A stretch of 64,000 bases of DNA, taken from contig CP053031.1 in assembly GCA_021496505.1 (NCBI GenBank), positions 3,154,001 through 3,218,000 of the forward strand, in the 5' to 3' direction. Under the pieces are notes generated by a model, which saw only the letters and a program-made list of their open reading frames with translations, was not told the DNA's origin and ran no database searches. Below are positions 1 through 64,000 of this stretch, piece by piece. Numbering within the stretch: the first letter of the stretch is position 1; each line of letters begins with the position of its first letter. A program made the translations under genes and the position numbers. Source of the DNA: Thermoleophilia bacterium SCSIO 60948 (GTDB taxonomy: Bacteria > Actinomycetota > Thermoleophilia > Solirubrobacterales > 70-9).

Positions 1-52
1 ATGGGTACGGATCACCCGGTCGGTCGGCCTACGGCGAGTCGGCTGGATCTGA

Positions 53-382
53 TCAGCCGCGCGACGCGTACATGATCACGGCCACCCCCACCAAGCAGAT
101 CGCTGCCCCAGCGATGTCGTAACGGTCGGGCTTGAAACCGTCGAACACCATCCCCCAGAGAAGGGAACCGACGATGAAAACGCCGCCATAGGCCGCCAAG
201 ACTCGTCCGAAGTTCGTTTCGGGCTGCAAAGCGGCGACAACCCCGTAGATGCCGAGGGCAATGATCCCCAAGGCGGCGACGCCCACGCCCTTGTCCTCCT
301 TGATGGCTATCCAGACCAAATAGGCCCCGCCGATCTCGGCGAGTGCCGCAGCGGCGAAAAAGAGGATGGAGCGACCCGTCAC
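53..382 (-). CDS. YnfA/UPF0060 family small membrane protein
   Basis: Integral membrane protein of the YnfA (UPF0060) family, related in size and topology to small multidrug-resistance transporters; the family's substrate is not settled. The 109 residues form four hydrophobic segments at about 5-28, 33-52, 60-80 and 88-106, the usual length and layout. Family-like stretches are [11 protein letters not shown] near the N-terminus and [15 protein letters not shown] in helix 3. The start is GTG at 380-382, overlapping the TGA of the upstream gene as GTGA, so translational coupling is likely. Both genes read leftward from the operator region at 793-837. With a Cys-containing MerR regulator and a Cys-Cys protein it may be the membrane part of a small metal- or redox-response cassette; that role is inference. 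Confidence 0.9.
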
Positions 383-777
383 GACTTCAATCTTGCCGGA
401 CAGGTCGCCCGGATTTCAGCAGGCCGGGGTCGCGAGCCTGGTCCGCCAGGTCGTCCTGCTCGTACCAGGCCACCCCATCCCGCCGCGAACCCGGCCACCA
501 AGCCGCGCACAGCCCAATCGCCGCCGTCCGGCGCTGACACCGAGAGCTCTAGGTCGTCCCCTTCGGCGAGCGAAAACTCAAAGAACGGGCAGCATGATGA
601 CTCCGCCCGGATGAAGTCCTCAACATCGTTCCGACGCGAGATCGGGAAGCTGAGCTTCGCCTCGCGGCCATCGGCTTCCATCGCGGTCATCATTTGACCG
701 AGTTCGGCCATCTGCTCTCCGCGGTCCGGGAGCTTCGCCGGATCGACCGAGCAGGCAATCGGGATTGCCTCGGGCAT
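379..777 (-). CDS. Small conserved protein with Cys-Cys-Pro-Phe motif
   Basis: About 132 residues, no enzymatic family that I recognise. The start is ATG at 775-777 because a strong ribosome-binding site (AAGGAGG on the minus strand, 783-789) sits just upstream; an open frame extends further but would run through the operator and into merR. Visible features are Cys9, a pair Cys62-Cys63 in the motif [11 protein letters not shown], and a following acidic beta-rich stretch. I recall short actinobacterial proteins with this ECCPFF-type motif near MerR regulators, but cannot give a function. The C-terminal 30 residues are Gly/Pro/Arg-rich and look less conserved. It ends in a 4-nt overlap with the YnfA gene and diverges from the MerR gene, so all three probably answer to the same signal. 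A thiol-based metal-binding role is a guess from the paired cysteines. Confidence 0.75.
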
Positions 778-792
778 TTCAGGCCTCCTTCC

Positions 793-805
793 TTGCGAGT
801 CGCAA
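793..805. promoter_or_regulatory. Perfect 13-bp palindrome in the merR divergent promoter region
   Basis: TTGCGA-G-TCGCAA is a perfect inverted repeat between the ribosome-binding site of the leftward gene and the MerR operator. It could be a second operator or a small hairpin in the leader of the 777-to-53 transcript. No family is assigned. Confidence 0.4.
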
Positions 806-815
806 TAGCCTGGAT

Positions 816-837
816 GCTCAACCCAACTTGAGGTCAA
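816..837. promoter_or_regulatory. MerR/SoxR-type operator overlapping a -35 element
   Basis: On the minus strand, CCTCAA-GTTGGG-TTGAGC (18 bp, 816-833) closely resembles the SoxR/MerR-class operator CCTCAA-N6-TTGAGG. It is joined to TTGACC (832-837), a good -35 element for the leftward Cys-Cys/YnfA transcript. MerR proteins bind inside a promoter with an over-long spacer, and an operator placed immediately downstream of the -35 fits this. I could not identify a convincing -10 hexamer at 19-20 bp. The element lies between the divergent genes starting at 777 and 843, so it probably controls both. Confidence 0.65.
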
Positions 838-842
838 ACTCG

Positions 843-1268
843 ATGTCAGAAATCGAAACGATGCGGATCGGCGAGGTTGCTCAGCGGTCGGGGCTACGCA
901 AGAGTGCCATCCGCTACTACGAGTCCATCGGCCTGCTTCCGAACCCAAATCGGGTGTCGGGTCAGCGCACCTACGAGCCGACGGTGCTTCGTCGTCTCGC
1001 CCTCATCGATGTGTCGCAACGCGCGGGCCTCTCCTTGGATGAAATCCGTGACCTTCTCGACGCCGGGACGGCCCCGATTTCGGACCGAATCCAAGACATC
1101 GCCGCCCGTAAAATGCCTGAGGTAGAGGCGCTGATCGAGCGGGCCGTGGCGATGCGCGAGTGGCTCTCCGCCGCGAGAGGCTGCGAGTGCGAGTCGATAG
1201 ACGAGTGCGGACTCTTCGACCTCCAAGCAGTCAGCCCGGCCGCGGCCGGGCTGCCGATGGCGCGGTAG
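843..1268 (+). CDS. MerR family transcriptional regulator with C-x-C-x5-C sensor motif
   Basis: A 141-residue MerR-type activator. Residues 7-75 form the winged helix-turn-helix (MRIGEVAQRSGLRKSAIRYYE, then the RRLALIDVSQRAGLSLDEI helix), followed by a dimerisation helix to about residue 110. The C-terminus carries Cys114, Cys116 and Cys122 (CECESIDEC), i.e. C-x-C-x5-C. This matches the last three of the four SoxR cluster cysteines and is also compatible with a metal-binding loop, so sensing of a metal ion or a redox signal is plausible; the absence of the first SoxR Cys argues against a standard 2Fe-2S site. Start chosen at 843 (MSEIE); a second ATG at 861 would trim six residues and begin at the HTH. 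It is transcribed away from the Cys-Cys/YnfA pair with the operator between them. Confidence 0.9.
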   Translation: MSEIETMRIGEVAQRSGLRKSAIRYYESIGLLPNPNRVSGQRTYEPTVLRRLALIDVSQRAGLSLDEIRDLLDAGTAPISDRIQDIAARKMPEVEALIERAVAMREWLSAARGCECESIDECGLFDLQAVSPAAAGLPMAR

Positions 1269-1303
1269 CTGCGCTCAAGAACTCCGCTCGGGGCGCTCCT
1301 CCC

Positions 1304-1915
1304 TCACGCCTTCAAGAAATGGCAGTAGAGGAACTGCTGCTCTTGGCCGCCGGGCGTCGTATGCGTCTCGAGACCGCTCGAGACAGGTTGATAGTCCGGC
1401 CCGAGCATCTCCGTCAGCTCTCGGGCGGAGTAGCGAACGGTCGGTAGCCCGCTACACCGCGTCGGCCCCTGCGGGCCGAACGTGGCGAGGATCAGATGGC
1501 CACCGGGTCGCAGCGTTCTTCCCAGCGTCTTCAGATAGGCGGCGCGGTCCTCGGTGGTCGTCATGAAGTGGAACACCGCACGGTCGTGCCAGAGGTCGAA
1601 GCGCCTTCCGAAGTCGTGGACTCTGACATCGGCTTCGACCCATTCGATCTCGCCGGCGTTCGTACTCTTCGCCTGCGCCTCCGCGAGGGCCGCAACTGAT
1701 AGATCCGCCACGGTCACGTCTGTGAAGCCTGCTCGAACCAGCTCGCTCGCCAGGGTCGATGCTCCTCCACCAAGATCGAGGATGCTTGCGTGGCAAGGCA
1801 GATCGGCGGCTTCGATCAAGGCTAGGGACGTGGCCGGGACCGACTCGTACCAGCTGACCTCGGTCGGGTTCTTCTGCGAGTAGACCGTGTCCCAATGCGG
1901 CTGAACTGATCTCAC
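1304..1915 (-). CDS. Class I SAM-dependent methyltransferase
   Basis: About 203 residues with a Rossmann-type AdoMet fold. Motif I is ILDLGGGASTLASEL, the acidic ribose-binding position follows in VTVADLS, the next motif is EWVEADVRVHDF, and the post-motif is LRPGGHLILATF. The N-terminal HWDTVYSQKNPTEVSWYE is typical of a subgroup of small bacterial methyltransferases annotated only as class I; the acceptor is unknown. I chose GTG at 1913-1915; an ATG-initiated extension to 2119 would add 68 Arg/Pro-rich residues with no conservation signal. No clear ribosome-binding site is visible before 1915, so the start is uncertain. The gene converges with merR and stands alone, in the stretch of lower GC on the left side of tRNA-Val. 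Confidence 0.8.
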   Translation of the reverse strand: MRSVQPHWDTVYSQKNPTEVSWYESVPATSLALIEAADLPCHASILDLGGGASTLASELVRAGFTDVTVADLSVAALAEAQAKSTNAGEIEWVEADVRVHDFGRRFDLWHDRAVFHFMTTTEDRAAYLKTLGRTLRPGGHLILATFGPQGPTRCSGLPTVRYSARELTEMLGPDYQPVSSGLETHTTPGGQEQQFLYCHFLKA

Positions 1916-2150
1916 CCGATGGATTGTGACGTTCGCCCTCAGCCTCGACCCGCGCTGATCAGGTGCGGCCCGACGCTCTACTCCACCCAACGCGCGCGCC
2001 AGCGTAGGTTCGTCGCCCCCAGGTCGATGTGGGAAGCGCCCCGAGAGCACCGAAGGACGGCGGGCATCGTTACGGGCACCATTGGGCACCATTGGGCGGG
2101 CGGAGAAAGTCTCCATCACCCAGTGGCCGGGAACCTCGCTCAGCCAGCGA
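1916..2150. other. Intergenic region upstream of the methyltransferase
   Basis: About 235 bases between the methyltransferase start and the tRNA-Val 3' end. No convincing gene is seen. The only structure is a tandem repeat of GGGCACCATT at 2074-2083 and 2084-2093 with the partial copy GGGC after it. The methyltransferase promoter should lie near 1920-1990, but no clear -35/-10 pair was found. If tRNA-Val was used for integration, the att core would border position 2151; no direct repeat of the tRNA 3' end was found in the 2.1 kb visible on this side. Confidence 0.4.
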
Positions 2151-2223
2151 TGCGCGGTACTGGGCTCGAACCAGTGACCCCCTGCTTGTAAGGCAGGTGC
2201 TCTCCCAACTGAGCTAACCGCGC
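2151..2223 (-). tRNA. tRNA-Val (anticodon TAC)
   Basis: A complete 73-nt cloverleaf on the minus strand: acceptor GCGCGGT pairs with ACCGCGC, discriminator A, D arm GCTC/GAGC, anticodon stem CCTGC/GCAGG with loop CTTACAA giving anticodon TAC (reads GUA, valine), and T arm ACTGG-TTCGAGC-CCAGT. The 3' CCA is not encoded. Open frames that cross it encode the usual artefactual peptide of tRNA antisense reads and should be ignored. Confidence 0.97.
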
Positions 2224-2257
2224 GGGCGGCGGCGATTATGGCGACGACGCGTGGCTC

Positions 2258-2692
2258 TCAGGCGTCGAACCGGCCGGCGGCGAGGTCGCGATCGAGCTTC
2301 GCGGCGGCCGAGCGCAGTCGCGCGGCGAGCTCGTCCTCGCTCGGCAACTCGTCGGAGACCACGTCGCCCGCGAGCTCGAGGTTGTGCACCATGCGCTCGA
2401 GCGGGAACCCGCGCCGGCTGAGGATCCCCGACAGCCAGGCGACCTGGGCGTCGAGGTCGGTGACGCGCGAGACGTCGCCGATCGCCCAGTCGAGGAGGTA
2501 CTGGTTGTCGTGCACGCACCAGGCGACTCCGTTGCCCCCGTAGGTCTCGGCCTCGTCGGTGTAGCGCTCGTAGTAGCGGCGGCAGATCTCGGCCGCGAGC
2601 GGCTCGAGCTCGACGTCACGGCCGTCGGCCGTCGTCGCGCTCGCCGGCGGCGGCGCGCCGGAGGGTGGCTCGGTGCGGCGCGAGCCGGTCAC
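2258..2692 (-). CDS. Hypothetical protein, last gene of the GGDEF-EAL-B12 operon
   Basis: 144 residues, family not recognised. The N-terminal 25 residues are low complexity (Pro/Ala/Thr); residues 27-144 look mainly helical, with aromatic clusters (CRRYYERY, WCVHDNQYLLDWA) and two cysteines at about 37 and 59. No signal peptide or membrane segment is visible. The start is GTG at 2690-2692, overlapping the TGA of the ABM-fold gene by 4 nt (GTGA), and that gene overlaps the c-di-GMP enzyme in the same way. The three are therefore almost certainly one transcript with coupled translation, and this protein is probably a partner of, or an output from, the cobalamin/c-di-GMP protein. That link is inference from context only. 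Confidence 0.7.
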   Translation of the reverse strand: MTGSRRTEPPSGAPPPASATTADGRDVELEPLAAEICRRYYERYTDEAETYGGNGVAWCVHDNQYLLDWAIGDVSRVTDLDAQVAWLSGILSRRGFPLERMVHNLELAGDVVSDELPSEDELAARLRSAAAKLDRDLAAGRFDA

Positions 2693-2997
2693 TCGGCGAC
2701 GACCTCGTAGGTGTGCATGTGCTCGAGCTTCTCGAGCTTGATCGCCTCGTCGAGCTCGCCCGGGATCCGGTCGTGTGAGGCCCTGTGATCGGCGCTTCGC
2801 ATGTAGTCGCGGAACGACTCGCGATCCGTCCAGCGGCTGACCATCACGAGCTCGCCCGCGTCGCGGTCGGACTGCCAGACCTGGAGGTCGATGAAGCCCG
2901 CGTGCGAGTCGACCAGGCCGAGGCGATCCCGGAACGCGCTGACGAGCTCGCCCGCCCGCTCGGGCTCGACGCGAAGCCGCGACATCGAGACGTACAT
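2689..2997 (-). CDS. ABM-fold (antibiotic biosynthesis monooxygenase-like) protein
   Basis: 102 residues with the ferredoxin-like ABM/HmoA-type fold: YVSMSRLRVEPERAGELVSAF, then GFIDLQVWQS, LVMVSRWTDRESFRDYMRS and a terminal HTYEVV strand. Proteins of this fold include heme-degrading monooxygenases (IsdG, MhuD, HmoA) and quinol oxygenases. By hand alignment, His75 corresponds to the IsdG heme-ligating His and Tyr65 to its catalytic Trp, while the N-terminal Asn seems absent, so heme degradation should not be assumed. The start ATG at 2995-2997 overlaps the TGA of the upstream GGDEF-EAL gene (ATGA); the stop overlaps the downstream GTG. An open frame reaching back to 3243 is only an antisense-like extension inside the upstream gene. 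Confidence 0.85.
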   Translation of the reverse strand: MYVSMSRLRVEPERAGELVSAFRDRLGLVDSHAGFIDLQVWQSDRDAGELVMVSRWTDRESFRDYMRSADHRASHDRIPGELDEAIKLEKLEHMHTYEVVAE

Positions 2998-5426
2998 CAG
3001 ACCGGTTCCGCGCCCGCGCTCCGAGAGGGAGCGTCGCCGGCCTCGATTCGCGCGGTGAGCTCGCCGACCAGCTCGACGGCGTTCTGGGGCGACTCGGCGA
3101 ACGCGACGTCGAGCCCGTCGAGCGCCTGGTGGGGAACGGCGGCGCCTCCGACCACGACCGGCAGGTCCGGATAGGTCGCCCGCAGCTTGCGGACCGCGGC
3201 GACGAGCGAGCCTCCGGAGCCGGGCATCGTCGCCGACATGCATACGACGTCAGGGCGCAGGCGAACGATCGCCGACATCAGCGAACCGTGCGGGACGTCG
3301 GCGCCGAGGAAGTCGACCTCGAAGCCGGCGCCGTAGATCGCGTCGGACGTCATCCGCAATCCGAGCACGTGCTGCTCGCCCTGGACGGCGGCGAGCAGCA
3401 CCTTCGCCCTGCGCGTCGAGCGCCTCGAGCGCATCCGCTCGAAGATCAGGTTGAGCGCGCGGTCGGAGATCGCCGTCGCCAGGTGCTCGTCGGCGATCCC
3501 GAGCCTGCCGAGCTCCCACTGCTCGCCGACCCAGTGCAGGGCCGGGCCGATCACGCTCGCCTGGAGGATCACCCCGTCGATCCCCTCGTCGAGTCCCTCG
3601 CGGATGATCTCGATCGCCTGCTCGCTCGAGCCCGAGACGATCGCCTCGCGAAACGCCGCGGCGATGCGGCTGATTCGCTCGGGGTCCTCGCCCAGCGCCG
3701 ACGGGTCGAGGCTGGCGGACATCGGGACGAGCTCGCCGGCCGGCGTCGGATGCGCGAACCGGAAGCCCTGGGCCTCGCGGCAGCCCAGCGAGAGCAGGTG
3801 CGCCAGCTGCTCGTTCGTCTCGACGCCCTCGGCGACGACGTCGATGCCGAGCGCCTTGGCCATCGGCAGGATCGCGGCGACGATCGCGGCGTCCTGGGTC
3901 GCTCCTCCGAGTCCGGCGACGAACGAGCGGTCGATCTTCAGCCCGTCGATCGGGAAACGGCGCAGATGGCCGATCGAGGAGAAGCCGGCGCCGAAGTCGT
4001 CGAGCAGAATCCGGAACCCGCGCTCGCGCAGGTCCCAGAGACTCTCCGCCGTGCCGTCGGCGTCGCGGACGAGCGCTTCCTCGGTGATCTCGATCGCCAC
4101 GGAGGAGATCGGCACCCCGGCCGCCATCGCCCGCGCCTCGAGCTGCTCCCCCAGCCCGCGACGCGCCAGCTGGCGCGGAGAGACGTTGATCGACAGGCCG
4201 ACCTCCGCGCCCGCCAGGCGCTCGGAGATCGCCGCGTACTCCGACAGCGCGCGCCCGATGACCCATTCGCCGAGCTCGCCGATCAGGCCCGTCTCCTCGG
4301 CGATGCCGATGAACTCGCCCGGCGCGATCCAGCCCTCGACGGGGTGGCGCCAGCGAGCGAGCGCCTCGACCGCGGTGATGCGGTTGGTCGAGACCTCGAT
4401 GATCGGCTGGAAGTGGAGCATCAACTGCTCGTTGTGGATCGCGCGTCGCAGCTCACGACTCAGGCGCAGCCTGCGGCGCGTCTGCTCCATGAGCTCGCCG
4501 TCGAAGACCTCCGCGCGCGAGCCGCCCTCGGCCTTCGCGCGATACATGGCGTTGTCGGCGCGCGACAGGAGCTCGGCCGGGCCGAGCGCCGCGTCGGTCG
4601 CGATCGCGATCCCGATCGAGAGGCTGACCTGGATCGTCTCGCCGCCGATCTCGAACGGCTCGCGGACGCGCTCGATCAGCCGCTCGGCGAACCCCAGCGC
4701 GCCCTCGTCGGCGCGCACGTCCTCGAGCAGAACGACGAACTCATCGCCGCCCAGCCTGCCGATCGTGTCCTCGGTGCGGGCCGTGTCGGCGATCCGCCGC
4801 GTCACCTCGACGAGAAGCTCGTCGCCGACGGTGTGGCCGAAAGAGTCATTGACCGCCTTGAGGCCGTCGAGGTCGCAGAACAGGACCGCGATCGAGCCGT
4901 CGCGGCGTTTGAGGCGGACGCAGGCGTGGTCGATCCGGTCGAGCAGCAGGCTGCGGTTGGCGAGGCCGGTCAGCGGGTCGTGGTGGGCCACTCGCCGTAC
5001 CTCGTCGCGCGCCTGGAGCGTCTCCGAGACGTCGTTGAGGATGCCCAAGTAGTGCGAGGGCCGGCCATCCGGGCCGGCGACCGGAGAGAGCCAGAGCTCG
5101 TTCGAGAACACGGTGCCGTCGCGCCTCATCGACTCGGTCACGATCCGGGCGTGCCGCCCCGCCGTGAGCGCGTCGGCCATCTCGCCTCGGGCGCGCTCGT
5201 CGGCGGCCGCGGAGTGCAAGAAGTCAACGTCGCGCCCGACCGCCATCGATTCGGGGTATCCGGTCAACTGCTCGAACCCGGCGTTCACCCACACGATCGG
5301 GAAGCCACGCTCACGCGCGTCGGCGACGAAGACGCCGCTGTCGGAGGCCTCGAGAGCCCGCAGCGCCAGTCCCCCGTTGAGCGGATCGAGGGGGTGTGAG
5401 TGATCTGGATCGCTCGCGCTGCTCAT
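2997..5426 (-). CDS. PAS-GGDEF-EAL protein with C-terminal cobalamin-binding domain
   Basis: 809-residue bifunctional c-di-GMP enzyme. PAS at about 25-140 (FPIVWVNAGFEQLTGY). GGDEF at 145-310 with GGDEF at 226-230 and the inhibitory I-site RTED at 217-220, exactly five residues before it. EAL at 320-565 with E354-A-L, N414, E446, D476-D477, K497, E533 and Q553, so both cyclase and phosphodiesterase sites look intact. Residues 580-665 resemble the helical cap and 670-790 the Rossmann part of a B12-binding module: E684-x-H686-x-x-G (variant of DxHxxG, the Co-ligating His), GSL at 714-716 and GG at 760-761. The cap holds W637-x9-E647-H648, the Wx9EH signature of CarH-type photoreceptors, though the residue after the Trp is Glu, not the His found in Thermus CarH. 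Start ATG at 5424-5426 has AGGACGAGG upstream. First gene of a coupled three-gene operon. No membrane segment. Confidence 0.93.
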   Translation of the reverse strand: MSSASDPDHSHPLDPLNGGLALRALEASDSGVFVADARERGFPIVWVNAGFEQLTGYPESMAVGRDVDFLHSAAADERARGEMADALTAGRHARIVTESMRRDGTVFSNELWLSPVAGPDGRPSHYLGILNDVSETLQARDEVRRVAHHDPLTGLANRSLLLDRIDHACVRLKRRDGSIAVLFCDLDGLKAVNDSFGHTVGDELLVEVTRRIADTARTEDTIGRLGGDEFVVLLEDVRADEGALGFAERLIERVREPFEIGGETIQVSLSIGIAIATDAALGPAELLSRADNAMYRAKAEGGSRAEVFDGELMEQTRRRLRLSRELRRAIHNEQLMLHFQPIIEVSTNRITAVEALARWRHPVEGWIAPGEFIGIAEETGLIGELGEWVIGRALSEYAAISERLAGAEVGLSINVSPRQLARRGLGEQLEARAMAAGVPISSVAIEITEEALVRDADGTAESLWDLRERGFRILLDDFGAGFSSIGHLRRFPIDGLKIDRSFVAGLGGATQDAAIVAAILPMAKALGIDVVAEGVETNEQLAHLLSLGCREAQGFRFAHPTPAGELVPMSASLDPSALGEDPERISRIAAAFREAIVSGSSEQAIEIIREGLDEGIDGVILQASVIGPALHWVGEQWELGRLGIADEHLATAISDRALNLIFERMRSRRSTRRAKVLLAAVQGEQHVLGLRMTSDAIYGAGFEVDFLGADVPHGSLMSAIVRLRPDVVCMSATMPGSGGSLVAAVRKLRATYPDLPVVVGGAAVPHQALDGLDVAFAESPQNAVELVGELTARIEAGDAPSRSAGAEPV

Positions 5427-5499
5427 CCCTCGTCCTGCGGAAAGGCTCGGCCGACTGTCTTGCGCCCAATCTATGCGACGCCACGGCGCTGGGGTCCGC

Positions 5500-5518
5500 C
5501 CTACCCATATCGGGTAGG
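5500..5518. promoter_or_regulatory. Perfect inverted repeat upstream of the SDR gene
   Basis: CCTACCC, a 5-nt spacer (ATATC), then GGGTAGG: 7-bp perfect arms ending 10 bp before the SDR start, in the 100-bp divergent region shared with the GGDEF-EAL-B12 gene. It looks like an operator for a dimeric repressor or a leader hairpin overlapping the ribosome-binding region. The factor is unknown. Confidence 0.45.
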
Positions 5519-5528
5519 ACCTCAACCG

Positions 5529-6281
5529 ATGCAGCTGGGGATCGAGGGTCGCGTTGCGCTCGTGCTCGGCGCGAGCAAGGGAATCGGCTTCGCCGTCGCC
5601 GAAGCCCTCGCGCGCGAGGGTGCGGCCGTCGCGCTCGCGAGCCGGTCGGAGGAACGCATCGGCGCCGCTGCGGAGAAGGTCGGCTCGGGCGCGATCGGGA
5701 TCGCCGCCGATACCGACGACGTCGACGCGATGCGCGCGCTCCCGGACCGCGTCGCCGACCGCCTCGGGCCCGTCGAGATCCTCGTCACGAACACCGGCGG
5801 TCCGCCGAAGGGCGTGCTCGCCGACTCCGGTGAGGCCGACCGCGAGGCGGCTCACCGCTCGCTGGTGCTGGCGCCCTGGGCGCTCATCGAAGCCGTGCTG
5901 CCGGGGATGCGCGAGCGCGGCTGGGGGCGGATCGTCAACGTCGGCTCGAGCTCGATCCACGAGCCGATCGACGGCCTGGCGCTCTCGAACGTCTACCGGC
6001 CGGGTGCGCTCGGCCTGTTCGGAACCCTCGCCCGCGAGGTCGCCGCCGACGGGATAACGGTCAACACGGTCGGCACCGGGCGCTTCGCTACCGATCGGCT
6101 GGCCGAGAACTGGGGCTCGCGCGAGCGGATGGAGCGCGACGCGCCGGAGGGCATCCCGGCGGGCAGGCTCGGGCGTCCGGAGGAGTTCGGCGACCTCGTC
6201 GCCTTCCTGTGCTCGGAGCGCGCCGCCTACCTGACCGGGGCGCTGATCCCGCTCGACGGCGGTCTGACGCACTCGATCTGA
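5529..6281 (+). CDS. Short-chain dehydrogenase/reductase lacking the catalytic Lys
   Basis: 250-residue SDR, annotated by similarity to FabG-like 3-oxoacyl reductases. The cofactor motif is LVLGASKGIG (12-20), the structural NTGG is at 88-91, and the C-terminal substrate lid precedes LTGALIPLDGG. Ser141/142 and Tyr156 are in the expected places, but the Y-x-x-x-K signature reads Y156-R-P-G-A160, so the catalytic Lys is replaced by Ala. I recall an actinobacterial/Firmicutes SDR subgroup with LSN-x-x-RPG at this place, so this is probably a lineage feature rather than decay; activity as a classical reductase is doubtful. Start ATG at 5529 just after the palindrome; an upstream in-frame extension to 5400 would overlap the divergent gene's start. 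The ADH gene follows at 89 bp. Confidence 0.88.
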   Translation: MQLGIEGRVALVLGASKGIGFAVAEALAREGAAVALASRSEERIGAAAEKVGSGAIGIAADTDDVDAMRALPDRVADRLGPVEILVTNTGGPPKGVLADSGEADREAAHRSLVLAPWALIEAVLPGMRERGWGRIVNVGSSSIHEPIDGLALSNVYRPGALGLFGTLAREVAADGITVNTVGTGRFATDRLAENWGSRERMERDAPEGIPAGRLGRPEEFGDLVAFLCSERAAYLTGALIPLDGGLTHSI

Positions 6282-6370
6282 GGCCCGCCCGCTCACGGAC
6301 GAGGCGGTCTGACAGGATCGGCCTTCGCGGACCCCGCAGTCTTGAGGAGAGGATCGGTGAGGAGATGAAG

Positions 6371-7471
6371 ATGCGCGCCGCCGTGCTCGAGGAGTTCGGA
6401 CAGCCGCTCGTCGTGCAGGAGGTCGAGCTGCGCGACCCGCAGCCCGGCGAGGTCCTCGTCCGGCTCGTCAACTGCGGTGTCTGCCACACCGACATGTACA
6501 CGGCGTCCGGCGCCGATCCGTCTGGCTACGCCCCGACCGTGCTCGGACACGAGGGCGCCGGAGTCGTCGAGGCGCTCGGCGAGGGCGTCAGCTCGCTCGA
6601 GGTCGGCGACCACGTCGTGACGCTGTTCAGCCCGCAGTGCGGTGAGTGCATCCACTGCGTCGACCCGCGGACGAACCTCTGCATGGCGATTCGTGCCGAG
6701 CAGAACCAGGGCCACCTGCCCGACGGGACAACCCGCCTGCACCGCGGGGACGAGGACATCCGCCACTTCATGGGCACCTCGACGTTCGCCGAGTACACGG
6801 TGATGCCGGAGATCGCGCTCGCGAAGGTGAACCCCGAGGCGCCGCTCGAGGGCGCTTGCCTGTTCGCGTGCGGGCTCTCGACCGGGCTCGGTGCCGCGCT
6901 CAACACCGCGAAGGTCTCCGAGGGCTCGACCTGCGTCGTCTTCGGGGCCGGGATGGTCGGCCTCGGAGCCGTCGCGGGATGTCGGCTCGCGGGTGCCGAG
7001 CGGATCATCTGCGTCGACCTCTCCGACGACCGGCTCGAGCTCGCCAAGGGCCAGGGTGCGACCGACATCTGGAAGGGCGGCGCCGGGACGGTCGAGCGCG
7101 TGCTCGAGGAGACCGACGGCTTCGGCGCCGACTTCACCTTCGAGGCGACCGGGCTCGTCGGCGTGATGCGCGAGGCGGTCGAGTCCGCGCGGATGGCGTG
7201 GGGCCTGTGCACGATCGCGGGCGTCGCCGGCAAGGGCGAGACGCTCGACGTCGTTCCGCGGTTCCTGATCACGGGCCGGCGGATCGCCGGCTCGTCGTTC
7301 GGCGGCGTCAAGGGACGCGAGGGCGTGCCGAAGCTCATCGACCGCTGGATGGCCGGCGAGATCGACGTCGACCCGTTCATCTCGCACCGGATCTCGCTCG
7401 ACGAGGTGAACAGGGGGTTCGACCTGATGCACGCCCAGGACGGGATCCGAAGCGTGATCGGCTTCAGCTAG
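6371..7471 (+). CDS. Class III alcohol dehydrogenase (S-(hydroxymethyl)thiol / formaldehyde dehydrogenase type)
   Basis: Zinc-dependent medium-chain dehydrogenase of about 366 residues. Catalytic zinc ligands are in CGVCHTD, GHEGAG and LFACGLSTG; the structural zinc loop is QCGECIHCVDPRTNLC (C-x2-C-x2-C-x7-C); the NAD-binding motif is VVFGAGMVGLGA followed by CVDLSDDRL. The segment after the structural zinc (AIRAEQNQGHLPDGTTR and MGTSTFAEYTV) is that of class III enzymes, which oxidise the formaldehyde adduct of glutathione; actinobacteria usually use mycothiol instead, so the physiological thiol is open. Two in-frame ATGs exist, 6365 and 6371; AGGAG at 6360-6364 suits 6371. The MBL-fold hydrolase follows 50 bp downstream, consistent with a two-step formaldehyde pathway. 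Confidence 0.92.
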   Translation: MRAAVLEEFGQPLVVQEVELRDPQPGEVLVRLVNCGVCHTDMYTASGADPSGYAPTVLGHEGAGVVEALGEGVSSLEVGDHVVTLFSPQCGECIHCVDPRTNLCMAIRAEQNQGHLPDGTTRLHRGDEDIRHFMGTSTFAEYTVMPEIALAKVNPEAPLEGACLFACGLSTGLGAALNTAKVSEGSTCVVFGAGMVGLGAVAGCRLAGAERIICVDLSDDRLELAKGQGATDIWKGGAGTVERVLEETDGFGADFTFEATGLVGVMREAVESARMAWGLCTIAGVAGKGETLDVVPRFLITGRRIAGSSFGGVKGREGVPKLIDRWMAGEIDVDPFISHRISLDEVNRGFDLMHAQDGIRSVIGFS

Positions 7472-7521
7472 GGAACCGGTCTTCCACCCCCCTTCCTCGC
7501 GACCAGACCAAGGAGACTCGA

Positions 7522-8271
7522 ATGCAGCTGTTGAGGGTCGAGCAGGCCGATTGGCTCTCGAACGCCTACCTCGTCGTCGACCGCCCCGGCGGTAACGGCG
7601 TCCTCGTCGACTCGAACGGCGAGCTCGCCCCGCTGCTCGAGACGGCGGATCGCGATGGCACGACGATCACGCACTTCCTGCTGACCCACTCGCACCCCGA
7701 CCACGTGGTCGACGTGCGCGAGATCGCCGACCGGCTCGGGATCCCGGTGCTCGCGAGCGCGGAGACCGCCGAGCAGCTCGACTTCGACGTTGACGAGACC
7801 TTCGCCGACGGGGACAAGCTGCAGTCGGGTGACCTCGAGGCCGAGGTGATCGCGACGCCGGGCCACTGCGCGGGGCACTGCGCGCTGCTCTTCGACGGGT
7901 CCGACGTGATCACGGCCGATGTGATCTTCAAGGGCACGGTCGGCGGCACGATGGCGCCGCACGCGACCGGTTTCGAGGATCTGAAGAGCTCGATCATGGA
8001 CCGGCTGATGTCGCTCGGCGACGAGGTCCGGATCCACCCCGGTCATCGCGAGCCGTCGACGATCGGAGCCGAGCGCGAGTCGAATCCGTTCGTGCGGATC
8101 TGGCGCGGCGAGGATGGCGAGGGGTCCGAGAGCTGCCGGGTCGGCGGCGAGGACGGCGAGGAGGCGACGCTCATCCTCTGGGCGCCCGACTACGACGGCA
8201 CGAACAAGGCCTGGGTGCGCTTCCCCGACGGCCGTGACGCGATCACCGGCGGCTCACAGATCTCGAGGTAG
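7522..8271 (+). CDS. MBL-fold hydrolase (candidate S-formylthiol hydrolase)
   Basis: 249-residue metallo-beta-lactamase-fold protein. The metal-binding motif is THSHPDH (H-x-H-x-D-H), followed by PGHCAGHCALLF, the bridging Asp in ITADVIFKG and the final His in RIHPGHREPS, the order seen in glyoxalase II-type hydrolases. A C-terminal extension of about 55 acidic and beta-rich residues (from about 195) is not part of the core fold. Start ATG at 7522 has AAGGAGA 7 bp upstream. Its position behind the class III dehydrogenase parallels the mycobacterial arrangement in which an MBL-fold protein follows the mycothiol-dependent formaldehyde dehydrogenase, so S-formylthiol hydrolysis is the best guess. 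Confidence 0.85.
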   Translation: MQLLRVEQADWLSNAYLVVDRPGGNGVLVDSNGELAPLLETADRDGTTITHFLLTHSHPDHVVDVREIADRLGIPVLASAETAEQLDFDVDETFADGDKLQSGDLEAEVIATPGHCAGHCALLFDGSDVITADVIFKGTVGGTMAPHATGFEDLKSSIMDRLMSLGDEVRIHPGHREPSTIGAERESNPFVRIWRGEDGEGSESCRVGGEDGEEATLILWAPDYDGTNKAWVRFPDGRDAITGGSQISR

Positions 8272-8306
8272 GTGGCCGGTACGCGAGGGCTCGGGTCCGC
8301 GGAGGC

Positions 8307-9116
8307 CTAAGCACGGGCCGGGCGCAGGCCCGGCTTCAGGCGCTCGCGGCGGTCCGCGCCCTGCGGCCAGCGAAGGGTGCCGGCACGTGAGCGGATCACG
8401 GCGAGCCACGCGATGCCGCCGATCATCATCGCGATCGCGATCAGCTGCGGCTGGGTGAGCCCGGCGACGACCGTGTCGTTGACGCGCATGATCTCGATCA
8501 GCAGGCGCTCAGTCCCGGCGCCGACGAGCCAGATCGCAAACAGCGCGCCGGGCTGGAAGCGGTCGCGCAGCTGCCACAGCGCCCAGGCGAACAGACCCAT
8601 CACGAGCGTCTCGTAGACGGGCGTCGGGTGGACGGGTACGTCGGTCGGCACGGTGCCGTTCGGGTAGGCCATCGCCCACGGGCCGTCCCACGGGATCCCA
8701 TAGTCGCCGTCACCCGATAGCTGACAGCCGATCCGGCCGACGGCATAGCCGATCGCCAGCGCCGGCGCCGCCATGTCGACGAGCGCGAGGTTCGCGAAAC
8801 CACGCCAGTAGGCCCAGATCAGGACCGCGACCACACCGCCGATCACGCCGCCGAAGAAGACGAGCCCGGCGCCGGAGAAGAGGTTGGCGAAGATCCCTCC
8901 CTCGAGATCGCCGGCGTTCTGAATCAGCCAATCGACGCGCGCTCCGACGAGGCCGCCGATGATCGCCGCGAACAGCGCTTCGTAGGCCCAGTCGACCGGC
9001 TTGCCGAGCTCGACCAGACGCCGGCCCGTGACGATCCCCGAGCCGATGAACGCAGCGGCGAGCGCCAGGCCGAAGGTCTGGAGCGTTATCGGTCCTAGGA
9101 CGATCTCGGGCTGCAT
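8307..9116 (-). CDS. lgt: Prolipoprotein diacylglyceryl transferase
   Basis: 269-residue polytopic inner-membrane enzyme that transfers diacylglycerol from phosphatidylglycerol to the lipobox Cys of prelipoproteins. About seven hydrophobic segments are visible. Diagnostic motifs are GARVDW (about 58-63), the GLVFFGGVIGG stretch (84-94), the signature GRIGCQLSGDGDYGIP with its invariant Arg, and HPTPVYETL in the C-terminal half. Length is normal for the family. The gene starts just before tRNA-Glu and converges with the MBL hydrolase. Several lipoproteins in this window (23129-23578, 26683-27156, 30539-30964) would be its substrates. Confidence 0.95.
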   Translation of the reverse strand: MQPEIVLGPITLQTFGLALAAAFIGSGIVTGRRLVELGKPVDWAYEALFAAIIGGLVGARVDWLIQNAGDLEGGIFANLFSGAGLVFFGGVIGGVVAVLIWAYWRGFANLALVDMAAPALAIGYAVGRIGCQLSGDGDYGIPWDGPWAMAYPNGTVPTDVPVHPTPVYETLVMGLFAWALWQLRDRFQPGALFAIWLVGAGTERLLIEIMRVNDTVVAGLTQPQLIAIAMMIGGIAWLAVIRSRAGTLRWPQGADRRERLKPGLRPARA

Positions 9117-9120
9117 CGAG

Positions 9121-9192
9121 TAGCCCCGACGGGAATCGAACCCGTATCTGCTCCTTGAAAGAGAGCTGTCCTAGCCGTTGGACGACGGGGCC
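9121..9192 (-). tRNA. tRNA-Glu (anticodon TTC)
   Basis: A 72-nt cloverleaf on the minus strand: acceptor GGCCCCG with CGGGGCT (G1-U72 pair), discriminator A, D arm GTCC/GGAC, anticodon stem GCTCT/GGAGC with loop CTTTCAA giving TTC, T arm ACGGG-TTCGATT-CCCGT. No CCA encoded. It lies 4 bp from the lgt start and is likely transcribed ahead of it. Confidence 0.96.
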
Positions 9193-9262
9193 GCGGCGGG
9201 GCGCAGTCTACGCGGCGCGACGGGTGGGGCGAACCCGTCGGCTCCCTGCCCTCTCGACTCTG

Positions 9263-9952
9263 GTGGGAGAGTCTTTCGAGACCGAGGCGCAAGCGCGAGC
9301 GCTGAGGCGCCGGGGTCGCTCGCTGCGCTCGATCGGGTCGGATCTGGGGGTCTCGGCGTCGACGGTGCTCCGCTGGACGAGCGACATCGTCTTGACCCCC
9401 GCACAGGCCGAGGCGAACCTCAGGCGACCGCAGACCGCCGGGAGCATCGACCGCCGCGCCGCTTCCCGCTCCGATGGGGCCCGCCTGGCCCGGTCACGGA
9501 TGCAGGAGACCGGTCGGGTGCGCGCGCGAGCTCGCGACCCGTTGCACCTCGCGGGATGCATGCTCTATTGGGGCGAGGGCTGGAAGAGCAGGAAACAGCT
9601 CCAGCTCGTCAACTCGGACGTCGCGCTCGTGCGTCTGTTTCTCGCCTTTCTCCGCGTCGAGTTCGCCGTCCCCGACGACGACGTTCGGCTCAGGGTCCGA
9701 GCGCATCTCGGGAACGGCCTTTCGCTCGATGAGGTGGAGCGGCATTGGCTCGTGGCCCTGCGACTTCCCGCGGCTTGCCTGCGGGGTTCGCGTGTGGACG
9801 AGCTTCCGGCCTCGAGTCAGCGACGCCGTCCCCGCCGGCTCCCCCTCGGCGTATGCGAACTGAGCGTTGCGCGCAGCACCGACCTCGTCCAGCACGTTCT
9901 CGGCGCGATCCAGGAATACGGGGGCTTCACCGAACCACGCTGGCTCGGCTGA
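9263..9952 (+). CDS. HTH protein with a LAGLIDADG-like C-terminal segment, function unknown
   Basis: About 229 residues from GTG 9263; the ATG at 9155 lies inside the tRNA and is unlikely. Residues 8-42 (ARALRRRGRSLRSIGSDLG, then VSASTVLRWT) are a resolvase/transposase-like helix-turn-helix. A basic linker follows. Residues 94-150 read DPLHLAGCMLYWGEGWKS, then VNSDVALVRLFLAFLR and RLRVRAH; this resembles, in my reading, a degenerate LAGLIDADG core (L-A-G-x-x-x-W-x-E-G). The C-terminus (VQHVLGAIQEYGGF) is characteristic of a widespread actinobacterial/Chloroflexi hypothetical family that I know only as uncharacterised. No partner gene. DNA binding is likely; a role as a WhiA-like regulator or a relic of a homing endonuclease are alternatives. 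Confidence 0.72.
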   Translation: MGESFETEAQARALRRRGRSLRSIGSDLGVSASTVLRWTSDIVLTPAQAEANLRRPQTAGSIDRRAASRSDGARLARSRMQETGRVRARARDPLHLAGCMLYWGEGWKSRKQLQLVNSDVALVRLFLAFLRVEFAVPDDDVRLRVRAHLGNGLSLDEVERHWLVALRLPAACLRGSRVDELPASSQRRRPRRLPLGVCELSVARSTDLVQHVLGAIQEYGGFTEPRWLG

Positions 9953-9996
9953 GTGACGGCCCGCACCGGCTCGCTTCATCACCGCCACTCGCGGGT

Positions 9997-11040
9997 ATGC
10001 GACGCGTCCCGATGCCGAGGACGAAGCGAGTCGACTGCAGTGGGCCCGGCCTCGGCCGGACCAAGCGAGGTAAGGGCTTCTCTTACCACGAGGCCGACGG
10101 CACGCTCGTCACTGACCGCGAGGTGCGCGAGCGGATCGACTCGCTGGCGATCCCTCCCGCCTGGAGCGAGGTCTGGATCTGCCCCGTCCCAAACGGCCAC
10201 ATCCAGGCGACCGGCTACGACTCAGAGGGCCGCAAGCAGTACCGCTACCACGACGATTGGACCAACGACCAGGGGCGGGCGAAGTTCGACGCGATGCTCG
10301 AGTTCGGCCGCGCACTGCCGGCGATGCGAGAGCAACTCGACGCCGACCTGCGACGCCGCAAGATGGACCGCGAACGCATCCTCGCCTGCGCCGTCAGGCT
10401 GATCGACCTCGGCTTCTTCCGCGTCGGGTCGGACCGCTACGCGGACGAGCATCAGACCTACGGCCTCGCCACCGTCGAGAAGCGCCATGTGACGGTTCGG
10501 TCGAAGAAGATCGAGTTCAGGTTCACGGGCAAGGGCAAGCAGCCGGTCGAGCGAGATATCGCCGATCCCACCGTCCGGACCACCGTCAGGAAGCTCAAGG
10601 GGCGTCCCGGGCCCGAGAGAGACGACCTGCTGGCCTACCGCCACAACGGCGAGCCGAACGGCGAGTGGATCGACGTCAAGGCCGCCGACATCAACGCCTA
10701 CCTCAAGGAGGTCACCGGCGGCGACTACTCCGCCAAGGACTTCCGGACCTGGAACGGCACCGTGATCGCCGCCATCCAGCTCGCCGGCGTGGTCGATCGC
10801 GCGACCTCGAAGACCGCTCGCAAGCGACTGAAGAACGAGGCGACCAAGCGCGTCGCCGAGTACCTCGGCAACACACCGGCCGTGGCCCGCTCGGCCTACA
10901 TCGACCCGCGCGTCTTCGACCAGTTCGACTCCGGCGTGACGATCAAGGGCTCGATCGACTACCAGAAGCGCGTCACCGACGACAACGATTTCGTCGACCG
11001 CGACAAGATCGAGGCCGCCGTCCTGAAGCTGATCGGCTGA
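9997..11040 (+). CDS. DNA topoisomerase IB (poxvirus type)
   Basis: About 347 residues. Type IB topoisomerases relax supercoils through a 3'-phosphotyrosine intermediate. The N-terminal domain starts GRTKRGKGFSYHEADG and continues through VWICPVPNGHIQATGYDSEGR; the catalytic domain carries the ARG/Lys core in RFTGKGK, the signature KDFRTWNGT, and the nucleophile Tyr in ARSAYIDPRV. Length fits bacterial members. Two candidate ATGs, 9997 and 10012; I keep the first. It converges on the membrane-protein gene with only 3 bp between stops. Bacterial IB enzymes are accessory, often in actinobacteria and proteobacteria. Confidence 0.94.
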   Translation: MRRVPMPRTKRVDCSGPGLGRTKRGKGFSYHEADGTLVTDREVRERIDSLAIPPAWSEVWICPVPNGHIQATGYDSEGRKQYRYHDDWTNDQGRAKFDAMLEFGRALPAMREQLDADLRRRKMDRERILACAVRLIDLGFFRVGSDRYADEHQTYGLATVEKRHVTVRSKKIEFRFTGKGKQPVERDIADPTVRTTVRKLKGRPGPERDDLLAYRHNGEPNGEWIDVKAADINAYLKEVTGGDYSAKDFRTWNGTVIAAIQLAGVVDRATSKTARKRLKNEATKRVAEYLGNTPAVARSAYIDPRVFDQFDSGVTIKGSIDYQKRVTDDNDFVDRDKIEAAVLKLIG

Positions 11041-11043
11041 GGC

Positions 11044-12153
11044 TCAGCCGGCCGCCGCCTCGGCGCGGCGGCGCTCGATCAGCCGCACGTACTCGTCGCG
11101 CTCGTCGAACGTCGAGCGCATCTCGGCGACGTGCTCCTCGAGGAACTCGCGCCGGTAGACGTCGTCGGTCAGCATCGCGATCGCGAAGTAGAGGCCCGTG
11201 AAGGCCGAGATCGCGCCGGATACGCGCAGCAACTCGGTGGTGAGGATCGCCTGGTGATCGATCAGGTCGAGGCGGATCAGGACGTCGCCCCCGCTGCCGA
11301 TCCAGGCATCCATCAGGTTCGCGTCGACGATCAGCAGCCCGAGAACGACGAAGAACGCGCCCATCAGCAGGCAGACGAGCAGCACCTGGAGCGCCTGGCT
11401 GACGAACAGGACGAGGCCGACGTTGATCCGCTGGCGCCGCGCGAGCGGCGGACCGTCCGGATCGCCGTCGGCCTGGCGCTCGAGACTGCGCACCTCGCCC
11501 GGCAGCCGGCCGATCAGAAAGCCGCTTCCGAGCGCCGCGAGCAGTAGGAACAGCGCGAGAAGCGATCCGATCTGGACGTCGCCGAACGCCTGCCAGACCT
11601 CAGCGGTGAGAAACAGCACGACCGCGAAGATGAGCAGCAGCGGGACGGCCCGCGCGAGAAGCAGGAACGAGACGGCGAGCTGCCCGAGCAGGCGTCGCGC
11701 CGCCCAGCCGACGATCGACACGAGGCCGAGCCCGAGCACCGCGAAGATCAGGCCGAGGATCGCGAGGTTGCCGAGCGCGGTGACCAGCGCGCTCAACCAC
11801 TGACCGCCGAAGACCAGCGGCAGCAGCGCCGGGACGAGGACGAATGCGGTCAGCTCGATCAGGCCGACCTCGTTCGGTGGCTGCAGCGGCCGGCGCGAGC
11901 GAGCGAGGTTGAGCCCGACCCCGACCGCGAGCATGAGCAGCGCCGCGCCAAGCAGCGCCGCCGCGTTCAGGAGCGGCGACCAATCGAGGTTGAGCGCCCC
12001 GAAGAGCTCGGCGACGAAGATCAGCCCCAGCAGACCCGCGGCCCGGTTGAAGACCGCCGTCGACGCGGTGAAGCCGGCGACGAAGAGCGGCAGTCCTCGG
12101 CGGCGAAACCCGCGCTCGAGCTCCGCGATCCGGCGTTCTTCCGCGACCTCCAC
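11044..12153 (-). CDS. Polytopic membrane protein, function unknown
   Basis: About 369 residues with around ten hydrophobic segments between residue 20 and residue 345 (examples: GLLGLIFVAELFGAL, AALLGAALLMLAVGVGL, AVPLLLIFAVVLFL, ALQVLLVCLLMGAFFVVLGLL) and charged ends; the C-terminal 40 residues are soluble and rich in Arg/Glu. No transporter signature or known domain was recognised. The start is GTG at 12151-12153; the open frame extends to 12603 but that part is antisense to the small gene at 12253-12495. A TTG eight codons earlier is possible. The divergent small membrane protein begins 99 bp away. Confidence 0.75.
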   Translation of the reverse strand: MEVAEERRIAELERGFRRRGLPLFVAGFTASTAVFNRAAGLLGLIFVAELFGALNLDWSPLLNAAALLGAALLMLAVGVGLNLARSRRPLQPPNEVGLIELTAFVLVPALLPLVFGGQWLSALVTALGNLAILGLIFAVLGLGLVSIVGWAARRLLGQLAVSFLLLARAVPLLLIFAVVLFLTAEVWQAFGDVQIGSLLALFLLLAALGSGFLIGRLPGEVRSLERQADGDPDGPPLARRQRINVGLVLFVSQALQVLLVCLLMGAFFVVLGLLIVDANLMDAWIGSGGDVLIRLDLIDHQAILTTELLRVSGAISAFTGLYFAIAMLTDDVYRREFLEEHVAEMRSTFDERDEYVRLIERRRAEAAAG

Positions 12154-12252
12154 GCCGCCATTCCACAACCGTGCCCGGACGTGCCGTTTGCGACGAGCCC
12201 AGCCGGGGCAGATCACCCGCGGAAGGGGAATCAGGATCGGGAGGAGCCCGCG

Positions 12253-12495
12253 ATGTTGATCGCCGGAGTCGTCGTCGTTTGCATCGTCCTCGCCGTACTC
12301 GCCTTCCTGGCGCCGCGGCTCTCGCGGCATCCGCAGCGCGGGGTCTCGAAGGTCCTCGGGACCGGCTCGCGAGCCGCCGGCTCCGCGCCGGGACCCGTCG
12401 GGCGCCTGCTCAAGAAGCCCTTCCACACCTCGCAGAAGGCGACGAGCAAGAGCGCGAGCAAGGGCCGCGAGGGCCGCTCGAAGCTTCCACTCTGA
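12253..12495 (+). CDS. Small single-pass membrane protein
   Basis: 80 residues: an N-terminal membrane helix (LIAGVVVVCIVLAVLAFL) followed by a basic, Ser/Gly-rich tail with the segments PRLSRHPQRGV, GPVGRLLKKPF and KATSKSASKGR. The ATG at 12253 is preceded by GGAGGAG at a good distance. I recall short actinobacterial proteins of exactly this layout, annotated only as domain of unknown function. The tail would lie in the cytoplasm and could bind nucleic acid or phospholipid heads; that is speculation. No operon partner in the same direction closer than the lipid kinase 73 bp downstream. Confidence 0.75.
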   Translation: MLIAGVVVVCIVLAVLAFLAPRLSRHPQRGVSKVLGTGSRAAGSAPGPVGRLLKKPFHTSQKATSKSASKGREGRSKLPL

Positions 12496-12568
12496 CCGCG
12501 CCACAGCGGCGCGGTCACGGCTGCCGGGCTCAGCCGGTACCCACACGGCCCAACTAGGCTCGCCGCCG

Positions 12569-13414
12569 ATGCCCGCGACCAAGATCGCCCTGATCTGCAA
12601 CACCGCCTCGGGCCGCGGTCAGGGCGAGGGCGTCTCCGACCGTCTGCGCTCCCACGGCGCCGAGGTCGAGACGTTCCAGATCGACGAGACCGCGGACGCG
12701 ATCCGCTTCGGCCCGGACCGTCTCGTCGTCGCCGGCGGCGACGGCTCGATCGCTCCGTCGGCGCAGGCCGCCGGCCGCGCCGGGGTTCCGATCGCCGTTG
12801 TTCCGGTCGGGACGGCCAACGACTTCGCGCGCGCACACGAGCTTCCGCGGAAGTTCGAGGAGGCGTGCGAGCTCGCGGCGACCGGAGAGCGCAGCGAGCC
12901 GCTCGAGATCGGCTGGATGGACGACCGCCCGTTCGTCAACGTCGCCTCGATCGGCCTCTCGCCCGCGGCGGCGCGCGAGGCCGTCGGGATGAAGAAGGTC
13001 CTCGGCCCGGTGGCCTACGGGGTCGGCGCGATCCGAGCGGGCGTCAGGGGCCATCCGGTCTCGTGCGAGCTCGTCTGCGACGGCGAGGAGATCTTCGCCG
13101 GCGAGGCCTGGCAGGTGACGATCGCCTGCTCGGGCGCCTTCGGCGGCGGCTCGAGCGTCGACGCAGATCCGAGCGACGGCCGGCTCGATGCGGTCGCGAT
13201 CCCCGCCGGATCGCGGGTCAGGCTGGCGCGACGCGCCTTCGGGATGCGGACCGGGCGGATCGGCCTCCAGCAGGGAGTCGAGACGACGCGCTGCAAGCAC
13301 GTCCATCTCGACGTCGCGGGGTGGGCGAACTTCAACGTCGATGGCGAGCTCGTCCGCTCGCGCTCGTGCGAGTTCCGGGTGCGAGACGACTTCTTCAGGC
13401 TGATCGTTCCCTAG
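12569..13414 (+). CDS. Diacylglycerol kinase-family lipid kinase
   Basis: 281-residue DAGK/YegS-type kinase, which phosphorylates a diacylglycerol or related lipid. The ATP-binding motif is VVAGGDGSI (GGDGS at 56-60), then PVGTANDFARA; the C-terminal beta-sandwich holds IACSGAFGGGSSVDADPSDGRLD, and near the end FNVDGE, all standard. The N-terminal NTASGRG replaces the usual N-P-x-[SA]-G. No membrane segment; the enzyme would be peripheral. It is followed at 22 bp by a PAP2 phosphatase, giving a matched kinase/phosphatase pair for lipid phosphates, and then YchF. Confidence 0.9.
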   Translation: MPATKIALICNTASGRGQGEGVSDRLRSHGAEVETFQIDETADAIRFGPDRLVVAGGDGSIAPSAQAAGRAGVPIAVVPVGTANDFARAHELPRKFEEACELAATGERSEPLEIGWMDDRPFVNVASIGLSPAAAREAVGMKKVLGPVAYGVGAIRAGVRGHPVSCELVCDGEEIFAGEAWQVTIACSGAFGGGSSVDADPSDGRLDAVAIPAGSRVRLARRAFGMRTGRIGLQQGVETTRCKHVHLDVAGWANFNVDGELVRSRSCEFRVRDDFFRLIVP

Positions 13415-13436
13415 CCGCTCCTATCCTGCGGCGTCG

Positions 13437-14216
13437 ATGTCGCTCCCCTCGCGCCGACGCAAGATCGCCCATCAGTCCGCCCGCGCCGCCCTCGGCCTCG
13501 GGCGGCCGACCGCCCGCGCCCTCGGCCGGCTCGACCAGCGCGTTCTGCACACCTTCCGCACCCGCGGCCACTCGCCCGGTGCCGAGCGCGCAGCGCACGC
13601 GCTCGGGCAGGCCGGCGAGCACGGAATGCTGTGGGCGGGCGTCGGGATCACCGGGGCGGTGTTCGACCGCCACCGCCGGGTCCGCTGGATCCGCGGCGCG
13701 GCCGTCGGACCCTGCGCCGGCCTGTTCAACGGCCTGGTCAAGATCGCGATCGGGCGCAAGCGCCCCGTGATCACCGACCACCCGCCGCTCTCGCGGGCGC
13801 CGACCAAGCTGTCGTTCCCCTCGAGCCACTCGACCTCGTCGTTCGCCGCCGCGGTCGCGATGGGCCGGGTCCAGCCCAAGGCCCGACCGGCGCTTCTGCT
13901 GCTCGCGACGACGATGGCGGGGCTGCGTCCCTACCTCGGCATGCACTACCCCTCCGACGTCCTGGCCGGGGTCAGCCTCGGGGTGCTGATCGGATCGATC
14001 GTGCCCGGGCTCGACGAGCCGTCGGTCGAGAGTCGCCTCGAAGCCCTCAGAGCCGAGACCCTGGATGTTCGCGAGGAGCGGATCGACGACGCCGAGGCCG
14101 AAGGCGACGCCTCACTCGAGCGCAGCTCCGCCGCATCGGCGCCCCCGGCGGACCCGGATCTCGGGACCGACGAGCCGGCGACGGCCGAGACGACGGGCGA
14201 GGTCGGAGAGCGGTGA
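13437..14216 (+). CDS. PAP2-family membrane phosphatase
   Basis: 259 residues. The three phosphatidic-acid-phosphatase motifs are present: K-x6-RP (KIAIGRKRP), PSSHS (FPSSHSTSS) and the R-x5-H-x3-D block (RPYLGMHYPSD). Hydrophobic stretches around the motifs indicate four or five membrane segments; the last 70 residues are an acidic, Ala/Glu-rich cytoplasmic tail with no known domain. Substrate could be phosphatidic acid, undecaprenyl pyrophosphate or phosphatidylglycerol phosphate. The gene lies between the lipid kinase (22 bp) and ychF (stop TGA overlaps the ychF GTG by 4 nt), so the three are probably co-transcribed. Confidence 0.92.
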   Translation: MSLPSRRRKIAHQSARAALGLGRPTARALGRLDQRVLHTFRTRGHSPGAERAAHALGQAGEHGMLWAGVGITGAVFDRHRRVRWIRGAAVGPCAGLFNGLVKIAIGRKRPVITDHPPLSRAPTKLSFPSSHSTSSFAAAVAMGRVQPKARPALLLLATTMAGLRPYLGMHYPSDVLAGVSLGVLIGSIVPGLDEPSVESRLEALRAETLDVREERIDDAEAEGDASLERSSAASAPPADPDLGTDEPATAETTGEVGER

Positions 14217-15289
14217 AGGTCGGAATCGTCGGCCTGCCGAACGCCGGCAAGTCGACCCTCTTCAACGCCCTGACGCGCTCCGAGGCGCCGACCGGCGACT
14301 ACCCGTTCACGACGATCGATCCGAACGTCGCGGTCGTCGCCGTGCCCGACGAGCGCCTCGACGCCGTCGCCGAGACGGTCGGCTCGTCGAAGGTCGTCGG
14401 CGAGACGATCGACTTCCACGACATCGCCGGCCTCGTCCCCGGCGCGTCCAAGGGCGAGGGGCTCGGCAACCGCTTTCTCGCCTCGATCCGCGAGACCGAC
14501 GCGATCTGCCACGTCATCCGCTGCCACGGATCGGGGGCGGTCCCGCATCCGGAGGGCCGCGTCGACCCGCTCGGCGACCTCGAGCTGATCGAGACGGAGT
14601 TGCTCGCCGCCGACCTCGAGCAGGCCGAGCGCCGTCACGAGCGCGTGGTCAAGCAGGCGCGGTCGGGCGACAAGGCCGCGATTGCCGAGCAGGCGTGGCT
14701 CGAGCAGGTGATCGACGCGCTGTCGTCCGAGCGCTGGGTCCGCACCGTGCCGGTGCCCGATGCCGCCCCCGACGCCGCCCGCAACCTCAGCGCCCTCACT
14801 TCGAAGCCGGTGCTCTACGTCGCCAACGTCGACGAGGGCGAGGTCGAGGTGCCGCCGGAGATCGCCGAGCGCGCGGCCGCCGCGGACTCCGCCGCCGTCG
14901 CGATCAGCGCCCGGATCGAGGCCGACCTGGCCGAGATCGACGATCCCGCCGAGGCCGAGGAGATGCGCGCCGAGCTCGGCGTCGCCGAGTCCGGGCTCGG
15001 GCGCCTGATCCGAGCCGCGTGGGACCTGCTCGAGCTGATCGCGTTCTTCACCGCCGGCGAGGGCAAGGAGGCGATGGCGCGTGAGCTCAAGCGGGGCGCC
15101 AGCGCCTGGGACGCGGCGGGCAAGATCCACGGCGACATCCAGAAGGCGTTCGTGCGGGCCGAGGTCGTCGCTTGGCGCGACCTCGTCGACTCCGGCGGCT
15201 ACGCAGGGGCACGCGATCGCGGCCTGCTTCGCACCGAGGGACGCGACTACGTCGTCGCCGACGGCGACGTGCTGACGATCAAGGTCTGA
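14213..15289 (+). CDS. ychF: Redox-responsive ATPase YchF (Obg-related)
   Basis: 358-residue P-loop NTPase of the OLA1/YchF subfamily, an ATPase that associates with ribosomes. G1 is GLPNAGKST, the switch region GDYPFTTIDPN, G3 DIAGLVPGASKGEGLGN, and the base-recognition motif is NVDE in place of NKxD, which gives ATP preference. A coiled-coil insertion occupies about 125-200, and the C-terminal TGS domain (from about 275) includes AFFTAGEGKEAMA and KIHGDIQKAFVRAEV. GTG start at 14213-14215 overlaps the PAP2 stop (GTGA). Length is about five residues short of E. coli YchF; nothing odd. Confidence 0.96.
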   Translation: MKVGIVGLPNAGKSTLFNALTRSEAPTGDYPFTTIDPNVAVVAVPDERLDAVAETVGSSKVVGETIDFHDIAGLVPGASKGEGLGNRFLASIRETDAICHVIRCHGSGAVPHPEGRVDPLGDLELIETELLAADLEQAERRHERVVKQARSGDKAAIAEQAWLEQVIDALSSERWVRTVPVPDAAPDAARNLSALTSKPVLYVANVDEGEVEVPPEIAERAAAADSAAVAISARIEADLAEIDDPAEAEEMRAELGVAESGLGRLIRAAWDLLELIAFFTAGEGKEAMARELKRGASAWDAAGKIHGDIQKAFVRAEVVAWRDLVDSGGYAGARDRGLLRTEGRDYVVADGDVLTIKV

Positions 15290-15348
15290 AGCGCCGGGTG
15301 GACGGTTGGGCCTTCCGTTCGGCGCCCCGGCTCTCTAAGGTCGGCGCC

Positions 15349-15864
15349 ATGTCACAGACACTTCGCCGAGTCGCCGCGACCACGGTCGCCGCACTCCTCG
15401 CCATGGTCGCGATGCTCAGCGTCGCCTCGGCCGCTCAGGCCGACACGTTCAAGGGCAAGACCGAGCAGGGCAAGAACGCCACGCTCCAGGTCCGAAACAA
15501 CGACGGAGTTCCGACGAAATTCGTCATTCGCTGGAACAGCTCGAGCTGCGCCAACGGGTCCACCTACAAGGACAAGACGACCTTCAACGGTTTCAAGAAC
15601 GCCGACGCCAACTCGCTCAGCTCGCGTGGCTCGTACACGACGCGCCAGAGCGGTGGCATCCGCAGCCGGGTCAGGGTCAACGTCAACGCGAGCCGTCAGG
15701 GCCAGAAGCGCTGGAAGGGCACCTTCACCGCGCGCGTCCGGGTCAAGAAGGGCGGCGAGCAGATCGATCGCTGCAAGCTCCGCGGCAACAGCTTCACCGT
15801 GAAGCGCACCTCGGGCCGCAGCGCCGCTTCGCCGGCGATGGCCGATCGCGGCTACCAGGGCTGA
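15349..15864 (+). CDS. Secreted protein, paralogue 1 of a three-member cluster
   Basis: 171 residues. An N-terminal signal peptide (hydrophobic VAALLAMVAMLSVASA, cleavage near AQA-DT) precedes a basic beta-rich domain. Shared with the genes at 15991 and 17400: an F-x-G-x-T/K opening (TFKGKTEQGKN), a PTKFVIRWN-type strand, one Cys (SSSC), TTFNGF, a Ser/Gly-Tyr segment (SSRGSYTTR), RVRV/RVNV strands, KRWKGTFTARVRVKKGG, and a second Cys in IDRCKL. The two conserved cysteines should form a disulfide. I do not recognise the family. Mature protein is strongly basic (Lys/Arg-rich), so it may bind an acidic cell-surface polymer. It has its own terminator-like hairpin at 15896-15933. Confidence 0.8.
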   Translation: MSQTLRRVAATTVAALLAMVAMLSVASAAQADTFKGKTEQGKNATLQVRNNDGVPTKFVIRWNSSSCANGSTYKDKTTFNGFKNADANSLSSRGSYTTRQSGGIRSRVRVNVNASRQGQKRWKGTFTARVRVKKGGEQIDRCKLRGNSFTVKRTSGRSAASPAMADRGYQG

Positions 15865-15895
15865 GTTCGAGCCCAGTCTCAGAGGATTCGCAGGC

Positions 15896-15933
15896 GGCGT
15901 CCCGCCCCGGGCTTCGGCTCGAGGCGGGGCGCC
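15896..15933 (+). terminator. Hairpin after secreted paralogue 1
   Basis: GGCG-t-CCCGCC pairs with GGCGGG-g-CGCC across a 16-nt loop, 31 bp after the stop, followed by a weak T-rich stretch (TTCGTATTTCC). Likely intrinsic or hairpin-assisted terminator. Confidence 0.5.
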
Positions 15934-15990
15934 GTTCGTATTTCCGGGTTCCGAAACTCCGGCCGCATCCGGCGTGTTAGGTGAGCAGCG

Positions 15991-16527
15991 ATGCACAGCA
16001 CCAGCTTCCCCATCCCGAAGTCCCTGTTCGCCCTGGCGATCGCGATCGTCGCGACGTTGGCGCTGCTGGCGAGCGCCGCCGCCGCGCAGGCCGCGACCTT
16101 CACCGGCGAGACGACCCGCGACCTCCCGGTGCGGCTCGAGACCCGCGCGATCGACGGCGTCCCGCGGGCGATGGTGATCAGCTGGGAGACCGGCAAGTGC
16201 CAGCGCCCGGGTAACTCCTTCTCCTCACGGACGAGGTTCAACGGGTTCGAGGAGGCGACGGCCGAACGGCTCGCGAGCGAGGGCAAGTACGTCGTCAAGC
16301 AGCGCAGCGAGAACCTGCGCAGCATCGTCCGGGTGCGCGTCAGCGGCAAGCGCGTCTCCGAGACGCGCTGGACCGGCAGGTTCGCGGCGAAGGTCCGGGT
16401 CAAGAAGAAGGGCAAGCCCTACGAGCGCTGCCGCCAGCCCGAGATCGGCTGGAGCGCCCGCCTCTCCGGCGCACGCGCCGCGGAACCGGCCCTGGGTCCG
16501 GCGCTCGCCGAGGGCCTGCGCCACTAG
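15991..16527 (+). CDS. Secreted protein, paralogue 2 of a three-member cluster
   Basis: 178 residues: signal peptide (LFALAIAIVATLALLASAAAA, cut near AQA-AT), then the same domain as its neighbours: TFTGETTRDLPVRLE, PRAMVISWE, Cys in TGKC, TRFNGF, SEGKYVV, RVRVSGK, TRWTGRFAAKVRVKKKG and a second Cys in YERC. About 40% of positions look shared with paralogue 1 by eye. The C-terminal 25 residues are Ala/Pro-rich and unique. It begins 126 bp after paralogue 1 and is followed directly by a perfect hairpin (16530-16561), so each gene seems to be a separate transcription unit. Function unknown. Confidence 0.8.
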   Translation: MHSTSFPIPKSLFALAIAIVATLALLASAAAAQAATFTGETTRDLPVRLETRAIDGVPRAMVISWETGKCQRPGNSFSSRTRFNGFEEATAERLASEGKYVVKQRSENLRSIVRVRVSGKRVSETRWTGRFAAKVRVKKKGKPYERCRQPEIGWSARLSGARAAEPALGPALAEGLRH

Positions 16528-16529
16528 AC

Positions 16530-16561
16530 CCCGCGCCGGAGCTCCCGAGTCGCGGCGCGGG
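16530..16561 (+). terminator. Hairpin after secreted paralogue 2
   Basis: CCCGCGCCG and CGGCGCGGG form a perfect 9-bp stem with a 14-nt loop starting 2 bp after the stop codon. No T-run follows, so termination may be Rho-dependent or partial; it also lies only 16 bp upstream of the TTG start of the thioesterase gene. Confidence 0.5.
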
Positions 16562-16577
16562 TAGCCTCCGCGCCGCC

Positions 16578-17360
16578 TTGGAGCTCGATCACGACACAGC
16601 GCTCGAACCGTCGGGCGACGGCCGATGGAGCGGCGCCGTGGCCGACGGCTGGTCCACACCCCGCGGTCCGCTCGGCGGTTACGTGATGGCGATCCTGATG
16701 CGCGGCCTCGAGCTGGCGGTCGATGACGCGGAGCGCCAGGCGCGCTCGGTCAGCTGCCACTTCCTGCGCCCGCCCGAGGCCGGCCCGGTCGAGGTCGAGG
16801 CACAGGTGGAGCGCTCGGGCCGATCGCTCAGCACGGTGAGCGGCCGGCTGACCCAGGACGGCAAGCCGATCGCTATCGCCGTCGGCGCCTACTCGAAGCC
16901 GTGGACCTCGCCCGACCTAGGCGAGTGGCCGATGCCCGACGTCGAGGGTCCGAGCGCCGAGTTCAACCCCGTCCCCGACGACGCGCCGCCGTTCGCCCAT
17001 CGGGTCGGGATGGAACGGCGTTTCGGCGCGAAGCCGTTCACCCGCTCCGATGACGCGACGGTCGGCGGCTGGCTCGGCCTCCGCGAGGAGCGCCCGATCG
17101 ACGCGCTCGCGATCGCGATTCTCGCCGACTCGTGGTTCCCCGCTCCGTGGTCGCTGCTGGACAACCTCGCCGCCGCGCCGACGATCGACCTCACGGTCCA
17201 CTTCCGCGCGCCCCTCCCAGTCGAGGGCCCTCTACTCCTGGGCCGGTTCGAGAACAAGCTCGTCCGCGACGGGTTCTTCGAGGAGGACGGCGAGCTCTGG
17301 GCACCCGACGGCACGCTCGTCGCTCACTCACGCCAGCTGGCGCTGTTGCTGACGGGCTGA
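16578..17360 (+). CDS. Acyl-CoA thioesterase-like protein (double hotdog)
   Basis: 260 residues, TesB-like thioesterase family with two hotdog repeats. The first repeat shows WSTPRGPLGGYVMAILMRGLE and ARSVSCHFLRPPEAGPVEVEAQVER; the second shows ALAIAILADSWFPAPW and IDLTVHFRAPLPVEG, ending WAPDGTLVAHSRQLALLL, the classic final strand of acyl-CoA thioesterases. The predicted start is TTG at 16578; no ATG in frame precedes the conserved region. Substrate chain length cannot be told. It sits between two members of the secreted cluster, with no evident functional link. Confidence 0.85.
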   Translation: MELDHDTALEPSGDGRWSGAVADGWSTPRGPLGGYVMAILMRGLELAVDDAERQARSVSCHFLRPPEAGPVEVEAQVERSGRSLSTVSGRLTQDGKPIAIAVGAYSKPWTSPDLGEWPMPDVEGPSAEFNPVPDDAPPFAHRVGMERRFGAKPFTRSDDATVGGWLGLREERPIDALAIAILADSWFPAPWSLLDNLAAAPTIDLTVHFRAPLPVEGPLLLGRFENKLVRDGFFEEDGELWAPDGTLVAHSRQLALLLTG

Positions 17361-17399
17361 CCGGCGCCCGCCTGCGCGGTGTCTGGTTTCGTCCGGCCG

Positions 17400-17849
17400 A
17401 TGAGACCCTCCCCGCGTCGCTTCTCGCCCGTCGCCGCCATCGCGCTCGTCGCCGCTCTCGGGCTCCTCCTGACGGGCAGCGCCCTCGCTGCCGTCTTCGA
17501 CGGCCAGACACGCCAGGACCGCAAGGTGAAGCTCCGGACCGCCGGCGACGATCCGAAACGGTTCGCGATCCACTTCCGCGCGCCCTGCCGGCGAAGCGAC
17601 GAGGTGCTGCGGGCCGACACCGTTCTGCAACCGCTCAACGGTGGCAAGTCCGGGTTCCGCTCCAAGGAGCGCTACCGCGAGGAGCTCACACGTGGCTTCA
17701 CCGGCCGCATTCGCACGAGCGTCGCCGGGCGCAAGGCCTCCGCGAAGCGCTGGACGGGACGGTTCACCGTCCGCGCCCTCATCGTCAAGGACGGCGAGGT
17801 CCGCGACAAGTGCATCCTCGAGAACCTGCCCTGGCGCGTCTCGCGCTAG
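17400..17849 (+). CDS. Secreted protein, paralogue 3 of a three-member cluster
   Basis: 149 residues from ATG 17400; a GTG at 17379 would add seven residues. Signal peptide (VAAIALVAALGLLLTGSALA, cut near ALA-AV), then FDGQTRQDRKVKLR, PKRFAIHFR, Cys in APC, a diverged loop in place of TFNGF, EELTRGFTGRIRTSV, AKRWTGRFTVRALIVKDG and the second Cys in RDKC. It is the most diverged of the three and lacks the long C-terminal tail. The order and spacing of the two cysteines and the K/TRW-x-G-x-F-x-x-[KR]V motif make common descent clear. Function unknown. Confidence 0.78.
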   Translation: MRPSPRRFSPVAAIALVAALGLLLTGSALAAVFDGQTRQDRKVKLRTAGDDPKRFAIHFRAPCRRSDEVLRADTVLQPLNGGKSGFRSKERYREELTRGFTGRIRTSVAGRKASAKRWTGRFTVRALIVKDGEVRDKCILENLPWRVSR

Positions 17850-17866
17850 CGCCGCTCGGCAGGCAC

Positions 17867-19447
17867 TCAGTCCAGCAGCACGCTCGCGCGATCCGACACC
17901 GTCACGTGGATCGCCGCCGGCTCGACGGCGTAGTCGAGCAGGCCGACGGCGCGCATCCGATCGAGCGCGAACTGAAACGAGCGGGCCTGCTTGTCGGATG
18001 AGTACTCGCGCAGGACGTCGAAGCTCCAGCCGGTCGTGTGCAGCGAGTACTCCTGCGTCGCCTCCGGGTTCGAGCCGATCAGCAGGTCCTGGTAGTCGAG
18101 GTCGCGGACCGTGCTCGTGACCTCGAGCGGCTGGTTGCCTGACAGCTCGGCGGTCGTCCCGGCGAGGTAGGAGAGCGCCGCGAGCGCCTCGGGCTTGAGC
18201 GCGCGGTAGGTCGTCGGCTTCTCGTCGAGCTCCTTCGCCAGCTCGCCCATCTGTGGATCGATCTCCCAGCCGAGGCTCGGCTTGTTCGGCAGCGGCAGCA
18301 GGTCCTTGTCCTCGGTTGCGTCGTCGATCTCATCGGCGTCGTCGAAGATCTCCGTGTCGCCCTCGGGGTGGAAGACCTCCTCGAGCGAAGCCTTCTCGTT
18401 GGCGAGGTCGGCGTCGGATTGGAGCTCGTCGGGATCGTCGCGCCAGGTCGCGAGCATGTCGCGCGAGGCCAAGACCTTCCACAGGTAGGCCGACGACTCG
18501 TCGCCGAACGATGCGAGCTGGTCCCAGGTCGCCGGATTGCGTGCCGGCGAGGAGTCGAAGTAGACCTTCGCGTAGCTCAGGTTCTCGCCCGCGACGAGCT
18601 CGCCTATGTCCCCGGATCCGCCAGCCGCCGCGTAGGAGCGCAGGACGTTCTCGAGGTTGCCGATCCCCATGTGGTAGCTGGCGATCGCGAGATCGGTGCG
18701 GCCGAAGCGGTCGGTCGCGATCCGCAGGTAGCGCGCGGTGCCGGCGATCGCCTTCTCGGGGTCGAAGCGCTCGTCGACCTGCTCCCGCTGCTCGGTCAGC
18801 TGCTCGACCTTCTTCGCATCACCCTTCGCGGCCGCCTTGTTGATCTGCTTCGTCAGCGCGATCGATTGGGCGAGGTCGAGCTTCATCCCGAGCAGGTCGG
18901 TGGCGGTCGAGGGGATGATCTGGCCGAGACCGGAGGCCGCGTCGGGGGTCGGGCCGGCCATCGCCGTCGGCCGTCCGGCCGACTCGAGGAAGATGATCGC
19001 CTCCATGACGTCGGGGTCGACGTCCTCGGCGGCGGCCGCCTTCTCGATCTCGTCGCGGTAGCGCGTGGTCCGCTCGGCGGAAGCGACTACGCCGTCGGGG
19101 CTCTTGGCGTAGATCACGTGCGAGAACGCGCCGGCCGCACGCTGCTCGAACTCCTTGCGCTCGGGCTCCTCGTAGACGAGCGGGTCGGCGACGTCGCCGC
19201 GCTCCGGCCGCCCCTGCTGAGGCTCGGCGCCGCCGCTCGCCTGCGAGCTCCGCGCGATCTCGTTGGCGTCGGCGGCGACGCTCGCTGCCTCGACCGCCGG
19301 GGCCGGTCCGTCGTCGATTCCGAGCGCCAGCGCGAGCCAGACGATCGCGCCCGCGATCAGGCAGACCAGACCGAGACCCGCGCCAGCGCGCAGGGCGAAG
19401 TCGAGCTTCTCGCGACGCTCCGGAGACATCGCCCCCAAGGTTGGCAT
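17867..19447 (-). CDS. Membrane-anchored lytic transglycosylase fused to an M15-like peptidase domain
   Basis: 526 residues. An N-terminal membrane anchor (about 24-45) and a low-complexity linker precede an SLT lytic transglycosylase domain (125-300): catalytic Glu155 in IIFLESAGRP, GLGQIIPSTA and AIASYHMGIGNLENVL. After a 100-residue acidic linker comes a C-terminal domain (405-526) like the LD/DD-carboxypeptidase fold: TSTVRDLDYQDLL, then SLHTTGWSFD with His470 and Asp477, and His514 in AAIHVTV, the spacing of the M15 zinc ligands. The protein could therefore cut both the glycan strands and the stem peptides of peptidoglycan; the second activity is inferred. Start ATG at 19447 has TGAGGA upstream; a second ATG at 19429 is possible. 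Confidence 0.88.
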   Translation of the reverse strand: MPTLGAMSPERREKLDFALRAGAGLGLVCLIAGAIVWLALALGIDDGPAPAVEAASVAADANEIARSSQASGGAEPQQGRPERGDVADPLVYEEPERKEFEQRAAGAFSHVIYAKSPDGVVASAERTTRYRDEIEKAAAAEDVDPDVMEAIIFLESAGRPTAMAGPTPDAASGLGQIIPSTATDLLGMKLDLAQSIALTKQINKAAAKGDAKKVEQLTEQREQVDERFDPEKAIAGTARYLRIATDRFGRTDLAIASYHMGIGNLENVLRSYAAAGGSGDIGELVAGENLSYAKVYFDSSPARNPATWDQLASFGDESSAYLWKVLASRDMLATWRDDPDELQSDADLANEKASLEEVFHPEGDTEIFDDADEIDDATEDKDLLPLPNKPSLGWEIDPQMGELAKELDEKPTTYRALKPEALAALSYLAGTTAELSGNQPLEVTSTVRDLDYQDLLIGSNPEATQEYSLHTTGWSFDVLREYSSDKQARSFQFALDRMRAVGLLDYAVEPAAIHVTVSDRASVLLD

Positions 19448-19510
19448 GCCGTCCTCAGTTCGCCCTCAAGTTCGGGCTTGAAGCGGCGAAGATGGGGTTA
19501 GGAACCCACG

Positions 19511-20314
19511 ATGAGCGAGCGGCGCGGAGCTGAGGAGTTCGACGTCACCTCACTCGACGGCACCGTGATCGCCGCCGAGTCCTACGGCCGCGGGCCTGCG
19601 GTGGTCCTCGTCGACGGCGCGCTCTCACACCGCGCGCTCGGTCCGATGCCGGCCATCGCAGAGCGTCTCGCGGATGAGTTCACCGTGTTCACCTACGACC
19701 GCCGTGGCCGTGGCGCGAGCGGCGACGAACCGCCCTATGCGGCCGACCGCGAAGTCGAGGATCTGGCGGCGGTGGCGGAGGCCGCGGGAGCGCCGGCCGC
19801 GGTCTTCGGCCTCTCCTCCGGAGCCGCCCTGGCGCTGCTCGCGGCGACGAGGAGTCCCGCGATCGGCAGGCTCGCGGTGCACGAGCCGCCACTCAGCGCG
19901 CACGCCGACCCCGATCACGCGACCCACACCGCCGAGCTCCACGACGTCCTCACCCAGCGTGGCCCGGGAGCGGCGGTCGACTGGTTCCTCGCACAGATCG
20001 GGATGCCGCCGCACATGCTCGAGGAGATGCACGCGTCGGAGAGCTGGCCGGCGATGGAGGCGGTCGGCCACACGCTGAGCTACGACTACGCGGTCCTCGG
20101 CGAGATCGGTGACGCGGTCGATCGCTTCGCGTCCGTTTCGGTCCCGACGCAGGTGTCGAGCGGTGAGCACAGCCCGGACTTCTTCCGCGCCGGAGCCACG
20201 GCGATCGCGGCCGCGATCCCGCGTGGCGAGCACCGTGAGCTGGCGGGGATCGCCTGGGGCCAGCCGAGCCCCGATCCGATCGCGGCGGCCGCGGCCGACT
20301 TCCTTCGCGCGTAG
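19511..20314 (+). CDS. Alpha/beta hydrolase-fold protein, catalytic His not found
   Basis: 267 residues of the alpha/beta hydrolase fold. The oxyanion/strand segments (VVLVDGALSH, FTVFTYDRRGRGASG) and the nucleophile elbow GLSSG (Ser102) are clear, and an acidic residue follows in SSGEHSPDFF. In relatives the C-terminal block is usually G-x-x-H near the end; here it reads LAGIAWGQPSP, with Trp249 at the His position. The enzyme may be inactive as a hydrolase or use another residue. Close relatives in actinobacteria are annotated only as alpha/beta hydrolases. Stands alone, convergent with the SpoIID/LytB gene (4 bp). Confidence 0.85.
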   Translation: MSERRGAEEFDVTSLDGTVIAAESYGRGPAVVLVDGALSHRALGPMPAIAERLADEFTVFTYDRRGRGASGDEPPYAADREVEDLAAVAEAAGAPAAVFGLSSGAALALLAATRSPAIGRLAVHEPPLSAHADPDHATHTAELHDVLTQRGPGAAVDWFLAQIGMPPHMLEEMHASESWPAMEAVGHTLSYDYAVLGEIGDAVDRFASVSVPTQVSSGEHSPDFFRAGATAIAAAIPRGEHRELAGIAWGQPSPDPIAAAAADFLRA

Positions 20315-20318
20315 CGCC

Positions 20319-21422
20319 TCAGCGCTTGCGGAACTTCGCCCAGGTCGACATCAGACCGAGCCGGTCGCGGAGCGTCGGTCCACTGACGTTCGAGGAACCG
20401 CGCGAGCCGACGACGCGCGCCGTCACGACCCGCGGCGAATCCCCGCGCTGCTTGACGGCGATCTTCTTCAGCCTGCCCTGGAAGAGGCCGCTGAGCTTCG
20501 AGCTCATCTCGCGCTGCGAGAGCTTCTTCTTCCAGTTGTGGGCCGGGGAGATCTTGTCGAACGGGTCCTTGACCGACTTCAGGTAGCTCACCGGACTCGC
20601 CCCGGGGAAGCCGAACTGCACGCTCTCGGTCCGACCGCCGGAGGTCGAGTAGAAGTAGGTGATCGCGACGTCGCCGCCGGCCTTGACGACCTGGCCGCGG
20701 GTCTTTCGCACCGCCTGGTTCGTCGCGTCCGTCTCGGCTGCGATGCCGCCGTAGACCTGGCTGCGCGTGTCGTCGTAGTGGTCGAACGGACCCGGCTTGT
20801 CGGTCGCGACGCCGTAGGAGCGGGCGACGAGCGCCTGGGCGCGGAGCGCCTGCTGGTCCCAGCTCGACGGCATCTCCCGGCTGATCACGCCGGCGACGTA
20901 ATCGTCGAGCGAGACGCGGTTGATGTGCAGCAGAGAACCGCCGCTCACCGTCGCGGCGAGATCGCCTCGATAGGCGCCCTTGCCGGCGATGTCGATCTTC
21001 CCGCCGGCGCTGTTGGCCGTGCCGGCGGCGCCGCAGCTCTTCAGCCGCTTGCCGTTCGACCCGCGCAGGATCACCTTCGAGCCCTTGGCGTCGAAGCGGT
21101 AGCTCTTGCCCTGCCGAAGCTTCTTTCCACACGCGGCCTTGGCGTGGGAGAAGCCGACCGAGCCGCCCGAGCCGACGAGGACCTTGACCTTGCGCTTCGG
21201 GCCCTTCCCGATCTTCGAGCCCTTGTAGTAGTGCTTGATGATCTGCTTGTAGCCCTTGCCCTGCTGGGCCATTCCGTAGGCGCCGTACTGGCTCATCCCG
21301 ACTCCGTGGCCGTAGCCGTGGCCCCTGATCGTCCACCCGGCGGAGGCGCTGGGGGTCAGGGCGAGCGTCGTGAGCAGGGCGAGCAGGCAGGCGCCGATCG
21401 CGGCTCTGGAGCGAGTCGTCAT
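20319..21422 (-). CDS. SpoIID/LytB domain-containing secreted protein
   Basis: 367 residues. Signal peptide (AAIGACLLALLTTLALTPSASA) followed by WTIRGHGYGHGVGMSQYGAYGMA, a GHG repeat typical of actinobacterial SpoIID/LytB proteins. The stalk/glycan-binding core includes SLDDYVAGVISREMPSSWDQQALRAQALVARSYGV, split here as VISREMPSSW (candidate catalytic Glu) and QALRAQALVARSYG; later come TRSQVYGG, FYSTSGGRTES and SYLKSVKDPFD. SpoIID is a peptidoglycan lytic transglycosylase that prefers denuded glycan, so a role in wall turnover is likely. Start ATG 21420-21422; a GTG one codon earlier is possible. An extension to 21581 has no signal peptide and is unlikely. Confidence 0.9.
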   Translation of the reverse strand: MTTRSRAAIGACLLALLTTLALTPSASAGWTIRGHGYGHGVGMSQYGAYGMAQQGKGYKQIIKHYYKGSKIGKGPKRKVKVLVGSGGSVGFSHAKAACGKKLRQGKSYRFDAKGSKVILRGSNGKRLKSCGAAGTANSAGGKIDIAGKGAYRGDLAATVSGGSLLHINRVSLDDYVAGVISREMPSSWDQQALRAQALVARSYGVATDKPGPFDHYDDTRSQVYGGIAAETDATNQAVRKTRGQVVKAGGDVAITYFYSTSGGRTESVQFGFPGASPVSYLKSVKDPFDKISPAHNWKKKLSQREMSSKLSGLFQGRLKKIAVKQRGDSPRVVTARVVGSRGSSNVSGPTLRDRLGLMSTWAKFRKR

Positions 21423-21568
21423 CACGTCACCGAACAGCATCGGCAACCGGGAGTCGCGCCTGAACCGAGAACCGCCAGACTGTGCAAGGCACCGTGCGCG
21501 CTTCGGGTCCAGGGGCCTCGGGTAGCGCGGCGGTGGTTGAGACGATTTCACGCTCGAGGAGGACCCCG

Positions 21569-23035
21569 ATGAGCACCGCAAGCGCTGAGCAGACCGCGAT
21601 CGACGGAGTTCCGAAGCAGCTTCTGATCGGGGGCGAGTGGCGCGACGCGAGCTCGGGCGAGACGTTCTCGGTCGAGGACCCGTCGACCGGAGAGACGCTG
21701 TGCGAGATCGCCGACGGTGGCGAGGACGACGCGAAGGCGGCGCTCGATGCGGCCTGCGCGGTCCAGGAGGAGTGGGCCGCGACCCCGGCCAACGATCGCT
21801 CCGACATCCTCCAGAAGGCGTTCGAGCTGATGAAGGAGCGCGAGGACGAGCTCGCGACGGCGATGACGCTCGAGATGGGCAAGTCGATCGCCGAGTCGAA
21901 GGCCGAGCTGACCTACGCCTCCGAGTTCTTCCGCTGGAACGCGGGTGAGGCGCTCAGGCTCGACGGCTACTACAAGCAGGCCGCCAACGGGACGGGACGC
22001 GTTCTCGTCATGAAGCAGCCCGTCGGCCCCTGCTACTTCATCACCCCCTGGAACTTCCCCGCGGCGATGGGCACGCGGAAGATCGGCCCGGCGATCGCGG
22101 CGGGCTGCACGATGGTGATGAAGCCCGCGCAGCTCACGCCTCTGACGATGCTGAACCTGGCGAAGCTGCTGCAGGAGGCGGGCCTTCCCGATGGCGTCCT
22201 GAACATCGTCACCGGCGCTTCGTCGAGCTCGATCTCGAAGCCGATCATCTCCGACCCGCGGCTTCGCAAGCTGAGCTTCACCGGGTCGACCGAGGTCGGC
22301 CAGATGCTGATCGAGCAGTCGGCCGAGCGGGTGCTGAAGACGTCGATGGAGCTCGGCGGCAACGCCCCGTTCCTCGTCTTCGAGGACGCCGACCTCGACG
22401 CCGCCGTCGAGGGCGCGATGACCGCGAAGATGCGGAACATCGGCGAGGCCTGCACGTCGGCCAACCGCTTCCACGTCGCCGCATCGGTCGCGGACGAGTT
22501 CACCGAGAAGCTCGCGGAGAAGATGCGGGCGCTGAACGTCGGCCGAGGGGTCGACGAGGACACCGACATCGGGCCGCTGATCGACGACGACCAGCGCCAG
22601 AAGGTCGCCGAGCTCGTCGACGACGCGACCTCGAAGGGCGCGACGGCGGTCGTCGGCGGAGGCGCGCGCGACGGCGCCGGCTACTTCTTCGAGCCGACCG
22701 TCCTCTCGGGCGTGCCCGACGAGGCGCGGCTCCGCAAGGAGGAGATCTTCGGGCCGGTCGCGCCGGTGTTCACGTTCGATTCCGAGGACGAGGCGATCGC
22801 CGCGGCCAACGACACGGAGTACGGACTCGTCGCCTACGTCTTCACGCGCGACCTCAAGCGCGCGTTCCGGGTCTGCGAGAAGCTCGAGACGGGGATGATC
22901 GGCCTCAATCAGGGCCTCGTCTCGAACGCCGGCGCCCCCTTCGGCGGCGTCAAGGCCTCGGGCATCGGCCGCGAGGGCGGCAACGAGGGCATCGAGGAGT
23001 TCCTCGAGACGAAGTACGTCGCGATCAACCTCTAG
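21569..23035 (+). CDS. Aldehyde dehydrogenase (succinate-semialdehyde dehydrogenase type)
   Basis: 488 residues of the ALDH superfamily. Visible: FITPWNFPAAMGTRKIGPA, KPAQLTPLTML, SFTGSTEVG, the general base Glu in MELGGNAPFLV, the nucleophile Cys in GEACTSANRF, EEIFGPVAPV and a C-terminal NAGAPFGGVKASGIGREGG. The pattern is that of GabD-type succinate-semialdehyde dehydrogenases, but specificity among ALDHs cannot be assigned from motifs alone. ATG at 21569 has GAGGAGGA upstream. No gabT neighbour. A hairpin at 23081-23111 separates it from the convergent lipoprotein gene. Confidence 0.93.
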   Translation: MSTASAEQTAIDGVPKQLLIGGEWRDASSGETFSVEDPSTGETLCEIADGGEDDAKAALDAACAVQEEWAATPANDRSDILQKAFELMKEREDELATAMTLEMGKSIAESKAELTYASEFFRWNAGEALRLDGYYKQAANGTGRVLVMKQPVGPCYFITPWNFPAAMGTRKIGPAIAAGCTMVMKPAQLTPLTMLNLAKLLQEAGLPDGVLNIVTGASSSSISKPIISDPRLRKLSFTGSTEVGQMLIEQSAERVLKTSMELGGNAPFLVFEDADLDAAVEGAMTAKMRNIGEACTSANRFHVAASVADEFTEKLAEKMRALNVGRGVDEDTDIGPLIDDDQRQKVAELVDDATSKGATAVVGGGARDGAGYFFEPTVLSGVPDEARLRKEEIFGPVAPVFTFDSEDEAIAAANDTEYGLVAYVFTRDLKRAFRVCEKLETGMIGLNQGLVSNAGAPFGGVKASGIGREGGNEGIEEFLETKYVAINL

Positions 23036-23080
23036 CGGAGAGCGCGGACCGGCGGGCCGCTCGGCGACGCGGAGCTCGGC

Positions 23081-23111
23081 GACGAAACCCACGACTATCG
23101 GGGGTTTCGTC
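23081..23111. terminator. Bidirectional hairpin between convergent genes
   Basis: GACGAAACCC and GGGTTTCGTC form a perfect 10-bp stem with an 11-nt loop, 45 bp after the ALDH stop and 18 bp from the end of the lipoprotein gene. No long T-run on either side. Confidence 0.55.
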
Positions 23112-23128
23112 ACCCGGCTCGCTGCGGC

Positions 23129-23578
23129 CTACGGGAGCGCGATCGAGCTGCCGGGCTCGTAGTCGGGGTAGAGCTGCTCGAGGACGGGGAGCCAGTCCTC
23201 GAAGCGGTCGATCTCGCAGCCGTCGGCGCGGCTGAGATCGACGTTGATGTCGCGCCCGTCCAGAGTGCCGGTGACGTTCAGCAGGTCCTCGCCACCGAAC
23301 TGCTGGGTGCAGACCGCGTTCGTCGGCAGCGGGTCGATCGCCGAGTCGGGGACCTTTCCGAGCGCCGCGCACGCGGCCTCATCCTCCGAGTCCGTCGCCG
23401 GGCAGGAGAGCTCCGCGCGCTCGGTCGGGCCGTTCTCGCCCTTCGGCTGGAGCTCGAAGGCGAGCATCGTCTCGGGCTCGCCGCCTCCCGACGCGTCGCC
23501 ACCCTCCTCCGAGCCGCACCCGAGTAGGGCGACGGTCGAGAGCGCGACGGCGGCGAAGGTGAGGCTTCTCGGCTTCAT
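23129..23578 (-). CDS. Lipoprotein with subtilisin-inhibitor-like domain (tentative)
   Basis: 149 residues. N-terminal lipoprotein signal (LTFAAVALSTVALLGC, lipobox LLGC) with a Ser/Gly/Asp linker. The mature part has four cysteines in the order ELSCPATDSEDEAACAAL, NAVCTQQFGGEDLLNVTGT and SRADGCEIDRFEDW. Four cysteines in two disulfides with this spacing, and the V-x-G-x-x-x-G-R strand, resemble the Streptomyces subtilisin inhibitor (SSI) fold; I judge this as suggestive only. A lipid-anchored protease inhibitor or a simple structural domain are both possible. Start ATG at 23576-23578; a longer frame upstream lacks a signal peptide. Confidence 0.78.
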   Translation of the reverse strand: MKPRSLTFAAVALSTVALLGCGSEEGGDASGGGEPETMLAFELQPKGENGPTERAELSCPATDSEDEAACAALGKVPDSAIDPLPTNAVCTQQFGGEDLLNVTGTLDGRDINVDLSRADGCEIDRFEDWLPVLEQLYPDYEPGSSIALP

Positions 23579-23634
23579 GCCACCACTACGCGCGAGCCAC
23601 CCGACCGTCACGCCCGCGCATCGGTTGCGCATGC

Positions 23635-24165
23635 TCAGCGGCCGATCAGGGCGCGCAGCATCTGGGCCGGTGTCCTGCGGCGCTCGAGGTAGCACTGGTG
23701 GTACTCCTCGGCGCGCCAGAACGGGCCCGCATCCTCGATCTCCGTCACGATGTCGCGCCGCTTGCCGCCCTGCTCGCGGTCCCGGGAACCCTCGGCGATC
23801 GCGCGCTGCTCCTCGGAGTGGGTGAAGATCGCGCTGCGGTACTGGCTGCCGACATCGAAGCCCTGGCGGTTCCGCTGTGTCGGGTCGTGCATCGCCCAGA
23901 AGCGGTCGAGCAGCTCGGCGTAGGAGACACGCTCGGGGTCGTAGGTGACCTCGACCACCTCCGCGTGCCCGGTCCGCCCCGAGCAGACCTGCTCGTAGGT
24001 CGGGTTCTCGGCATGCCCTCCGGCGTAGCCGACCGCCGTGCCGACGACGCCCTCGACCTCGCGGTAGGCGGCCTCGGGCTTCCAGAAGCAGCCGGCGGCG
24101 AAGGTCGCCGTCTCGGTCGTGGCCGGCGCCGCGACGCCGTCGTGCCCGCTGTCGATCTCGCTCAT
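23635..24165 (-). CDS. msrA: Peptide-methionine (S)-S-oxide reductase
   Basis: 176 residues. MsrA repairs methionine-S-sulfoxide with thioredoxin as reductant. The catalytic Cys is in AGCFWKPEA (family G-C-F-W), followed by [26 protein letters not shown], split as [15 protein letters not shown] and [10 protein letters not shown], and [14 protein letters not shown] and QYRSAIF, all diagnostic. A further Cys in [11 protein letters not shown] replaces the usual Asp of HQDY and may act as a resolving Cys. Start ATG 24163-24165 (MSEIDSG). Thioredoxin is encoded at 31070-31396 in this window but not next to it. Confidence 0.94.
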
Positions 24166-24282
24166 CCGGCCCGCTCCTCGAGTTCCGTGGTGCGCGATCG
24201 ATTCTAGGGTCGCCCGGAGCCGCCGAACCCGATCGCAGCCCTGCAACGATTCCGCAACCGGCGTCGCCTATGGTCGGGATCG

Positions 24283-24816
24283 ATGCCAGCCGCGACCCCG
24301 GGCGAGAGCCTCAAGATCACCCCGCACGAGACGATCCGCGTCGTCTCCTCCGACGAGCGCGAGCTCCACCTCGAGGTCACCTACGGCCCCGGCTCGAAGC
24401 CTCCGCCGCCGCACAGCCATCCGACCTCCCATGAGCACTTCGAGGTCCGCCGCGGCCGCCTCGCGACGATGATCGGCGGCGTCGAGCGCGGCTACGTCGG
24501 CGGCGAGAGCTTCGACGTGCCGCACGGCACACCGCACGCGATGTGGAACCCGGGATCGGAGCCGGTGCTCGCCGACTGGCGGATCAGCTCACCCGGCCGC
24601 GCGATCGAGTGGTTCCGCGCGATCGACCGGCTGCGTCGCGAGGGCGAGACCGGCAAGGACGGGATGCCACCGCTGCCGGTCATGGCGGCCCTGATCTCCG
24701 ACTACAGCGACGTCTTCGAGCTCCGCGTCCTCCCCGGTCCACTCAACAAGGTCCTCATCGGCGCTCTCGCCCCGCTCGGTCGCGGGAAGGCGCGAAGCGC
24801 GAGCGCCTCGGCCTAG
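24283..24816 (+). CDS. Cupin-domain protein
   Basis: 177 residues, single cupin barrel at about 25-105. Metal-binding motif 1 is PPHSHPTSHEHFEV (H-x-H-x5-E), and motif 2 is GTPHAMWNPGSEP with its His. Small cupins of this type are often mannose-6-phosphate isomerase-like or sugar-binding, but no activity can be assigned. The C-terminal 70 residues are helical with no known domain. Start ATG 24283. Its stop overlaps the stop of the convergent membrane-protein gene by 4 nt. Confidence 0.82.
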   Translation: MPAATPGESLKITPHETIRVVSSDERELHLEVTYGPGSKPPPPHSHPTSHEHFEVRRGRLATMIGGVERGYVGGESFDVPHGTPHAMWNPGSEPVLADWRISSPGRAIEWFRAIDRLRREGETGKDGMPPLPVMAALISDYSDVFELRVLPGPLNKVLIGALAPLGRGKARSASASA

Positions 24817-25286
24817 AGCGTCCCGGTCGAGATCAGCGTCACGATCGCGACCGCCGGCGCGCCGAAGTCCGACAACAGGATCACGGAGTTGCCGGGGGCG
24901 AAGTTGCGCTCGCGCGCCATCCCCCGGACGTGGTTGATCCCGGCGAGGACGAGGAACACCGACGCGCCGATGACAGCCGTCGCGAGCGCCTCGTTCGATC
25001 CCGAGTGGACGGCGTAGATCGACGCCGCGCCGAACGCGAGGTTGGCGAACCCGACCTCGTATTGGAACCCACCCGACGGCCAGCCGATAGAGGCCGCTGT
25101 CGGCTTGGCGAAGATCGTGTGTGAGATCGCGCCGCCGACGCCGTTCCATCCGAGCGCCAGGTAGGTGACCCAGACCAGCAGGGCCTCGTCGACCGACGGA
25201 TTGACCCGCGGACCCGGCGGCTCGACCTGCAGCAGACCGAGCACGACGGCGACGACGAAGACGACCGGGGGGACGAAGGCGATCAT
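24813..25286 (-). CDS. Four-helix membrane protein of unknown function
   Basis: 157 residues with hydrophobic segments at about 3-20, 35-52, 75-95 and 100-120 and a fourth near the C-terminus (LLSDFGAPAVAIVTLIST). Conserved-looking blocks are WNGVGGAISHTIFAKPTAASIGW, read here as GGAISHTIF and AASIGWPSGGFQYEVGFANL, and RNFAPGNSVIL. I recall a family of bacterial membrane proteins with GGxISHxxF and FQxEVGFANL (annotated DUF6790, from memory and unverified). It follows fumC at 9 bp in the same direction, so it may be co-transcribed; a functional link is not evident. Confidence 0.75.
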   Translation of the reverse strand: MIAFVPPVVFVVAVVLGLLQVEPPGPRVNPSVDEALLVWVTYLALGWNGVGGAISHTIFAKPTAASIGWPSGGFQYEVGFANLAFGAASIYAVHSGSNEALATAVIGASVFLVLAGINHVRGMARERNFAPGNSVILLSDFGAPAVAIVTLISTGTL

Positions 25287-25295
25287 CGCGTTCCC

Positions 25296-26621
25296 TCAGC
25301 CGTGCGGGTGGGCCATCTTGCGGTAGTCGAGCGCGATCTCGAGCGTCTCGTCGTCGACGCCCTTCTCCGTCGCGACCTCGCGCAGGGTGCGTCCCGAGTC
25401 GGCGGCCTCCTTGACGATCTCCGCGGCGGCGTCGTAACCGATGTACGGGTTGAGCGCGGTCGCCGCGGCGAGCGTCGCCTCGGCGTGCTTCGAGACCATC
25501 TCGTCGTTCGGCTCGATCCCGGCGACGCATTTCTCATTCAGCAGTCGCGAGGCCGCGCTCAACAGCTTGATCTGGTCGAGGAGGTTGCGGGCGATGAGCG
25601 GCACGCGGACGTTGAGCTCGAACTGGCCCTGGGTCCCGCCGATCGCGATCGCGGCGTCGTTGCCGATCACCTGATCGCCGACCTGGATGACGACCTCGGG
25701 GATGACCGGGTTGACCTTGCCCGGCATGATCGAGGAGCCCTTCTGGAGCTCGGGGAGGCGAAGCTCCGCGAGCCCGGCGCGCGGACCCGAGCCCATCAGG
25801 GCGAGGTCGCCGGCGATCTTGATCAGCGATACCGCGAGCGTCTTCAATGCACCGGAGAGCTCGACGAGCGAGTCGCGGTTGGCCTGCGCCTCGAAGCGGT
25901 CGAGCGGCTCGTGCGAGGTGACGCCGGTCTCCTCGGCGATCTTCGCCCGGACGCGCTCGGCGAAGTCCTCGTGGGTGTTGAGGCCGGTGCCGGTCGCGGT
26001 GCCGCCGAGCGGGATCTGCGCGACGCGCACCAGGGTCGAGCTGATGCGGTCGATCGCGAGCCGGATCTGCGCCGCGTAGCCGTCGAACTCCTGACCGAGG
26101 GTCACGGGCACCGCGTCCATCAGGTGCGTGCGGCCCGACTTGACGTGGTCGCGGAGCTCGTTGCCCTTGAGCTCGAAGACGGCCGTCAGCTCCTCGAGCG
26201 CGGGGATCAGGTCGGTGCGAACCTCGTCGAGGGCGGCGAGGTGGACCGCCGAGGGGAAGACGTCGTTCGAGGACTGGCCCATGTTGACGTGGTCGTTTCG
26301 GTGGACGCCCTCGCCGGCGAGGTTGGCGATCACCTCGTTGGCGTTCATGTTCGACGAGGTTCCGGAGCCGGTCTGGAAGACGTCGACGGGGAACTGCGAG
26401 TCGAACTCGCCCGCCGCGACGCGATCGCCGGCGGCGCCGATCCGCTCGGCGATGTCGGAGTCGAGCAGGCCGAGATCGCCGTTCACGCGAGCCGCGGCCG
26501 CCTTCAGCCGGCCGAGCCAGTGGACGACGGGAGCGGGGATCGGATGACCGGAGACGGGGAAGTTCTCAACCGCCTTCTGGGTCTCGCTGCCCCAGAGCTG
26601 CTCGCCAGTGCTCGCTTCCAT
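25296..26621 (-). CDS. fumC: Fumarate hydratase, class II
   Basis: 441 residues. Class II fumarase of the TCA cycle, a homotetramer that converts fumarate to L-malate without an iron-sulfur cluster. The substrate-site segments are QTGSGTSSNMNANEVIAN, GQSSNDVFPSAVH, GRTHLMDAVPVTLGQEF, and the family signature is GSSIMPGKVNPVIPE. Length and ends are normal. A second gene may follow in the same transcript (24813-25286). The start ATG at 26621 has a GGAGGA-type sequence upstream in the 61-bp leader. Confidence 0.96.
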   Translation of the reverse strand: MEASTGEQLWGSETQKAVENFPVSGHPIPAPVVHWLGRLKAAAARVNGDLGLLDSDIAERIGAAGDRVAAGEFDSQFPVDVFQTGSGTSSNMNANEVIANLAGEGVHRNDHVNMGQSSNDVFPSAVHLAALDEVRTDLIPALEELTAVFELKGNELRDHVKSGRTHLMDAVPVTLGQEFDGYAAQIRLAIDRISSTLVRVAQIPLGGTATGTGLNTHEDFAERVRAKIAEETGVTSHEPLDRFEAQANRDSLVELSGALKTLAVSLIKIAGDLALMGSGPRAGLAELRLPELQKGSSIMPGKVNPVIPEVVIQVGDQVIGNDAAIAIGGTQGQFELNVRVPLIARNLLDQIKLLSAASRLLNEKCVAGIEPNDEMVSKHAEATLAAATALNPYIGYDAAAEIVKEAADSGRTLREVATEKGVDDETLEIALDYRKMAHPHG

Positions 26622-26682
26622 CTTCCGGTCCTCCGTCGCTCAGGTAAAGGCTTGACGGCGCCGAGGCTATCGGCGCGGACCC

Positions 26683-27156
26683 TCAGGCAGCGGCTGCGGC
26701 GCGACCCGCCTCGAGCCCCTCGGCGACTGCCTCGCGGACCGCGTCGGGCGCATCGGAGAGCGGTGCCTGCTCGGAGCCGATCCGCAGTCCGAGGTCGTAG
26801 TGCACTGAGCTGACCTCCGCGCGGACCTCCACGACGCCGAGCAGGTAACCGAAGGAGACCGCGGCCTCGCGATCCCCGTCGGCCGCCTCGGCGGCGAGCT
26901 GCGACGCCGCCTGGGTCATCGTCTGACCGACCTCGGCGAGGTCCCCGGACGGCTGATCGGACGGCAGGCACTCGGCGATCGGCGTCGATCCGAGGGTGAC
27001 CGCGTCCGGCGCGGCGGCAAGCGCGTCGACGTAGGCGGCGGCGTCGGTGAGGCAGTCTGCGGGCGTCGATGGGTCCTCCTCGCGCCCGCATGCGGGGAGC
27101 GCGAGCAACGCCGCGACGAGCGCGGCGGCCATCGTGGTCCGGGGCGCCCGAGGCAT
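26683..27156 (-). CDS. Putative lipoprotein, hypothetical
   Basis: 157 residues: lipoprotein signal (TTMAAALVAALLALPAC, lipobox LPAC), then a mostly helical mature domain with two cysteines (DCLTDAAAYVDAL and AECLPSD) and helices rich in Ala/Glu (AASQLAAEAADG, FGYLLGVVEVRAEVS). The cysteines are likely bridged. I do not recognise a family. The start is ATG at 27154-27156; the frame extends to 27504 without a signal peptide and opposite ileS, so the shorter reading is right. Divergent from ileS with 78 bp between. Confidence 0.75.
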   Translation of the reverse strand: MPRAPRTTMAAALVAALLALPACGREEDPSTPADCLTDAAAYVDALAAAPDAVTLGSTPIAECLPSDQPSGDLAEVGQTMTQAASQLAAEAADGDREAAVSFGYLLGVVEVRAEVSSVHYDLGLRIGSEQAPLSDAPDAVREAVAEGLEAGRAAAAA

Positions 27157-27234
27157 CGCCCCTGACCCTAGGGCAGCCGCTTCGCCGGCCCGCGGACCGA
27201 GCCGAATCGCCGCACCTAGAATCCTCGGCCGCCC

Positions 27235-30200
27235 ATGCCCGGTTTCTCCCCCGTCGATCCCAAGGTCTCGTTCCCCGCCCTCGAAGAGAAGGCGCTCGAG
27301 CGCTGGCGCGAGCAGGACCTCTTCGCGCGTACCCAGAAGGCGCGCGAGGGCGCCCCGACCTGGAGCTTCTACGAGGGGCCGCCGACCGCGAACGGCCGTC
27401 CCGGCTCCCACCACGTCCTCTCGCGCGTCTTCAAGGACGTCTATCCGCGCTACCGCTCGATGTGCGGCTACTCGGTCCCGCGCAAGGCCGGCTGGGACTG
27501 CCACGGCCTCCCCGTCGAGCTCGAGGTCGAGCGCGAGCTCGGGATCACCTCGAAGGCCGAGATCGAGGAGTTCGGGATCGCCGAGTTCAACGAGCGCTGC
27601 CGCTCATCGGTCTTCCGCTACGTCGACGACTGGCGCGCGCTGACCGAACGGATCGGGCAGTGGATCGACCTCGACGACGCCTACTTCACGCTCGACAACA
27701 GCTACATCGAGTCCGTCTGGTGGTCGCTCGCCAAGGTCTGGCACGACGGCCGCCTATACCGCGGCCACCGGGTCGTCCCGTACTGCCCGCGCTGCGGCAC
27801 CGCGCTGTCCTCGCACGAGGTCGCGCAGGGATACGAGGACATCGTCGACCCCTCGGCCTACGTCGAGATGCCGATCACCTCGGTCCCGCCCTCCGACGAG
27901 ATCCCCGAGAGCCCGCTCGAGCCCGGCGACCGGCTCGTCGCCTGGACGACGACCCCCTGGACGCTGCTCTCGAACGCGGCGCTCGCGGTCGGGCCCGAGA
28001 TCGAGTACGTCCGCGTCCGGCCGGCCGGCAGCGAGCGCGTCTACGTCGTCGCGCGGGCGCTGGTCGATCGCGTGTTCGCGGTCGAGCCCGACGACGAGGC
28101 GCCGGAGATCATCGCGAGCCTTCCCGGCGCTGCGCTCGTCGGCATCACCTACTCGCCCCCGTTCGACTACGTGACGGACTTCGGCGAGCGGGGCCACACC
28201 GTGCTGCCCGCCGACTTCGTCACGACCGAGGACGGGACCGGGATCGTCCACACCGCGCTCGCCTTCGGCGAGGACGACTACGAGCTCGGCAAGAAGTTCG
28301 GCCTGACGCTCCAGAACCCGGTCCGGCTCGACGGCACCTTCGACGAGCGGATGGGCGAGTTCGCGGGCATCGGCGCGCGCGAGACGAACCCGCGAGTGCT
28401 CGAGCTGCTGCGCGAGCGCGAGCTGCTGCTGCGGGTCGAGGACTACGAGCACGCCTATCCGCACTGCTGGCGCTGCGGCACCGCGCTGCTCTACTACGCG
28501 AAGTCGAGCTGGTACGTGCGCACGACCGACGTCCGCGACCGGATGCTGGCCGAGAACGAGCGGATCGGCTGGCAGCCCGAGCACATCAAGCACGGCCGCT
28601 TCGGCCGCTGGCTCGAGAACAACCAGGACTGGGCGCTCTCACGCGAGCGCTACTGGGGCACGCCGCTGCCGGTCTGGCTGTGCGAGTCGCCCGACTGCGA
28701 GGGCGAGTTCTGCGCCGGCTCGATCGAGGAGCTCCGCGAGCGCGGCGGCGAGGTACCCGACGACCTGCACCGCCCCTACATCGACGACGTCGAGCTCGAC
28801 TGCTCGGACTGCGGCGGCACGATGCGCCGCGTTCCCGAGACGATCGACGCCTGGTGGGACTCGGGCTCGATGCCGTTCGCCCAGTACCACCACCCGTTCT
28901 CCGGCGACCCTCGCTTCGCCGAGCGCTTCCCGGCCGACTTCATCTCCGAGGCGATCGACCAGACGCGCGGCTGGTTCTATTCGCTGCTCGCGGTCTCGAC
29001 GCTCGTCTTCGACCAGGCCAGCTACCGCAACTGCGTCTGCCTCGGCCTGATCCTCGACCCCGAGGGACAGAAGATGTCGAAGAGCCGCGGCAACATCGTC
29101 GACCCCTGGCAGGTCCTCGAGCGCCACGGCGCCGATGCCTTCCGCTGGTACTACTTCACGTCCCAGCAGCCCTGGGCCGGCTACCGCTTCTCGGTCGAGA
29201 CGGTCGGCGAGTCGGTCCGCCAGTTCCTGCTGACGCTCTGGAACACCTACTCGTTCTGGGTCATGTATGCGAACGCGGAGGGCGCCGGCGCTGATCCCGT
29301 CGAGCTGCCGGAGACGGGACCCGACGCGGACGACCCCGCGGCGCTGCTCGACCGCTGGGCGCTTTCACGGCTCGCCTCGCTCGTCGCGGAGGTGCGCGAG
29401 CACATGGACGGCTACGACGCGACCCAGGCAGGGCGGGCGATCGCCGCCTACGTCGACGAGCTCTCGAACTGGTACGTCCGGCTCTCGCGGCGGCGCTTCT
29501 GGGCGGGGGACGCGGCCGCGCTGGCGACGCTCCGCCACTGCCTGATCGAGGTCTCGAAGCTGCTCGCGCCGCTTACTCCGTTCGTCTCCGACGAGATCTA
29601 CCGCAACCTCGTCGGCGGTGCCGACGGTGACTTCGCCGGCGTGCCGGACTCGGTCCACCTCGCCGACTTCCCCGAGGTCGCCGAGGCGCATCGCGACCCC
29701 GAGCTCGAGCGCGACGTCGAGGCCGTGCGCCAGACGGTCGAGCTCGGCCGCGCCGCGCGCGCCCGCGGCAAGATGAAGATGCGCCAGCCCCTGGCGCGCG
29801 CGATCGTCGTCGCGACGGGGGACGAGCGCGCCGCGATCGAGCGCATGGCCGGTCTCGTCGAGGCCGAGCTCAACGTGAAGCGGGTCGAGTTCGTATCCGA
29901 GGAGGCCGACCTGGTCAGCCACGCGGTGAAGCCGAACTTCCGCGCGCTGGGTCCGCGTTTCGGCGCGAAGATGCCCGAGGTCAAGGCGGCGATCGAGGCG
30001 CTCGATCCCGACCACGCCGCCGAGGCGATCCGTGGCGAGCGCAGGATCGCGATCGCGATCGACGGCCGCGACCACCCGCTCGAGCCCGGCGACATGACGC
30101 TCGCGATGCAGCCGCTCGAGGGGTACGAGGTCGAGTCGGAGGCGGGTCATGCCGTGGCGCTCGAGCTCGAGTTGTCGGACGAGCTGCTGCGCGAGGGGCT

Positions 30201-30438
30201 CGCGCGCGAGATCGTCCACGCGGTGCAGGGCGCGCGCAAGGACGCGGGCCTCGAGATCACCGACCGGATCTCACTCTCGCTCGGCGGTGACGCGGGGCTG
30301 CTCGAAGCCTCCAGGGAGTACGAGGGCTACGTCGCCGGCGAGACGCTCGCGACGAGCGTCGACTACGGCGGCAGCGATGGCCGGGCGACGAAGGTCGACG
30401 GCCGCGAGTTGCTGATCGCGGTCTCCGCCGCCGGCTGA
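27235..30438 (+). CDS. ileS: Isoleucyl-tRNA synthetase, IleRS2-like with a GSHH signature
   Basis: 1067 residues, class I synthetase. The catalytic domain begins EGPPTANGRPGSHHVLSR; the HIGH-type signature is G57-S58-H59-H60 instead of H-x-G-H. The CP1 editing domain and the zinc-like pairs (CPRCGTALS, CWRCGTALL, CSDCGGTM) follow, then the tail-side active site DWALSRERYWGTPLPVW, and KMSKS at about 613-617 in GQKMSKSRGN. The C-terminal anticodon domain (from 720) is of the longer, IleRS2/eukaryote-like type, ending with IDGRDHPLEPGD and a small tail domain. Reported IleRS2 enzymes with a swapped G-x-H-H resist mupirocin extremely well, so this protein is predicted resistant. No other IleRS is in the window. 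A T-box leader is unlikely: only 78 bp separate it from the divergent gene. Confidence 0.96.
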   Translation: MPGFSPVDPKVSFPALEEKALERWREQDLFARTQKAREGAPTWSFYEGPPTANGRPGSHHVLSRVFKDVYPRYRSMCGYSVPRKAGWDCHGLPVELEVERELGITSKAEIEEFGIAEFNERCRSSVFRYVDDWRALTERIGQWIDLDDAYFTLDNSYIESVWWSLAKVWHDGRLYRGHRVVPYCPRCGTALSSHEVAQGYEDIVDPSAYVEMPITSVPPSDEIPESPLEPGDRLVAWTTTPWTLLSNAALAVGPEIEYVRVRPAGSERVYVVARALVDRVFAVEPDDEAPEIIASLPGAALVGITYSPPFDYVTDFGERGHTVLPADFVTTEDGTGIVHTALAFGEDDYELGKKFGLTLQNPVRLDGTFDERMGEFAGIGARETNPRVLELLRERELLLRVEDYEHAYPHCWRCGTALLYYAKSSWYVRTTDVRDRMLAENERIGWQPEHIKHGRFGRWLENNQDWALSRERYWGTPLPVWLCESPDCEGEFCAGSIEELRERGGEVPDDLHRPYIDDVELDCSDCGGTMRRVPETIDAWWDSGSMPFAQYHHPFSGDPRFAERFPADFISEAIDQTRGWFYSLLAVSTLVFDQASYRNCVCLGLILDPEGQKMSKSRGNIVDPWQVLERHGADAFRWYYFTSQQPWAGYRFSVETVGESVRQFLLTLWNTYSFWVMYANAEGAGADPVELPETGPDADDPAALLDRWALSRLASLVAEVREHMDGYDATQAGRAIAAYVDELSNWYVRLSRRRFWAGDAAALATLRHCLIEVSKLLAPLTPFVSDEIYRNLVGGADGDFAGVPDSVHLADFPEVAEAHRDPELERDVEAVRQTVELGRAARARGKMKMRQPLARAIVVATGDERAAIERMAGLVEAELNVKRVEFVSEEADLVSHAVKPNFRALGPRFGAKMPEVKAAIEALDPDHAAEAIRGERRIAIAIDGRDHPLEPGDMTLAMQPLEGYEVESEAGHAVALELELSDELLREGLAREIVHAVQGARKDAGLEITDRISLSLGGDAGLLEASREYEGYVAGETLATSVDYGGSDGRATKVDGRELLIAVSAAG

Positions 30439-30463
30439 GCTCTCAGGCCGCCCCCTCTCCAGG

Positions 30464-30481
30464 GTCGTTCGCCGGAACGAC
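30464..30481 (+). terminator. Short hairpin after ileS
   Basis: GTCGTTC-GCCG-GAACGAC, perfect 7-bp stem with a 4-nt loop, 26 bp after the ileS stop. No T-run, so it is a weak terminator candidate or mRNA-end stabiliser. Confidence 0.4.
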
Positions 30482-30538
30482 ATCGAATAGCCCATCGGAC
30501 TGACGCCGGGGCGCTTCGTGGGACGTAGAAATCCCACC

Positions 30539-30964
30539 ATGAAGAACAACCGCCTCGCACTCATCCCCGTCCTGCTCACCCTGGCGCTGCCGGTCGCGGC
30601 CTGCGGCTCAGACGACTCGGGCTCCTCGGGCTCCTCGGGCTCCGGTGAGACCACCGTCGCGGCGCCTGACGTTCCCGAGGCCGAGCTCGAGAAGCAGCTC
30701 GACAAGGACGCCGTCGCCTTCGTCGAGCCGTGGAGCAGCGGCTACCAGAACTGCAGCCCGTTCCTCGACGCCGAGACCTGCGACGCGTTCACAACGGGCG
30801 AGACAACGCCCGAGGGCTTCATCGCGACGTTCGACGGGGTCAAGGTCGACGAGACCGAGATCGACGGCGGCACCGCGATCGTCACCTACTCCAACGGCGA
30901 GCCGGTCGAGTTCACCTACGACGGCTCGTGGAAGGTCTCGGACATCCCGAACTTCGAGGAGTAG
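30539..30964 (+). CDS. Small lipoprotein, hypothetical
   Basis: 141 residues with a clear lipoprotein signal (LALIPVLLTLALPVAAC, lipobox VAAC), a Ser/Gly linker (DDSGSSGSSGSGE) and a small acidic mature domain with two cysteines (NCSPFLDAETCDAF) and a C-terminal beta sheet (TAIVTYSNGEPVEFTYDGSWKVSD, of which VEFTYDGSWKV is typical of NTF2-like lipoproteins). The pattern of two central Cys and a terminal G-x-W-K-V strand fits small NTF2-like lipoproteins, tentatively. Start ATG 30539; an in-frame ATG at 30518 would give a longer, less standard leader. A GTGGGA/TCCCAC repeat frames the start (30519-30537). Confidence 0.75.
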   Translation: MKNNRLALIPVLLTLALPVAACGSDDSGSSGSSGSGETTVAAPDVPEAELEKQLDKDAVAFVEPWSSGYQNCSPFLDAETCDAFTTGETTPEGFIATFDGVKVDETEIDGGTAIVTYSNGEPVEFTYDGSWKVSDIPNFEE

Positions 30965-30986
30965 GCCGGCTGCGAGGCGGCCCAGA

Positions 30987-31024
30987 ACGAGCGACGCCCG
31001 GCGGATGCCGGGCGTCTGGCTCGT
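30987..31024 (+). terminator. Two-part hairpin after the small lipoprotein gene
   Basis: Inner perfect 10-bp stem GACGCCCGGC / GCCGGGCGTC with loop GGAT (30993-31016), extended by ACGAGC / GCTCGT (30987-30992 and 31019-31024). Strong structure, 22 bp after the stop; followed by GAATCTCTTC. Confidence 0.65.
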
Positions 31025-31033
31025 GAATCTCTT

Positions 31034-31056
31034 CGTCGCGCCGGTGTGGCGCGACG
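31034..31056 (-). terminator. Hairpin after thioredoxin gene
   Basis: CGTCGCGCC / GGCGCGACG, a perfect 9-bp stem with loop GGTGT, 13 bp beyond the end of the leftward thioredoxin gene. With the element at 30987-31024 it insulates the two convergent genes. Confidence 0.6.
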
Positions 31057-31069
31057 CATCCGTCCGTCG

Positions 31070-31396
31070 CTAGGCGAGCGCCGGCTCGAGGTCCGCCTCG
31101 AGGGCGCGCTTGGGCTTCGCGCCGACGATCCGCTTGGCCTCGGCGCCGTCCTTGAACAGGATCAGCGTCGGGATCGACAGGACCTCGTAGCGGGCCGCGG
31201 ACTGCTGGTTGTCGTCGACGTTCAGCGAGACGATCTTGAGGTCGTCGCGCTCCTCGGCCATCTCCTCGAGGATGGGATGGACGACGCGGCACGGTCCGCA
31301 CCAGGGAGCCCAGAAGTCGACGAGGACAGGGCCGTCTGACTCGAGCACGTCGGACTGGAAGTTGGCGTCTGAGACGTCGGGAAGCTTGCCGCTCAC
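31070..31396 (-). CDS. trxA: Thioredoxin
   Basis: 108 residues. Active site WAPWCGPCR with the CGPC redox pair; the cis-Pro loop is SIPTLILFKDG; the fold ends ALEADLEPALA. General disulfide reductase that would also supply electrons to MsrA and other reductases. Start is GTG at 31394-31396. The 152-bp region to the divergent polX holds the near-palindrome at 31478-31500, probably part of the promoter. Stands alone, with a terminator hairpin after it. Confidence 0.96.
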   Translation of the reverse strand: MSGKLPDVSDANFQSDVLESDGPVLVDFWAPWCGPCRVVHPILEEMAEERDDLKIVSLNVDDNQQSAARYEVLSIPTLILFKDGAEAKRIVGAKPKRALEADLEPALA

Positions 31397-31477
31397 TGGT
31401 AGCTCTCGCTTTCGTGGGTTGAGGGGACTCTTCTACCGAAAGCCCCGGCGTGGCGTCGCCGGCGGGAACGGATTCGA

Positions 31478-31500
31478 CACTCACTATACAAAGTGAAGTG
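31478..31500. promoter_or_regulatory. AT-rich near-palindrome in the trxA/polX divergent region
   Basis: On the minus strand CACTTCACT-TTGTAT-AGTGAGTG: arms CACTTCACT and AGTGAGTG differ by one inserted base, and a TATAGT-like -10 lies in the centre. The block is AT-rich against a GC-rich background, 82 bp from trxA and 48 bp from polX. A promoter with an operator is likely; the regulator is unknown. Confidence 0.45.
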
Positions 31501-31548
31501 CCTTCTGACGGACCTCCTCCGGTGCCTGGAATCTAGAGTCAGCGGGCG

Positions 31549-33294
31549 ATGGCCGAAACGATGCGAAACGCCGAGATCGCTGATGCGATGAGCGAGCTCG
31601 CGACCCTGTACGAGCTCGACGGCGCGGTTCGGTATCGGGTGCTCGCCTACCGCGAGGCGGCGCGCGTCATCCGCCAGAGCCCGACCTCGGTCGCCGAGCT
31701 GACCCGCCAGGGCAAGGTGACCGAACTGCCCGGCGTCGGCAAGACGCTCGAGGAGAAGATCAAGGCGCTGCTCGACGACGGCGAGATCCCGGCCGCGGCG
31801 AAGCTCAAGGCGAAGTTCCCGCCCTCGCTCGTCGAGGTGACGATGATCCCCGGCCTCGGGTCGAAGACGGCGCGCCGGCTCTACGACGAGCTCGGGATCG
31901 CGACGCTCGAGGACCTCAAGGCGGCGGCCGAGGACGGTCGCGTCGCCGGCGTGAAGGGGCTCGGCGAGAAGGCGGCGCAGAACATCCTCACGGCGGTCGA
32001 GCGGCTGAGCGCGGAGGGCCCGGAGGAGCGGATCCTGCTCTCGGAAGCGCTGCCGGTCGCCGAGCAGATCGCCGCGACGCTGCGCGAGCACCCGGCCTCG
32101 GTCGACGTCGAGATCGCCGGGTCGGCGCGGCGCTGGGCCGAGACCTGCAAGGACGTCGACCTGATCGCGACAGCTACGGACGCCGCCGCGCTCGCCGGCG
32201 CGCTGTCGGAGCATCCGTTGGCCGCCCAGGCCGGATCCTCGGGTGACGGCGGAGCGCGGATCGTGACCCACAACGGGGTCAAGATCGACCTGCGGATCGT
32301 GCCGCCGGAATCACTCGGCAACCTGCTCCAGCACTTCACGGGCTCGAAGGAGCACAACGTCGAACTGCGCGAGCGCGCGGTGAAGATGGGGCTGTCGGTC
32401 TCAGAGCACGGGATCCTCGAGACCGAGTCCGGCGAGACGGCCCGCTACGCGACCGAGGCCGAGGTCTACGACCGGCTCGGCCTCGCCTACATCGAGCCGG
32501 AGCTGCGGGAGGGCAACGGCGAGATCAAGGCCGCGCTCGACGGGGAGCTACCCGAGCTCTTGACGGTCGACGACATCCGCGGCGAGCTCCACTGCCACAC
32601 GACGCTCTCGGACGGGCGGAACTCGCTGCGCGAGATGGCCGAGGCTGCGCGAGAGCGCGGCTACGCCTACATCGCGATCACCGACCACTCGGCGTCACAC
32701 GGATTCGGCAACCACGTGACGCCCGACGCGCTGCTTGGGCGGATCGAGGAGATCCGCGAGCTGAACGAGGAGCTCGCCACCGACGAGTTCCGCGTCCTCG
32801 CCGGCTCCGAGGTGAACATCGGGACCGACGGCGCGCCGGACTACGCCGACGAGATTCTCGCCCAGCTCGATTGGGCGGTGGGCTCGGTCCACACCTCGTT
32901 CAACATGACGCGCGAGAACATGACGAAGCGCTTTCTCGCCGCGATCGAGCACCCTTTGCTCGACTGCATCGGGCACATGACCGGCCGGCTGATCGGGAGG
33001 CGCGAGCCCTACGACGTCGACGCCGAGGCGATCTTCGCGGCGGCGGCGGCAAACGGGACGATGATCGAGATCAACGGCTCGCCCCGCCGGCGCGACCTCA
33101 ACGACCGCCACGCCCGGCTGGCCTCCGAGGCCGGCGTGCTGATCTGCTGCAACACCGACGCCCACGGCGCCGACACGCTCGACAACATGCGCTGGTCGGT
33201 GGCGACCGCGCGGCGCGCGTGGCTCGAGCCCAAGGACGTGGCGAACACGCGCGGGCTCGAGGAGTTCCTGGCGTTGCGAAGGCGGGTGGCGTAG
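31549..33294 (+). CDS. polX: DNA polymerase X family protein with PHP domain
   Basis: 581 residues. Bacterial PolX fills short gaps in base excision repair and its PHP domain removes 3' ends. Helix-hairpin-helix motifs (LPGVGKTLEEKI, IPGLGSKTARRLYDELG) occupy about 60-125; the nucleotidyltransferase site is AGSARRWAETCKDVDLI with the D-x-D pair, and the third Asp is in VKIDLRIV. The C-terminal PHP domain (from 340) has HCHTTLSDGRNSL, ITDHSASHG, GSEVNIG, IGHMTG, NGSPRRRD and NTDAHG, so all metal-ligand motifs are retained. Start ATG 31549; an ATG at 31561 (MRNAEIAD) matches the usual N-terminus better and cannot be excluded. Confidence 0.95.
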   Translation: MAETMRNAEIADAMSELATLYELDGAVRYRVLAYREAARVIRQSPTSVAELTRQGKVTELPGVGKTLEEKIKALLDDGEIPAAAKLKAKFPPSLVEVTMIPGLGSKTARRLYDELGIATLEDLKAAAEDGRVAGVKGLGEKAAQNILTAVERLSAEGPEERILLSEALPVAEQIAATLREHPASVDVEIAGSARRWAETCKDVDLIATATDAAALAGALSEHPLAAQAGSSGDGGARIVTHNGVKIDLRIVPPESLGNLLQHFTGSKEHNVELRERAVKMGLSVSEHGILETESGETARYATEAEVYDRLGLAYIEPELREGNGEIKAALDGELPELLTVDDIRGELHCHTTLSDGRNSLREMAEAARERGYAYIAITDHSASHGFGNHVTPDALLGRIEEIRELNEELATDEFRVLAGSEVNIGTDGAPDYADEILAQLDWAVGSVHTSFNMTRENMTKRFLAAIEHPLLDCIGHMTGRLIGRREPYDVDAEAIFAAAAANGTMIEINGSPRRRDLNDRHARLASEAGVLICCNTDAHGADTLDNMRWSVATARRAWLEPKDVANTRGLEEFLALRRRVA

Positions 33295-33629
33295 GGCTCG
33301 GTTTGGGGGCGGTCGTCCGCTGGCGGGGTGGCCAAGTCACGTAGGGGGCCCGGAGCTGGGCTTCCGTCGGGAGCTGGTCCGTCTCCGGCGGGCGTCTGCG
33401 CGGGTTTCGTGCGGGTTCGGAGCCGCGCAAAGGGAGCAATGTCACCCTGGTGCCCTATAGGGGCACCAATCCGCCTTTGCTTCACCGCCGGCGCCCGAAC
33501 CCACCCGGGCGCACCCAGGGTCCTCCCCTCGATGCAACCAGACCCCGTGCCGCACCTACCGGCGGCGCCCGAGCGGGACGCCACCGCCGCCGACCGGAAC
33601 CGCAGTTTGACTCGCTAAGCTAATTAGCC
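33295..33629. other. 335-base intergenic region upstream of the MarR gene
   Basis: No gene seen; an open frame across it is Arg/Pro-rich and has no ribosome-binding site. It holds a perfect 8-bp inverted repeat, TGGTGCCC / GGGCACCA with a 5-nt spacer, at 33448-33468, and a promoter-like TTGACT (33607-33612) close to the palindrome GCTAATTAGC at 33619-33628 just before the MarR start. Confidence 0.45.
33619..33628 (+). promoter_or_regulatory. Palindrome immediately before the MarR start
   Basis: GCTAATTAGC, a perfect 10-bp palindrome ending one base before the GTG of the MarR gene. It is AT-rich, and with TTGACT at 33607 it overlaps the likely promoter, so it is a candidate auto-regulatory operator of the MarR protein. 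An intrinsically leaderless or very short leader is implied. Confidence 0.45.
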
Positions 33630-34121
33630 GTGCGAACCAGTTCTGAGACCGACGCCGCCGAGGTCCGCGACCTCGCTTCCGAGCTCCGCCTCGCGGTGAC
33701 CCGGATGGCACGCCGGCTCCGCCAGGAGGCGAGCGAAGGACTGGGACCCTCCCGAGTCGCCGCGCTGGCTTCGATCTCACGCCACGGCCCGCTCACGCCG
33801 AGCGAGCTCGCGCGCGTCGAAGCGATCCAGCGGCCGACGGCCACCCGCCTGATCGCCCACCTCGAGGACGCCGGCCTGATCGATCGAAGCGCCGATCCGG
33901 ATGACGGTCGCTCGTGTCTGGTCGCGATCACGCGGTCGGGCGAGGAGCTGCTCGCCGAGATGCGCGCGCGCAAGACCGCGTACCTGGCCCGTTCACTCGC
34001 CGAGCTCGACGCGGCCGACCGCGAGACGCTCGACCGTGCCGCCCACATCCTCGAAGGGATGCTCGCCGGCGAGACGACCGAGCACCGGGCTGTCGATGCC
34101 CGCGGTGAGGTCGCGGGTTGA
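33630..34121 (+). CDS. MarR family transcriptional regulator
   Basis: 163 residues. Winged-helix MarR fold: dimerisation helices at both ends, recognition region LTPSELARVEAIQRPTATRLIAHLEDAGLI (LTPSELARVE, then RPTATRLIAHLE), the wing RSADPDDGRSCLVAITRSGEELL (DPDDGRSCLVAIT) and a C-terminal helix LDRAAHILEGML. Single Cys in the wing. GTG start at 33630. The last codons overlap the MFS gene's TTG start by 4 nt (TTGA), so the two are co-expressed and the pair is a typical MarR/exporter unit responding to a toxic small molecule. Confidence 0.92.
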   Translation: MRTSSETDAAEVRDLASELRLAVTRMARRLRQEASEGLGPSRVAALASISRHGPLTPSELARVEAIQRPTATRLIAHLEDAGLIDRSADPDDGRSCLVAITRSGEELLAEMRARKTAYLARSLAELDAADRETLDRAAHILEGMLAGETTEHRAVDARGEVAG

Positions 34122-35383
34122 GCGCCGCGCTCGCCCGCTCGGTCTCCTCCCTGCGGATCCCGAACTACCGGCGCTACTTCGCCGGCCAGGTCGTCTCGCT
34201 CAGCGGCAACTGGATGCAGATCGTCGCCGAGACCTGGCTGATCCTCACCCTCACCGGTAGCGGCGTCGCGGTCGGCATCGTCTCCGGGCTCCAGTTCCTG
34301 CCGATGCTGCTCTTCGGCGCCTGGGGCGGCTCGATCGCCGATCGCTTCGACAAGCGCAAGCTGCTGCTCGTGACGCAGGCGCTGCTCGCGATCCCCGCGC
34401 TGTTGATGTGGGGAGCGACCGCGGGCGGGGTCATCACCCCGGCGATGGTCTACGGGCTCGTGCTGCTGCGCGGCTTCGTGACCGCGATCGACAACCCGAC
34501 GCGCCAGAGCTTCGTGATCGAGATGGTCGGCCACGGCCAGCTCGTGAACGCGGTCAGCCTGAACAGCGTCATCGTGCACTCGGCGCGGATCGTCGGCCCG
34601 GCGCTCGCGGGTGGCCTGATCGCGACGGTCGGCGTCGAGCCCTGCTTCCTCGTCAACGCCTCGAGCTTCGCGGTGATGATCTGGGCCCTCGCGACGATGA
34701 ACCGCTCCGAGCTGCTCTCGGAGCGGACTCGCGGCAAGCGCCGCGGCGGCGTCCGCGAGGCGCTCCGCTACGTCGCCTCGACCCCCGCGCTCGCGATCCC
34801 GCTCGGGATGATGGCGCTGGTCGGGACCCTCGGCTTCAACTTCCCGACGCTCGTTCCACTGCTCGCGCGGTTCAGCTTCGGGGGCGACGCGACGACCTAC
34901 ACGCTGCTGTTCGCGAGCCTCGCCGCGGGCTCGGTCGTCGGCGCGCTCGCGACGGGTGCGCGTGGGCGGACGAGCAGCGGCCTGCTCGTCGCCTCGGCGG
35001 CGGCCTTCGGAGTCTTCGCCCTGCTCGCGGCCGCCGCGCCGACGATCGCGCTCGAGGCGCTGGCGCTCGCGCCGATGGGAGCCGCGAGCGTGACGTTCGC
35101 CGCCGGCGTCAACTCGACGCTCCAGCTCGATGCCGACCCGGCGATGCGTGGCCGCGTCATGGCGCTCTACTCCGTCGTGTTCATCGGCTCGACCCCGATC
35201 GGCGGGCCGATCACGGGTCTGCTCGCCGAGACGCTCGGGCCGCGCTCCGGCCTCGTGATGACCGCCGCGGCGGCGTTCGTCGCCGCGATCGTCGCCCGCT
35301 GGGCGTTCAGGCGCGCGAGGGAGGCGGCGGCTTCGCGGCCGGAGGCCGGTCGCGGTAGAGCCCTGGCGTCCGGATCAGCTTGA
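34118..35383 (+). CDS. MFS transporter (EntS-like, DHA3 type)
   Basis: 421 residues with twelve predicted membrane segments. The first block (NYRRYFAGQVVSLSGNWMQIVAETWLIL, read here as YFAGQVVSLSGNWMQI) is typical of MFS_3/EntS-like exporters, followed by the loop motif GGSIADRFDKRKLLLVTQ and in the second half GRVMALYSVVFIGSTPIGGPI. Substrates of relatives are siderophores or drugs. Start TTG at 34118-34120 overlaps the MarR stop. The last 77 bp overlap the convergent membrane-protein gene (35307-35846); the C-terminal 25 residues, in the overlap, are low complexity and cytoplasmic. Confidence 0.92.
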   Translation: MSAALARSVSSLRIPNYRRYFAGQVVSLSGNWMQIVAETWLILTLTGSGVAVGIVSGLQFLPMLLFGAWGGSIADRFDKRKLLLVTQALLAIPALLMWGATAGGVITPAMVYGLVLLRGFVTAIDNPTRQSFVIEMVGHGQLVNAVSLNSVIVHSARIVGPALAGGLIATVGVEPCFLVNASSFAVMIWALATMNRSELLSERTRGKRRGGVREALRYVASTPALAIPLGMMALVGTLGFNFPTLVPLLARFSFGGDATTYTLLFASLAAGSVVGALATGARGRTSSGLLVASAAAFGVFALLAAAAPTIALEALALAPMGAASVTFAAGVNSTLQLDADPAMRGRVMALYSVVFIGSTPIGGPITGLLAETLGPRSGLVMTAAAAFVAAIVARWAFRRAREAAASRPEAGRGRALASGSA

Positions 35384-35846
35384 GCGGCGTGAACGCGCCC
35401 GAGGGCTCGACGTAGAAGCGGACGCCGTCACGTTCCTCGATCGCGGTCACGGCCGCCTCGCGGCGGCGCATGATCAGCGCGACGCAGATCGCGTAGCCGG
35501 TGCCGATCACCGCGACCGGGGGGAAGACGACGGCGAGCGCGCCGCAGACCAGTCCGAAGGCGAGGATCGGCCAGAGCCGCGCGAAGCCGATCCGCGCCGG
35601 CGACTCCGACGGCAGCGAGGTCATCGTCTTCGCCCCCGCGAGCGTCCTCGCCATCGCCTCGCCGGCCGAGTTCGAGCGCCCCGCGTAGATCCCGAGGATC
35701 GCCGCGATCAGCCACCATGCGCCGGCGACGATCAGAGCGGTCGTGTCGTTCTCCGAGCTCGCGGCGAGCACACTGACCGCGCCGAGAACCGTCGCGAGCG
35801 CGCCGGTGAGCAGGACCGTGGCTCGCAGGAGGTCGCAGAACAGCAT
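35307..35846 (-). CDS. Hypothetical membrane protein
   Basis: 179 residues. Hydrophobic segments at about 8-28, 38-55, 92-110 and 112-128; the C-terminal third is soluble and Pro-rich. No domain recognised. Start ATG 35844-35846 with GGAGG about 9 bp upstream. Its 3' end overlaps the convergent MFS gene by 77 bp; both ends are low complexity there, so one stop may be further in than drawn. It begins 21 bp after otsB in the same direction, so the two and the HD exoribonuclease may share a transcript. Confidence 0.68.
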   Translation of the reverse strand: MLFCDLLRATVLLTGALATVLGAVSVLAASSENDTTALIVAGAWWLIAAILGIYAGRSNSAGEAMARTLAGAKTMTSLPSESPARIGFARLWPILAFGLVCGALAVVFPPVAVIGTGYAICVALIMRRREAAVTAIEERDGVRFYVEPSGAFTPLKLIRTPGLYRDRPPAAKPPPPSRA

Positions 35847-35867
35847 CCGCTCAGGCCTCCGGCGCGC

Positions 35868-36677
35868 TCATCGCGCGAGGACCTCGAGAACCCTGACGAA
35901 GTCCTCGACGCCGTCGACCACCGCGTCGGAGCGCTCGACGAGCTCGGGCGGGCCGTCCGGCGAGAGCACGCCGACGCGCGCGATCGTCTCGAGCTCAGAG
36001 CGCTCTCGCATGCCCTCGAGCGCGGCGAACGCGTCGAGATCGGTCCTGTCGTCGCCGCCGTAGAGCGCCGCCCCGAAGCGATCGCCGAGCAGGCCGCGCA
36101 CCGCCGTCCCCTTGTCCACCTCGACGTCAGGGCGCAGCTCGACGATCATCCGTCCCCGGTGCGCGATCAGTCCCTCGGCCTCCGCTCGCTCTCCGATCCG
36201 CCCCGCGAGCGCCTCGGCCTCCTCGGGGCTGTCCGAGCCGCGCCAGTGGATCGCCTGGATCGGTCCCTTGTCCTCGAGCCGGAGCCCCGCGCCCGCGATC
36301 TCGTCACGCTCGAACCCCTCGAGAACCCCGAGCGCCGCGTCTTCCCAGCCCGCCACGGCTGGGTCCGGCTCGGGCTCACTCGCCCCCGCCGCGAGTCGTT
36401 CGAAGCCGTGATTGCCCGCGTACTCGAGGCCCTCGACCGGCACGAGCTTCCTCGCGTCGGCGACCTGCCGCCCCGAGATGCAGGCGACGAGCCCGTAGCG
36501 CGCGACGAGACGCTCGATCAGCTCGAGCGAGGACTCGGGGACGACGACGTCCTCGGGAAGGCCGGCGATCGGCGCCAGGGTGCCGTCGATGTCGAGCAGC
36601 ACCGCGGCGGTTTCGGGATTGCGGCGCAGCGGTTCGAGAAGCGTCTCGATCGCGGCCTCGGAGCTCGCGTCTGACAT
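35868..36677 (-). CDS. otsB: Trehalose-6-phosphate phosphatase (OtsB type)
   Basis: 269 residues of the HAD superfamily. Motif I LLDIDGTLAPI (D-x-D-G-T), motif II ISGR, and motif III-IV in YGGDDRTDLDAFAAL with the substrate cap between (GFERDEIAGAGLRLEDKGP). These are characteristic of trehalose-phosphate phosphatases; a closely related sugar-phosphate phosphatase cannot be ruled out. No OtsA/T6P synthase is in the window. Start ATG 36675-36677. It starts 9 bp after the end of the HD-domain gene upstream. Confidence 0.88.
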   Translation of the reverse strand: MSDASSEAAIETLLEPLRRNPETAAVLLDIDGTLAPIAGLPEDVVVPESSLELIERLVARYGLVACISGRQVADARKLVPVEGLEYAGNHGFERLAAGASEPEPDPAVAGWEDAALGVLEGFERDEIAGAGLRLEDKGPIQAIHWRGSDSPEEAEALAGRIGERAEAEGLIAHRGRMIVELRPDVEVDKGTAVRGLLGDRFGAALYGGDDRTDLDAFAALEGMRERSELETIARVGVLSPDGPPELVERSDAVVDGVEDFVRVLEVLAR

Positions 36678-36686
36678 CGCGTCGGA

Positions 36687-37604
36687 TTATCGCTCGTGCG
36701 TCGTCCCGAGCCCGTGCTCGAGCGCGCCCTTGACCGAAGCGTCGAGCGCGTTGAGCCGGTAGAGCGCGAGGGCCTCGGGTGAGGCGAATCCGCGGCCGGC
36801 ACCGGCGCGCCCGCCCGGGGCCGACTCGACCCCGTGGTGGGAGAGCACGCAGTTGAGCAGCGCGAGCCGGCGCGCTTCGGGCAGCCCGCGGGCGGCCTCG
36901 CCGATCTGCGCCGCGCCGATCTGGAGGTGGCCGAGCAGCCGGCCCTGCTCGGAGATCTCGAAGCGCGCGCCGTAGGTGAACTCGCGCGTCTTGCCGATGT
37001 CGTGCAGGATCGCCGCCGCCATCAGCAGGTCCGAGTCGAGCCGCGGGTGCAGGACGCAGGTCTCGCCGACGAGGGTCGCGACCGCGACCGTGTGCTCGAT
37101 CAGCCCACCGAGGTAGGCGTGGTGGCCGCGCTGGGTGCACGGCGCGCGGCGAAAGTCGGCGGCGAGCGGGCCGTCATGGACGAGCGCCTCGACGACACCG
37201 CGCAGACCCGGATCGTGGATCTCGCGGGTCAGGTGCTCGAGGAACCCCTCGAGCTCCTCGACCGAGCGGTAGGCGGCGGGCAGGAACTCGCCGGGGTCCG
37301 CCTCGTCGGCGTCGAGCTTGCGCGCGTCGTCGAGCTCGCAGACCAGCTCGCCGCGGTAGGTCGAGGCGCGGCCGCGGACCGCGATCGGGTCGCCCGCCTC
37401 GAAGCGCAGCCCGATCCGGTCGGCGTCGCGGAAGACGCGCGCCGGGACGCTCCCGGTGCGATCGCGGAGCTCGAGCGCGAGGTAGGACGACCCGTTCTTG
37501 GCGGTCAGCCGGTCCTTGCGGGCGCACGCGTAGCGGCCCTCGAAGCGGCGGCCCGATCGCAGCTCTGCGACCGGCACGCTCGTCGGCTCGGCGGTCGCGC
37601 TCAC
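36687..37604 (-). CDS. 3'-5' exoribonuclease YhaM-like (OB plus HD domain)
   Basis: 305 residues. N-terminal OB-fold nucleic-acid-binding domain (KNGSSYLALELRDRTGSVPARVF, read here as GSSYLALELRDRTGS) up to about 100, then an HD phosphohydrolase domain: GGLIEHTVAVA (first His), ILHDIGKTREF (H-D pair) and LSHHG. This is the YhaM/CBF1 layout, a 3'-5' exoribonuclease. GTG start at 37602-37604. It is the first gene of a leftward row with otsB and the membrane protein. The C-terminus is basic. Confidence 0.88.
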   Translation of the reverse strand: MSATAEPTSVPVAELRSGRRFEGRYACARKDRLTAKNGSSYLALELRDRTGSVPARVFRDADRIGLRFEAGDPIAVRGRASTYRGELVCELDDARKLDADEADPGEFLPAAYRSVEELEGFLEHLTREIHDPGLRGVVEALVHDGPLAADFRRAPCTQRGHHAYLGGLIEHTVAVATLVGETCVLHPRLDSDLLMAAAILHDIGKTREFTYGARFEISEQGRLLGHLQIGAAQIGEAARGLPEARRLALLNCVLSHHGVESAPGGRAGAGRGFASPEALALYRLNALDASVKGALEHGLGTTHER

Positions 37605-37689
37605 GGTGGTGATTCTGACCGCGAATCCGGACGCGGCGCGCCGTCCTCGCGGGGAGGACCCGCCCGGCCGGGCGCTAGTCTCGGTTGAC

Positions 37690-38550
37690 GTGAGCGCACT
37701 GATATGGGACGACGAGCCGCCGGAGCTCCGCTCCCCGATCCTCGTCGCCGCGTTTCAGGGCTGGAACGACGCCGCCTCCTCGGCGACGACCGCGCTCGAG
37801 GCCGTGATCGACGACCTCGACGCTAGGCCGGTGGCCCACCTCGACCCCGAGGAGTTCTACGACTTCCAGGTCACGCGCCCGTCGGTGCGGATCGACGAGG
37901 ACGAGCGCCGGGTGATCGACTGGCCCGAGAACGTGATCTCGACCGCCGTCGCCCCCGGTGCGGACCGGGACCTGATCATCGTCTCGGGGATCGAGCCGAA
38001 CGTCCGCTGGCGGGCGTTCTCGAACCTGATCGTCGAAGCCGGCGAGCGGCTCGGCGCGAGCATGGTCGTGACGCTGGGGGCGCTGATCGCCGATGTCGCC
38101 CACACGCGACCGGTCCCGATCTCCGGCGCCGCGTCGAGCCTCGAGCTCGTCGAGCAGATGGGCTTGACGCTCTCGACCTACGAGGGTCCGACCGGGATCG
38201 TCGGTGTGGTCGGCGAGGCGTTCGCCGAGCGCGGGGTCCCGACGGCGAGCCTCTGGGCGGCCGTCCCCCACTACGTCGCCGCGGTCCCGAACCCGAAGGC
38301 CGCCCTCGCGCTGCTCCGCCGGCTGGAGGGCTTCACCAAGGTCGCGGTCGAGGCCTCGGAGCTCGAGGACGCGATGGAGCGCTTCGAGGAGCAGGTCGAC
38401 CGGGCGGTCCAGGCCAACCCCGAGATCGAGGAGCTGGTCCAAGGGCTCGAGGCCGAGCAGACGGCCGAGATCGAGCCGACGCCGCCCGACGTCTCGGGCG
38501 ACGCGATCGCCCGCGACTTCCAGAAGTACCTGCGCCAGCAGGACGACTAG
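37690..38550 (+). CDS. PAC2 family protein (proteasome-assembly-chaperone-like)
   Basis: 286 residues. PAC2/DUF75 fold: ILVAAFQGWNDAASSATTALEAV (read as LVAAFQGWNDAASSA), LDPEEFYDFQVTRPSV, ISGIEPNVRWRAF-type and GALIADVAHTRP, with GPTGIVGVVGEAFAERG and the aromatic AVPHYVAAVPNPKAALALL after it. PAC2 proteins help assemble the proteasome in actinobacteria and eukaryotes or act in related quality control; no proteasome gene lies here. GTG start at 37690. The coiled C-terminus is acidic. A 9-bp inverted repeat follows downstream at 38628-38664. Confidence 0.9.
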   Translation: MSALIWDDEPPELRSPILVAAFQGWNDAASSATTALEAVIDDLDARPVAHLDPEEFYDFQVTRPSVRIDEDERRVIDWPENVISTAVAPGADRDLIIVSGIEPNVRWRAFSNLIVEAGERLGASMVVTLGALIADVAHTRPVPISGAASSLELVEQMGLTLSTYEGPTGIVGVVGEAFAERGVPTASLWAAVPHYVAAVPNPKAALALLRRLEGFTKVAVEASELEDAMERFEEQVDRAVQANPEIEELVQGLEAEQTAEIEPTPPDVSGDAIARDFQKYLRQQDD

Positions 38551-38627
38551 CGGGCTCCTCGCTCGCCCCAGCGGCGAAGCCGCGGGACCGTCGCCGACGA
38601 CCCTGCCTCGCGACAACGCACCCGAAC

Positions 38628-38664
38628 CCGGTGAGAGCGGACGCGAAACGGAGCATCTCACCGG
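38628..38664. promoter_or_regulatory. Inverted repeat upstream of the FAD-binding protein gene
   Basis: CCGGTGAGA and TCTCACCGG, perfect 9-bp arms with a 19-nt spacer, about 70 bp before the start at 38734. Could be an operator bound by a repressor on two sites or a leader hairpin. The intergenic region is 183 bp with no other feature. Confidence 0.45.
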
Positions 38665-38733
38665 AGTTGCCTTGACGGGCGCGAATATCCTGGATCCGAG
38701 CGCACGGGTCGATCGCGCTCCGGGGTGGAGACG

Positions 38734-40137
38734 ATGCGAACGGACTACCTGGTCGTAGGGGCAGGGACGAGCGGACTGGCCTTCGCCGACTCGCTGACGG
38801 CTGCGGCGCCCGAGGTCGACGTGACCCTCGTCGACCGGCGTCGTCACGTCGGCGGCCACTGGCGCGACACGTATCCGTTCGTGCGGCTGCACACACCGTC
38901 GAGCTACTACGGCGTCGACTCGCTGCCACTCGGCGAGGACCGGGTCTGCGACGACGGCTTCTACGAGCGGGCCGGAGCCGAGGAGCTCAAGGCCTACTTC
39001 CAGCTCGTCGCCCAACGGCTCGCGGCGACCGGAAGGGTCCGCCTGCTGACGGGCCACGAGCACCTGGGCCCGGACTCCGGCGAGGGCTCGGAGACGGTCC
39101 GCAACCTCGAGACCGGAGCCCTCGAGCACATCGCGGTCTCGCGCAAGGTCGTGGACGCTCGCTACCTCGAGGCCTCCGTGCCCGCGACGCACGAGCCGAG
39201 CTTCGAGGTCGATGCCGCCGCCGACGTGGTCCCGGTCGGCGAGCTCCCCGCGGCGGCGCGACCGGGCGCGCTCTACACGGTGCTCGGCGCCGGCAAGACG
39301 GCCGTCGACGCGTGCACCTGGCTGCTCGACAACGACGTCGACCCGGAGCGCATCCGGTGGGTCCGCCCCCGCGAGATGTGGTTCCACGACCGCGCCCAGT
39401 TCCAGCCCCTGGCGCAGGTGGGGGCGCTGATGGAGGGCATCGCGCAGGATGCCGAGGCCGCGGCACGGGCTTCCGACCTCGAGGATCTGCAGCTGAAGCT
39501 CGAGGAGAGCGGTCGGCTTCTCCGCATCGACACATCGGTGCCGGCCGAGATGTATCGGGGGACGATGTTGGACGGGGCCGAGCTGCGTTCGGTGCGCGAG
39601 ATCGGCGACGTGGTCCGGCTGGGGCGAGCGCGAAGGGTCGAGCCGGACCGGATCGTGCTCGAGCGAGGCGAGGTCGCAGCGGAGCCGGGGACGATCCACG
39701 TCGACTGCACGGCGGTGGGTCTGCGGAGCGCACCGCCGCGACCGGTGTTCGAGCCCGACCGGATCGTCCTCCAGCAGGTCCGCCACAACTCGCCGAGCTT
39801 CAACGCGGCACTGATCGGCAGGATCGAGGCGCGCGGCGGTGAGGCCGGGGAGAAGAACCGCCTCTGCCCGCCCAACCCGTTTCCGAGCAGCATCGGGGAT
39901 TACCCGAGGATGATCACCGACACGTGGAGGGCGGAGCGACGCTGGCTGGGTGATCCCGAGGTATCGGGCTGGGTCGCTCAGACCCGGCTCAACCTGCTCG
40001 GAGCGCTGCCCGATCACATCGGCGAGCCGCAGGCGGCCGACGCGGTCGGGCGCTTCGTGTCCAACGTCGGCGAAGCGGCCCAGCGGGCCAAGCGAATCGG
40101 CGGTCAGGCCTCGCTCGCCGGGCAGATGAGCCGGTAG
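38734..40137 (+). CDS. FAD/NAD(P)-binding oxidoreductase
   Basis: 467 residues with two dinucleotide-binding folds. First: YLVVGAGTSGLAFADSL with the ribose-binding Asp in LVDRR; second: LYTVLGAGKTAVDACTWLL at about 185-200. The stretch RDTYPFVRLHTPSSYYGVDSL resembles flavin-containing monooxygenases of the Baeyer-Villiger/FMO type, but the FMO fingerprint F-x-G-x3-H-x3-[YF/W] was not seen, so the reaction is left open. Start ATG 38734; a GTG at 38725 is possible (upstream spacing to GGTGGAG is short for the ATG). The 3' end overlaps the convergent helicase-nuclease gene by 34 bp. Confidence 0.85.
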   Translation: MRTDYLVVGAGTSGLAFADSLTAAAPEVDVTLVDRRRHVGGHWRDTYPFVRLHTPSSYYGVDSLPLGEDRVCDDGFYERAGAEELKAYFQLVAQRLAATGRVRLLTGHEHLGPDSGEGSETVRNLETGALEHIAVSRKVVDARYLEASVPATHEPSFEVDAAADVVPVGELPAAARPGALYTVLGAGKTAVDACTWLLDNDVDPERIRWVRPREMWFHDRAQFQPLAQVGALMEGIAQDAEAAARASDLEDLQLKLEESGRLLRIDTSVPAEMYRGTMLDGAELRSVREIGDVVRLGRARRVEPDRIVLERGEVAAEPGTIHVDCTAVGLRSAPPRPVFEPDRIVLQQVRHNSPSFNAALIGRIEARGGEAGEKNRLCPPNPFPSSIGDYPRMITDTWRAERRWLGDPEVSGWVAQTRLNLLGALPDHIGEPQAADAVGRFVSNVGEAAQRAKRIGGQASLAGQMSR

Positions 40138-43100
40138 TCGCACCACGAGCAGATCTCGTGTGATGGTCGCGGCTCGAAGTCCTGACTCTCGATCCCCCCG
40201 GCCACCTCGAGAACCGTTCGCTCGACGCGCTCGGCGTCGTCGGGCGCGGCCGGGGCCGGGACGCGGCTGTCGGCGAGCACGTACCAGTAGGAGCCCATCT
40301 CGGCGTCGACCTGCCAGGCCTCGCGCGCGGCGACCCGGTAGAGCGCGAGCTGGAGATCGCCGACGAGCTCCTCCTCGGACTTCTCCTGGCCGGTCTTGTA
40401 GTCGATCAACTCGTAGCCGCCTCCCGGCGCGCGGTCGACGCGGTCGACGCGGCCACGCAGCTGGTGGCGATCGATCGTGAACGAGAAGTTCCGTTCGAGC
40501 CAGACCGGCCGACGGCGCTCGACCTGCTGGCGCTCGACGTAACGGGCGAGCGCGGCGACGCCGCGGTCGCGGTACTGCAACTCGTCGTCGGAGGAGCCGA
40601 ATCCGGAGCGCCTCCAACCGGCCTCGAACAGGCCGAGGAGGCGCTCGATCTCCCCCGCCCCGGCTCCGTCGACCCCGCGCGTCTCGTGCATCTGCTCGGT
40701 GTGAAAGCGCTCGAGGACGTTGTGGAGCAGGATCCCGAAGCGCTGGTTGATCGTCGGCTCCTGGGGGATCGCGAAGACGCGAGCGAACTTGTACTTGAGC
40801 GGGCACGTTCGGTAGAGGTCGATGTCCGAGGCCGAGAGCGCGATGCCGTCCTTCGAGCGCGGGATGAACTCCTCGAGCGAGGGCTCGGTGCGGCTGCGGG
40901 CGAGCAGGCCGCGTGCGCTGCGCTCGCGCTCCTCCTCGGCGACGTAGGCGTCGAGCGCCGAGGCCTCCAGGGCGGCGCGCTGTTCGGGCGTCGCGATCCG
41001 GCGAAGCTGCTCGTTGATCGCGGCGAGAGTATCCGCCTGCGACTCCGTCGCCGGACTCTGGATCAGAGCCGAGAGCTTGATCAGCTCGAGGAAGCGGGCG
41101 ACCGCCCGGTCGACGTCGTGGGCGGTGTCGAGGCGCATCTCCGACAGGGCGCCGCCGGCCGACCAGGACGTCTCGAGCACCTCGTCGCGAATCATCCGGT
41201 AGGTGGCGTGAAGGCCCTCCGCCGGCCCGAAGAGCTGTTCTGTGTGCGTCTCCTCGCCGGCACCGAGCGCCTCGAGCGGTCGCGTGTAGAGCTGCGAGGG
41301 CGAGACGGAACCTCCGGCCTCGGGCCAGGAGAGGACGAGCGATCGCCGCGCCCGCGTCATCGCCACCCTGGCGAGGCGGATCCGGCGCTCGGCGGCGGCA
41401 TGCCCGGCGCCGTCGCCGCTCTGCTCGCCGGGCGTTCCACCACGCAGCTCGGGCGGGACCCAGCTCGCCTCCCAGGCGCGCGAGGCGATCGCGCCGCGGC
41501 GCAGGCCGAGCAGATACACGCGCTCGAACTCGAGGCCCTTCACCTGATCGGGCTCGGCGATCACGACGGCGCCGGGCGCCGGGCGCTCCGCCTCGCCCCC
41601 GCCGAGCTCACCCGCGTCGGCCACCGCGGTGATGTGGCGGACGAAGTCGCGCGAGCTGCCGCGCGGCTCACGCCGCATCCACTCGGCGGCCATCTCGGCG
41701 AGGCCCGAGAGGTTGACGAGTCGCTCGGCGGCCTCGGGGCTCGCCGCGAACAGCCGGTGGCGGCGGACCCCGACGCGTTCGATCAGCCGGCGCACGAACA
41801 CGTCGGCGCGCATCCGCTCCATCGCCGCCGCGGCGGCGCGGCGCAGTCGCAGGAAGGCCTGGAGGCGGTCACGCGCCTCGGGTCGGAGCTGCGGGCTCTC
41901 GAGCGCCGCCTCGACGGCCTCGACCATGTCGACCTTGCGGCGGCGGGCGATCATCGTCACCCGGGCGAGGTCTGCGGAGCGGAGCTCGATCGGCGGGCGA
42001 GTCAGCGCCCGCACCGCGGCCGGCGCATCGGACGGCGTGCTCAGCATCCGCAGCCACGCGAGCACGTCGCGGATCTCGGCGCGGCCGAAGAACGCGGCGT
42101 CGCCGACGTAGCGAAACGGGACCCCGCGCTCCTCGAGGCCGGCGGCCAGCACGCGGGTCTCGCTCCAACCCGAAGCTGAGAGGACGCAGATCTGTTCCGG
42201 CCGGCAGGCGCCGGCCGTCAGCAGCCCCGCCACCTCGTCGGCGAGCGCGTCGGCCTGCGCGCGCTCGCCGACGCAGCTCCAGAAGCGCACCTCGGGGTCG
42301 GCAGGATCGGCTTCGGCCACGTTCACGTCATCCGGCGCGACGTCGGCGACCCCGCCGTCGTCCAGCGCGGCGGTCACGCGGGCGATGCGCGCTCCGAACC
42401 GGACGGGCGCCGAGAGATCGATGCGCTCGAGCCGGTCGAACCGCGACTCGACGACCGCGAGCGCGGGCTCGGCGCCGTCGGGCCCCTCGACCGCCGTGCT
42501 CGGATCGCATGCCGCCACGAAGCCCTCGCCCTCGCCGACGAGCGCGACGATGACGTCGAGATCGAGCGGGCACGCGTCCTCGAGCTCGTCGACCAGCACG
42601 TGCGAGAACCGGTCGGTGAGGGCCTCGGCGATGTCGGGACGGTTGGCGAGCAGCCGCGCCAGCGTGCTGCGCAGATCGGCGGCGTCGAAGGCCCCGGAGG
42701 CGTGGAGGATCCGGTCGTGGGCCGAGAAGAGGTCCGCGAACTCGGCCTCGCGCCGTGCCTTCTCACGGCCCGCGGCGTCGCTCGCCTCGCGCCCGCCGAG
42801 CCGCGCCGCCTCCGCGACCGCACCGGGCGTCACGCCCTCGAGCTTCAGCGCGTCGATCCGAGCCAGGAGGCGGGAGAGCAAGCCGGTCGGGTTGCCGCGG
42901 ATCGCGTGCCGGCGGAGCGGCAGCTCGTCGATCCGCTCCAGCAGCATCGCCAGCCGATCGGTCGCGGCGACCGTGGTGAAGAACGGGTCGATCTCCGCTT
43001 CGATCGCGTACTCGCGCAGCAGCCGCTCGGCGAACTCGGCGTGGGTCAGGATCCAGAGCTCGCCATGCACCCTGCCGAGGAGCTCGTCGGCGCGCTCGCG

Positions 43101-43304
43101 AAGCGCGGTGCGCGCCGTTCGCCGGGCCGACAGCACGAGCACCTCCTCGACGGCGGCGCCGTCGCGGACGAGCGCGGCGTGGCGCCGGGCCAGCGCTTCC
43201 GTGCGGCCGCTGCCCGGCGGGCCGGTGACGAGGAGCGGCCCGTTGACATGCGTTATGACCCGCTGCTGCGGTTGGCTCGGCGTCAGCTCCCCTGGGTCAC
43301 CCAC
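40104..43304 (-). CDS. UvrD/RecB-like helicase-nuclease with Fe-S cluster, altered Walker A
   Basis: 1066 residues. Superfamily 1A helicase region (about 10-640): Walker A GPPGSGRT with Arg34 in place of the invariant Lys, Walker B VLVDELEDA, motif V DQVKGLEFERV and motif VI VAMTRARRSLVL. The C-terminal part is a PD-(D/E)xK nuclease (from about 830): GRVDRVD and ELIDYKTGQ carry D and D-x-K, and the Fe-S cysteines are in RTCPLKYKF and the final CSWCDYRLIC. This matches AdnB/AddB-type proteins. The usual AddA/AdnA partner is not adjacent. Lys-to-Arg in Walker A normally abolishes ATP hydrolysis, so this protein may be a nuclease/scaffold subunit. GTG start 43302-43304; the 3' end overlaps a convergent gene by 34 bp. 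Confidence 0.9.
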   Translation of the reverse strand: MGDPGELTPSQPQQRVITHVNGPLLVTGPPGSGRTEALARRHAALVRDGAAVEEVLVLSARRTARTALRERADELLGRVHGELWILTHAEFAERLLREYAIEAEIDPFFTTVAATDRLAMLLERIDELPLRRHAIRGNPTGLLSRLLARIDALKLEGVTPGAVAEAARLGGREASDAAGREKARREAEFADLFSAHDRILHASGAFDAADLRSTLARLLANRPDIAEALTDRFSHVLVDELEDACPLDLDVIVALVGEGEGFVAACDPSTAVEGPDGAEPALAVVESRFDRLERIDLSAPVRFGARIARVTAALDDGGVADVAPDDVNVAEADPADPEVRFWSCVGERAQADALADEVAGLLTAGACRPEQICVLSASGWSETRVLAAGLEERGVPFRYVGDAAFFGRAEIRDVLAWLRMLSTPSDAPAAVRALTRPPIELRSADLARVTMIARRRKVDMVEAVEAALESPQLRPEARDRLQAFLRLRRAAAAAMERMRADVFVRRLIERVGVRRHRLFAASPEAAERLVNLSGLAEMAAEWMRREPRGSSRDFVRHITAVADAGELGGGEAERPAPGAVVIAEPDQVKGLEFERVYLLGLRRGAIASRAWEASWVPPELRGGTPGEQSGDGAGHAAAERRIRLARVAMTRARRSLVLSWPEAGGSVSPSQLYTRPLEALGAGEETHTEQLFGPAEGLHATYRMIRDEVLETSWSAGGALSEMRLDTAHDVDRAVARFLELIKLSALIQSPATESQADTLAAINEQLRRIATPEQRAALEASALDAYVAEEERERSARGLLARSRTEPSLEEFIPRSKDGIALSASDIDLYRTCPLKYKFARVFAIPQEPTINQRFGILLHNVLERFHTEQMHETRGVDGAGAGEIERLLGLFEAGWRRSGFGSSDDELQYRDRGVAALARYVERQQVERRRPVWLERNFSFTIDRHQLRGRVDRVDRAPGGGYELIDYKTGQEKSEEELVGDLQLALYRVAAREAWQVDAEMGSYWYVLADSRVPAPAAPDDAERVERTVLEVAGGIESQDFEPRPSHEICSWCDYRLICPASEA

Positions 43305-43374
43305 ACCCCGAAAGCTAGCTTCGCGGGGGCCACCCGGGAAGCGGCCGCGAAGCGCCGATTAGCATCGGCGCCCG

Positions 43375-44226
43375 ATGGAGTTTCTCGATGCCGACTGGCT
43401 CGGATCGCTGCGGCGGATGACCGCCGAGATGCGCGGGCTGTTCGATGCCAAGCCGACGATCGCCGAGCGCACCGTCTACGAGGGCGTCGGCGAGGGCGGC
43501 GATCAGTCGCTCGAGCTCGACCGCCGCGCCGAGGACGTCGTCTTCGCCGAGCTCGACCGGATGCACGAACAGCACGGCCTCGGCTTCACGGCGATCTCCG
43601 AGGAGCGTGGCGAGGTCGTCTTCGGCGACGGCGAATCGCCGTGGCGGATCGTCATCGACCCGGTCGACGGGTCGATGAACCTGCGCCGCACGATCCCGGC
43701 CTATGCGCTCTCGGTCGCGTTCGCCCGTGGCGACTCGATGGCCGACGTCGAGCTCGGGTTCGTGCACGATTTCGGCCCCGACGAGGAATTCTGGGCACGG
43801 ACCGGCGAGGGCGCATGGCTCGACGGCCGCCGGATCGATGCCCGCGGTCCCGGCTACGGGCTCGAGGTCGTGGGCCTCGAGTCGGCTCAGCCGCGGCTGA
43901 TCGCACCGCTCGTCGAGGGACTCGATGGCAAGGCATTCCGGATCCGTTCCGTCGGCGCGATCGCGATCTCCGTCGTCAGCGTCGCGGCCGGCCGCTTCGA
44001 CGGCATGATGACCGCGCGCGACTGCCGTTCGGTCGACATCGCCGCTGCCCAGCTGATCTGCCGCGAGGCGGGCGCCGAGCTGGTCTTCCCGGGGATGGAG
44101 CTGGGCGAGGCGGGCCTGGGTCTCGACGCCCGCTACGGAGTCGCCGCGGCGCTCGATGCCGGGATGCTCGCGACGCTGCGCGAGGTGCTCGACGGCGCGA
44201 GCGCCGACGGCGGCGAGCAGAGGTGA
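43375..44226 (+). CDS. Inositol monophosphatase family protein
   Basis: 283 residues of the Li-sensitive metal-dependent phosphatase superfamily. Metal-binding motifs are AISEERGE (E), VIDPVDGSMNLRR (DPVDGS), and CRSVDIAAAQLICREAGA (D-I-A-A-A). Such proteins hydrolyse inositol phosphates, fructose-1,6-bisphosphate or NADP; the loop before DPVDGS is unusual (GESPWRI). The stop TGA overlaps the GTG of the zincin gene by 4 nt, suggesting the two are coupled. It is divergent from the helicase-nuclease gene by 70 bp. Confidence 0.9.
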   Translation: MEFLDADWLGSLRRMTAEMRGLFDAKPTIAERTVYEGVGEGGDQSLELDRRAEDVVFAELDRMHEQHGLGFTAISEERGEVVFGDGESPWRIVIDPVDGSMNLRRTIPAYALSVAFARGDSMADVELGFVHDFGPDEEFWARTGEGAWLDGRRIDARGPGYGLEVVGLESAQPRLIAPLVEGLDGKAFRIRSVGAIAISVVSVAAGRFDGMMTARDCRSVDIAAAQLICREAGAELVFPGMELGEAGLGLDARYGVAAALDAGMLATLREVLDGASADGGEQR

Positions 44227-45302
44227 AGGCGCCGATCGACTGGGCGCTGGCGAGGCGGATGTCGGCCGGCATCGCGTCGCTGGAGGCTCCCGGCCGTGGC
44301 CCGGCGACGCTGCCGATCGACGCCGACTGGATGCGCGAGACCTCGCGTGAGGTCGAGCCGCTCGTCGTCGCGGCGACGGGACTCGAGCCGCGTCGCGAGC
44401 TGCCCGGCGGTGAGCTGATCAGCCGCGCGGAATGGATCGATGTCGCGCTCGTCTCGCTGAAGGACGCCACCGCGCTGGTCGAGGAGGGGCTCGCCGAGAC
44501 CTCCGTGGGCGAGACCTCGGGCGGCCCCGGATTCCTGCGGCCCGTGGTCGGCGCCGTCGCCGCGGCCGAGATCGCAGCGGCACTCGGGCTGATCGCGCGC
44601 AAGGTCCTCGGCCAGTACGACATCGCGCTCGTCGGCCCGGAGCGCCCGCCGCGACTGCTCTATGTCGAGCCGAACCTGCTCGGGTCGATCTCCGAGCTCG
44701 GGTTCGAGCGCGCCCACTTCCTGCGCTGGGTGGCGCTCCACGAGGTGACGCACGCGGTGCAGTTCTCGAGCGTGCCGTGGCTTCGCGAGCACCTCTCGCA
44801 GATGGTCTCCGAGCTGATCGCGGGGACGAGCCGGCACGTCGGCGGCGAGGGCGGTGCCTCGGTCCTCTCGAAGCTCGCCTCCGCGCCACGTGAGACCGCC
44901 CGCGCGGCGCTTCGCGGGGAGCTCGTCAACGCGCTGGCCGGTCCTGAGAACGCGGCGCTGCTCGACCCCATCCAGGCGACGATGGCGGTCGTCGAGGGCC
45001 ACGCCGAGTGGACGATGGACGTCGCCGACGAGCAGGGCGAGTTCGCATCGCTGCGCGAGGGCCTCGAGTCGCGACGCGACCGCGGCGGTCTCGCCGCGAA
45101 CGTCCTCAGACTGCTCGGCTTCGAGCAGAAACTTCGCCAGTACAGGCTCGGCCGTGCGTTCTGCCTCGCCGTCGTCGATCACGCCGGCCCCGACGCGTTG
45201 CGGGCCGTCTGGGATCGACCCGAGAACCTGCCGACCCTCACCGAGCTCGAGGCGCCACGCGACTGGTGCGATCGGGTCGTCGGGGTGGGTTCCGGCGCCT
45301 AG
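44223..45302 (+). CDS. Zinc-dependent metalloprotease, DUF2342/F420-associated family
   Basis: 359 residues. The metallopeptidase motif is LHEVTHAVQF (H-E-x-x-H), followed by a second Glu/His-containing block, VVEGHAEWTMD; the N-terminus (RMSAGIASLEAPG) and the segment GLIARKVLGQYDIALVG are characteristic of the DUF2342 zincin family, annotated in actinobacteria as coenzyme F420 biosynthesis-associated. Physiological substrate is unknown. GTG start at 44223 overlaps the upstream stop. Its open frame extends back much further only by antisense continuity. Confidence 0.88.
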   Translation: MKAPIDWALARRMSAGIASLEAPGRGPATLPIDADWMRETSREVEPLVVAATGLEPRRELPGGELISRAEWIDVALVSLKDATALVEEGLAETSVGETSGGPGFLRPVVGAVAAAEIAAALGLIARKVLGQYDIALVGPERPPRLLYVEPNLLGSISELGFERAHFLRWVALHEVTHAVQFSSVPWLREHLSQMVSELIAGTSRHVGGEGGASVLSKLASAPRETARAALRGELVNALAGPENAALLDPIQATMAVVEGHAEWTMDVADEQGEFASLREGLESRRDRGGLAANVLRLLGFEQKLRQYRLGRAFCLAVVDHAGPDALRAVWDRPENLPTLTELEAPRDWCDRVVGVGSGA

Positions 45303-45431
45303 ACGGCCTGACCCGAACCGCTCGGCGCTCACCCGCCGAACCCATGATCCGAGTCCCCGGCGGGCGCCACGACGGCCGCGGACTGTGTGACGAGCCTCGC
45401 ACAGGAAGCTGGTTGGGCGACTACGCTTCCG

Positions 45432-45475
45432 GTAAGTAGCTTAGATGTAAGTAGCTTACGAAGGTGAGTACTTAC
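45432..45475. promoter_or_regulatory. Three GTAAG/CTTAC palindromes upstream of the H1-like gene
   Basis: Site 1 GTAAG-TAG-CTTAG (45432-45444), site 2 GTAAG-TAG-CTTAC (45447-45459), site 3 GTGAG-TA-CTTAC (45464-45475). Centres are 15 and 16-17 bp apart, in an AT-rich block in a very GC-rich region, 40 bp before the start at 45515. The repetition argues for a cooperative multi-site operator. An upstream start codon at 45464 would lie inside site 3, which favours 45515. Confidence 0.65.
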
Positions 45476-45514
45476 TGGAATCTTCCAACCGTCCCAGAGG
45501 GAAAAGAGGTCTCC

Positions 45515-46384
45515 ATGGCCACCGAGAGCAACTCCAACCGATCCACCCCCGCCCGCGCCGGCTCGACTCGCGCCAAGGCGAGCACCAACTCGCGCGGCAC
45601 CAAGACCGCCGCCAAGCGCTCGACGTCGGCCCGCTCGACCGTCAAGGCCTCGAGCTCGCGCTCGACCACGGCGAAGCGCTCGACCGCCACCTCGAAGCGC
45701 TCGACCGCCGCTTCGAAGCGCACCACCGCGCGTTCGACGAGCGCCCGTAAGCCGCGGACGACCACGCCCGCCGGCCGCAAGGCCGAGGTCAAGGCCGAGA
45801 CCGCCCAGCTCAAGGAGGGTGTCTCCAAGGTCCGCGGCAGCGTCGACACGACCGCCGTCAAGTCCGGCGTCACCCGCGTCCGCAACAGCGTCGACACCTC
45901 GCAGGTCAAGGCCGGCGTCACGCGCGTTCGCAACAGCGTCGACACCTCGCAGGTCAAGGAGGGCGTCACCAAGGCCCGCTCCGGCGCGACCGCGATCGTC
46001 CGCCAGCAGGCCGAGCGCGCACTCGACATCCCCGTCGGCGCGGCGCTGATCGCCCGCGAGCGGATCGAGGGCACCGTCGAGTCGCTGACCGACACCGCCA
46101 AGCGCAACGCCGAGCTCAAGAAGGTTCGCTCGCAGCTCGAGCGCGACCTGAACAAGTTCGAGCGTCGTGGCGGCCAGGCGCGTCGCAAGGCCACCCAGCG
46201 CGTCCGCAAGACCCGCAACCAGGTCGAGCGTGACGTCAAGTCCCGGCGCCGCGAGGTCGAGACCGAGGTCAAGCGCAACCGCAACCGCGTCGAGAAGGCG
46301 ATCAAGGAGAACCGCGATCGCGTCGAGGACGGCCTCAACAAGGCTCAGTCCGCGGTCAGCGAGCGTGTCTCCTCGCTCGTCTAG
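45515..46384 (+). CDS. Histone H1-like basic protein with coiled-coil
   Basis: 289 residues, strongly basic. Residues 1-90 are a Ser/Thr/Lys/Arg/Ala-rich tail (for example TAKRSTATSKRSTAASKRTT) like the tails of eukaryotic H1 and of bacterial H1-like proteins. Residues 106-153 are three near-identical 16-residue units (VRNSVDTSQVKAGVTR type). The rest is a long charged helix, rich in Arg/Glu/Lys, with GTVESLTDTAKRNAE and repeated R-x-x-V-E-x-x-[VI] heptads, likely a coiled coil. Start ATG 45515 with AGAGG upstream; an upstream GTG at 45464 would be inside the operator. Likely a nucleoid-associated or DNA-bridging protein; the operator upstream implies tight regulation. Confidence 0.82.
   Translation: MATESNSNRSTPARAGSTRAKASTNSRGTKTAAKRSTSARSTVKASSSRSTTAKRSTATSKRSTAASKRTTARSTSARKPRTTTPAGRKAEVKAETAQLKEGVSKVRGSVDTTAVKSGVTRVRNSVDTSQVKAGVTRVRNSVDTSQVKEGVTKARSGATAIVRQQAERALDIPVGAALIARERIEGTVESLTDTAKRNAELKKVRSQLERDLNKFERRGGQARRKATQRVRKTRNQVERDVKSRRREVETEVKRNRNRVEKAIKENRDRVEDGLNKAQSAVSERVSSLV
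45830..45973 (+). repeat. Three tandem 48-bp coding repeats in the H1-like gene
   Basis: Units at 45830-45877, 45878-45925 and 45926-45973 encode 16-residue units beginning VR-x-SVDT. Units 2 and 3 differ at few bases (three amino-acid differences at the end, AGVTR vs EGVTK), so they are recent duplicates; unit 1 is more diverged. The preceding segment LKEGVSK may be a decayed earlier copy. Confidence 0.85.
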
Positions 46385-46481
46385 GACCCCTTAGCCCGGG
46401 CCGCACTCGGAGAGGCGGCGCGCCCGGAGAAGCCTGCTCGCACTCATATCTCCGCGAGCAGGATGAGTACCTCTCCTCCCC

Positions 46482-46516
46482 GACCAGCGGGCCCTCACGG
46501 GCCCGCTGGTCTTTTT
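46482..46516 (+). terminator. Strong intrinsic terminator after the H1-like gene
   Basis: GACCAGCGGGCCC and GGGCCCGCTGGTC, a perfect 13-bp GC-rich stem with loop TCAC, followed by TTTTT (46512-46516). It ends the H1-like transcript 98 bp past its stop and lies only 38 bp before the Mrp start, so the mrp promoter must lie between 46516 and 46554 or overlap the hairpin. Confidence 0.92.
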
Positions 46517-46553
46517 CGTGGGGAAGAACCATGCGGCTTGCGAGAATGGGGGT

Positions 46554-47705
46554 ATGCCGACGCAAGAACAGGTGACCGAGGCGCTTCGCGCCGTCATCGA
46601 TCCGGAGCTCCGCCGCTCGATCGTGGACCTGGGGATGGTCCGCTCGATCGACATCCGCCCCGACGGCAAGGTCGAGGTCGTCGTCTCGCTGACGACGCCC
46701 GGCTGCCCGATCCGCTCGCACTTCTCCCAGGGCGTCGCGCGCGTGGTCTCCGAGCTCGACGGCGTCAACGAGGTCGGCGTCGGCTTCGACGTCCTCTCGG
46801 ACTCCGAGAAGCAGAACCTCCAGCAGGTACTCGGCCGCGGCCGGCTGCCGCAGGGCGCGCTCGCGAAGGTCAAGAACGTGATCTGCGTCGCCTCCGGCAA
46901 GGGCGGCGTCGGCAAGTCGACGATGACCGCGAACCTCGCTGCCGCGCTGCAGTCAGAGGGCAAGTCCGCGGGCGCCCTCGACTGCGACGTCTACGGCTAC
47001 TCGATGCCGCGGATGCTCGGTGTCTACGCCAAGCCCGAGGTCAACGGCGAGCGCAAGATCCTGCCGCTCGACGGGCCCGCCGGCGTCAAGGTCATGTCGA
47101 TCGGCTTCTTCCTCGAGCGCGACGCCGCGGTCGTGTGGCGCGGACCGATGCTCCACAAGGCGATCCAGCAGTTCCTCGAGGACGTCGCCTGGGACGACCT
47201 CGACTACCTGCTGCTCGATCTCCCGCCGGGGACCGGCGACGTGTCGATGACGCTCGCCCAGCTGCTCCCGCAGGCCAAGGTCCTGCTCGTCACGACGCCG
47301 CAGCCCGCGGCGCAGACAGTCGCGCGCCGCGCGGCGGACATGGCGTCGAAGGTCGACCTCGAGCTGATGGGCGTCGTCGAGAACATGTCCGGCTTCCAGA
47401 CGCCCGACGGCGAGCGCGTGCAGATCTTCGGCGAGGGTGGCGGCCAGCAGCTGGCCGACGAGCTCGACGTGCCGCTGCTCGGCAAGGTCCAGCTCTCGCC
47501 CGAGTTGCGCGAGCAGGCCGACGCGGGATTGCCGCTCGTGCTCTCCGACCCGGAGTCGCCGGCCGCGGTGTCGATCCGCCAGGCCGCGCGGGGCATCATC
47601 GCGATGACCCCGCAGGAGCTGCCGGTCATGCAGGCGGCCGAGCCGATGGCGACACCGGTCGCCGCCGCGATCTCGGGCACCGAGCTCAAGGTCGTCCAGG
47701 GCTAG
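46554..47705 (+). CDS. mrp: Mrp/NBP35-family P-loop ATPase (iron-sulfur carrier type)
   Basis: 383 residues. N-terminal MIP18 (DUF59) domain to about 80 with TTPGCPIRSHF; then the deviant Walker A of the ParA/MinD type (SGKGGVGKST), the switch DVYGYSMPRMLGV and DLPPGTGDVSMTL, and ENMSGFQTPDGERVQIFGEGGG (of which ENMSGFQTPDGE is shown). The CxxC that holds the Fe-S cluster in E. coli ApbC is missing at this point, as in many actinobacterial Mrp proteins. ATG at 46554. Likely role in Fe-S cluster transfer or a related assembly task; the missing CxxC leaves the cluster chemistry open. Confidence 0.93.
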   Translation: MPTQEQVTEALRAVIDPELRRSIVDLGMVRSIDIRPDGKVEVVVSLTTPGCPIRSHFSQGVARVVSELDGVNEVGVGFDVLSDSEKQNLQQVLGRGRLPQGALAKVKNVICVASGKGGVGKSTMTANLAAALQSEGKSAGALDCDVYGYSMPRMLGVYAKPEVNGERKILPLDGPAGVKVMSIGFFLERDAAVVWRGPMLHKAIQQFLEDVAWDDLDYLLLDLPPGTGDVSMTLAQLLPQAKVLLVTTPQPAAQTVARRAADMASKVDLELMGVVENMSGFQTPDGERVQIFGEGGGQQLADELDVPLLGKVQLSPELREQADAGLPLVLSDPESPAAVSIRQAARGIIAMTPQELPVMQAAEPMATPVAAAISGTELKVVQG

Positions 47706-47726
47706 GCCGCCCCTCGAATCGCGGCT

Positions 47727-47772
47727 CGAACGTCCGAGACGTTGTGGTTTCCCACCACGTCCGGGACGTTCG
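47727..47772. repeat. Long imperfect inverted repeat between mrp and a methyltransferase
   Basis: Left arm CGAACGTCC-GAGACG-ttGTGGT and right arm ACCACGTCCgGGACGTTCG fold into a stem of about 19 bp with a 5-nt loop (TTCCC) and a 2-nt bulge. It sits 22 bp after mrp and 26 bp before the next gene in the same direction. It could be a terminator (no T-run) or a copy of a dispersed palindromic repeat. Confidence 0.6.
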
Positions 47773-47797
47773 GCGCCACCTGATTTGATCTCGGGCG

Positions 47798-48601
47798 ATG
47801 GACGAGCGGCTCGCCGACAACCTGAGCTTCTGGGACGAGCGCGTCCCCGCACACGTCGCGAGCGAGTTCTATGACGTCGAGGGGTTCCTCGCCGGCGCCG
47901 ACCCGCTGCGGCCGTTCGAGATCGAGGAGATGGGTTCGGTCGAGGGTCGATCGCTCGTTCACCTGCAGTGCCACTTCGGCCTCGACACGCTCTCGTGGGC
48001 GCGCCGCGGCGCGCGGGTCACCGGCCTCGACTTCTCGGAGCCCGCGGTCGAGGCGGCACGCGAGATCGCCGGTCGCGCCGGGATCGAAGCCGACTTCGTC
48101 GTGGCCGACGTCCACGACGCGGTCGATGCCCTGGGCGGGCGCAGCTTCGACATCGTCTACACGGGTCTCGGGGCGCTCATCTGGCTGCCCGACATCAGTC
48201 GCTGGGCCGAGATCGTCGCCGAGCTCCTCGCCCCGGGCGGCTTCCTCTACCTGAGCGAGTTCCATCCGCTCGGCGACGTGTTCGCAGACACCGAGCTGGT
48301 CGCTGAGAACAGCTACTTTCACGACCCCGGCGGCAAGGTCTGGGACGAGCCCGGCAGCTACACGGACGAGCAGCTCGCGACGGAGCACAACGTCACGCGC
48401 GAGTGGACCCATCCCCTGAGCGACGTCGTCAGCGCGCTGATCGCCGCCGGACTGCGCCTCGAGCTCCTCCACGAGCACGAGCACACGCTGTTCCCGCGCT
48501 TTCCGTTCCTCGAGAAAGCCGAGGGCGGCTACTTCAAGATGCCGGCCGACCGTCCGCGGATCCCGCTGATGTACTCGCTGCGGGCCGCAAAGCCCGCCTG
48601 A
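47798..48601 (+). CDS. Class I SAM-dependent methyltransferase
   Basis: 267 residues. AdoMet motif I reads SLVHLQCHFGLDTLSWARRG (L-x-C-H-x-G-x-D-T, a variant seen in a class I subgroup), the next acidic position is TGLDFSEPAV, then ADFVVADVHD and a post-motif LLAPGGFLYLSEFHPLGDVF. The C-terminal domain (190-267) includes EWTHPLSDVVSALIAAGLRLE and FPFLEKAEGGYFKMP, which matches a common bacterial methyltransferase subgroup; acceptor unknown. Stop is directly followed by the convergent patatin gene (2 bp). Confidence 0.85.
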   Translation: MDERLADNLSFWDERVPAHVASEFYDVEGFLAGADPLRPFEIEEMGSVEGRSLVHLQCHFGLDTLSWARRGARVTGLDFSEPAVEAAREIAGRAGIEADFVVADVHDAVDALGGRSFDIVYTGLGALIWLPDISRWAEIVAELLAPGGFLYLSEFHPLGDVFADTELVAENSYFHDPGGKVWDEPGSYTDEQLATEHNVTREWTHPLSDVVSALIAAGLRLELLHEHEHTLFPRFPFLEKAEGGYFKMPADRPRIPLMYSLRAAKPA

Positions 48602-48603
48602 GC

Positions 48604-50217
48604 TCAGCCCTCGCCGCGCTGTCCGGGCAGCTTGCGGATAAGCTTGCCGACCGGGTCGGAGATCCGCTCGCGGACCCCGAGCGTGCCGGACCCGAGGACG
48701 CGGACGGTGTGGAGCCCGAGACGGACGAGCTCCCAGCGATCGGCGAGGGATAGATCGCCGATCTCCGTCTCACCGGCCTTGACCTCCTCGGGGTCGTGCA
48801 GGCGGCGGCTGCGCACGCACTCGAGCGCCTTCTCGACCATCTCGTCGGGCACGTCGCAGTTCGGCAGCCCCTGCTCGAGCCAGGCGATCGCGGACTCGTA
48901 GCCGAGGTCGAAGTCGCTCGTGCGCAGGTCGTGGGAGAGGAAGCCCCCGAAGTCGCCCATGAACTCGCCGGCGAGCAGGCTGCGGATGTCATCACCCTCG
49001 CCGGTCAGGAGCAGCGGCGAGATCACGTCGACGGCGACCCGCTGCTTGCCCGCGAGACCGCCGATCTCGGCTACCGCCTCACGCAGCAGCGCGCCCGCAC
49101 CCTCGGCCTCCGAGCCCTCCCGCCCGCCGTCGCGACTCGGCTCGTCCGAGCGCATCGAGTCGCGCTCGGACTCGATCTCCTCGAGCAGCTTGCGGAGCTC
49201 GGGTTCGGCCTCGTCGGAGAGGTGCGGCTCGACCGTCTCGATCAGGCGCCGCGCCCACTCGATCCGCGAGTTGTCCTTCTCGATCTTGCGCAGGTCCTCG
49301 AAGAGCTCCTGCTGGGAGAGGATCCCGAGCGCGCGCGACAGTCCCGAGATCCAGCCGAGCTGCGAGTCGGTCTCGCTCCACTCCTCGCCGCCCATCGAGA
49401 CCTCCGAGCGCGGGTCGATCAGCAGGTTCAGGTGGATCGCGTCGGGCTCCTCGCCGTGGAGCCCGCGACCGGCGGCCAGCACCCTGCCCATCGGCTGCGA
49501 GGCGACGAGGCCGCCGTCCGTGTACCACATGCAACCGTCCTCGGGCAGATGCTCGACGCCGCGGCTGCGGTAGCCGTCGAGGTCCGAGGAGCGATCCAAC
49601 AACTGGGGCGCGAAGCCGCCGGGGCTGGCGGCGGAGGCGAGCACGAAGTCGAGCGGCGAGGCCTGCGACGGCTCCTGGATCTGCTTCATTCCGCCGCGCG
49701 GCTTGAGCTCGAAGCGACCCCAGTCGGCGTACGTGGCACCCGTGATCGGGCTGTCGCGCCGCAACCCCTGGATCGGATAGGTAAGCCCGCGCAGGTTCGT
49801 CAGGCAGACGTGGAAGGCGATCGCGCGGTCCTGGAAGGACTCCTCGCCGTCGTGCTCGGACGGCTCGCGCTGATCCGGGTCGAGGATCTCGGGAGCCTTC
49901 TCGCGCAGCTCGTCGAAGGAGAGCGGTGCGGTCGGCGACGTCGACCGCAGCAGCGGCAGGGTCACGCGCTCGACCCAGGCGTCGTGGAGCAGCGCGATCG
50001 GGTCGATGCCCTCGAGCAGGCTGTGGCTGAGGAAAAGACCTACCAGCGACCCGGCCGATGCGCCGCCGACCGCGTCGATCGTCACCTCGTGACCCTCGCG
50101 CGTGAGCTTTCGCGCCGCGACGGCGACGCCCGCGGCGGCGCCCGCCTCGTAGGCGCCGAGCGAGGCGCCCCCCGAGAGCGTCAGCGAGATCCGGAGCGGT
50201 CGGGCCGGCTGGCTCAT
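48604..50217 (-). CDS. Patatin-like phospholipase
   Basis: 537 residues. The patatin domain starts SLTLSGGASLGAYEAGA (oxyanion loop), has the nucleophile motif GGASAGS (G-x-S-x-G) and the second catalytic Asp in YTDGGLVASQPMG (D-G-G). The domain ends near 300; the C-terminal 240 residues are helical and acidic without a recognised domain. Activity would be serine/aspartate-dyad acyl hydrolysis of phospholipids. Start ATG 50217 (MSQPARPL). The ferredoxin gene lies 18 bp upstream in the same direction, so fdxA and this gene may be co-transcribed. Confidence 0.9.
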   Translation of the reverse strand: MSQPARPLRISLTLSGGASLGAYEAGAAAGVAVAARKLTREGHEVTIDAVGGASAGSLVGLFLSHSLLEGIDPIALLHDAWVERVTLPLLRSTSPTAPLSFDELREKAPEILDPDQREPSEHDGEESFQDRAIAFHVCLTNLRGLTYPIQGLRRDSPITGATYADWGRFELKPRGGMKQIQEPSQASPLDFVLASAASPGGFAPQLLDRSSDLDGYRSRGVEHLPEDGCMWYTDGGLVASQPMGRVLAAGRGLHGEEPDAIHLNLLIDPRSEVSMGGEEWSETDSQLGWISGLSRALGILSQQELFEDLRKIEKDNSRIEWARRLIETVEPHLSDEAEPELRKLLEEIESERDSMRSDEPSRDGGREGSEAEGAGALLREAVAEIGGLAGKQRVAVDVISPLLLTGEGDDIRSLLAGEFMGDFGGFLSHDLRTSDFDLGYESAIAWLEQGLPNCDVPDEMVEKALECVRSRRLHDPEEVKAGETEIGDLSLADRWELVRLGLHTVRVLGSGTLGVRERISDPVGKLIRKLPGQRGEG

Positions 50218-50235
50218 CCCCCCGGCCCTCAGGCC

Positions 50236-50499
50236 CTACTTGTTCGAGAAGTAGTCGGCGTTGATCGCGACGTACTTCTCCCACTCACCCGGGACCTGAT
50301 CCTCGGCGAAGCAGGCGTCGACCGGACAGGCCTCGACGCAGGCGTCGCAGTCGATGCACTCGTCGGGGTCGATGAAGAGCTGCTCGACCGACTCGTAGTC
50401 GGGCTCGTCGGGAGTGGGATGGATGCAGTCGACCGGGCAGACCTCGACGCACGAGTTGTCCTTCTGGCCGATGCACGGCTCTGCGATTACGTAAGCCAA
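50236..50499 (-). CDS. fdxA: 7Fe ferredoxin (3Fe-4S/4Fe-4S)
   Basis: 87 residues. Two cluster motifs: C-x7-C-x3-C-P in PCIGQKDNSCVEVCPVDC and C-x2-C-x2-C-x3-C-P in ECIDCDACVEACPVD, the pattern of actinobacterial 7Fe ferredoxins (FdxA), which carry electrons at low potential. The 20-residue C-terminal extension is normal for the type. ATG 50497-50499. The upstream region to groL is 155 bp and holds only the groL terminator hairpin and the fdxA promoter. Confidence 0.95.
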   Translation of the reverse strand: MAYVIAEPCIGQKDNSCVEVCPVDCIHPTPDEPDYESVEQLFIDPDECIDCDACVEACPVDACFAEDQVPGEWEKYVAINADYFSNK

Positions 50500-50595
50500 G
50501 CTTCTCGGTGCTCCTTGGTCTCGAAACGGGCTCGCTCCGGCTTACCCGGGCGGCTCGGCCGCAGTCTAGAGACCGGACGAGGTGCCTGAAACGAC

Positions 50596-50624
50596 GAAGG
50601 GCCCGGCGTGACGCCGGGCCCTTC
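50596..50624 (-). terminator. Terminator hairpin after groEL
   Basis: GAAGGGCCCGGCG and CGCCGGGCCCTTC, a perfect 13-bp stem with loop TGA. On the minus strand it begins 30 bp past the groL stop, and CTTCGTCGTTTC follows, so it most likely ends the groESL transcript. Confidence 0.85.
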
Positions 50625-50654
50625 GGTACGGAAAGGATGCGCTGGCGCGCGTCC

Positions 50655-52286
50655 TTACATCATGCCGCCCATGTCGGGCATGCCACCGCCGGCACCGGCG
50701 CCGGCCTCCTCGGGGATCTCCGCGACGACAGCCTCGGTGGTGAGGATGTTCTTCGCGATCGATGCCGCGTTCTGGAGCGCCGAGCGGGTGACGACCGTCG
50801 GGTCGAGGACGCCCGCGGCGACCATGTCGCCGTAGTCGCCGGAGTCGGCGTTGAGGCCCGTGCCCTTATCGAGGCTGCGGGTCTTCTCGACGACGACCGA
50901 GCCCTCGAGGCCCGAGTTCTCGGCGATCTGGCGCACCGGCTCCTCGAGCGAGCGGCGGATGATCTCCGCGCCCGTCTGCTCGTCGAGCACGGTCAGGACG
51001 GAGGAGTCGATCGCGTCCTGGGCGTTCAGCAGCGCGACGCCACCACCCGGGACGATGCCCTCCTCGAGCGCCGCACGAGCCGCCTGGAGGGCGTCCTCGA
51101 CACGGTGCTTCTTCTCCTTCATCTCGGTCTCGGTTGCGGCTCCGACCTTGACGACCGCGACACCGCCCGCGAGCTTGGCCAGGCGCTCCTGGAGCTTCTC
51201 GCGATCGAAATCGGAGTCGGTGTTGTCGATCTCGGAGCGGATCTGGTTGATCCGGCCCTCGATCTGGGCCTTGTCACCGGCACCGTCGATGATCGTGGTC
51301 GTGTCCTTCGACACCACGATGCGACGAGCGTGGCCGAGCTGCGAGACCTGCGTGTTCTCGAGCTTGAGGCCCATCTCCTCGGTGATGACCTCGCCGCCGG
51401 TGAGGATCGAGATGTCCTCGAGCATGCGCTTGCGGCGATCGCCGAAGCCCGGGGCCTTCACGGCGACGCCGGTGAAGGTGCCGCGGAGCTTGTTGACCAC
51501 CAGGGTCGCCAGGGACTCGCCCTCGACGTCCTCGGCGATGATCGCCAGCGGCTTGCCCGACTGCATGACCTGCTCGAGCACGGGGAGCACGTCGCGCACG
51601 GACCCGATCTTCGAGTTCGCGATCAGGACGTACGGATCCTCGAGCACGGCCTCCATGCGGTCCTGGTCGGTGACCATGTAGGGCGAGATGTAGCCCTTGT
51701 CGAACTGCATGCCCTCGGTGAACTCGAGCTCCATGCCGAAGGTCTGACCCTCTTCGACGTTGACGACGCCGTCCTTGCCGACCTTCTCGATCGCGTCGGC
51801 GATGACGTTGCCGATCTCCTCGTCGGCGGCCGAGATGGCGGCGACGCGAGCGATCTGCTCCTTGCCACCGATCTCCGTCGACTGCTCGTCGCGCAGCTGG
51901 GCGACGACCTGCTCGACGGCCTTCTCGATCCCGCGGCGGAGCGCGAGCGGGTTGGCGCCGGCGGCGACGTTGCGCAGACCGTGCTTGACGATCGTCTGGG
52001 CCAGCAGCGTCGCGGTCGTCGTGCCGTCACCGGCGACGTCGTTGGTCGCCGTGGCGACCTCGCGGACGAGCTGGGCGCCCTGGTTCTCGAAGACGTCCTC
52101 GATCTCGATCTCGCGAGCGATCGTGACGCCGTCGTTGGTGATGGTCGGGGCGCCGAACTTCTTGTCGAGGACGACGTAGCGGCCCTTCGGGCCGAGCGTC
52201 ACCTTGACGGCGTTGGCGACCGCGTCGACGCCGGCCTGCAGCGCTGCGCGTGCCTCCGCGTCGTACTTGATCTCCTTGTGAGCCAT
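50655..52286 (-). CDS. groL: Chaperonin GroEL (60 kDa)
   Basis: 543 residues. Diagnostic segments: [44 protein letters not shown] (ATP-binding GDGTTT), [24 protein letters not shown] and a C-terminal [11 protein letters not shown] tail. Double-ring chaperonin with GroES as lid. It follows groES at 49 bp in the same direction with CIRCE upstream, so heat-shock control by HrcA is expected. Actinobacteria often have a second groEL elsewhere; only this copy is in the window. Confidence 0.98.
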
Positions 52287-52335
52287 GTGGCTGGTTCCTT
52301 CCTTAAGTGATTGGGTCCGGTCGTGTCCGGTCGCT

Positions 52336-52626
52336 CTAGACGACCTTCGCCAGGACGTCGGACTGCCGCATCACCAGCAGCTCCTCGCCCTCGACCTTGA
52401 TCTCCGTGCCGCCGTACTTCGAGTACAGGACCTCGTCGCCCTCGGCGACGTCGAGCGGGATGCGCTTCTCGCCCTCGTCGTCCCAGGCGCCGTCGCCGAC
52501 GGCCACGACCTTGCCCTTCTGCGGCTTCTCCTTGGCGGTCTCGGGGAGCACGAGGCCGGAAGCGGTCGTCTCCTCCTCCTCGATCGCCTTGACGATCACC
52601 CTGTCGCCAAGCGGCTTCAGGTTCAT
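52336..52626 (-). CDS. groS: Co-chaperonin GroES (10 kDa)
   Basis: 96 residues. [29 protein letters not shown] (read as [11 protein letters not shown]), [35 protein letters not shown] (read as [13 protein letters not shown]) match GroES. Seven-fold lid of the GroEL folding chamber. GGAGGT precedes the start. It is the first gene of the groESL operon, directly after the CIRCE element at 52674-52700. Confidence 0.97.
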
Positions 52627-52673
52627 GTGGGTACCTCCATCTCTCGCTTACGAAGCAAGCTTTTCGGACTGAA

Positions 52674-52700
52674 TTGGCACTCTAACGAGGAGAGTGCCAG
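52674..52700. promoter_or_regulatory. CIRCE element (HrcA operator)
   Basis: TTGGCACTC-N9-GAGTGCCAG against the consensus TTAGCACTC-N9-GAGTGCTAA; 27 bp, 9-bp arms with 8 matched pairs. It lies 48 bp before groS. On the minus strand a -35-like TTGACT (52715-52720) precedes it by 14 bp, and a second TTGACG lies at 52732-52737, so the element overlaps the promoter as in other groE operons. Confidence 0.9.
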
Positions 52701-52805
52701 CGACCGGCGAGTCTAGTCAAGCGATCGCGCGCGTCAAGGGCGGATCTAAGCGATCGGGACTGAGATCGAGGTGAAGAGGCTGTGGCCGGCGCTCGCCGGC
52801 GGACT

Positions 52806-54053
52806 TCAGCAGCGCTTCTTGGTCTTGAAGGTCTTCACGCCGCCGTTCGAATCGAACGCGTTCAGCCGGAAGCGGTAGGCCGCGCCGGGCTTCAGACCGC
52901 GGATGCGCGCGGACACCCGACGGTCCTCGGTCCCGTCGACCTTCCCAGGCTCGGTCCGTTTGGAGAGCGGCCTGCCGACGCGACCGAAGGAGAAGTCGTA
53001 GCGGCCGGATCCGCCGGCTGCGTTGATGACACCCGTCAGCGTCGCCGTGCGACAGCGACGTTTGGTGGCGCGGCCCGTGCGGACCGTCGGCCGAAGGACG
53101 TCGATCACGACCACCGGTAGACCTGTCTCGTCCGGATCACTGCGGAATCCGACGGGGATCAAAGACGAGCCGCCACCGCCGCCGGCTCCGGACCTGGACG
53201 GGTCCGCGACATCATTCGTGTAGTCGGTGCCGCCGCCACCTCCGTAGAGCCCGGCGCCGCCGCCCCCGCCGGTGGCGCCGGAGCCGCCCCGGCCGAGGCT
53301 TCCGTCGCCCCCGTCGTCACCGGCCCCGTCACCTCCGTCGCCACCGGCGCTCTCCGTTCCACCTCGACCGCCAGGACCACGTATCGGCGTCCCGCGTCGC
53401 TGAGCCCGGAGCGAACCGTTGTCGACGGGGGCTCCGTCGCCGCCACGAGCGGGCGCGCCCTGGGCCTCCGGAACGCCACCCGCGCCGCCTCGATTGCCGC
53501 GACCCTCCCCATCGGGGTCATAGCCGCCGCCACCGCCGCCCGCGGCGACGAGGAGTCGCGAGTCGAGGGTCTCGGATCCGAAGCAGTCGAGACCGCAGGG
53601 CACCGTACGGATGTCCGTCGCGCCGCCACCGCTGCCTCCCCTCGCGCTGTTGCTCGCGTCGCCGCCGCCGTTGTAGCCGCCGAGCAAGACGTCACCGGGC
53701 CCATTGGGGTCAGTGCCGTCTGCCCCGTTGCCGCCGACGTTCACGTAGAGGCGCTGACCCGGCTCGACCTCGAGCACGCCGCTCATCGCCGCTCCGGCAC
53801 CACCGGGCGAACCGTCAGCGCTACCGTCGGGTGCTGCCGCCGCACCGCCGGTACCGCCGACCGCCTCGACCTGGATCGCCGAGACGCCGGCGGGCACGTC
53901 GTAGCAGCCCTCGGTCTCGGTGACGTCGAACTGCGCCGAGTCGCCCTCCTGGCACACCGGCTGCATGCCGCCCTGCGCGACCGACCCCGATCCGAGAACG
54001 CCGGCGAGACAGGCGAGGAGAGCGGCGGCGGTTGCGGCGGTCAGGCGCTTCAT
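52806..54053 (-). CDS. Secreted glycine-rich protein (ALK glycine-rich type) with C-terminal Fn3-like domain
   Basis: 415 residues from ATG 54053 (a TTG at 54062 is less likely). Signal peptide (LTAATAAALLACLAGVLG). Residues 60-300 have a Gly content near half, with blocks GGYNGGG, GGSGGGATDIR, LLVAAGGGGGGYDPDG and GGGGGTDYTND, and four cysteines (GCYDVP, RTVPCGLDCFG). The block order matches bacterial proteins of the ALK/LTK glycine-rich type, known from receptor kinases in animals. Residues 325-415 form a beta-rich Fn3-like domain (VNAAGGSGRYDFSF, RGLKPGAAYRFRLNAFD). Probably a surface or extracellular structural protein. The coding strand produces many low-complexity open frames that are not genes. 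Confidence 0.82.
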   Translation of the reverse strand: MKRLTAATAAALLACLAGVLGSGSVAQGGMQPVCQEGDSAQFDVTETEGCYDVPAGVSAIQVEAVGGTGGAAAAPDGSADGSPGGAGAAMSGVLEVEPGQRLYVNVGGNGADGTDPNGPGDVLLGGYNGGGDASNSARGGSGGGATDIRTVPCGLDCFGSETLDSRLLVAAGGGGGGYDPDGEGRGNRGGAGGVPEAQGAPARGGDGAPVDNGSLRAQRRGTPIRGPGGRGGTESAGGDGGDGAGDDGGDGSLGRGGSGATGGGGGAGLYGGGGGTDYTNDVADPSRSGAGGGGGSSLIPVGFRSDPDETGLPVVVIDVLRPTVRTGRATKRRCRTATLTGVINAAGGSGRYDFSFGRVGRPLSKRTEPGKVDGTEDRRVSARIRGLKPGAAYRFRLNAFDSNGGVKTFKTKKRC

Positions 54054-54077
54054 CGCGCGCAACCTACCGGTCCGTGT

Positions 54078-54584
54078 CTAGGTGGGTGTCCGGTTCGGCA
54101 GCAGCTCGCAGCCGAGGCGGTCGGCGAGCCCGCGGGCGCCGGCGGCCATCAGGCGGTCGTGGTTCCAGCGCAGGACGGGTCCGAGCGCGGGAGCGATCGG
54201 CGCGATCCAGCGCTTGGCGAGCGCGACACGCCAGGAGAAGGTGACGCGGCAGGCCGCGTCAGCCGCTCCGTCGGTGACCTCCTCGAGCCGCCACGTCCCG
54301 GTCCCGACGAGGTCGCCACTCGCCTCGCCCTCGAGGAGCCTCGGACGCTCGACCCGCGTCGAGACCATCTCGAAGCGGACCGTGTAGCCGAGGGCAGCTC
54401 GCCACGCGAAGCGGCCACCCTGGCCGGAGCCGTCCGGCGCGCCGTCGTCGGTGCGGACCGCCTCGACGAGCCCGGGCCACCACTCGATCCAGGAGTCGGC
54501 GTCTTCGATCGGCTCCCAGACCCGCTCGCGCGACGCGGCGAGGACCCAGACGCTCTCGAGGTCGAATTCGCGCCGGCGGCTCAC
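54078..54584 (-). CDS. SRPBCC (START-like) domain protein
   Basis: 168 residues. SRPBCC/polyketide-cyclase fold: RREFDLESVWVLAASRERVWEPIEDADSWIEWWPGL (read as RVWEPIEDADSWIEWWPG), VRFEMVSTRVERPRLLEGEASGDLVGTGTWRLE (read as LLEGEASGDLVGTGTW), and a C-terminal helix VLRWNHDRLMAAGARGLADRL. Such proteins bind hydrophobic ligands; the ligand is unknown. GTG start at 54582-54584. The following gene on the same strand begins at 55008. Confidence 0.85.
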   Translation of the reverse strand: MSRRREFDLESVWVLAASRERVWEPIEDADSWIEWWPGLVEAVRTDDGAPDGSGQGGRFAWRAALGYTVRFEMVSTRVERPRLLEGEASGDLVGTGTWRLEEVTDGAADAACRVTFSWRVALAKRWIAPIAPALGPVLRWNHDRLMAAGARGLADRLGCELLPNRTPT

Positions 54585-54603
54585 GCTCGGCGCTCCGACC
54601 GCC

Positions 54604-55008
54604 CTAGTTCTGTGACGGCGGCTCGCCGTTGCCGAAGTGCGAGCGCGGCGGTTCGACGATCTGCGAGAAGCGGACGACGGTGACCATGTCGTCCTCGGTC
54701 ACGGGGCGGCCGTAGATCTGGGTCATGAACGACATCGTCTCCTCGAGGCGGCGGAACTCGGGGTTGTCGTGCTCGATGTCGCGCGGCGAGAGGTCGCGGA
54801 CGCGCTTGACGTCGACGTCGTCGACCACGGCGGAGAAGATCTTCTCCCGCGGCGAGTGCTGGTAGCCGACCGTGATCCAGACGACCTGGCCGCGGCGGTA
54901 CTTGCGCGACTTGTCGCCGAGCCGGATCGTCGCCGTCTTGCGTCCGCGCTTGAGCTGGTCGATGAACGCCGGCGAGAAGAAGTTGAGTGCGTAGACACCG
55001 CCCGTCAT
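54604..55008 (-). CDS. ASCH-domain-like small protein
   Basis: 134 residues. The segment ALNFFSPAFIDQLKRGRKTATIRLGDKSRKYRRGQVVWI (read as RGRKTATIRLGDKS, and YRRGQVVWITVG) resembles the ASCH fold, a beta-barrel found in RNA-binding and coactivator proteins; LSPRDIEHDNPEFRRLE and QIYGRPVTEDDMVTVVRFSQI complete the conserved pattern. Function unknown, possibly RNA-related. ATG 55006-55008. Between this and the SRPBCC gene are 19 bp in the same direction, so they may be co-transcribed. Confidence 0.7.
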   Translation of the reverse strand: MTGGVYALNFFSPAFIDQLKRGRKTATIRLGDKSRKYRRGQVVWITVGYQHSPREKIFSAVVDDVDVKRVRDLSPRDIEHDNPEFRRLEETMSFMTQIYGRPVTEDDMVTVVRFSQIVEPPRSHFGNGEPPSQN

Positions 55009-55057
55009 GCGAGGCGCAGCCTATCCGCTGCGCGCCGTGCCCCGAGGCGGGCGCGGG

Positions 55058-55753
55058 CTAGAAGATGTAGGCGCCGAGGCGGCGCGGCTCGACCACGGTG
55101 ACGCGGCCGCGACCGACCTCGACGACCCCGGCGCGCTCGAGCGTGGCGAGGAAGCGCGAGACGCTCTCGCGCGAGGTCCCCGCGAGCTGCGCGAGGTCGG
55201 CCTGCGTCATCCGCACGGTCACCGACTCCGATCCGTCGCTACCCATCTCCTCGGAGATCAGCTGGCTCAGGACGCCAGCCACGCGCGATGGCACGGTCTG
55301 GAAGGACTGGCGCGTGACGCGCTCGTTCGTCTCGCGCAGGCGGCGGGTCAGCGCGACGATCAGCTTCGCGGCGATGTCGCCGTTCTCGGAGATCACGCGC
55401 TTGAGGTCGGCCGCGGGCAGGCCGATCAGCTCGCACTCGGTCAGCGTCTCGACGCTCGCCGAGCGTGGGCCGCCGTCGAGCATCGCGAGCTCGCCGAAGA
55501 TGTCGCCCTCGCCGAGGGTCGCGAGCGCGATCGCACGACCGTCCTGGTGCTCGCGCGTGACACGCAGGTCGCCGGAGCGGACGATGTAGCAGGTGTCGGA
55601 GTGATCGCCCTCGTGGAACACCCGCACCCCCCGCGGCAGCGAACGCGGCACCGCGACACGCCCGATCCGCTCGAGATCGGCCGGCGAGAGATCCTCGAAC
55701 AACGGCACTCGCCCGAGTAGGTCGGCCGCCTGGTTTGCCTGCGTCACGCTCAT
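55058..55753 (-). CDS. Crp/Fnr family transcriptional regulator
   Basis: 231 residues from ATG 55753 (GAGGAG 7 bp upstream); an earlier ATG at 55774 lacks this. N-terminal cyclic-nucleotide-binding domain: VFHEGDHSDTCYIVRSGDLRV, GEGDIFGELAMLDGGPRSASVETLT (the phosphate-binding cassette, read as FGELAMLDGGPRSAS). C-terminal winged HTH: MTQADLAQLAGTSRESVSRFLATLE. Arg and Glu of the cassette match cAMP-responsive types, so cAMP is a plausible ligand. No Fe-S cysteines, so it is not an Fnr. It acts on unknown genes; the 70-bp gap to nei holds no clear site. Confidence 0.93.
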   Translation of the reverse strand: MSVTQANQAADLLGRVPLFEDLSPADLERIGRVAVPRSLPRGVRVFHEGDHSDTCYIVRSGDLRVTREHQDGRAIALATLGEGDIFGELAMLDGGPRSASVETLTECELIGLPAADLKRVISENGDIAAKLIVALTRRLRETNERVTRQSFQTVPSRVAGVLSQLISEEMGSDGSESVTVRMTQADLAQLAGTSRESVSRFLATLERAGVVEVGRGRVTVVEPRRLGAYIF

Positions 55754-55823
55754 CCCCAAACTCCTCGCAAGCATTATCGCGAGTGTGACGACTGCCCGTC
55801 ACATGACCGCGTGAACCCCGGTC

Positions 55824-56585
55824 TCAGACCTGACAGTTCGGACACCAGTAGGCGGTGCGATTCGCGTCGCCCTGGCCCCGCGAGAGCACCTCGCCGCGGC
55901 AGCGCGGACAGCCGAACTTGTTCGCCTTGTAGATCGAGCGCGGCCGCTTCCCGCGGACGATCGAGATCTTCATGATCCGCTCGTTCTCCGAGACGATCAG
56001 CTCGAGCTCGTCATCGGTCAGCGTGTCCGTACGCCGCCACGGACTGACCCCGGAGAGGTAGAGCGCTTCGTTTCGGAGCGCGTTTCCGATCCCCGCGATG
56101 ACGCGCTGATCGAGCAGCACGTCGCCGATCTCGCGGCCCTCGCCCAGCGAGCGGACGCGCGCGACCGCGACGTCGTGCTCGTAGTCGGCGCGCAGCGGAT
56201 CGGGGCCGAGTTGCCGCAGGCCCGGGTCGTTTCGGATCCGCGACTCGCTCACGAGCCGCAGCAGCTTGCCGTCCTTCTGAGAGGCGATGCCGCGGCCGGC
56301 CGCGAGCAGGAGCCAGGGCTTCCCGTAGGGCAGCCGGCCATCGGCGGTGATCCGCCAGCGGCCGTTCATCCCGAGGTGGCTGTGGATCGCGAGATCGCCG
56401 GAGAAGTGGGCGATCAGGTGCTTGCCCCGCGCCTCGACGGAAACGAGACGGCGGCCCGTCAGCTCACGCGCGCGGGCGTGGATCGGCGAGCGCGGGTTCG
56501 GCGCGTCGGCGAGGCGCATCTCCCGCCCTTCGAGCGCGGCGCGCAGCCGATCGGCCGCGCGATGGATCGTGTCGCCCTCGGGCAC
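55824..56585 (-). CDS. DNA glycosylase/AP lyase, Nei2 type (Fpg/Nei family)
   Basis: 253 residues. The N-terminus is MPEGDTIHR (Pro2/Glu3 catalytic pair; the PEGDT form is that of actinobacterial Nei2), then RRLVSVEARGKHLIAHF (the Lys before H), GDLAIHSHLGMNGRW (N-type loop), the helix-two-turn-helix LLDQRVIAGIGNALRNEALYLSGVSPW (read as IAGIGNALRNEALYLSGV) and the zinc finger CPRC...CPNC near the end. Removes oxidised pyrimidines in base-excision repair. ATG 56583-56585. Follows the CAP-domain gene by 39 bp on the same strand with a hairpin in between. Confidence 0.93.
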   Translation of the reverse strand: MPEGDTIHRAADRLRAALEGREMRLADAPNPRSPIHARARELTGRRLVSVEARGKHLIAHFSGDLAIHSHLGMNGRWRITADGRLPYGKPWLLLAAGRGIASQKDGKLLRLVSESRIRNDPGLRQLGPDPLRADYEHDVAVARVRSLGEGREIGDVLLDQRVIAGIGNALRNEALYLSGVSPWRRTDTLTDDELELIVSENERIMKISIVRGKRPRSIYKANKFGCPRCRGEVLSRGQGDANRTAYWCPNCQV

Positions 56586-56598
56586 CCGTTCATGTTGA

Positions 56599-56621
56599 CG
56601 GGCGCGCCTCCTCGGCGCCCG
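56599..56621 (-). terminator. Hairpin between the CAP-domain and nei genes
   Basis: CGGGCGC and GCGCCCG, a perfect 7-bp stem with a 9-nt loop, 3 bp past the end of the CAP-domain gene (minus strand). A second small hairpin GGGCT-c-AGCCC overlaps its edge. Weak terminator candidate. Confidence 0.45.
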
Positions 56622-56624
56622 GGC

Positions 56625-57212
56625 TCAGCCCGAGCGGTGCCCGAAGTCGATCGTGTAGGTGCCGCCGCCCCCGCCGCCGCCGGGCTTCTTCGACTGGTAG
56701 CCGACACCGAGGTGGTTGAACTTGCCGTTCAGGATCGTCGAGCGGTGCGAGGAGCTGCCCATCCAGGCGTTGACCATGCGCCGGGGAGTGCCGCGCTTGC
56801 CCTTCCCCCAGCCGATGATCTCGCCGTAGGACCAGGACTTGGCGCCGCGGAAGTAGCCGGTGCGGCGGATGCGCTCGCCGGTCGAAGCCTCACCGCTGCA
56901 CTGGTGCGAGAAGCACCCGGTCTTGGTCATCCGCCGGGTGTGGCCGATCGCCGCACGGGCCAGCTTCGAGTGGCTGTTGATGCTGCCCGCGCCGTTCTGC
57001 TTGCGCTTCTGGCGGATCAGGCAGGTGGTCGCGCGCTTGATCTTGCCCTGCGAAGCCTTGCCCGGCTTCGCGTTCGCGCCCTTGCAGCCCTTGGCGCCCG
57101 CGTAGGCGGCCGGCGGACCGACCGGACCGAAAGAGACGAGGAACGCGGCCAGCAGCGCGACGACCGCGGCGGCGAGGAACATCTGGGGTGCGTCTCTAAG
57201 AGCAGGCCTCAT
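56625..57212 (-). CDS. Secreted CAP-domain protein
   Basis: 195 residues. Signal-like N-terminus with a hydrophobic segment (FLAAAVVALLAAFLVSF), cut near AYA-GA. The CAP (SCP/PR-1) fold has conserved blocks: ATTCLIRQKRKQNG, HSKLARAAIGHTRRMTKTGCFSHQC (read as LARAAIGHTRRM), SWSYGEIIGWG, VNAWMGSSSHRSTILNGKFNHLGVG (read as AWMGSSSHRSTILNG) and TIDFGH. Five or more cysteines suggest disulfides. CAP proteins are secreted, often Ca- or lipid-binding; function here unknown. ATG 57210-57212. The 125-bp leader before lhr-side region includes its promoter. Confidence 0.88.
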   Translation of the reverse strand: MRPALRDAPQMFLAAAVVALLAAFLVSFGPVGPPAAYAGAKGCKGANAKPGKASQGKIKRATTCLIRQKRKQNGAGSINSHSKLARAAIGHTRRMTKTGCFSHQCSGEASTGERIRRTGYFRGAKSWSYGEIIGWGKGKRGTPRRMVNAWMGSSSHRSTILNGKFNHLGVGYQSKKPGGGGGGGTYTIDFGHRSG

Positions 57213-57337
57213 AAAGCTCGCGGAACCTTAGCCGAATGCAAGGACGGGTGCGTAAATCCTTCACAACCCGCTCACACTCTGGCGTAATTATGTGAACTTT
57301 GGAGGCTTTTCCGGGGGTTAGGGAGAGTTGCCCCGAT

Positions 57338-60300
57338 TCAGGCCGGCGTAACCAGGCGCCGCGGTTGCCGCGAGAAACCAGCCGCGACGAGCACCTCCTC
57401 GAGACCCGAGCCGATCACCGCTTCCCCGTCGATCCGCTCCACGGCGAGCTTGCCGATCTTGCGCTCCGCGACCGCCCTGGTGAGCTGCGCGATCGCCTCC
57501 TCGAGCAGGTCGCCCTCGAGGCGCTGGAGGCGGACGAGCCCCTTCCCCCCGCGCTCGACGTAGAGCATCGGGTCCCCGTCGCGCAGCAGGACGTAGGCGC
57601 CGGGGACGCGCGCGGCGCGGCGGCCGCCGCGCTTCGGCGCGTCCTCCTCGCTGCCGTCGTCGACGGGCTTCGGCCAACCGAGCGCAGCGCCGTAGGGCTG
57701 GGCCGGATCGGTAGCGGCGAGGAGCTTCCAGTCGCCATCGGCACGCGGCATCCCGCGCAGTCGTTCGATCGCGCCCGCGAGCGCGAACTGGGCGCCACCG
57801 AGTCCCTCGACGAAGTAGCCGCGGCGGACCGTGCCGAGCATCTCGAGGTTCGACAGCTCCCCGTAGAGGCTCGAGAAGCCACCGGGGATGCCCTCGGCGA
57901 GGACGGTCTCGCGCGTGACGATGCCGTAGCGCTCGAGCATCAGCTCGGCCTGCGCTCGCAGCTTCGTGCCGCTGTCGGGCGAGGCCCGGAACAGGTTCTC
58001 GGTCAGCGACCAGCGGCCCTGGACCGTCTGACCGGCCGCGTTGCGGCGGGCCGCGAAGCGCCGGCCGCGCCGCGTCTGGCGCTGCGAGGCCGAGAGCTTG
58101 CGGGCGCGAAGCGGCGCGAAGGCGTCGTTCGTCGCCTCGCCGGCCCAGGCGAGATCCCAGAGCGCCTCGTGGAGCGCCTCGGCCGGCAGATCGACATCGA
58201 CCAACAGGTCGGCCCAGAAGCTCGGGCCCTGACGTAGCCGCTCGCGGATCAGCTCATGCGGCTTGCCGGCCGGCGACTCGAGCTTCGCGTTGCCGGGCGG
58301 CGGGCCGGCGAGCCCGACGTCCTCGCGGAAGTAGAGGCCGATCCGGCCGCTGCGACCCAGCGCGCCGGCTCCGATCCAGACGAGCTCGCCGCTCGTCGTC
58401 AGCTGATCGAGCCAGGTCGGGCTCCAGGCGCCGAGGCGGCGCGGCAGGACGTCGCGCTCCCAGACCTCCGGTGTCAGCGTCACGCCCTGGAGCGGCACGA
58501 GCGCCTCGCGCAGGCGATCGACCCCGGCGCCGGCCGGGCGGTGGGCGTCGACGTTCTGCCACGCCGGGATGAAGCGCCCGAGCTCCTTCTGGTCGACGGC
58601 CTCGACCTCGTGGCGGAGGGCTGCGAGCGAGGCCCGACGAAGCCGTCGCAGGACGTCGGCGTCACACCACTCGCGCTCGGTGCCGCCGGGCATCAGCTCG
58701 CCGCGGACGAGCGCGCCCGAGCGCTCGAGCTCGCGCAGCGCGGGTGTCGCGTCGACCCCGTAGCGAGCGTTGATCCGCGCGGTCGTGAACGGGCCGTGGG
58801 TGGCGGCGAAGCGCCGGACGAGCGCGCTCATCGCGTCCGGGATCTCGTCGAGGTAGGCGTCGGGCAGGCCGGGCGGCGGCGGCACGCCGAGCGAGTCCCG
58901 GAGCAGCGCCGAGTCCTCGGCGGCGATCCAGCGCTCCTCGCCGGCGATCCGGACCTTCGCGATCCGCCGCTCCGACTCGAGCTTCGCGAGCATCGGCGCC
59001 GCCGACTTGCCCTCGGCCACGCGCGCTTCGCACTCCTCGTCGGTGAGGTCACCGAGCCGGCGCAGGATCTGCTGGAGCGCGTCGCGGTCGCGGGCCTGCC
59101 CGTTCTCGGTCAGCGACTGGAGCGAGGCCTCGACCTCGGCGAGCGCGTCGGGATCGATCAGCTCGCGCAGCTCGTCCTGGCCGAGCAGCTCGCGCAGCAG
59201 GTCGCGATCGAGCGCGAGAGCCGCGGCGCGGCGCTCCGCGTTCGGCGTGTCGCCCTCGTACATGTAGGTCGCGACGTAGTTGAAGAGCAGCGAGCTCGCG
59301 AACGGCGAGGCGGTCTGCGTCTCGACCTCGACGAGCGAGACCTTGCGCGAGTGCAGGTCGCGCAGCAGGTCGGCGAGCGCCGGGACGTCGAGGACGTCGC
59401 GCAGGCACTCGCGGTAGGTCTCGAGGATCACCGGGAAGCGCGGGAAGTCCTTCGCGACCTCGAGCAGCGACTGCGACTTGAGCCGCTGCTGCCAGAGCGG
59501 CGTGCGGCGGCCGGGGTAAGCGCGCGGCAGGAGCAGGGAGCGGGCGGCGTTCTCGCGGAAGCGGGCACCGAAGAGCGCCGAGGCGCCGAGCTCGCGGACG
59601 ATCAGGTCCTCGACCTCGTCGGGCTCGAGCAGGACGAGGTCGGCCGACGGCGCCTCGTCGGCATCGGGCAGGTGGATGACGATCCCGTCGTCGGACCAGA
59701 TCGCATCGGCCTCGAGGTCGAGCTCCTCGCGCAGGCGGGTCGTCAGGGCGAGGCCCCAGGCGGCGTGGACGCGGCCGCCGAACGGCGAGAGCACGCACAG
59801 GCGCCAGTCGCCGATCTCGTCGCGGAAGCGCTCGACGACGATCGTCTGGTCCGACGGCACCACGCGCGTCGCGGCCTGCTGCTCGTCGAGGTAGGTGACG
59901 AGGTTGATCGCGGCGCGGCGATCGAGGTCGTAGTCCTTGGCCAGCTCCTCGGGGTCGGAGCCGACCGCCTCGCGGGCGAAGGCGCCGATCGAGCGACCGA
60001 GGTCGGCAGGGCGGCCCATCGAATCGCCACGCCAGAAGGGCACCGCGCCGGGCACTCCGGGGGCCGGGGTCACGACGACGCGGTCGCGGGTGATGTCCTC
60101 GATCCGCCAGGTCGTCGCGCCGAGCAGGAAGGTCTGGCCGACGCGAGCCTCGTAGACCATCTCCTCGTCGAGCTCGCCGACGCGGCGCCCGTCGGGCAGG
60201 TGGACGCCGTAGAGGCCGCGGTCCGGGATCGTGCCGGCATTCGTGACCGCTAGCTGGCGGGCGCCCTTACGGCCGCGGACGGTCCCGGCGGTGCGGTCCC

Positions 60301-62011
60301 AGACGATCCGCGGGCGCAGGTCAGCGAAGCGCTCGGAGGGATAGCGGCCGTCGAGCATGTCGAGGACGTTGTGGAGCTGCTCCTCGCCGAGCTCCTTGAA
60401 CGGCTCGGTGGCGGTCACGAGGCGCGCCAGCTCCGAGACCTCCCACTCGGTCTCGGCGACGGTCGAGACGATGTGCTGGGCGAGCACGTCGAGCGGGTTG
60501 CGGGGGATGATCGTCTCCTCGATCTCCCCGTCTCGCATCCGCCGCGCGACGACGGCGCACTCGAGCAGGTCGGCGCGGAACTTGGGGAAGATCCGCCCGC
60601 GCGAGGTCTCGTTCAGGGAGTGGCCGGCGCGACCGACGCGCTGGAGGCCGCGGGTCACCGACTTCGGCGACTCGACCTGGATCACGAGGTCGACGGCGCC
60701 CATGTCGATCCCGAGCTCGAGCGAGGAGGTCGCGACGAGGCACGGCAGGTTGCCGGACTTCAGGAGCTCCTCGACGAGCGTTCGCTCCTCGTGGGCGAGC
60801 GAGCCGTGGTGGGCGCGGGCGATCTCGCGGAAGCCCTCGTCGCCTGGCGTCGGCGGTCCGGCATGACCGGCGTGCTCGGTCGCCGGAAGCTCCTGCTCGG
60901 GCTCCTCGTTCTCGATCTCGTTCAGGCGTTTGGCGAGGCGCTCGGCGGCGCGACGGTTGTTGACGAAGATGATCGTCGACGTGTGCTCGGTGACCAGGCG
61001 GTGGAGCTCCGGGTAGATCGCCGGCCAGATCGAACGCGGATTCGGCGCATCGAATGAAGGGCCTCCCACCTCCTCCGCTTCGCGTCCGGGGGTGTTCGGG
61101 TACGAGCTGGGCTCCCCGTCTCCATCGATCCCGGCGGAGAAGCTCGGCTCGCCGTCGTCGCCGATCCCGTCGGGGTTGCCGGTGCCGAGGCCCGGGACCT
61201 CGATCGGATTCGCCCCGGGGTCGGACATGTCCTCGACCGGGACGACGATCTCGAGGTCGAGATCCTTGCGGCGGCCGGTGTCGACGACCTCGCAGGAGCG
61301 GTTCGGGCCGACGAGGAACTGGCCGACGCGCTCCAGCGGGCGCTGGGTCGCCGAGAGTCCGATCCGCTGCGGGTCGGGCCCACCCTCGTCCTTGACGAGG
61401 TGCGCCAGGCGCTCGAGCGTCAGAGCGAGGTGGGCGCCGCGCTTCGTCTGCGCGACGGCGTGGATCTCGTCGACGATCACCGCCTCGACCCCGGTCAGGA
61501 TCTCGCGGACCTGCGAGGTCAGCATCAGGTAGAGCGACTCGGGCGTCGTGATCAGGATGTCGGGCGGCGTGCGGCGCATCGCCTGGCGCTCGGCCTGCGG
61601 CGTGTCACCCGTGCGCAATCCGATCGAGATCGGCGAGCCGATCCCGCGCAGCGGCGCGCGCAGGTTGCGCTCGACGTCGTAGGAGAGAGCCTTCAGCGGC
61701 GAGACGTAGACGAGCCGGGTACCGGTCCCGAGACCCTGGAAGTCAGGGTCCTCCTTCGCGCGCTCGGGATCGGGATCCGGGCGGCGGGCGAGGCGGTCGA
61801 TCCCCCAGAGGAATGCGGCGAGGGTCTTGCCCGACCCGGTAGGGGCGCTGATCAGCGTGTTCGCGCCGCTCGAGATCTTCGGCCAGCCGGCCGTCTGGGC
61901 AGGAGTCGGACCCTCGAAGACGCGCTCGAACCACGAGCGGACCTTGGGTGAGAACGGGTCGAGCGCGGCGACGTCTGCGGTCCCGTTCTTCTTCTCGGAG
62001 CGCTCGGCCAC
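57338..62011 (-). CDS. lhr: Large ATP-dependent helicase Lhr
   Basis: 1557 residues, the full length of actinobacterial Lhr. Walker A is APTGSGKTLAAFL (55-68), DEIH box in VIVDEIHAVAQTK, motif III LSATQRPLERVG and the second RecA domain with FVNNRRAAERLAKRL, HHGSLAHEER, ATSSLELGIDMGAVDLVIQ (read as SSLELGIDMGAVDLVIQ) and QRVGRAGH, then the winged-helix and Lhr-specific C-terminal domain up to 1557. Lhr unwinds DNA or RNA-DNA hybrids and is linked to DNA repair. An Asp/Gly/Pro-rich insertion sits at about 265-326 (61034-61219). Start ATG 62009-62011. Confidence 0.97.
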   Translation of the reverse strand: MAERSEKKNGTADVAALDPFSPKVRSWFERVFEGPTPAQTAGWPKISSGANTLISAPTGSGKTLAAFLWGIDRLARRPDPDPERAKEDPDFQGLGTGTRLVYVSPLKALSYDVERNLRAPLRGIGSPISIGLRTGDTPQAERQAMRRTPPDILITTPESLYLMLTSQVREILTGVEAVIVDEIHAVAQTKRGAHLALTLERLAHLVKDEGGPDPQRIGLSATQRPLERVGQFLVGPNRSCEVVDTGRRKDLDLEIVVPVEDMSDPGANPIEVPGLGTGNPDGIGDDGEPSFSAGIDGDGEPSSYPNTPGREAEEVGGPSFDAPNPRSIWPAIYPELHRLVTEHTSTIIFVNNRRAAERLAKRLNEIENEEPEQELPATEHAGHAGPPTPGDEGFREIARAHHGSLAHEERTLVEELLKSGNLPCLVATSSLELGIDMGAVDLVIQVESPKSVTRGLQRVGRAGHSLNETSRGRIFPKFRADLLECAVVARRMRDGEIEETIIPRNPLDVLAQHIVSTVAETEWEVSELARLVTATEPFKELGEEQLHNVLDMLDGRYPSERFADLRPRIVWDRTAGTVRGRKGARQLAVTNAGTIPDRGLYGVHLPDGRRVGELDEEMVYEARVGQTFLLGATTWRIEDITRDRVVVTPAPGVPGAVPFWRGDSMGRPADLGRSIGAFAREAVGSDPEELAKDYDLDRRAAINLVTYLDEQQAATRVVPSDQTIVVERFRDEIGDWRLCVLSPFGGRVHAAWGLALTTRLREELDLEADAIWSDDGIVIHLPDADEAPSADLVLLEPDEVEDLIVRELGASALFGARFRENAARSLLLPRAYPGRRTPLWQQRLKSQSLLEVAKDFPRFPVILETYRECLRDVLDVPALADLLRDLHSRKVSLVEVETQTASPFASSLLFNYVATYMYEGDTPNAERRAAALALDRDLLRELLGQDELRELIDPDALAEVEASLQSLTENGQARDRDALQQILRRLGDLTDEECEARVAEGKSAAPMLAKLESERRIAKVRIAGEERWIAAEDSALLRDSLGVPPPPGLPDAYLDEIPDAMSALVRRFAATHGPFTTARINARYGVDATPALRELERSGALVRGELMPGGTEREWCDADVLRRLRRASLAALRHEVEAVDQKELGRFIPAWQNVDAHRPAGAGVDRLREALVPLQGVTLTPEVWERDVLPRRLGAWSPTWLDQLTTSGELVWIGAGALGRSGRIGLYFREDVGLAGPPPGNAKLESPAGKPHELIRERLRQGPSFWADLLVDVDLPAEALHEALWDLAWAGEATNDAFAPLRARKLSASQRQTRRGRRFAARRNAAGQTVQGRWSLTENLFRASPDSGTKLRAQAELMLERYGIVTRETVLAEGIPGGFSSLYGELSNLEMLGTVRRGYFVEGLGGAQFALAGAIERLRGMPRADGDWKLLAATDPAQPYGAALGWPKPVDDGSEEDAPKRGGRRAARVPGAYVLLRDGDPMLYVERGGKGLVRLQRLEGDLLEEAIAQLTRAVAERKIGKLAVERIDGEAVIGSGLEEVLVAAGFSRQPRRLVTPA

Positions 62012-62095
62012 CCTCCGAGCTTACGGAGGGTGGCAGGCCGGCTTTCACCGCGGGACGGGGCGGCGGCGCTCGCCTCGACGCCGACGCCCGCCGGT

Positions 62096-62647
62096 TCAGA
62101 ACGGGAGTCGGTCCCGGACCTCGGCGAGCTTCGGCGCCGCCGCGTCGCGCGCGGAGACCTGCGGATCTGCGAGCGGCCAGTCGACCCCGACGTCGGGGTC
62201 GTCCCAGGCGATGCCGGCCTCGGTCTCGGGGTCGTAGAGGCACGAGAGCTTGTAGGCGACGTCGGCGGGTTCGTCGCCGGTGACGCAGAAGCCGTGGGCG
62301 AAGCCCGCCGGGACGAAGAACTGGCGATGGTTGCCATCGCTCAGCGTGTGGCCCTCCCACTCGCCGAACGTCGGCGAGCCCGAGCGCAGGTCGACGGCGA
62401 CGTCGAAGATCTCGCCGCGCGCGCAGCGGACGAGCTTCGCCTGACCCGGCTGGAAGTGCAGGCCGCGAAGAATGCCCGGAGCCGAGCGCGAATGGTTGTC
62501 CTGGACGAACTCGACGTCGATGCCCGCCTCGCGCCAGTGGTCGGAGCGGTAGCTCTCGACGAGGAAGCCGCGCTCGTCGCCGTGGGCGGTCGGCTCGAGC
62601 AGGACGACGCCGTCGAGCTGCGTCTCGAGAAGGCGGGGCGCGGGCAT
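62096..62647 (-). CDS. rfbC: dTDP-4-dehydrorhamnose 3,5-epimerase (RmlC)
   Basis: 183 residues. Motifs: FVESYRSDHWREAGI, FVQDNHSRSAPGILRGLHFQ (read as NHSRSAPGILRGLHFQ, with catalytic His), LVRCARGEIFDVAVDLR, GFAHGFCV and a C-terminal VDWPL. Converts dTDP-6-deoxy-xylo-4-hexulose to dTDP-6-deoxy-lyxo-4-hexulose in dTDP-L-rhamnose synthesis. ATG 62645-62647. No rmlA, B or D is next to it in the window. The frame runs on upstream to 63265 by antisense continuity only. Confidence 0.92.
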   Translation of the reverse strand: MPAPRLLETQLDGVVLLEPTAHGDERGFLVESYRSDHWREAGIDVEFVQDNHSRSAPGILRGLHFQPGQAKLVRCARGEIFDVAVDLRSGSPTFGEWEGHTLSDGNHRQFFVPAGFAHGFCVTGDEPADVAYKLSCLYDPETEAGIAWDDPDVGVDWPLADPQVSARDAAAPKLAEVRDRLPF

Positions 62648-62715
62648 CGAGCGCAGGCTAGTCGCGGCGGACGCGCCGAGTCCGCGGAGACAGAGCGGGG
62701 CGCCTCGGAGAGCGC

Positions 62716-64000
62716 CTAGCGCGACCGCCCCACGTCCACCCTGACCTTGTTCGACCGCACATCGGCGCATGTGGTGTCGCCATGCACGAGGGCGACGACT
62801 CGGCTGTCGCCGTAGACCCTTCCCTTCGCGGATGCCCGGCCCTTCTCGTTGGTCCGGATCGGCCCGAGGCTGCCGTAGCCCCCTCCATCGTGCAGCGCGC
62901 GTGCCCAGACCTCTTGGCCGGCGATGCACTCCGGGTCGGAGGAGCGGATCCGAACGCGCCAGCGAATTCGCTGTACGCCCGGTCGAAGCGGGCGGTCGGA
63001 TAGGCGAAGCGTCATTCGCCGCTTCGCGACCGCCGGTCGCCCGACGGGGCCGCGATCGAAGCCGACGACCGCTTCGTCGCCCGCCATGTAGACGCTCTCT
63101 CCGTCGCGGGCCGCCGCGATCGAGTCGATCGAGCCCGAGACGTTCGGGATGTCCTTGCACGGACTTCGGTAGCTGCCGCCGTGACACGGTGGCTTCCTCG
63201 TCACGGGCCCTGTCGGAAGGCCATCCTTGTCGAGAGCGATCGTGGCGACGGTGTCGTCGGCCCAACCGGACACGTAGGCGGACCTGTCATCAGCCGTCAG
63301 CTCCATCGACATCGCACCCTTCATTCCGAGCACGTCGACGCAATTGCCTCCGCCGCCCGTCGAGGCGCAACCGGATCGCCCGGCTCGCTGGCTCAACGAG
63401 CCATCCTCTCCGCGCTCGAGCGCCACGAGTCGCTTCCCGTCAGCGAGGGCGTAGACCGCCCCGTCGCCGACCGCGAAATCCCGGACCCAGCCCAAGCCGC
63501 GTGTGTCCGAGCACGGGACGGCGTCGTCGCCCGCGCCGCTGAGACCGTCGTCGGAGGCACAGAACCCGAGGCCGGGAACCGGCGCGATCGTGTTCGAGTC
63601 GACGTCGACATCGAAGGCGTATGCGACCGCCCCACCGTCCGGGGATCCGAAACCCGACAGCGCGTAGAGGTTCTCCGCGTCGGGCGCGAGATCGGACCGG
63701 CCGCCGCCGTAGCCCTCGACCTCCGTGCAAGGACCGAGGTTGCCGAAGAACGAGGTGCCGCGGACACAGCTATCGGCCGTGCGGAGCAACTCGAAGCCCC
63801 CCGCTTCGGTGCGTCGGAACGCAGCGATGCGGGCAGGGTCGGACCCGTAGCTCATGAAGCCCTCGTCGCCGTCCGGACCGAAGCTCAACTCGCCGACCTG
63901 GGGTGCGTCCTCCATAACGGAGCAGGTGCGCTGCTCGTCAGGCGGATATGGGACCTCGCCCTGGTAGACGACGGCGTCCGGGTCCGGGCCGATGCAGCCG
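62716..64000 (-). CDS. Partial secreted protein with beta-propeller-like repeats (N-terminus beyond window)
   Basis: The reading frame is open to the window's right edge, so the gene is truncated at its 5' end here; an internal ATG at 63915 is not the true start because the 28 codons before it stay open and look like the same sequence. The visible 428 residues hold blade-like repeats (GAVYALADGKRLVALERGEDGSLS, read as VYALADGKRLVALERGEDG; LTADDRSAYVSGWADDTVATIALDKDGLP, read as SAYVSGWADDTVATIALDKD), and about ten cysteines, consistent with a secreted YVTN/lactonase-type beta-propeller. Residues after about 310 form a different, beta-sandwich-like domain (RRMTLRLSDRPLRPGVQRIRWRVRI, of which PLRPGVQRIRWRV). 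Function unknown. Confidence 0.7.
   Translation of the reverse strand, partial: GCIGPDPDAVVYQGEVPYPPDEQRTCSVMEDAPQVGELSFGPDGDEGFMSYGSDPARIAAFRRTEAGGFELLRTADSCVRGTSFFGNLGPCTEVEGYGGGRSDLAPDAENLYALSGFGSPDGGAVAYAFDVDVDSNTIAPVPGLGFCASDDGLSGAGDDAVPCSDTRGLGWVRDFAVGDGAVYALADGKRLVALERGEDGSLSQRAGRSGCASTGGGGNCVDVLGMKGAMSMELTADDRSAYVSGWADDTVATIALDKDGLPTGPVTRKPPCHGGSYRSPCKDIPNVSGSIDSIAAARDGESVYMAGDEAVVGFDRGPVGRPAVAKRRMTLRLSDRPLRPGVQRIRWRVRIRSSDPECIAGQEVWARALHDGGGYGSLGPIRTNEKGRASAKGRVYGDSRVVALVHGDTTCADVRSNKVRVDVGRSR

Follow-up and report, generated by a model that had tools for sequence, protein, structure and literature searches.

A three-gene operon of a Thermoleophilia bacterium encodes a putative light-gated c-di-GMP switch with a split photocobilin sensor

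Three genes that overlap one another on the reverse strand form an operon in the window, the stretch of 64,000 nucleotides of Thermoleophilia bacterium SCSIO 60948 (contig CP053031.1) analyzed here. In the order of transcription these are P0001, which encodes a large protein with PAS, GGDEF, EAL and cobalamin-binding domains; P0003, which encodes a small ABM-fold protein; and P0002, whose product is predicted to be a free-standing bilin-type globin (Table 1). A tRNA gene directly downstream marks the boundary of the operon and lies outside the system. The original prediction was concerned with P0001 and was silent on the ABM and bilin-globin genes that follow it, which are the less ordinary part of the locus.

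Table 1. Features of the P0001-P0003-P0002 operon, with coordinates in the window
Feature	Coordinates	Strand	Details
P0001, PAS-GGDEF-EAL-cobalamin-binding protein	2997..5426	(-)	809 aa; stop-free translation
PAS domain, LOV-like without the photoactive Cys	5019..5360	(-)	residues 23-136; Pfam 23-133
GGDEF domain	4518..4988	(-)	residues 147-303; Pfam 6.9e-46; GGDEF 226-230, I-site RTED 217-220
EAL domain	3747..4457	(-)	residues 324-560; Pfam 4.2e-70; EAL, DDFGAG and QGF motifs
B12-binding_2 four-helix cap	3447..3659	(-)	residues 590-660; Pfam 1.2e-9; AF2 model
W637-x9-E647-H648	3483..3518	(-)	GxxW (with G634) and EH elements; motif positions
B12-binding Rossmann domain	3096..3404	(-)	residues 675-777; Pfam 7.3e-17; AF2 model and Foldseek
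GEQH	3369..3380	(-)	GxxH element with predicted Co-ligating His686; motif positions
GADVP	3291..3305	(-)	GxxxP element; motif positions
P0003, ABM-fold protein	2689..2997	(-)	102 aa; start codon ATG and P0001 stop share bases (TGATG)
P0002, predicted free-standing bilin-type globin	2258..2692	(-)	144 aa; start codon GTG and P0003 stop share bases (GTGA)
C59-V-H-D62 of P0002, CX[QR]D bilin-site position	2507..2518	(-)	D62 aligns with BV-binding Asp270 of SasPcob (PMC10979010)
W86 of P0002	2435..2437	(-)	aligns with corrin-contacting Trp296 of SasPcob (PMC10979010)
tRNA gene, operon boundary	2151..2223	(-)	directly downstream; outside the system

Every domain of P0001 matches its Pfam model above the gathering score, the catalytic motifs of both the GGDEF and the EAL domains (the latter with EAL at residue 354) are intact, and the I-site is canonical. 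Pfam matches and motif positions agree with the original prediction of one open reading frame that combines a PAS domain, an intact GGDEF with I-site, an intact EAL and a C-terminal B12 module. By these motifs, P0001 is predicted to be a bifunctional GGDEF-EAL enzyme, with its sensor module placed C-terminal to the EAL domain. Six EAL proteins are encoded in the genome, making P0001 one c-di-GMP input among several. The host is described as a soil-type actinobacterium.

The C-terminal module joins a cap to a Rossmann domain in an arrangement like that of CarH and the photocobilins, as judged by Pfam, an AF2 model of residues 568-809 (pLDDT 84.9) and Foldseek. Light-responsive cobalamin domains share a signature of GxxW, EH, GxxH and GxxxP elements (Yu et al., SignatureFinder, PMC11796333), which is predictive of a green-light response: four proteins that carry it bound AdoCbl and responded to light of 530 nm (PMC11796333). 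P0001 has all four elements in order (GEQW 634-637, EH 647-648, GEQH 683-686 and GADVP 708-712), and the numbering of W637, E647-H648 and H686 given earlier is exact in its translation. The signature is not due to chance, because the module matches solved B12 photoreceptors: among PDB sequences, SasPcob 8j2x/8j2w scores best (2.4e-19), together with CtMerR 8jbs and AbDPcob 8j2y and with CarH behind, and a Foldseek search with the model places the photocobilin 8j2w first (2.1e-16), with CtMerR, AbDPcob and CarH among later matches. The sequence and the modeled fold lend good support, stronger than was first claimed, to the assignment of this module as a putative light sensor that uses AdoCbl and is joined to a c-di-GMP enzyme. 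The genome encodes an AdoCbl-forming adenosyltransferase; no cobalamin riboswitch was found near the operon, in positions 1-12000 of the window.

The term "CarH-like" that was first applied to this module fits its four-part signature and fold but is imprecise, because the closest characterized relatives are the photocobilins SasPcob and AbDPcob, and CtMerR. P0001 is a good candidate photoreceptor and not a CarH: PAS-GGDEF-EAL stands in place of the N-terminal MerR domain, and Glu638 occupies the position of His132. The Glu that follows the Trp was read correctly in the original prediction, which took it as a reason to doubt light sensing. This caveat carries little weight, since SasPcob, AbDPcob and CtMerR have Gln, Tyr and Arg, respectively, at that position and all three are light-responsive (PMC11796333); the light state of these proteins is water/hydroxo or Glu-contacted, not bis-His (PMC11796333, PMC10979010). 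Thermus CarH and CtMerR (5C8A, 8JBS; PMC11796333) share with P0001 the four-part signature and an AdoCbl cap with Trp and Glu-His but have a MerR DNA-binding output and, in the case of CarH, His132 and a bis-His light state. SasPcob (8J2W/8J2X; PMC10979010), the closest solved structure to the P0001 module in both sequence and fold, is a stand-alone CBD-globin fusion without an enzyme domain. A check of the PAS-GGDEF-EAL-cobalamin architecture with the full signature found it in this genome only, among the best-scoring cobalamin-module loci of 399 genomes of the class.

The family of B12 photoreceptors is small and recent, and the enzyme for which such control has been demonstrated is the diguanylate cyclase AbDPcob. 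In this protein from Acidimicrobiaceae, which has the order GGDEF-CBD-globin, the apparent kcat for c-di-GMP synthesis increases more than 10-fold on illumination (PMC10979010). The link between vitamin, light and second messenger, earlier put forward as new, has thus already been demonstrated experimentally, and light-gated c-di-GMP synthesis via AdoCbl is not new in kind. AbDPcob (8J2Y, PMC10979010) resembles the P0001/P0002 pair in having a light-type cobalamin module and a GGDEF domain in one chain, a bilin-type globin, Wx9EH and ExH, and no His132; it differs in its domain order, in its fused globin, in the absence of EAL and PAS domains and in a His where P0002 has Asp62. Unlike AbDPcob, P0001 has PAS and EAL domains, and its sensor lies on the C-terminal side of the EAL. 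PDE is among the domain labels of the SignatureFinder network (PMC11796333), so we do not claim a CBD-PDE fusion as such to be new.

Direct sequence searches with P0002 gave no Pfam, NCBIfam or credible PDB match, and its relationship was reached only through profiles run over whole genomes and an AF2 model. The model, made with ten homologues, is all-helical (pLDDT 90.8, pTM 0.85), and its top Foldseek matches are nearly all phycobiliproteins, chiefly allophycocyanins (TM 0.62, probability 1.00), at weak E-values (0.06-0.4); the list also holds hemoglobins, smURFP and SasPcob 8j2x. The E-values are weak and the fold is consistent, and we classify P0002 as a predicted bilin-type globin. When 396 genomes of the phylum were searched with a profile of the P0002 family, fused globins came up in the orders globin-CBD (L089), globin-CBD-GGDEF (L091) and CBD-globin (L093, L097), as did a globin fused to an apparent heme oxygenase, as judged by eye (L094). 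L075 is a Pfam-confirmed heme oxygenase-globin that adjoins a CBD; its globin as a query had no match among PDB sequences. Aligned through its relative L093 (4.1e-12 against 8j2w), P0002 keeps both Asp270 and Trp296 of SasPcob and has Cys59 at the attachment position of phycobiliproteins (CVHD versus CXRD/CXQD). In the same alignment, the AbDPcob residue in the Asp62 column is His, which matches the publication. P0002 is homologous to the globin of the photocobilin SasPcob, with the same Asp and Trp, and is set apart from photocobilins by its separate gene, the photocobilin CBD and globin being parts of a single polypeptide. The closest precedent for a split arrangement is provided by BBAG-2 globins (PMC10151467), which are likewise free-standing bilin-binding globins beside a separate gene for a B12-binding protein. 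BBAG-2 proteins have an RGMC motif, are linked to HO/FDBR and have relatives in Myxococcales, whereas P0002 has CVHD and RGFP, is linked to an ABM protein and belongs to a genome without PF01126; a monooxygenase partner of BBAG-2 is not mentioned in the text of PMC10151467.

The association of these genes extends well beyond the window, although homologues of P0002 and P0003 are rare. The ABM subfamily of P0003 occurs in 15 of 399 genomes of the class, and a photoglobin-type gene stands beside it in all 15. Of 24 globin loci outside the window, 18 have an ABM gene no more than 100 nt away, and a CBD lies no farther than 3 kb from 13, in every case one with Wx9EH. The chance of such globin-to-Wx9EH linkage is about 3e-21 by a rough binomial estimate that generously allows five such domains per genome, the loci being not fully independent. 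At the other 11 loci, several of them on short contigs, no CBD was found within 3 kb, and many of the compared genomes are fragmented. ABM-globin pairs without a CBD have neighbors that are mostly unrelated (5'-3' exonuclease, kinase) or belong to B12 metabolism (methylmalonyl-CoA mutase, MeaB). Where the pair has a cobalamin partner, this can be a MerR-CBD protein of the CarH type (L064, L066, L070), a CBD-GGDEF protein (L060, L072), a stand-alone CBD (L026, L062, L069) or, in the window, the GGDEF-EAL protein P0001. Natural fusions are found in three genomes, as CBD-GGDEF-ABM (L022/L080) and as globin-CBD (L061, L113), where an ABM gene lies directly upstream in both cases. Literature searches did not turn up an ABM-globin-B12 association.

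We posit that the operon encodes a light-gated c-di-GMP switch with a split photocobilin, a reading that draws on homology and genomic linkage and to which we assign a probability of about 0.62. The C-terminal module of P0001 would bind AdoCbl in the base-off/His-on form via His686, and Trp637 and Glu647-His648 would hold the adenosyl group at the dimer interface. Upon illumination, the Co-C bond would break, the adenosyl group would leave and the cap-cap interface would loosen, shifting EAL and GGDEF activity. The separately encoded bilin globin P0002 would dock on the cobalamin module of P0001 like the fused globin of photocobilins and should widen the sensitivity to red light; P0003 could serve the globin or its pigment by (i) making, (ii) loading or (iii) protecting the tetrapyrrole. 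EAL dimers are the active form, and in the dark an AdoCbl-held dimer beside the EAL domain would favor hydrolysis. The likely sign of the output, suggested weakly by the dimeric state of active EAL domains and the analogy with AbDPcob, is that light raises c-di-GMP.

The module of P0001 could instead sense the availability of cobalamin or AdoCbl, or a redox/alkylation state, with Wx9EH persisting as ancestral baggage. AdoCbl alone does alter the diguanylate cyclase activity of AbDPcob, the dark bound form being less active than the apo form (PMC10979010), and the globin is the only light-related gene recognized near the operon. The proteins whose CBDs stand closest to that of P0001 in the tree, of the HD-domain-CBD type, have lost the signature, and in a sister genus GGDEF-EAL-cap proteins occur without the Rossmann domain, which together suggest that light sensing is easily lost around P0001. 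We nevertheless consider this explanation unlikely: P0001 keeps all four signature elements although its relatives have lost them, the sole published control protein that lacks the signature failed to bind AdoCbl (PMC11796333), and P0001 shares its operon with the gene for a bilin-type globin. It is very improbable that the PAS domain is the true light sensor, even though LOV-type domains lead its matches among PDB sequences (3.6e-20) and it matches the YtvA model at 2e-20, under the cut-off. In this domain NCRFLQ has become DVDFLH and GIQ has become GIL; with the adduct-forming Cys and the flavin-contacting residues replaced, a LOV-type sensor was ruled out.

Other readings leave light sensing to P0001 and differ on what its neighbors do. 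P0001 might sense light alone, with the ABM-globin pair as a separate unit on the shared transcript that acts, for example, in tetrapyrrole handling or protection from oxidative stress. Such a separation would be in keeping with the 11 of 24 globin loci that have no CBD nearby, with P0003 having no confirmed activity and with the ability of AbDPcob to function with little biliverdin (PMC10979010), but is made improbable by the natural globin-CBD and CBD-GGDEF-ABM fusions, by a globin-Wx9EH linkage far above chance and by the Trp of P0002 that contacts the corrin in SasPcob. The operon would, on the other hand, be self-sufficient if P0003 degraded heme as a canonical oxygenase does and thereby supplied P0002 with its bilin. 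P0003 matches the ABM domain at 3.2e-16 and the HmuQ model at 4.3e-9, far under its 130-bit cut-off; L075 and, by eye, L094 are fusions of a heme oxygenase with the globin; and PF01126 heme oxygenases are absent from the genome. Alignment to 1iuj places Ser6, Tyr65 and His75 at the triad positions of IsdG, the same residues being found throughout the ABM subfamily homologues, whereas Asn, Trp and His are required in the IsdG enzymes tested (PMC5557675). P0003 thus shares the ABM fold and His75 with heme oxygenases of the IsdG/HmuQ/MhuD type, but because Ser and Tyr replace the Asn and Trp of the triad it does not qualify as an IsdG-type enzyme; as a plain IsdG heme oxygenase it was not accepted. 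A second ABM protein of the genome (L037) keeps Asn, Trp and His, and we regard a canonical role for P0003 as doubtful. With P0003 lacking the triad Asn and Trp and the genome lacking PF01126, the bilin could come from L037, or P0003 may act otherwise or only carry the pigment.

The split photocobilin that we favor for this operon may be one case of a more general arrangement, which we put forward tentatively as a possibility. The globin and the diverged ABM protein could form a portable pair able to dock on several kinds of AdoCbl photoreceptor (CarH, diguanylate cyclases and GGDEF-EAL proteins) and to make them sensitive to red light in trans; the ABM protein would make or load the bilin by chemistry unlike that of known heme oxygenases. 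If the split-photocobilin reading holds, a bilin antenna can be a separate subunit common to transcriptional and second-messenger outputs and need not be fused, red-light control of CarH-type tools would require no more than the co-expression of two small genes, and a function would be assigned to two families, one of which would otherwise pass for a generic monooxygenase while the other would go unannotated. P0003 would then be a candidate, open to direct testing, for an ABM protein that handles bilins without the classical triad. When 47 cobalamin domains are placed on a tree, the partners of the pair are spread over at least three branches with separate support, so either the pair became associated with different photoreceptors on more than one occasion or it underwent repeated loss; its named holders include Solirubrobacteraceae, Thermoleophilaceae and Nocardioides.

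CarH-type genes lie directly upstream of an ABM-globin pair at three loci (L064, L066 and L070), which suggests that the encoded MerR-cobalamin regulators have a bilin-globin partner in trans. Globin domains also occur in natural fusions, and the source genome encodes a second ABM protein besides P0003, the ABM-fold protein of the operon; this second protein is a candidate bilin source. Globins of the type of P0002, the free-standing bilin-type globin, are found downstream of an MMPL-type transporter at L067 (Pfam assignment) and L068 (neighbor judged similar by eye), and the neighborhoods of both loci contain neither an ABM nor a cobalamin gene.

Globin fusions, CarH-type regulators and the second ABM protein
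Feature	Locus and coordinates	Context
Globin-cobalamin domain fusion	L061 1781-3772	ABM gene directly upstream
Globin-cobalamin domain fusion	L113 742-2367	ABM gene directly upstream
Photoglobin-type domain fused to heme oxygenase	L075 7053-9426	Adjoins Wx9EH cobalamin protein and GGDEF
MerR-cobalamin regulator, CarH-type	L064 3983-4951	ABM-globin pair directly downstream
MerR-cobalamin regulator, CarH-type	L066 994-1860	ABM-globin pair directly downstream
MerR-cobalamin regulator, CarH-type	L070 4948-5817	ABM-globin pair directly downstream
Second ABM protein, same genome as P0003	L037, G000:C1:2382138-2382362	Asn, Trp, His of IsdG-type heme oxygenases kept

The PAS domain of P0001, the GGDEF-EAL protein with a C-terminal cobalamin module, spans window 5019-5360; its nearest match is to LOV domains, and the adduct Cys is absent. 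In the tree of cobalamin domains, the closest relatives of the P0001 module are fusions to an HD domain (L107, where it is HD_5, L109, L110, L114, L122, L124 and L125), in which the light signature is degraded. GGDEF-EAL proteins from a single sister genus (L010, L011 and L012) retain the Wx9EH cap, with no Rossmann domain before the C terminus, and are possibly remnants or cap-only sensors.
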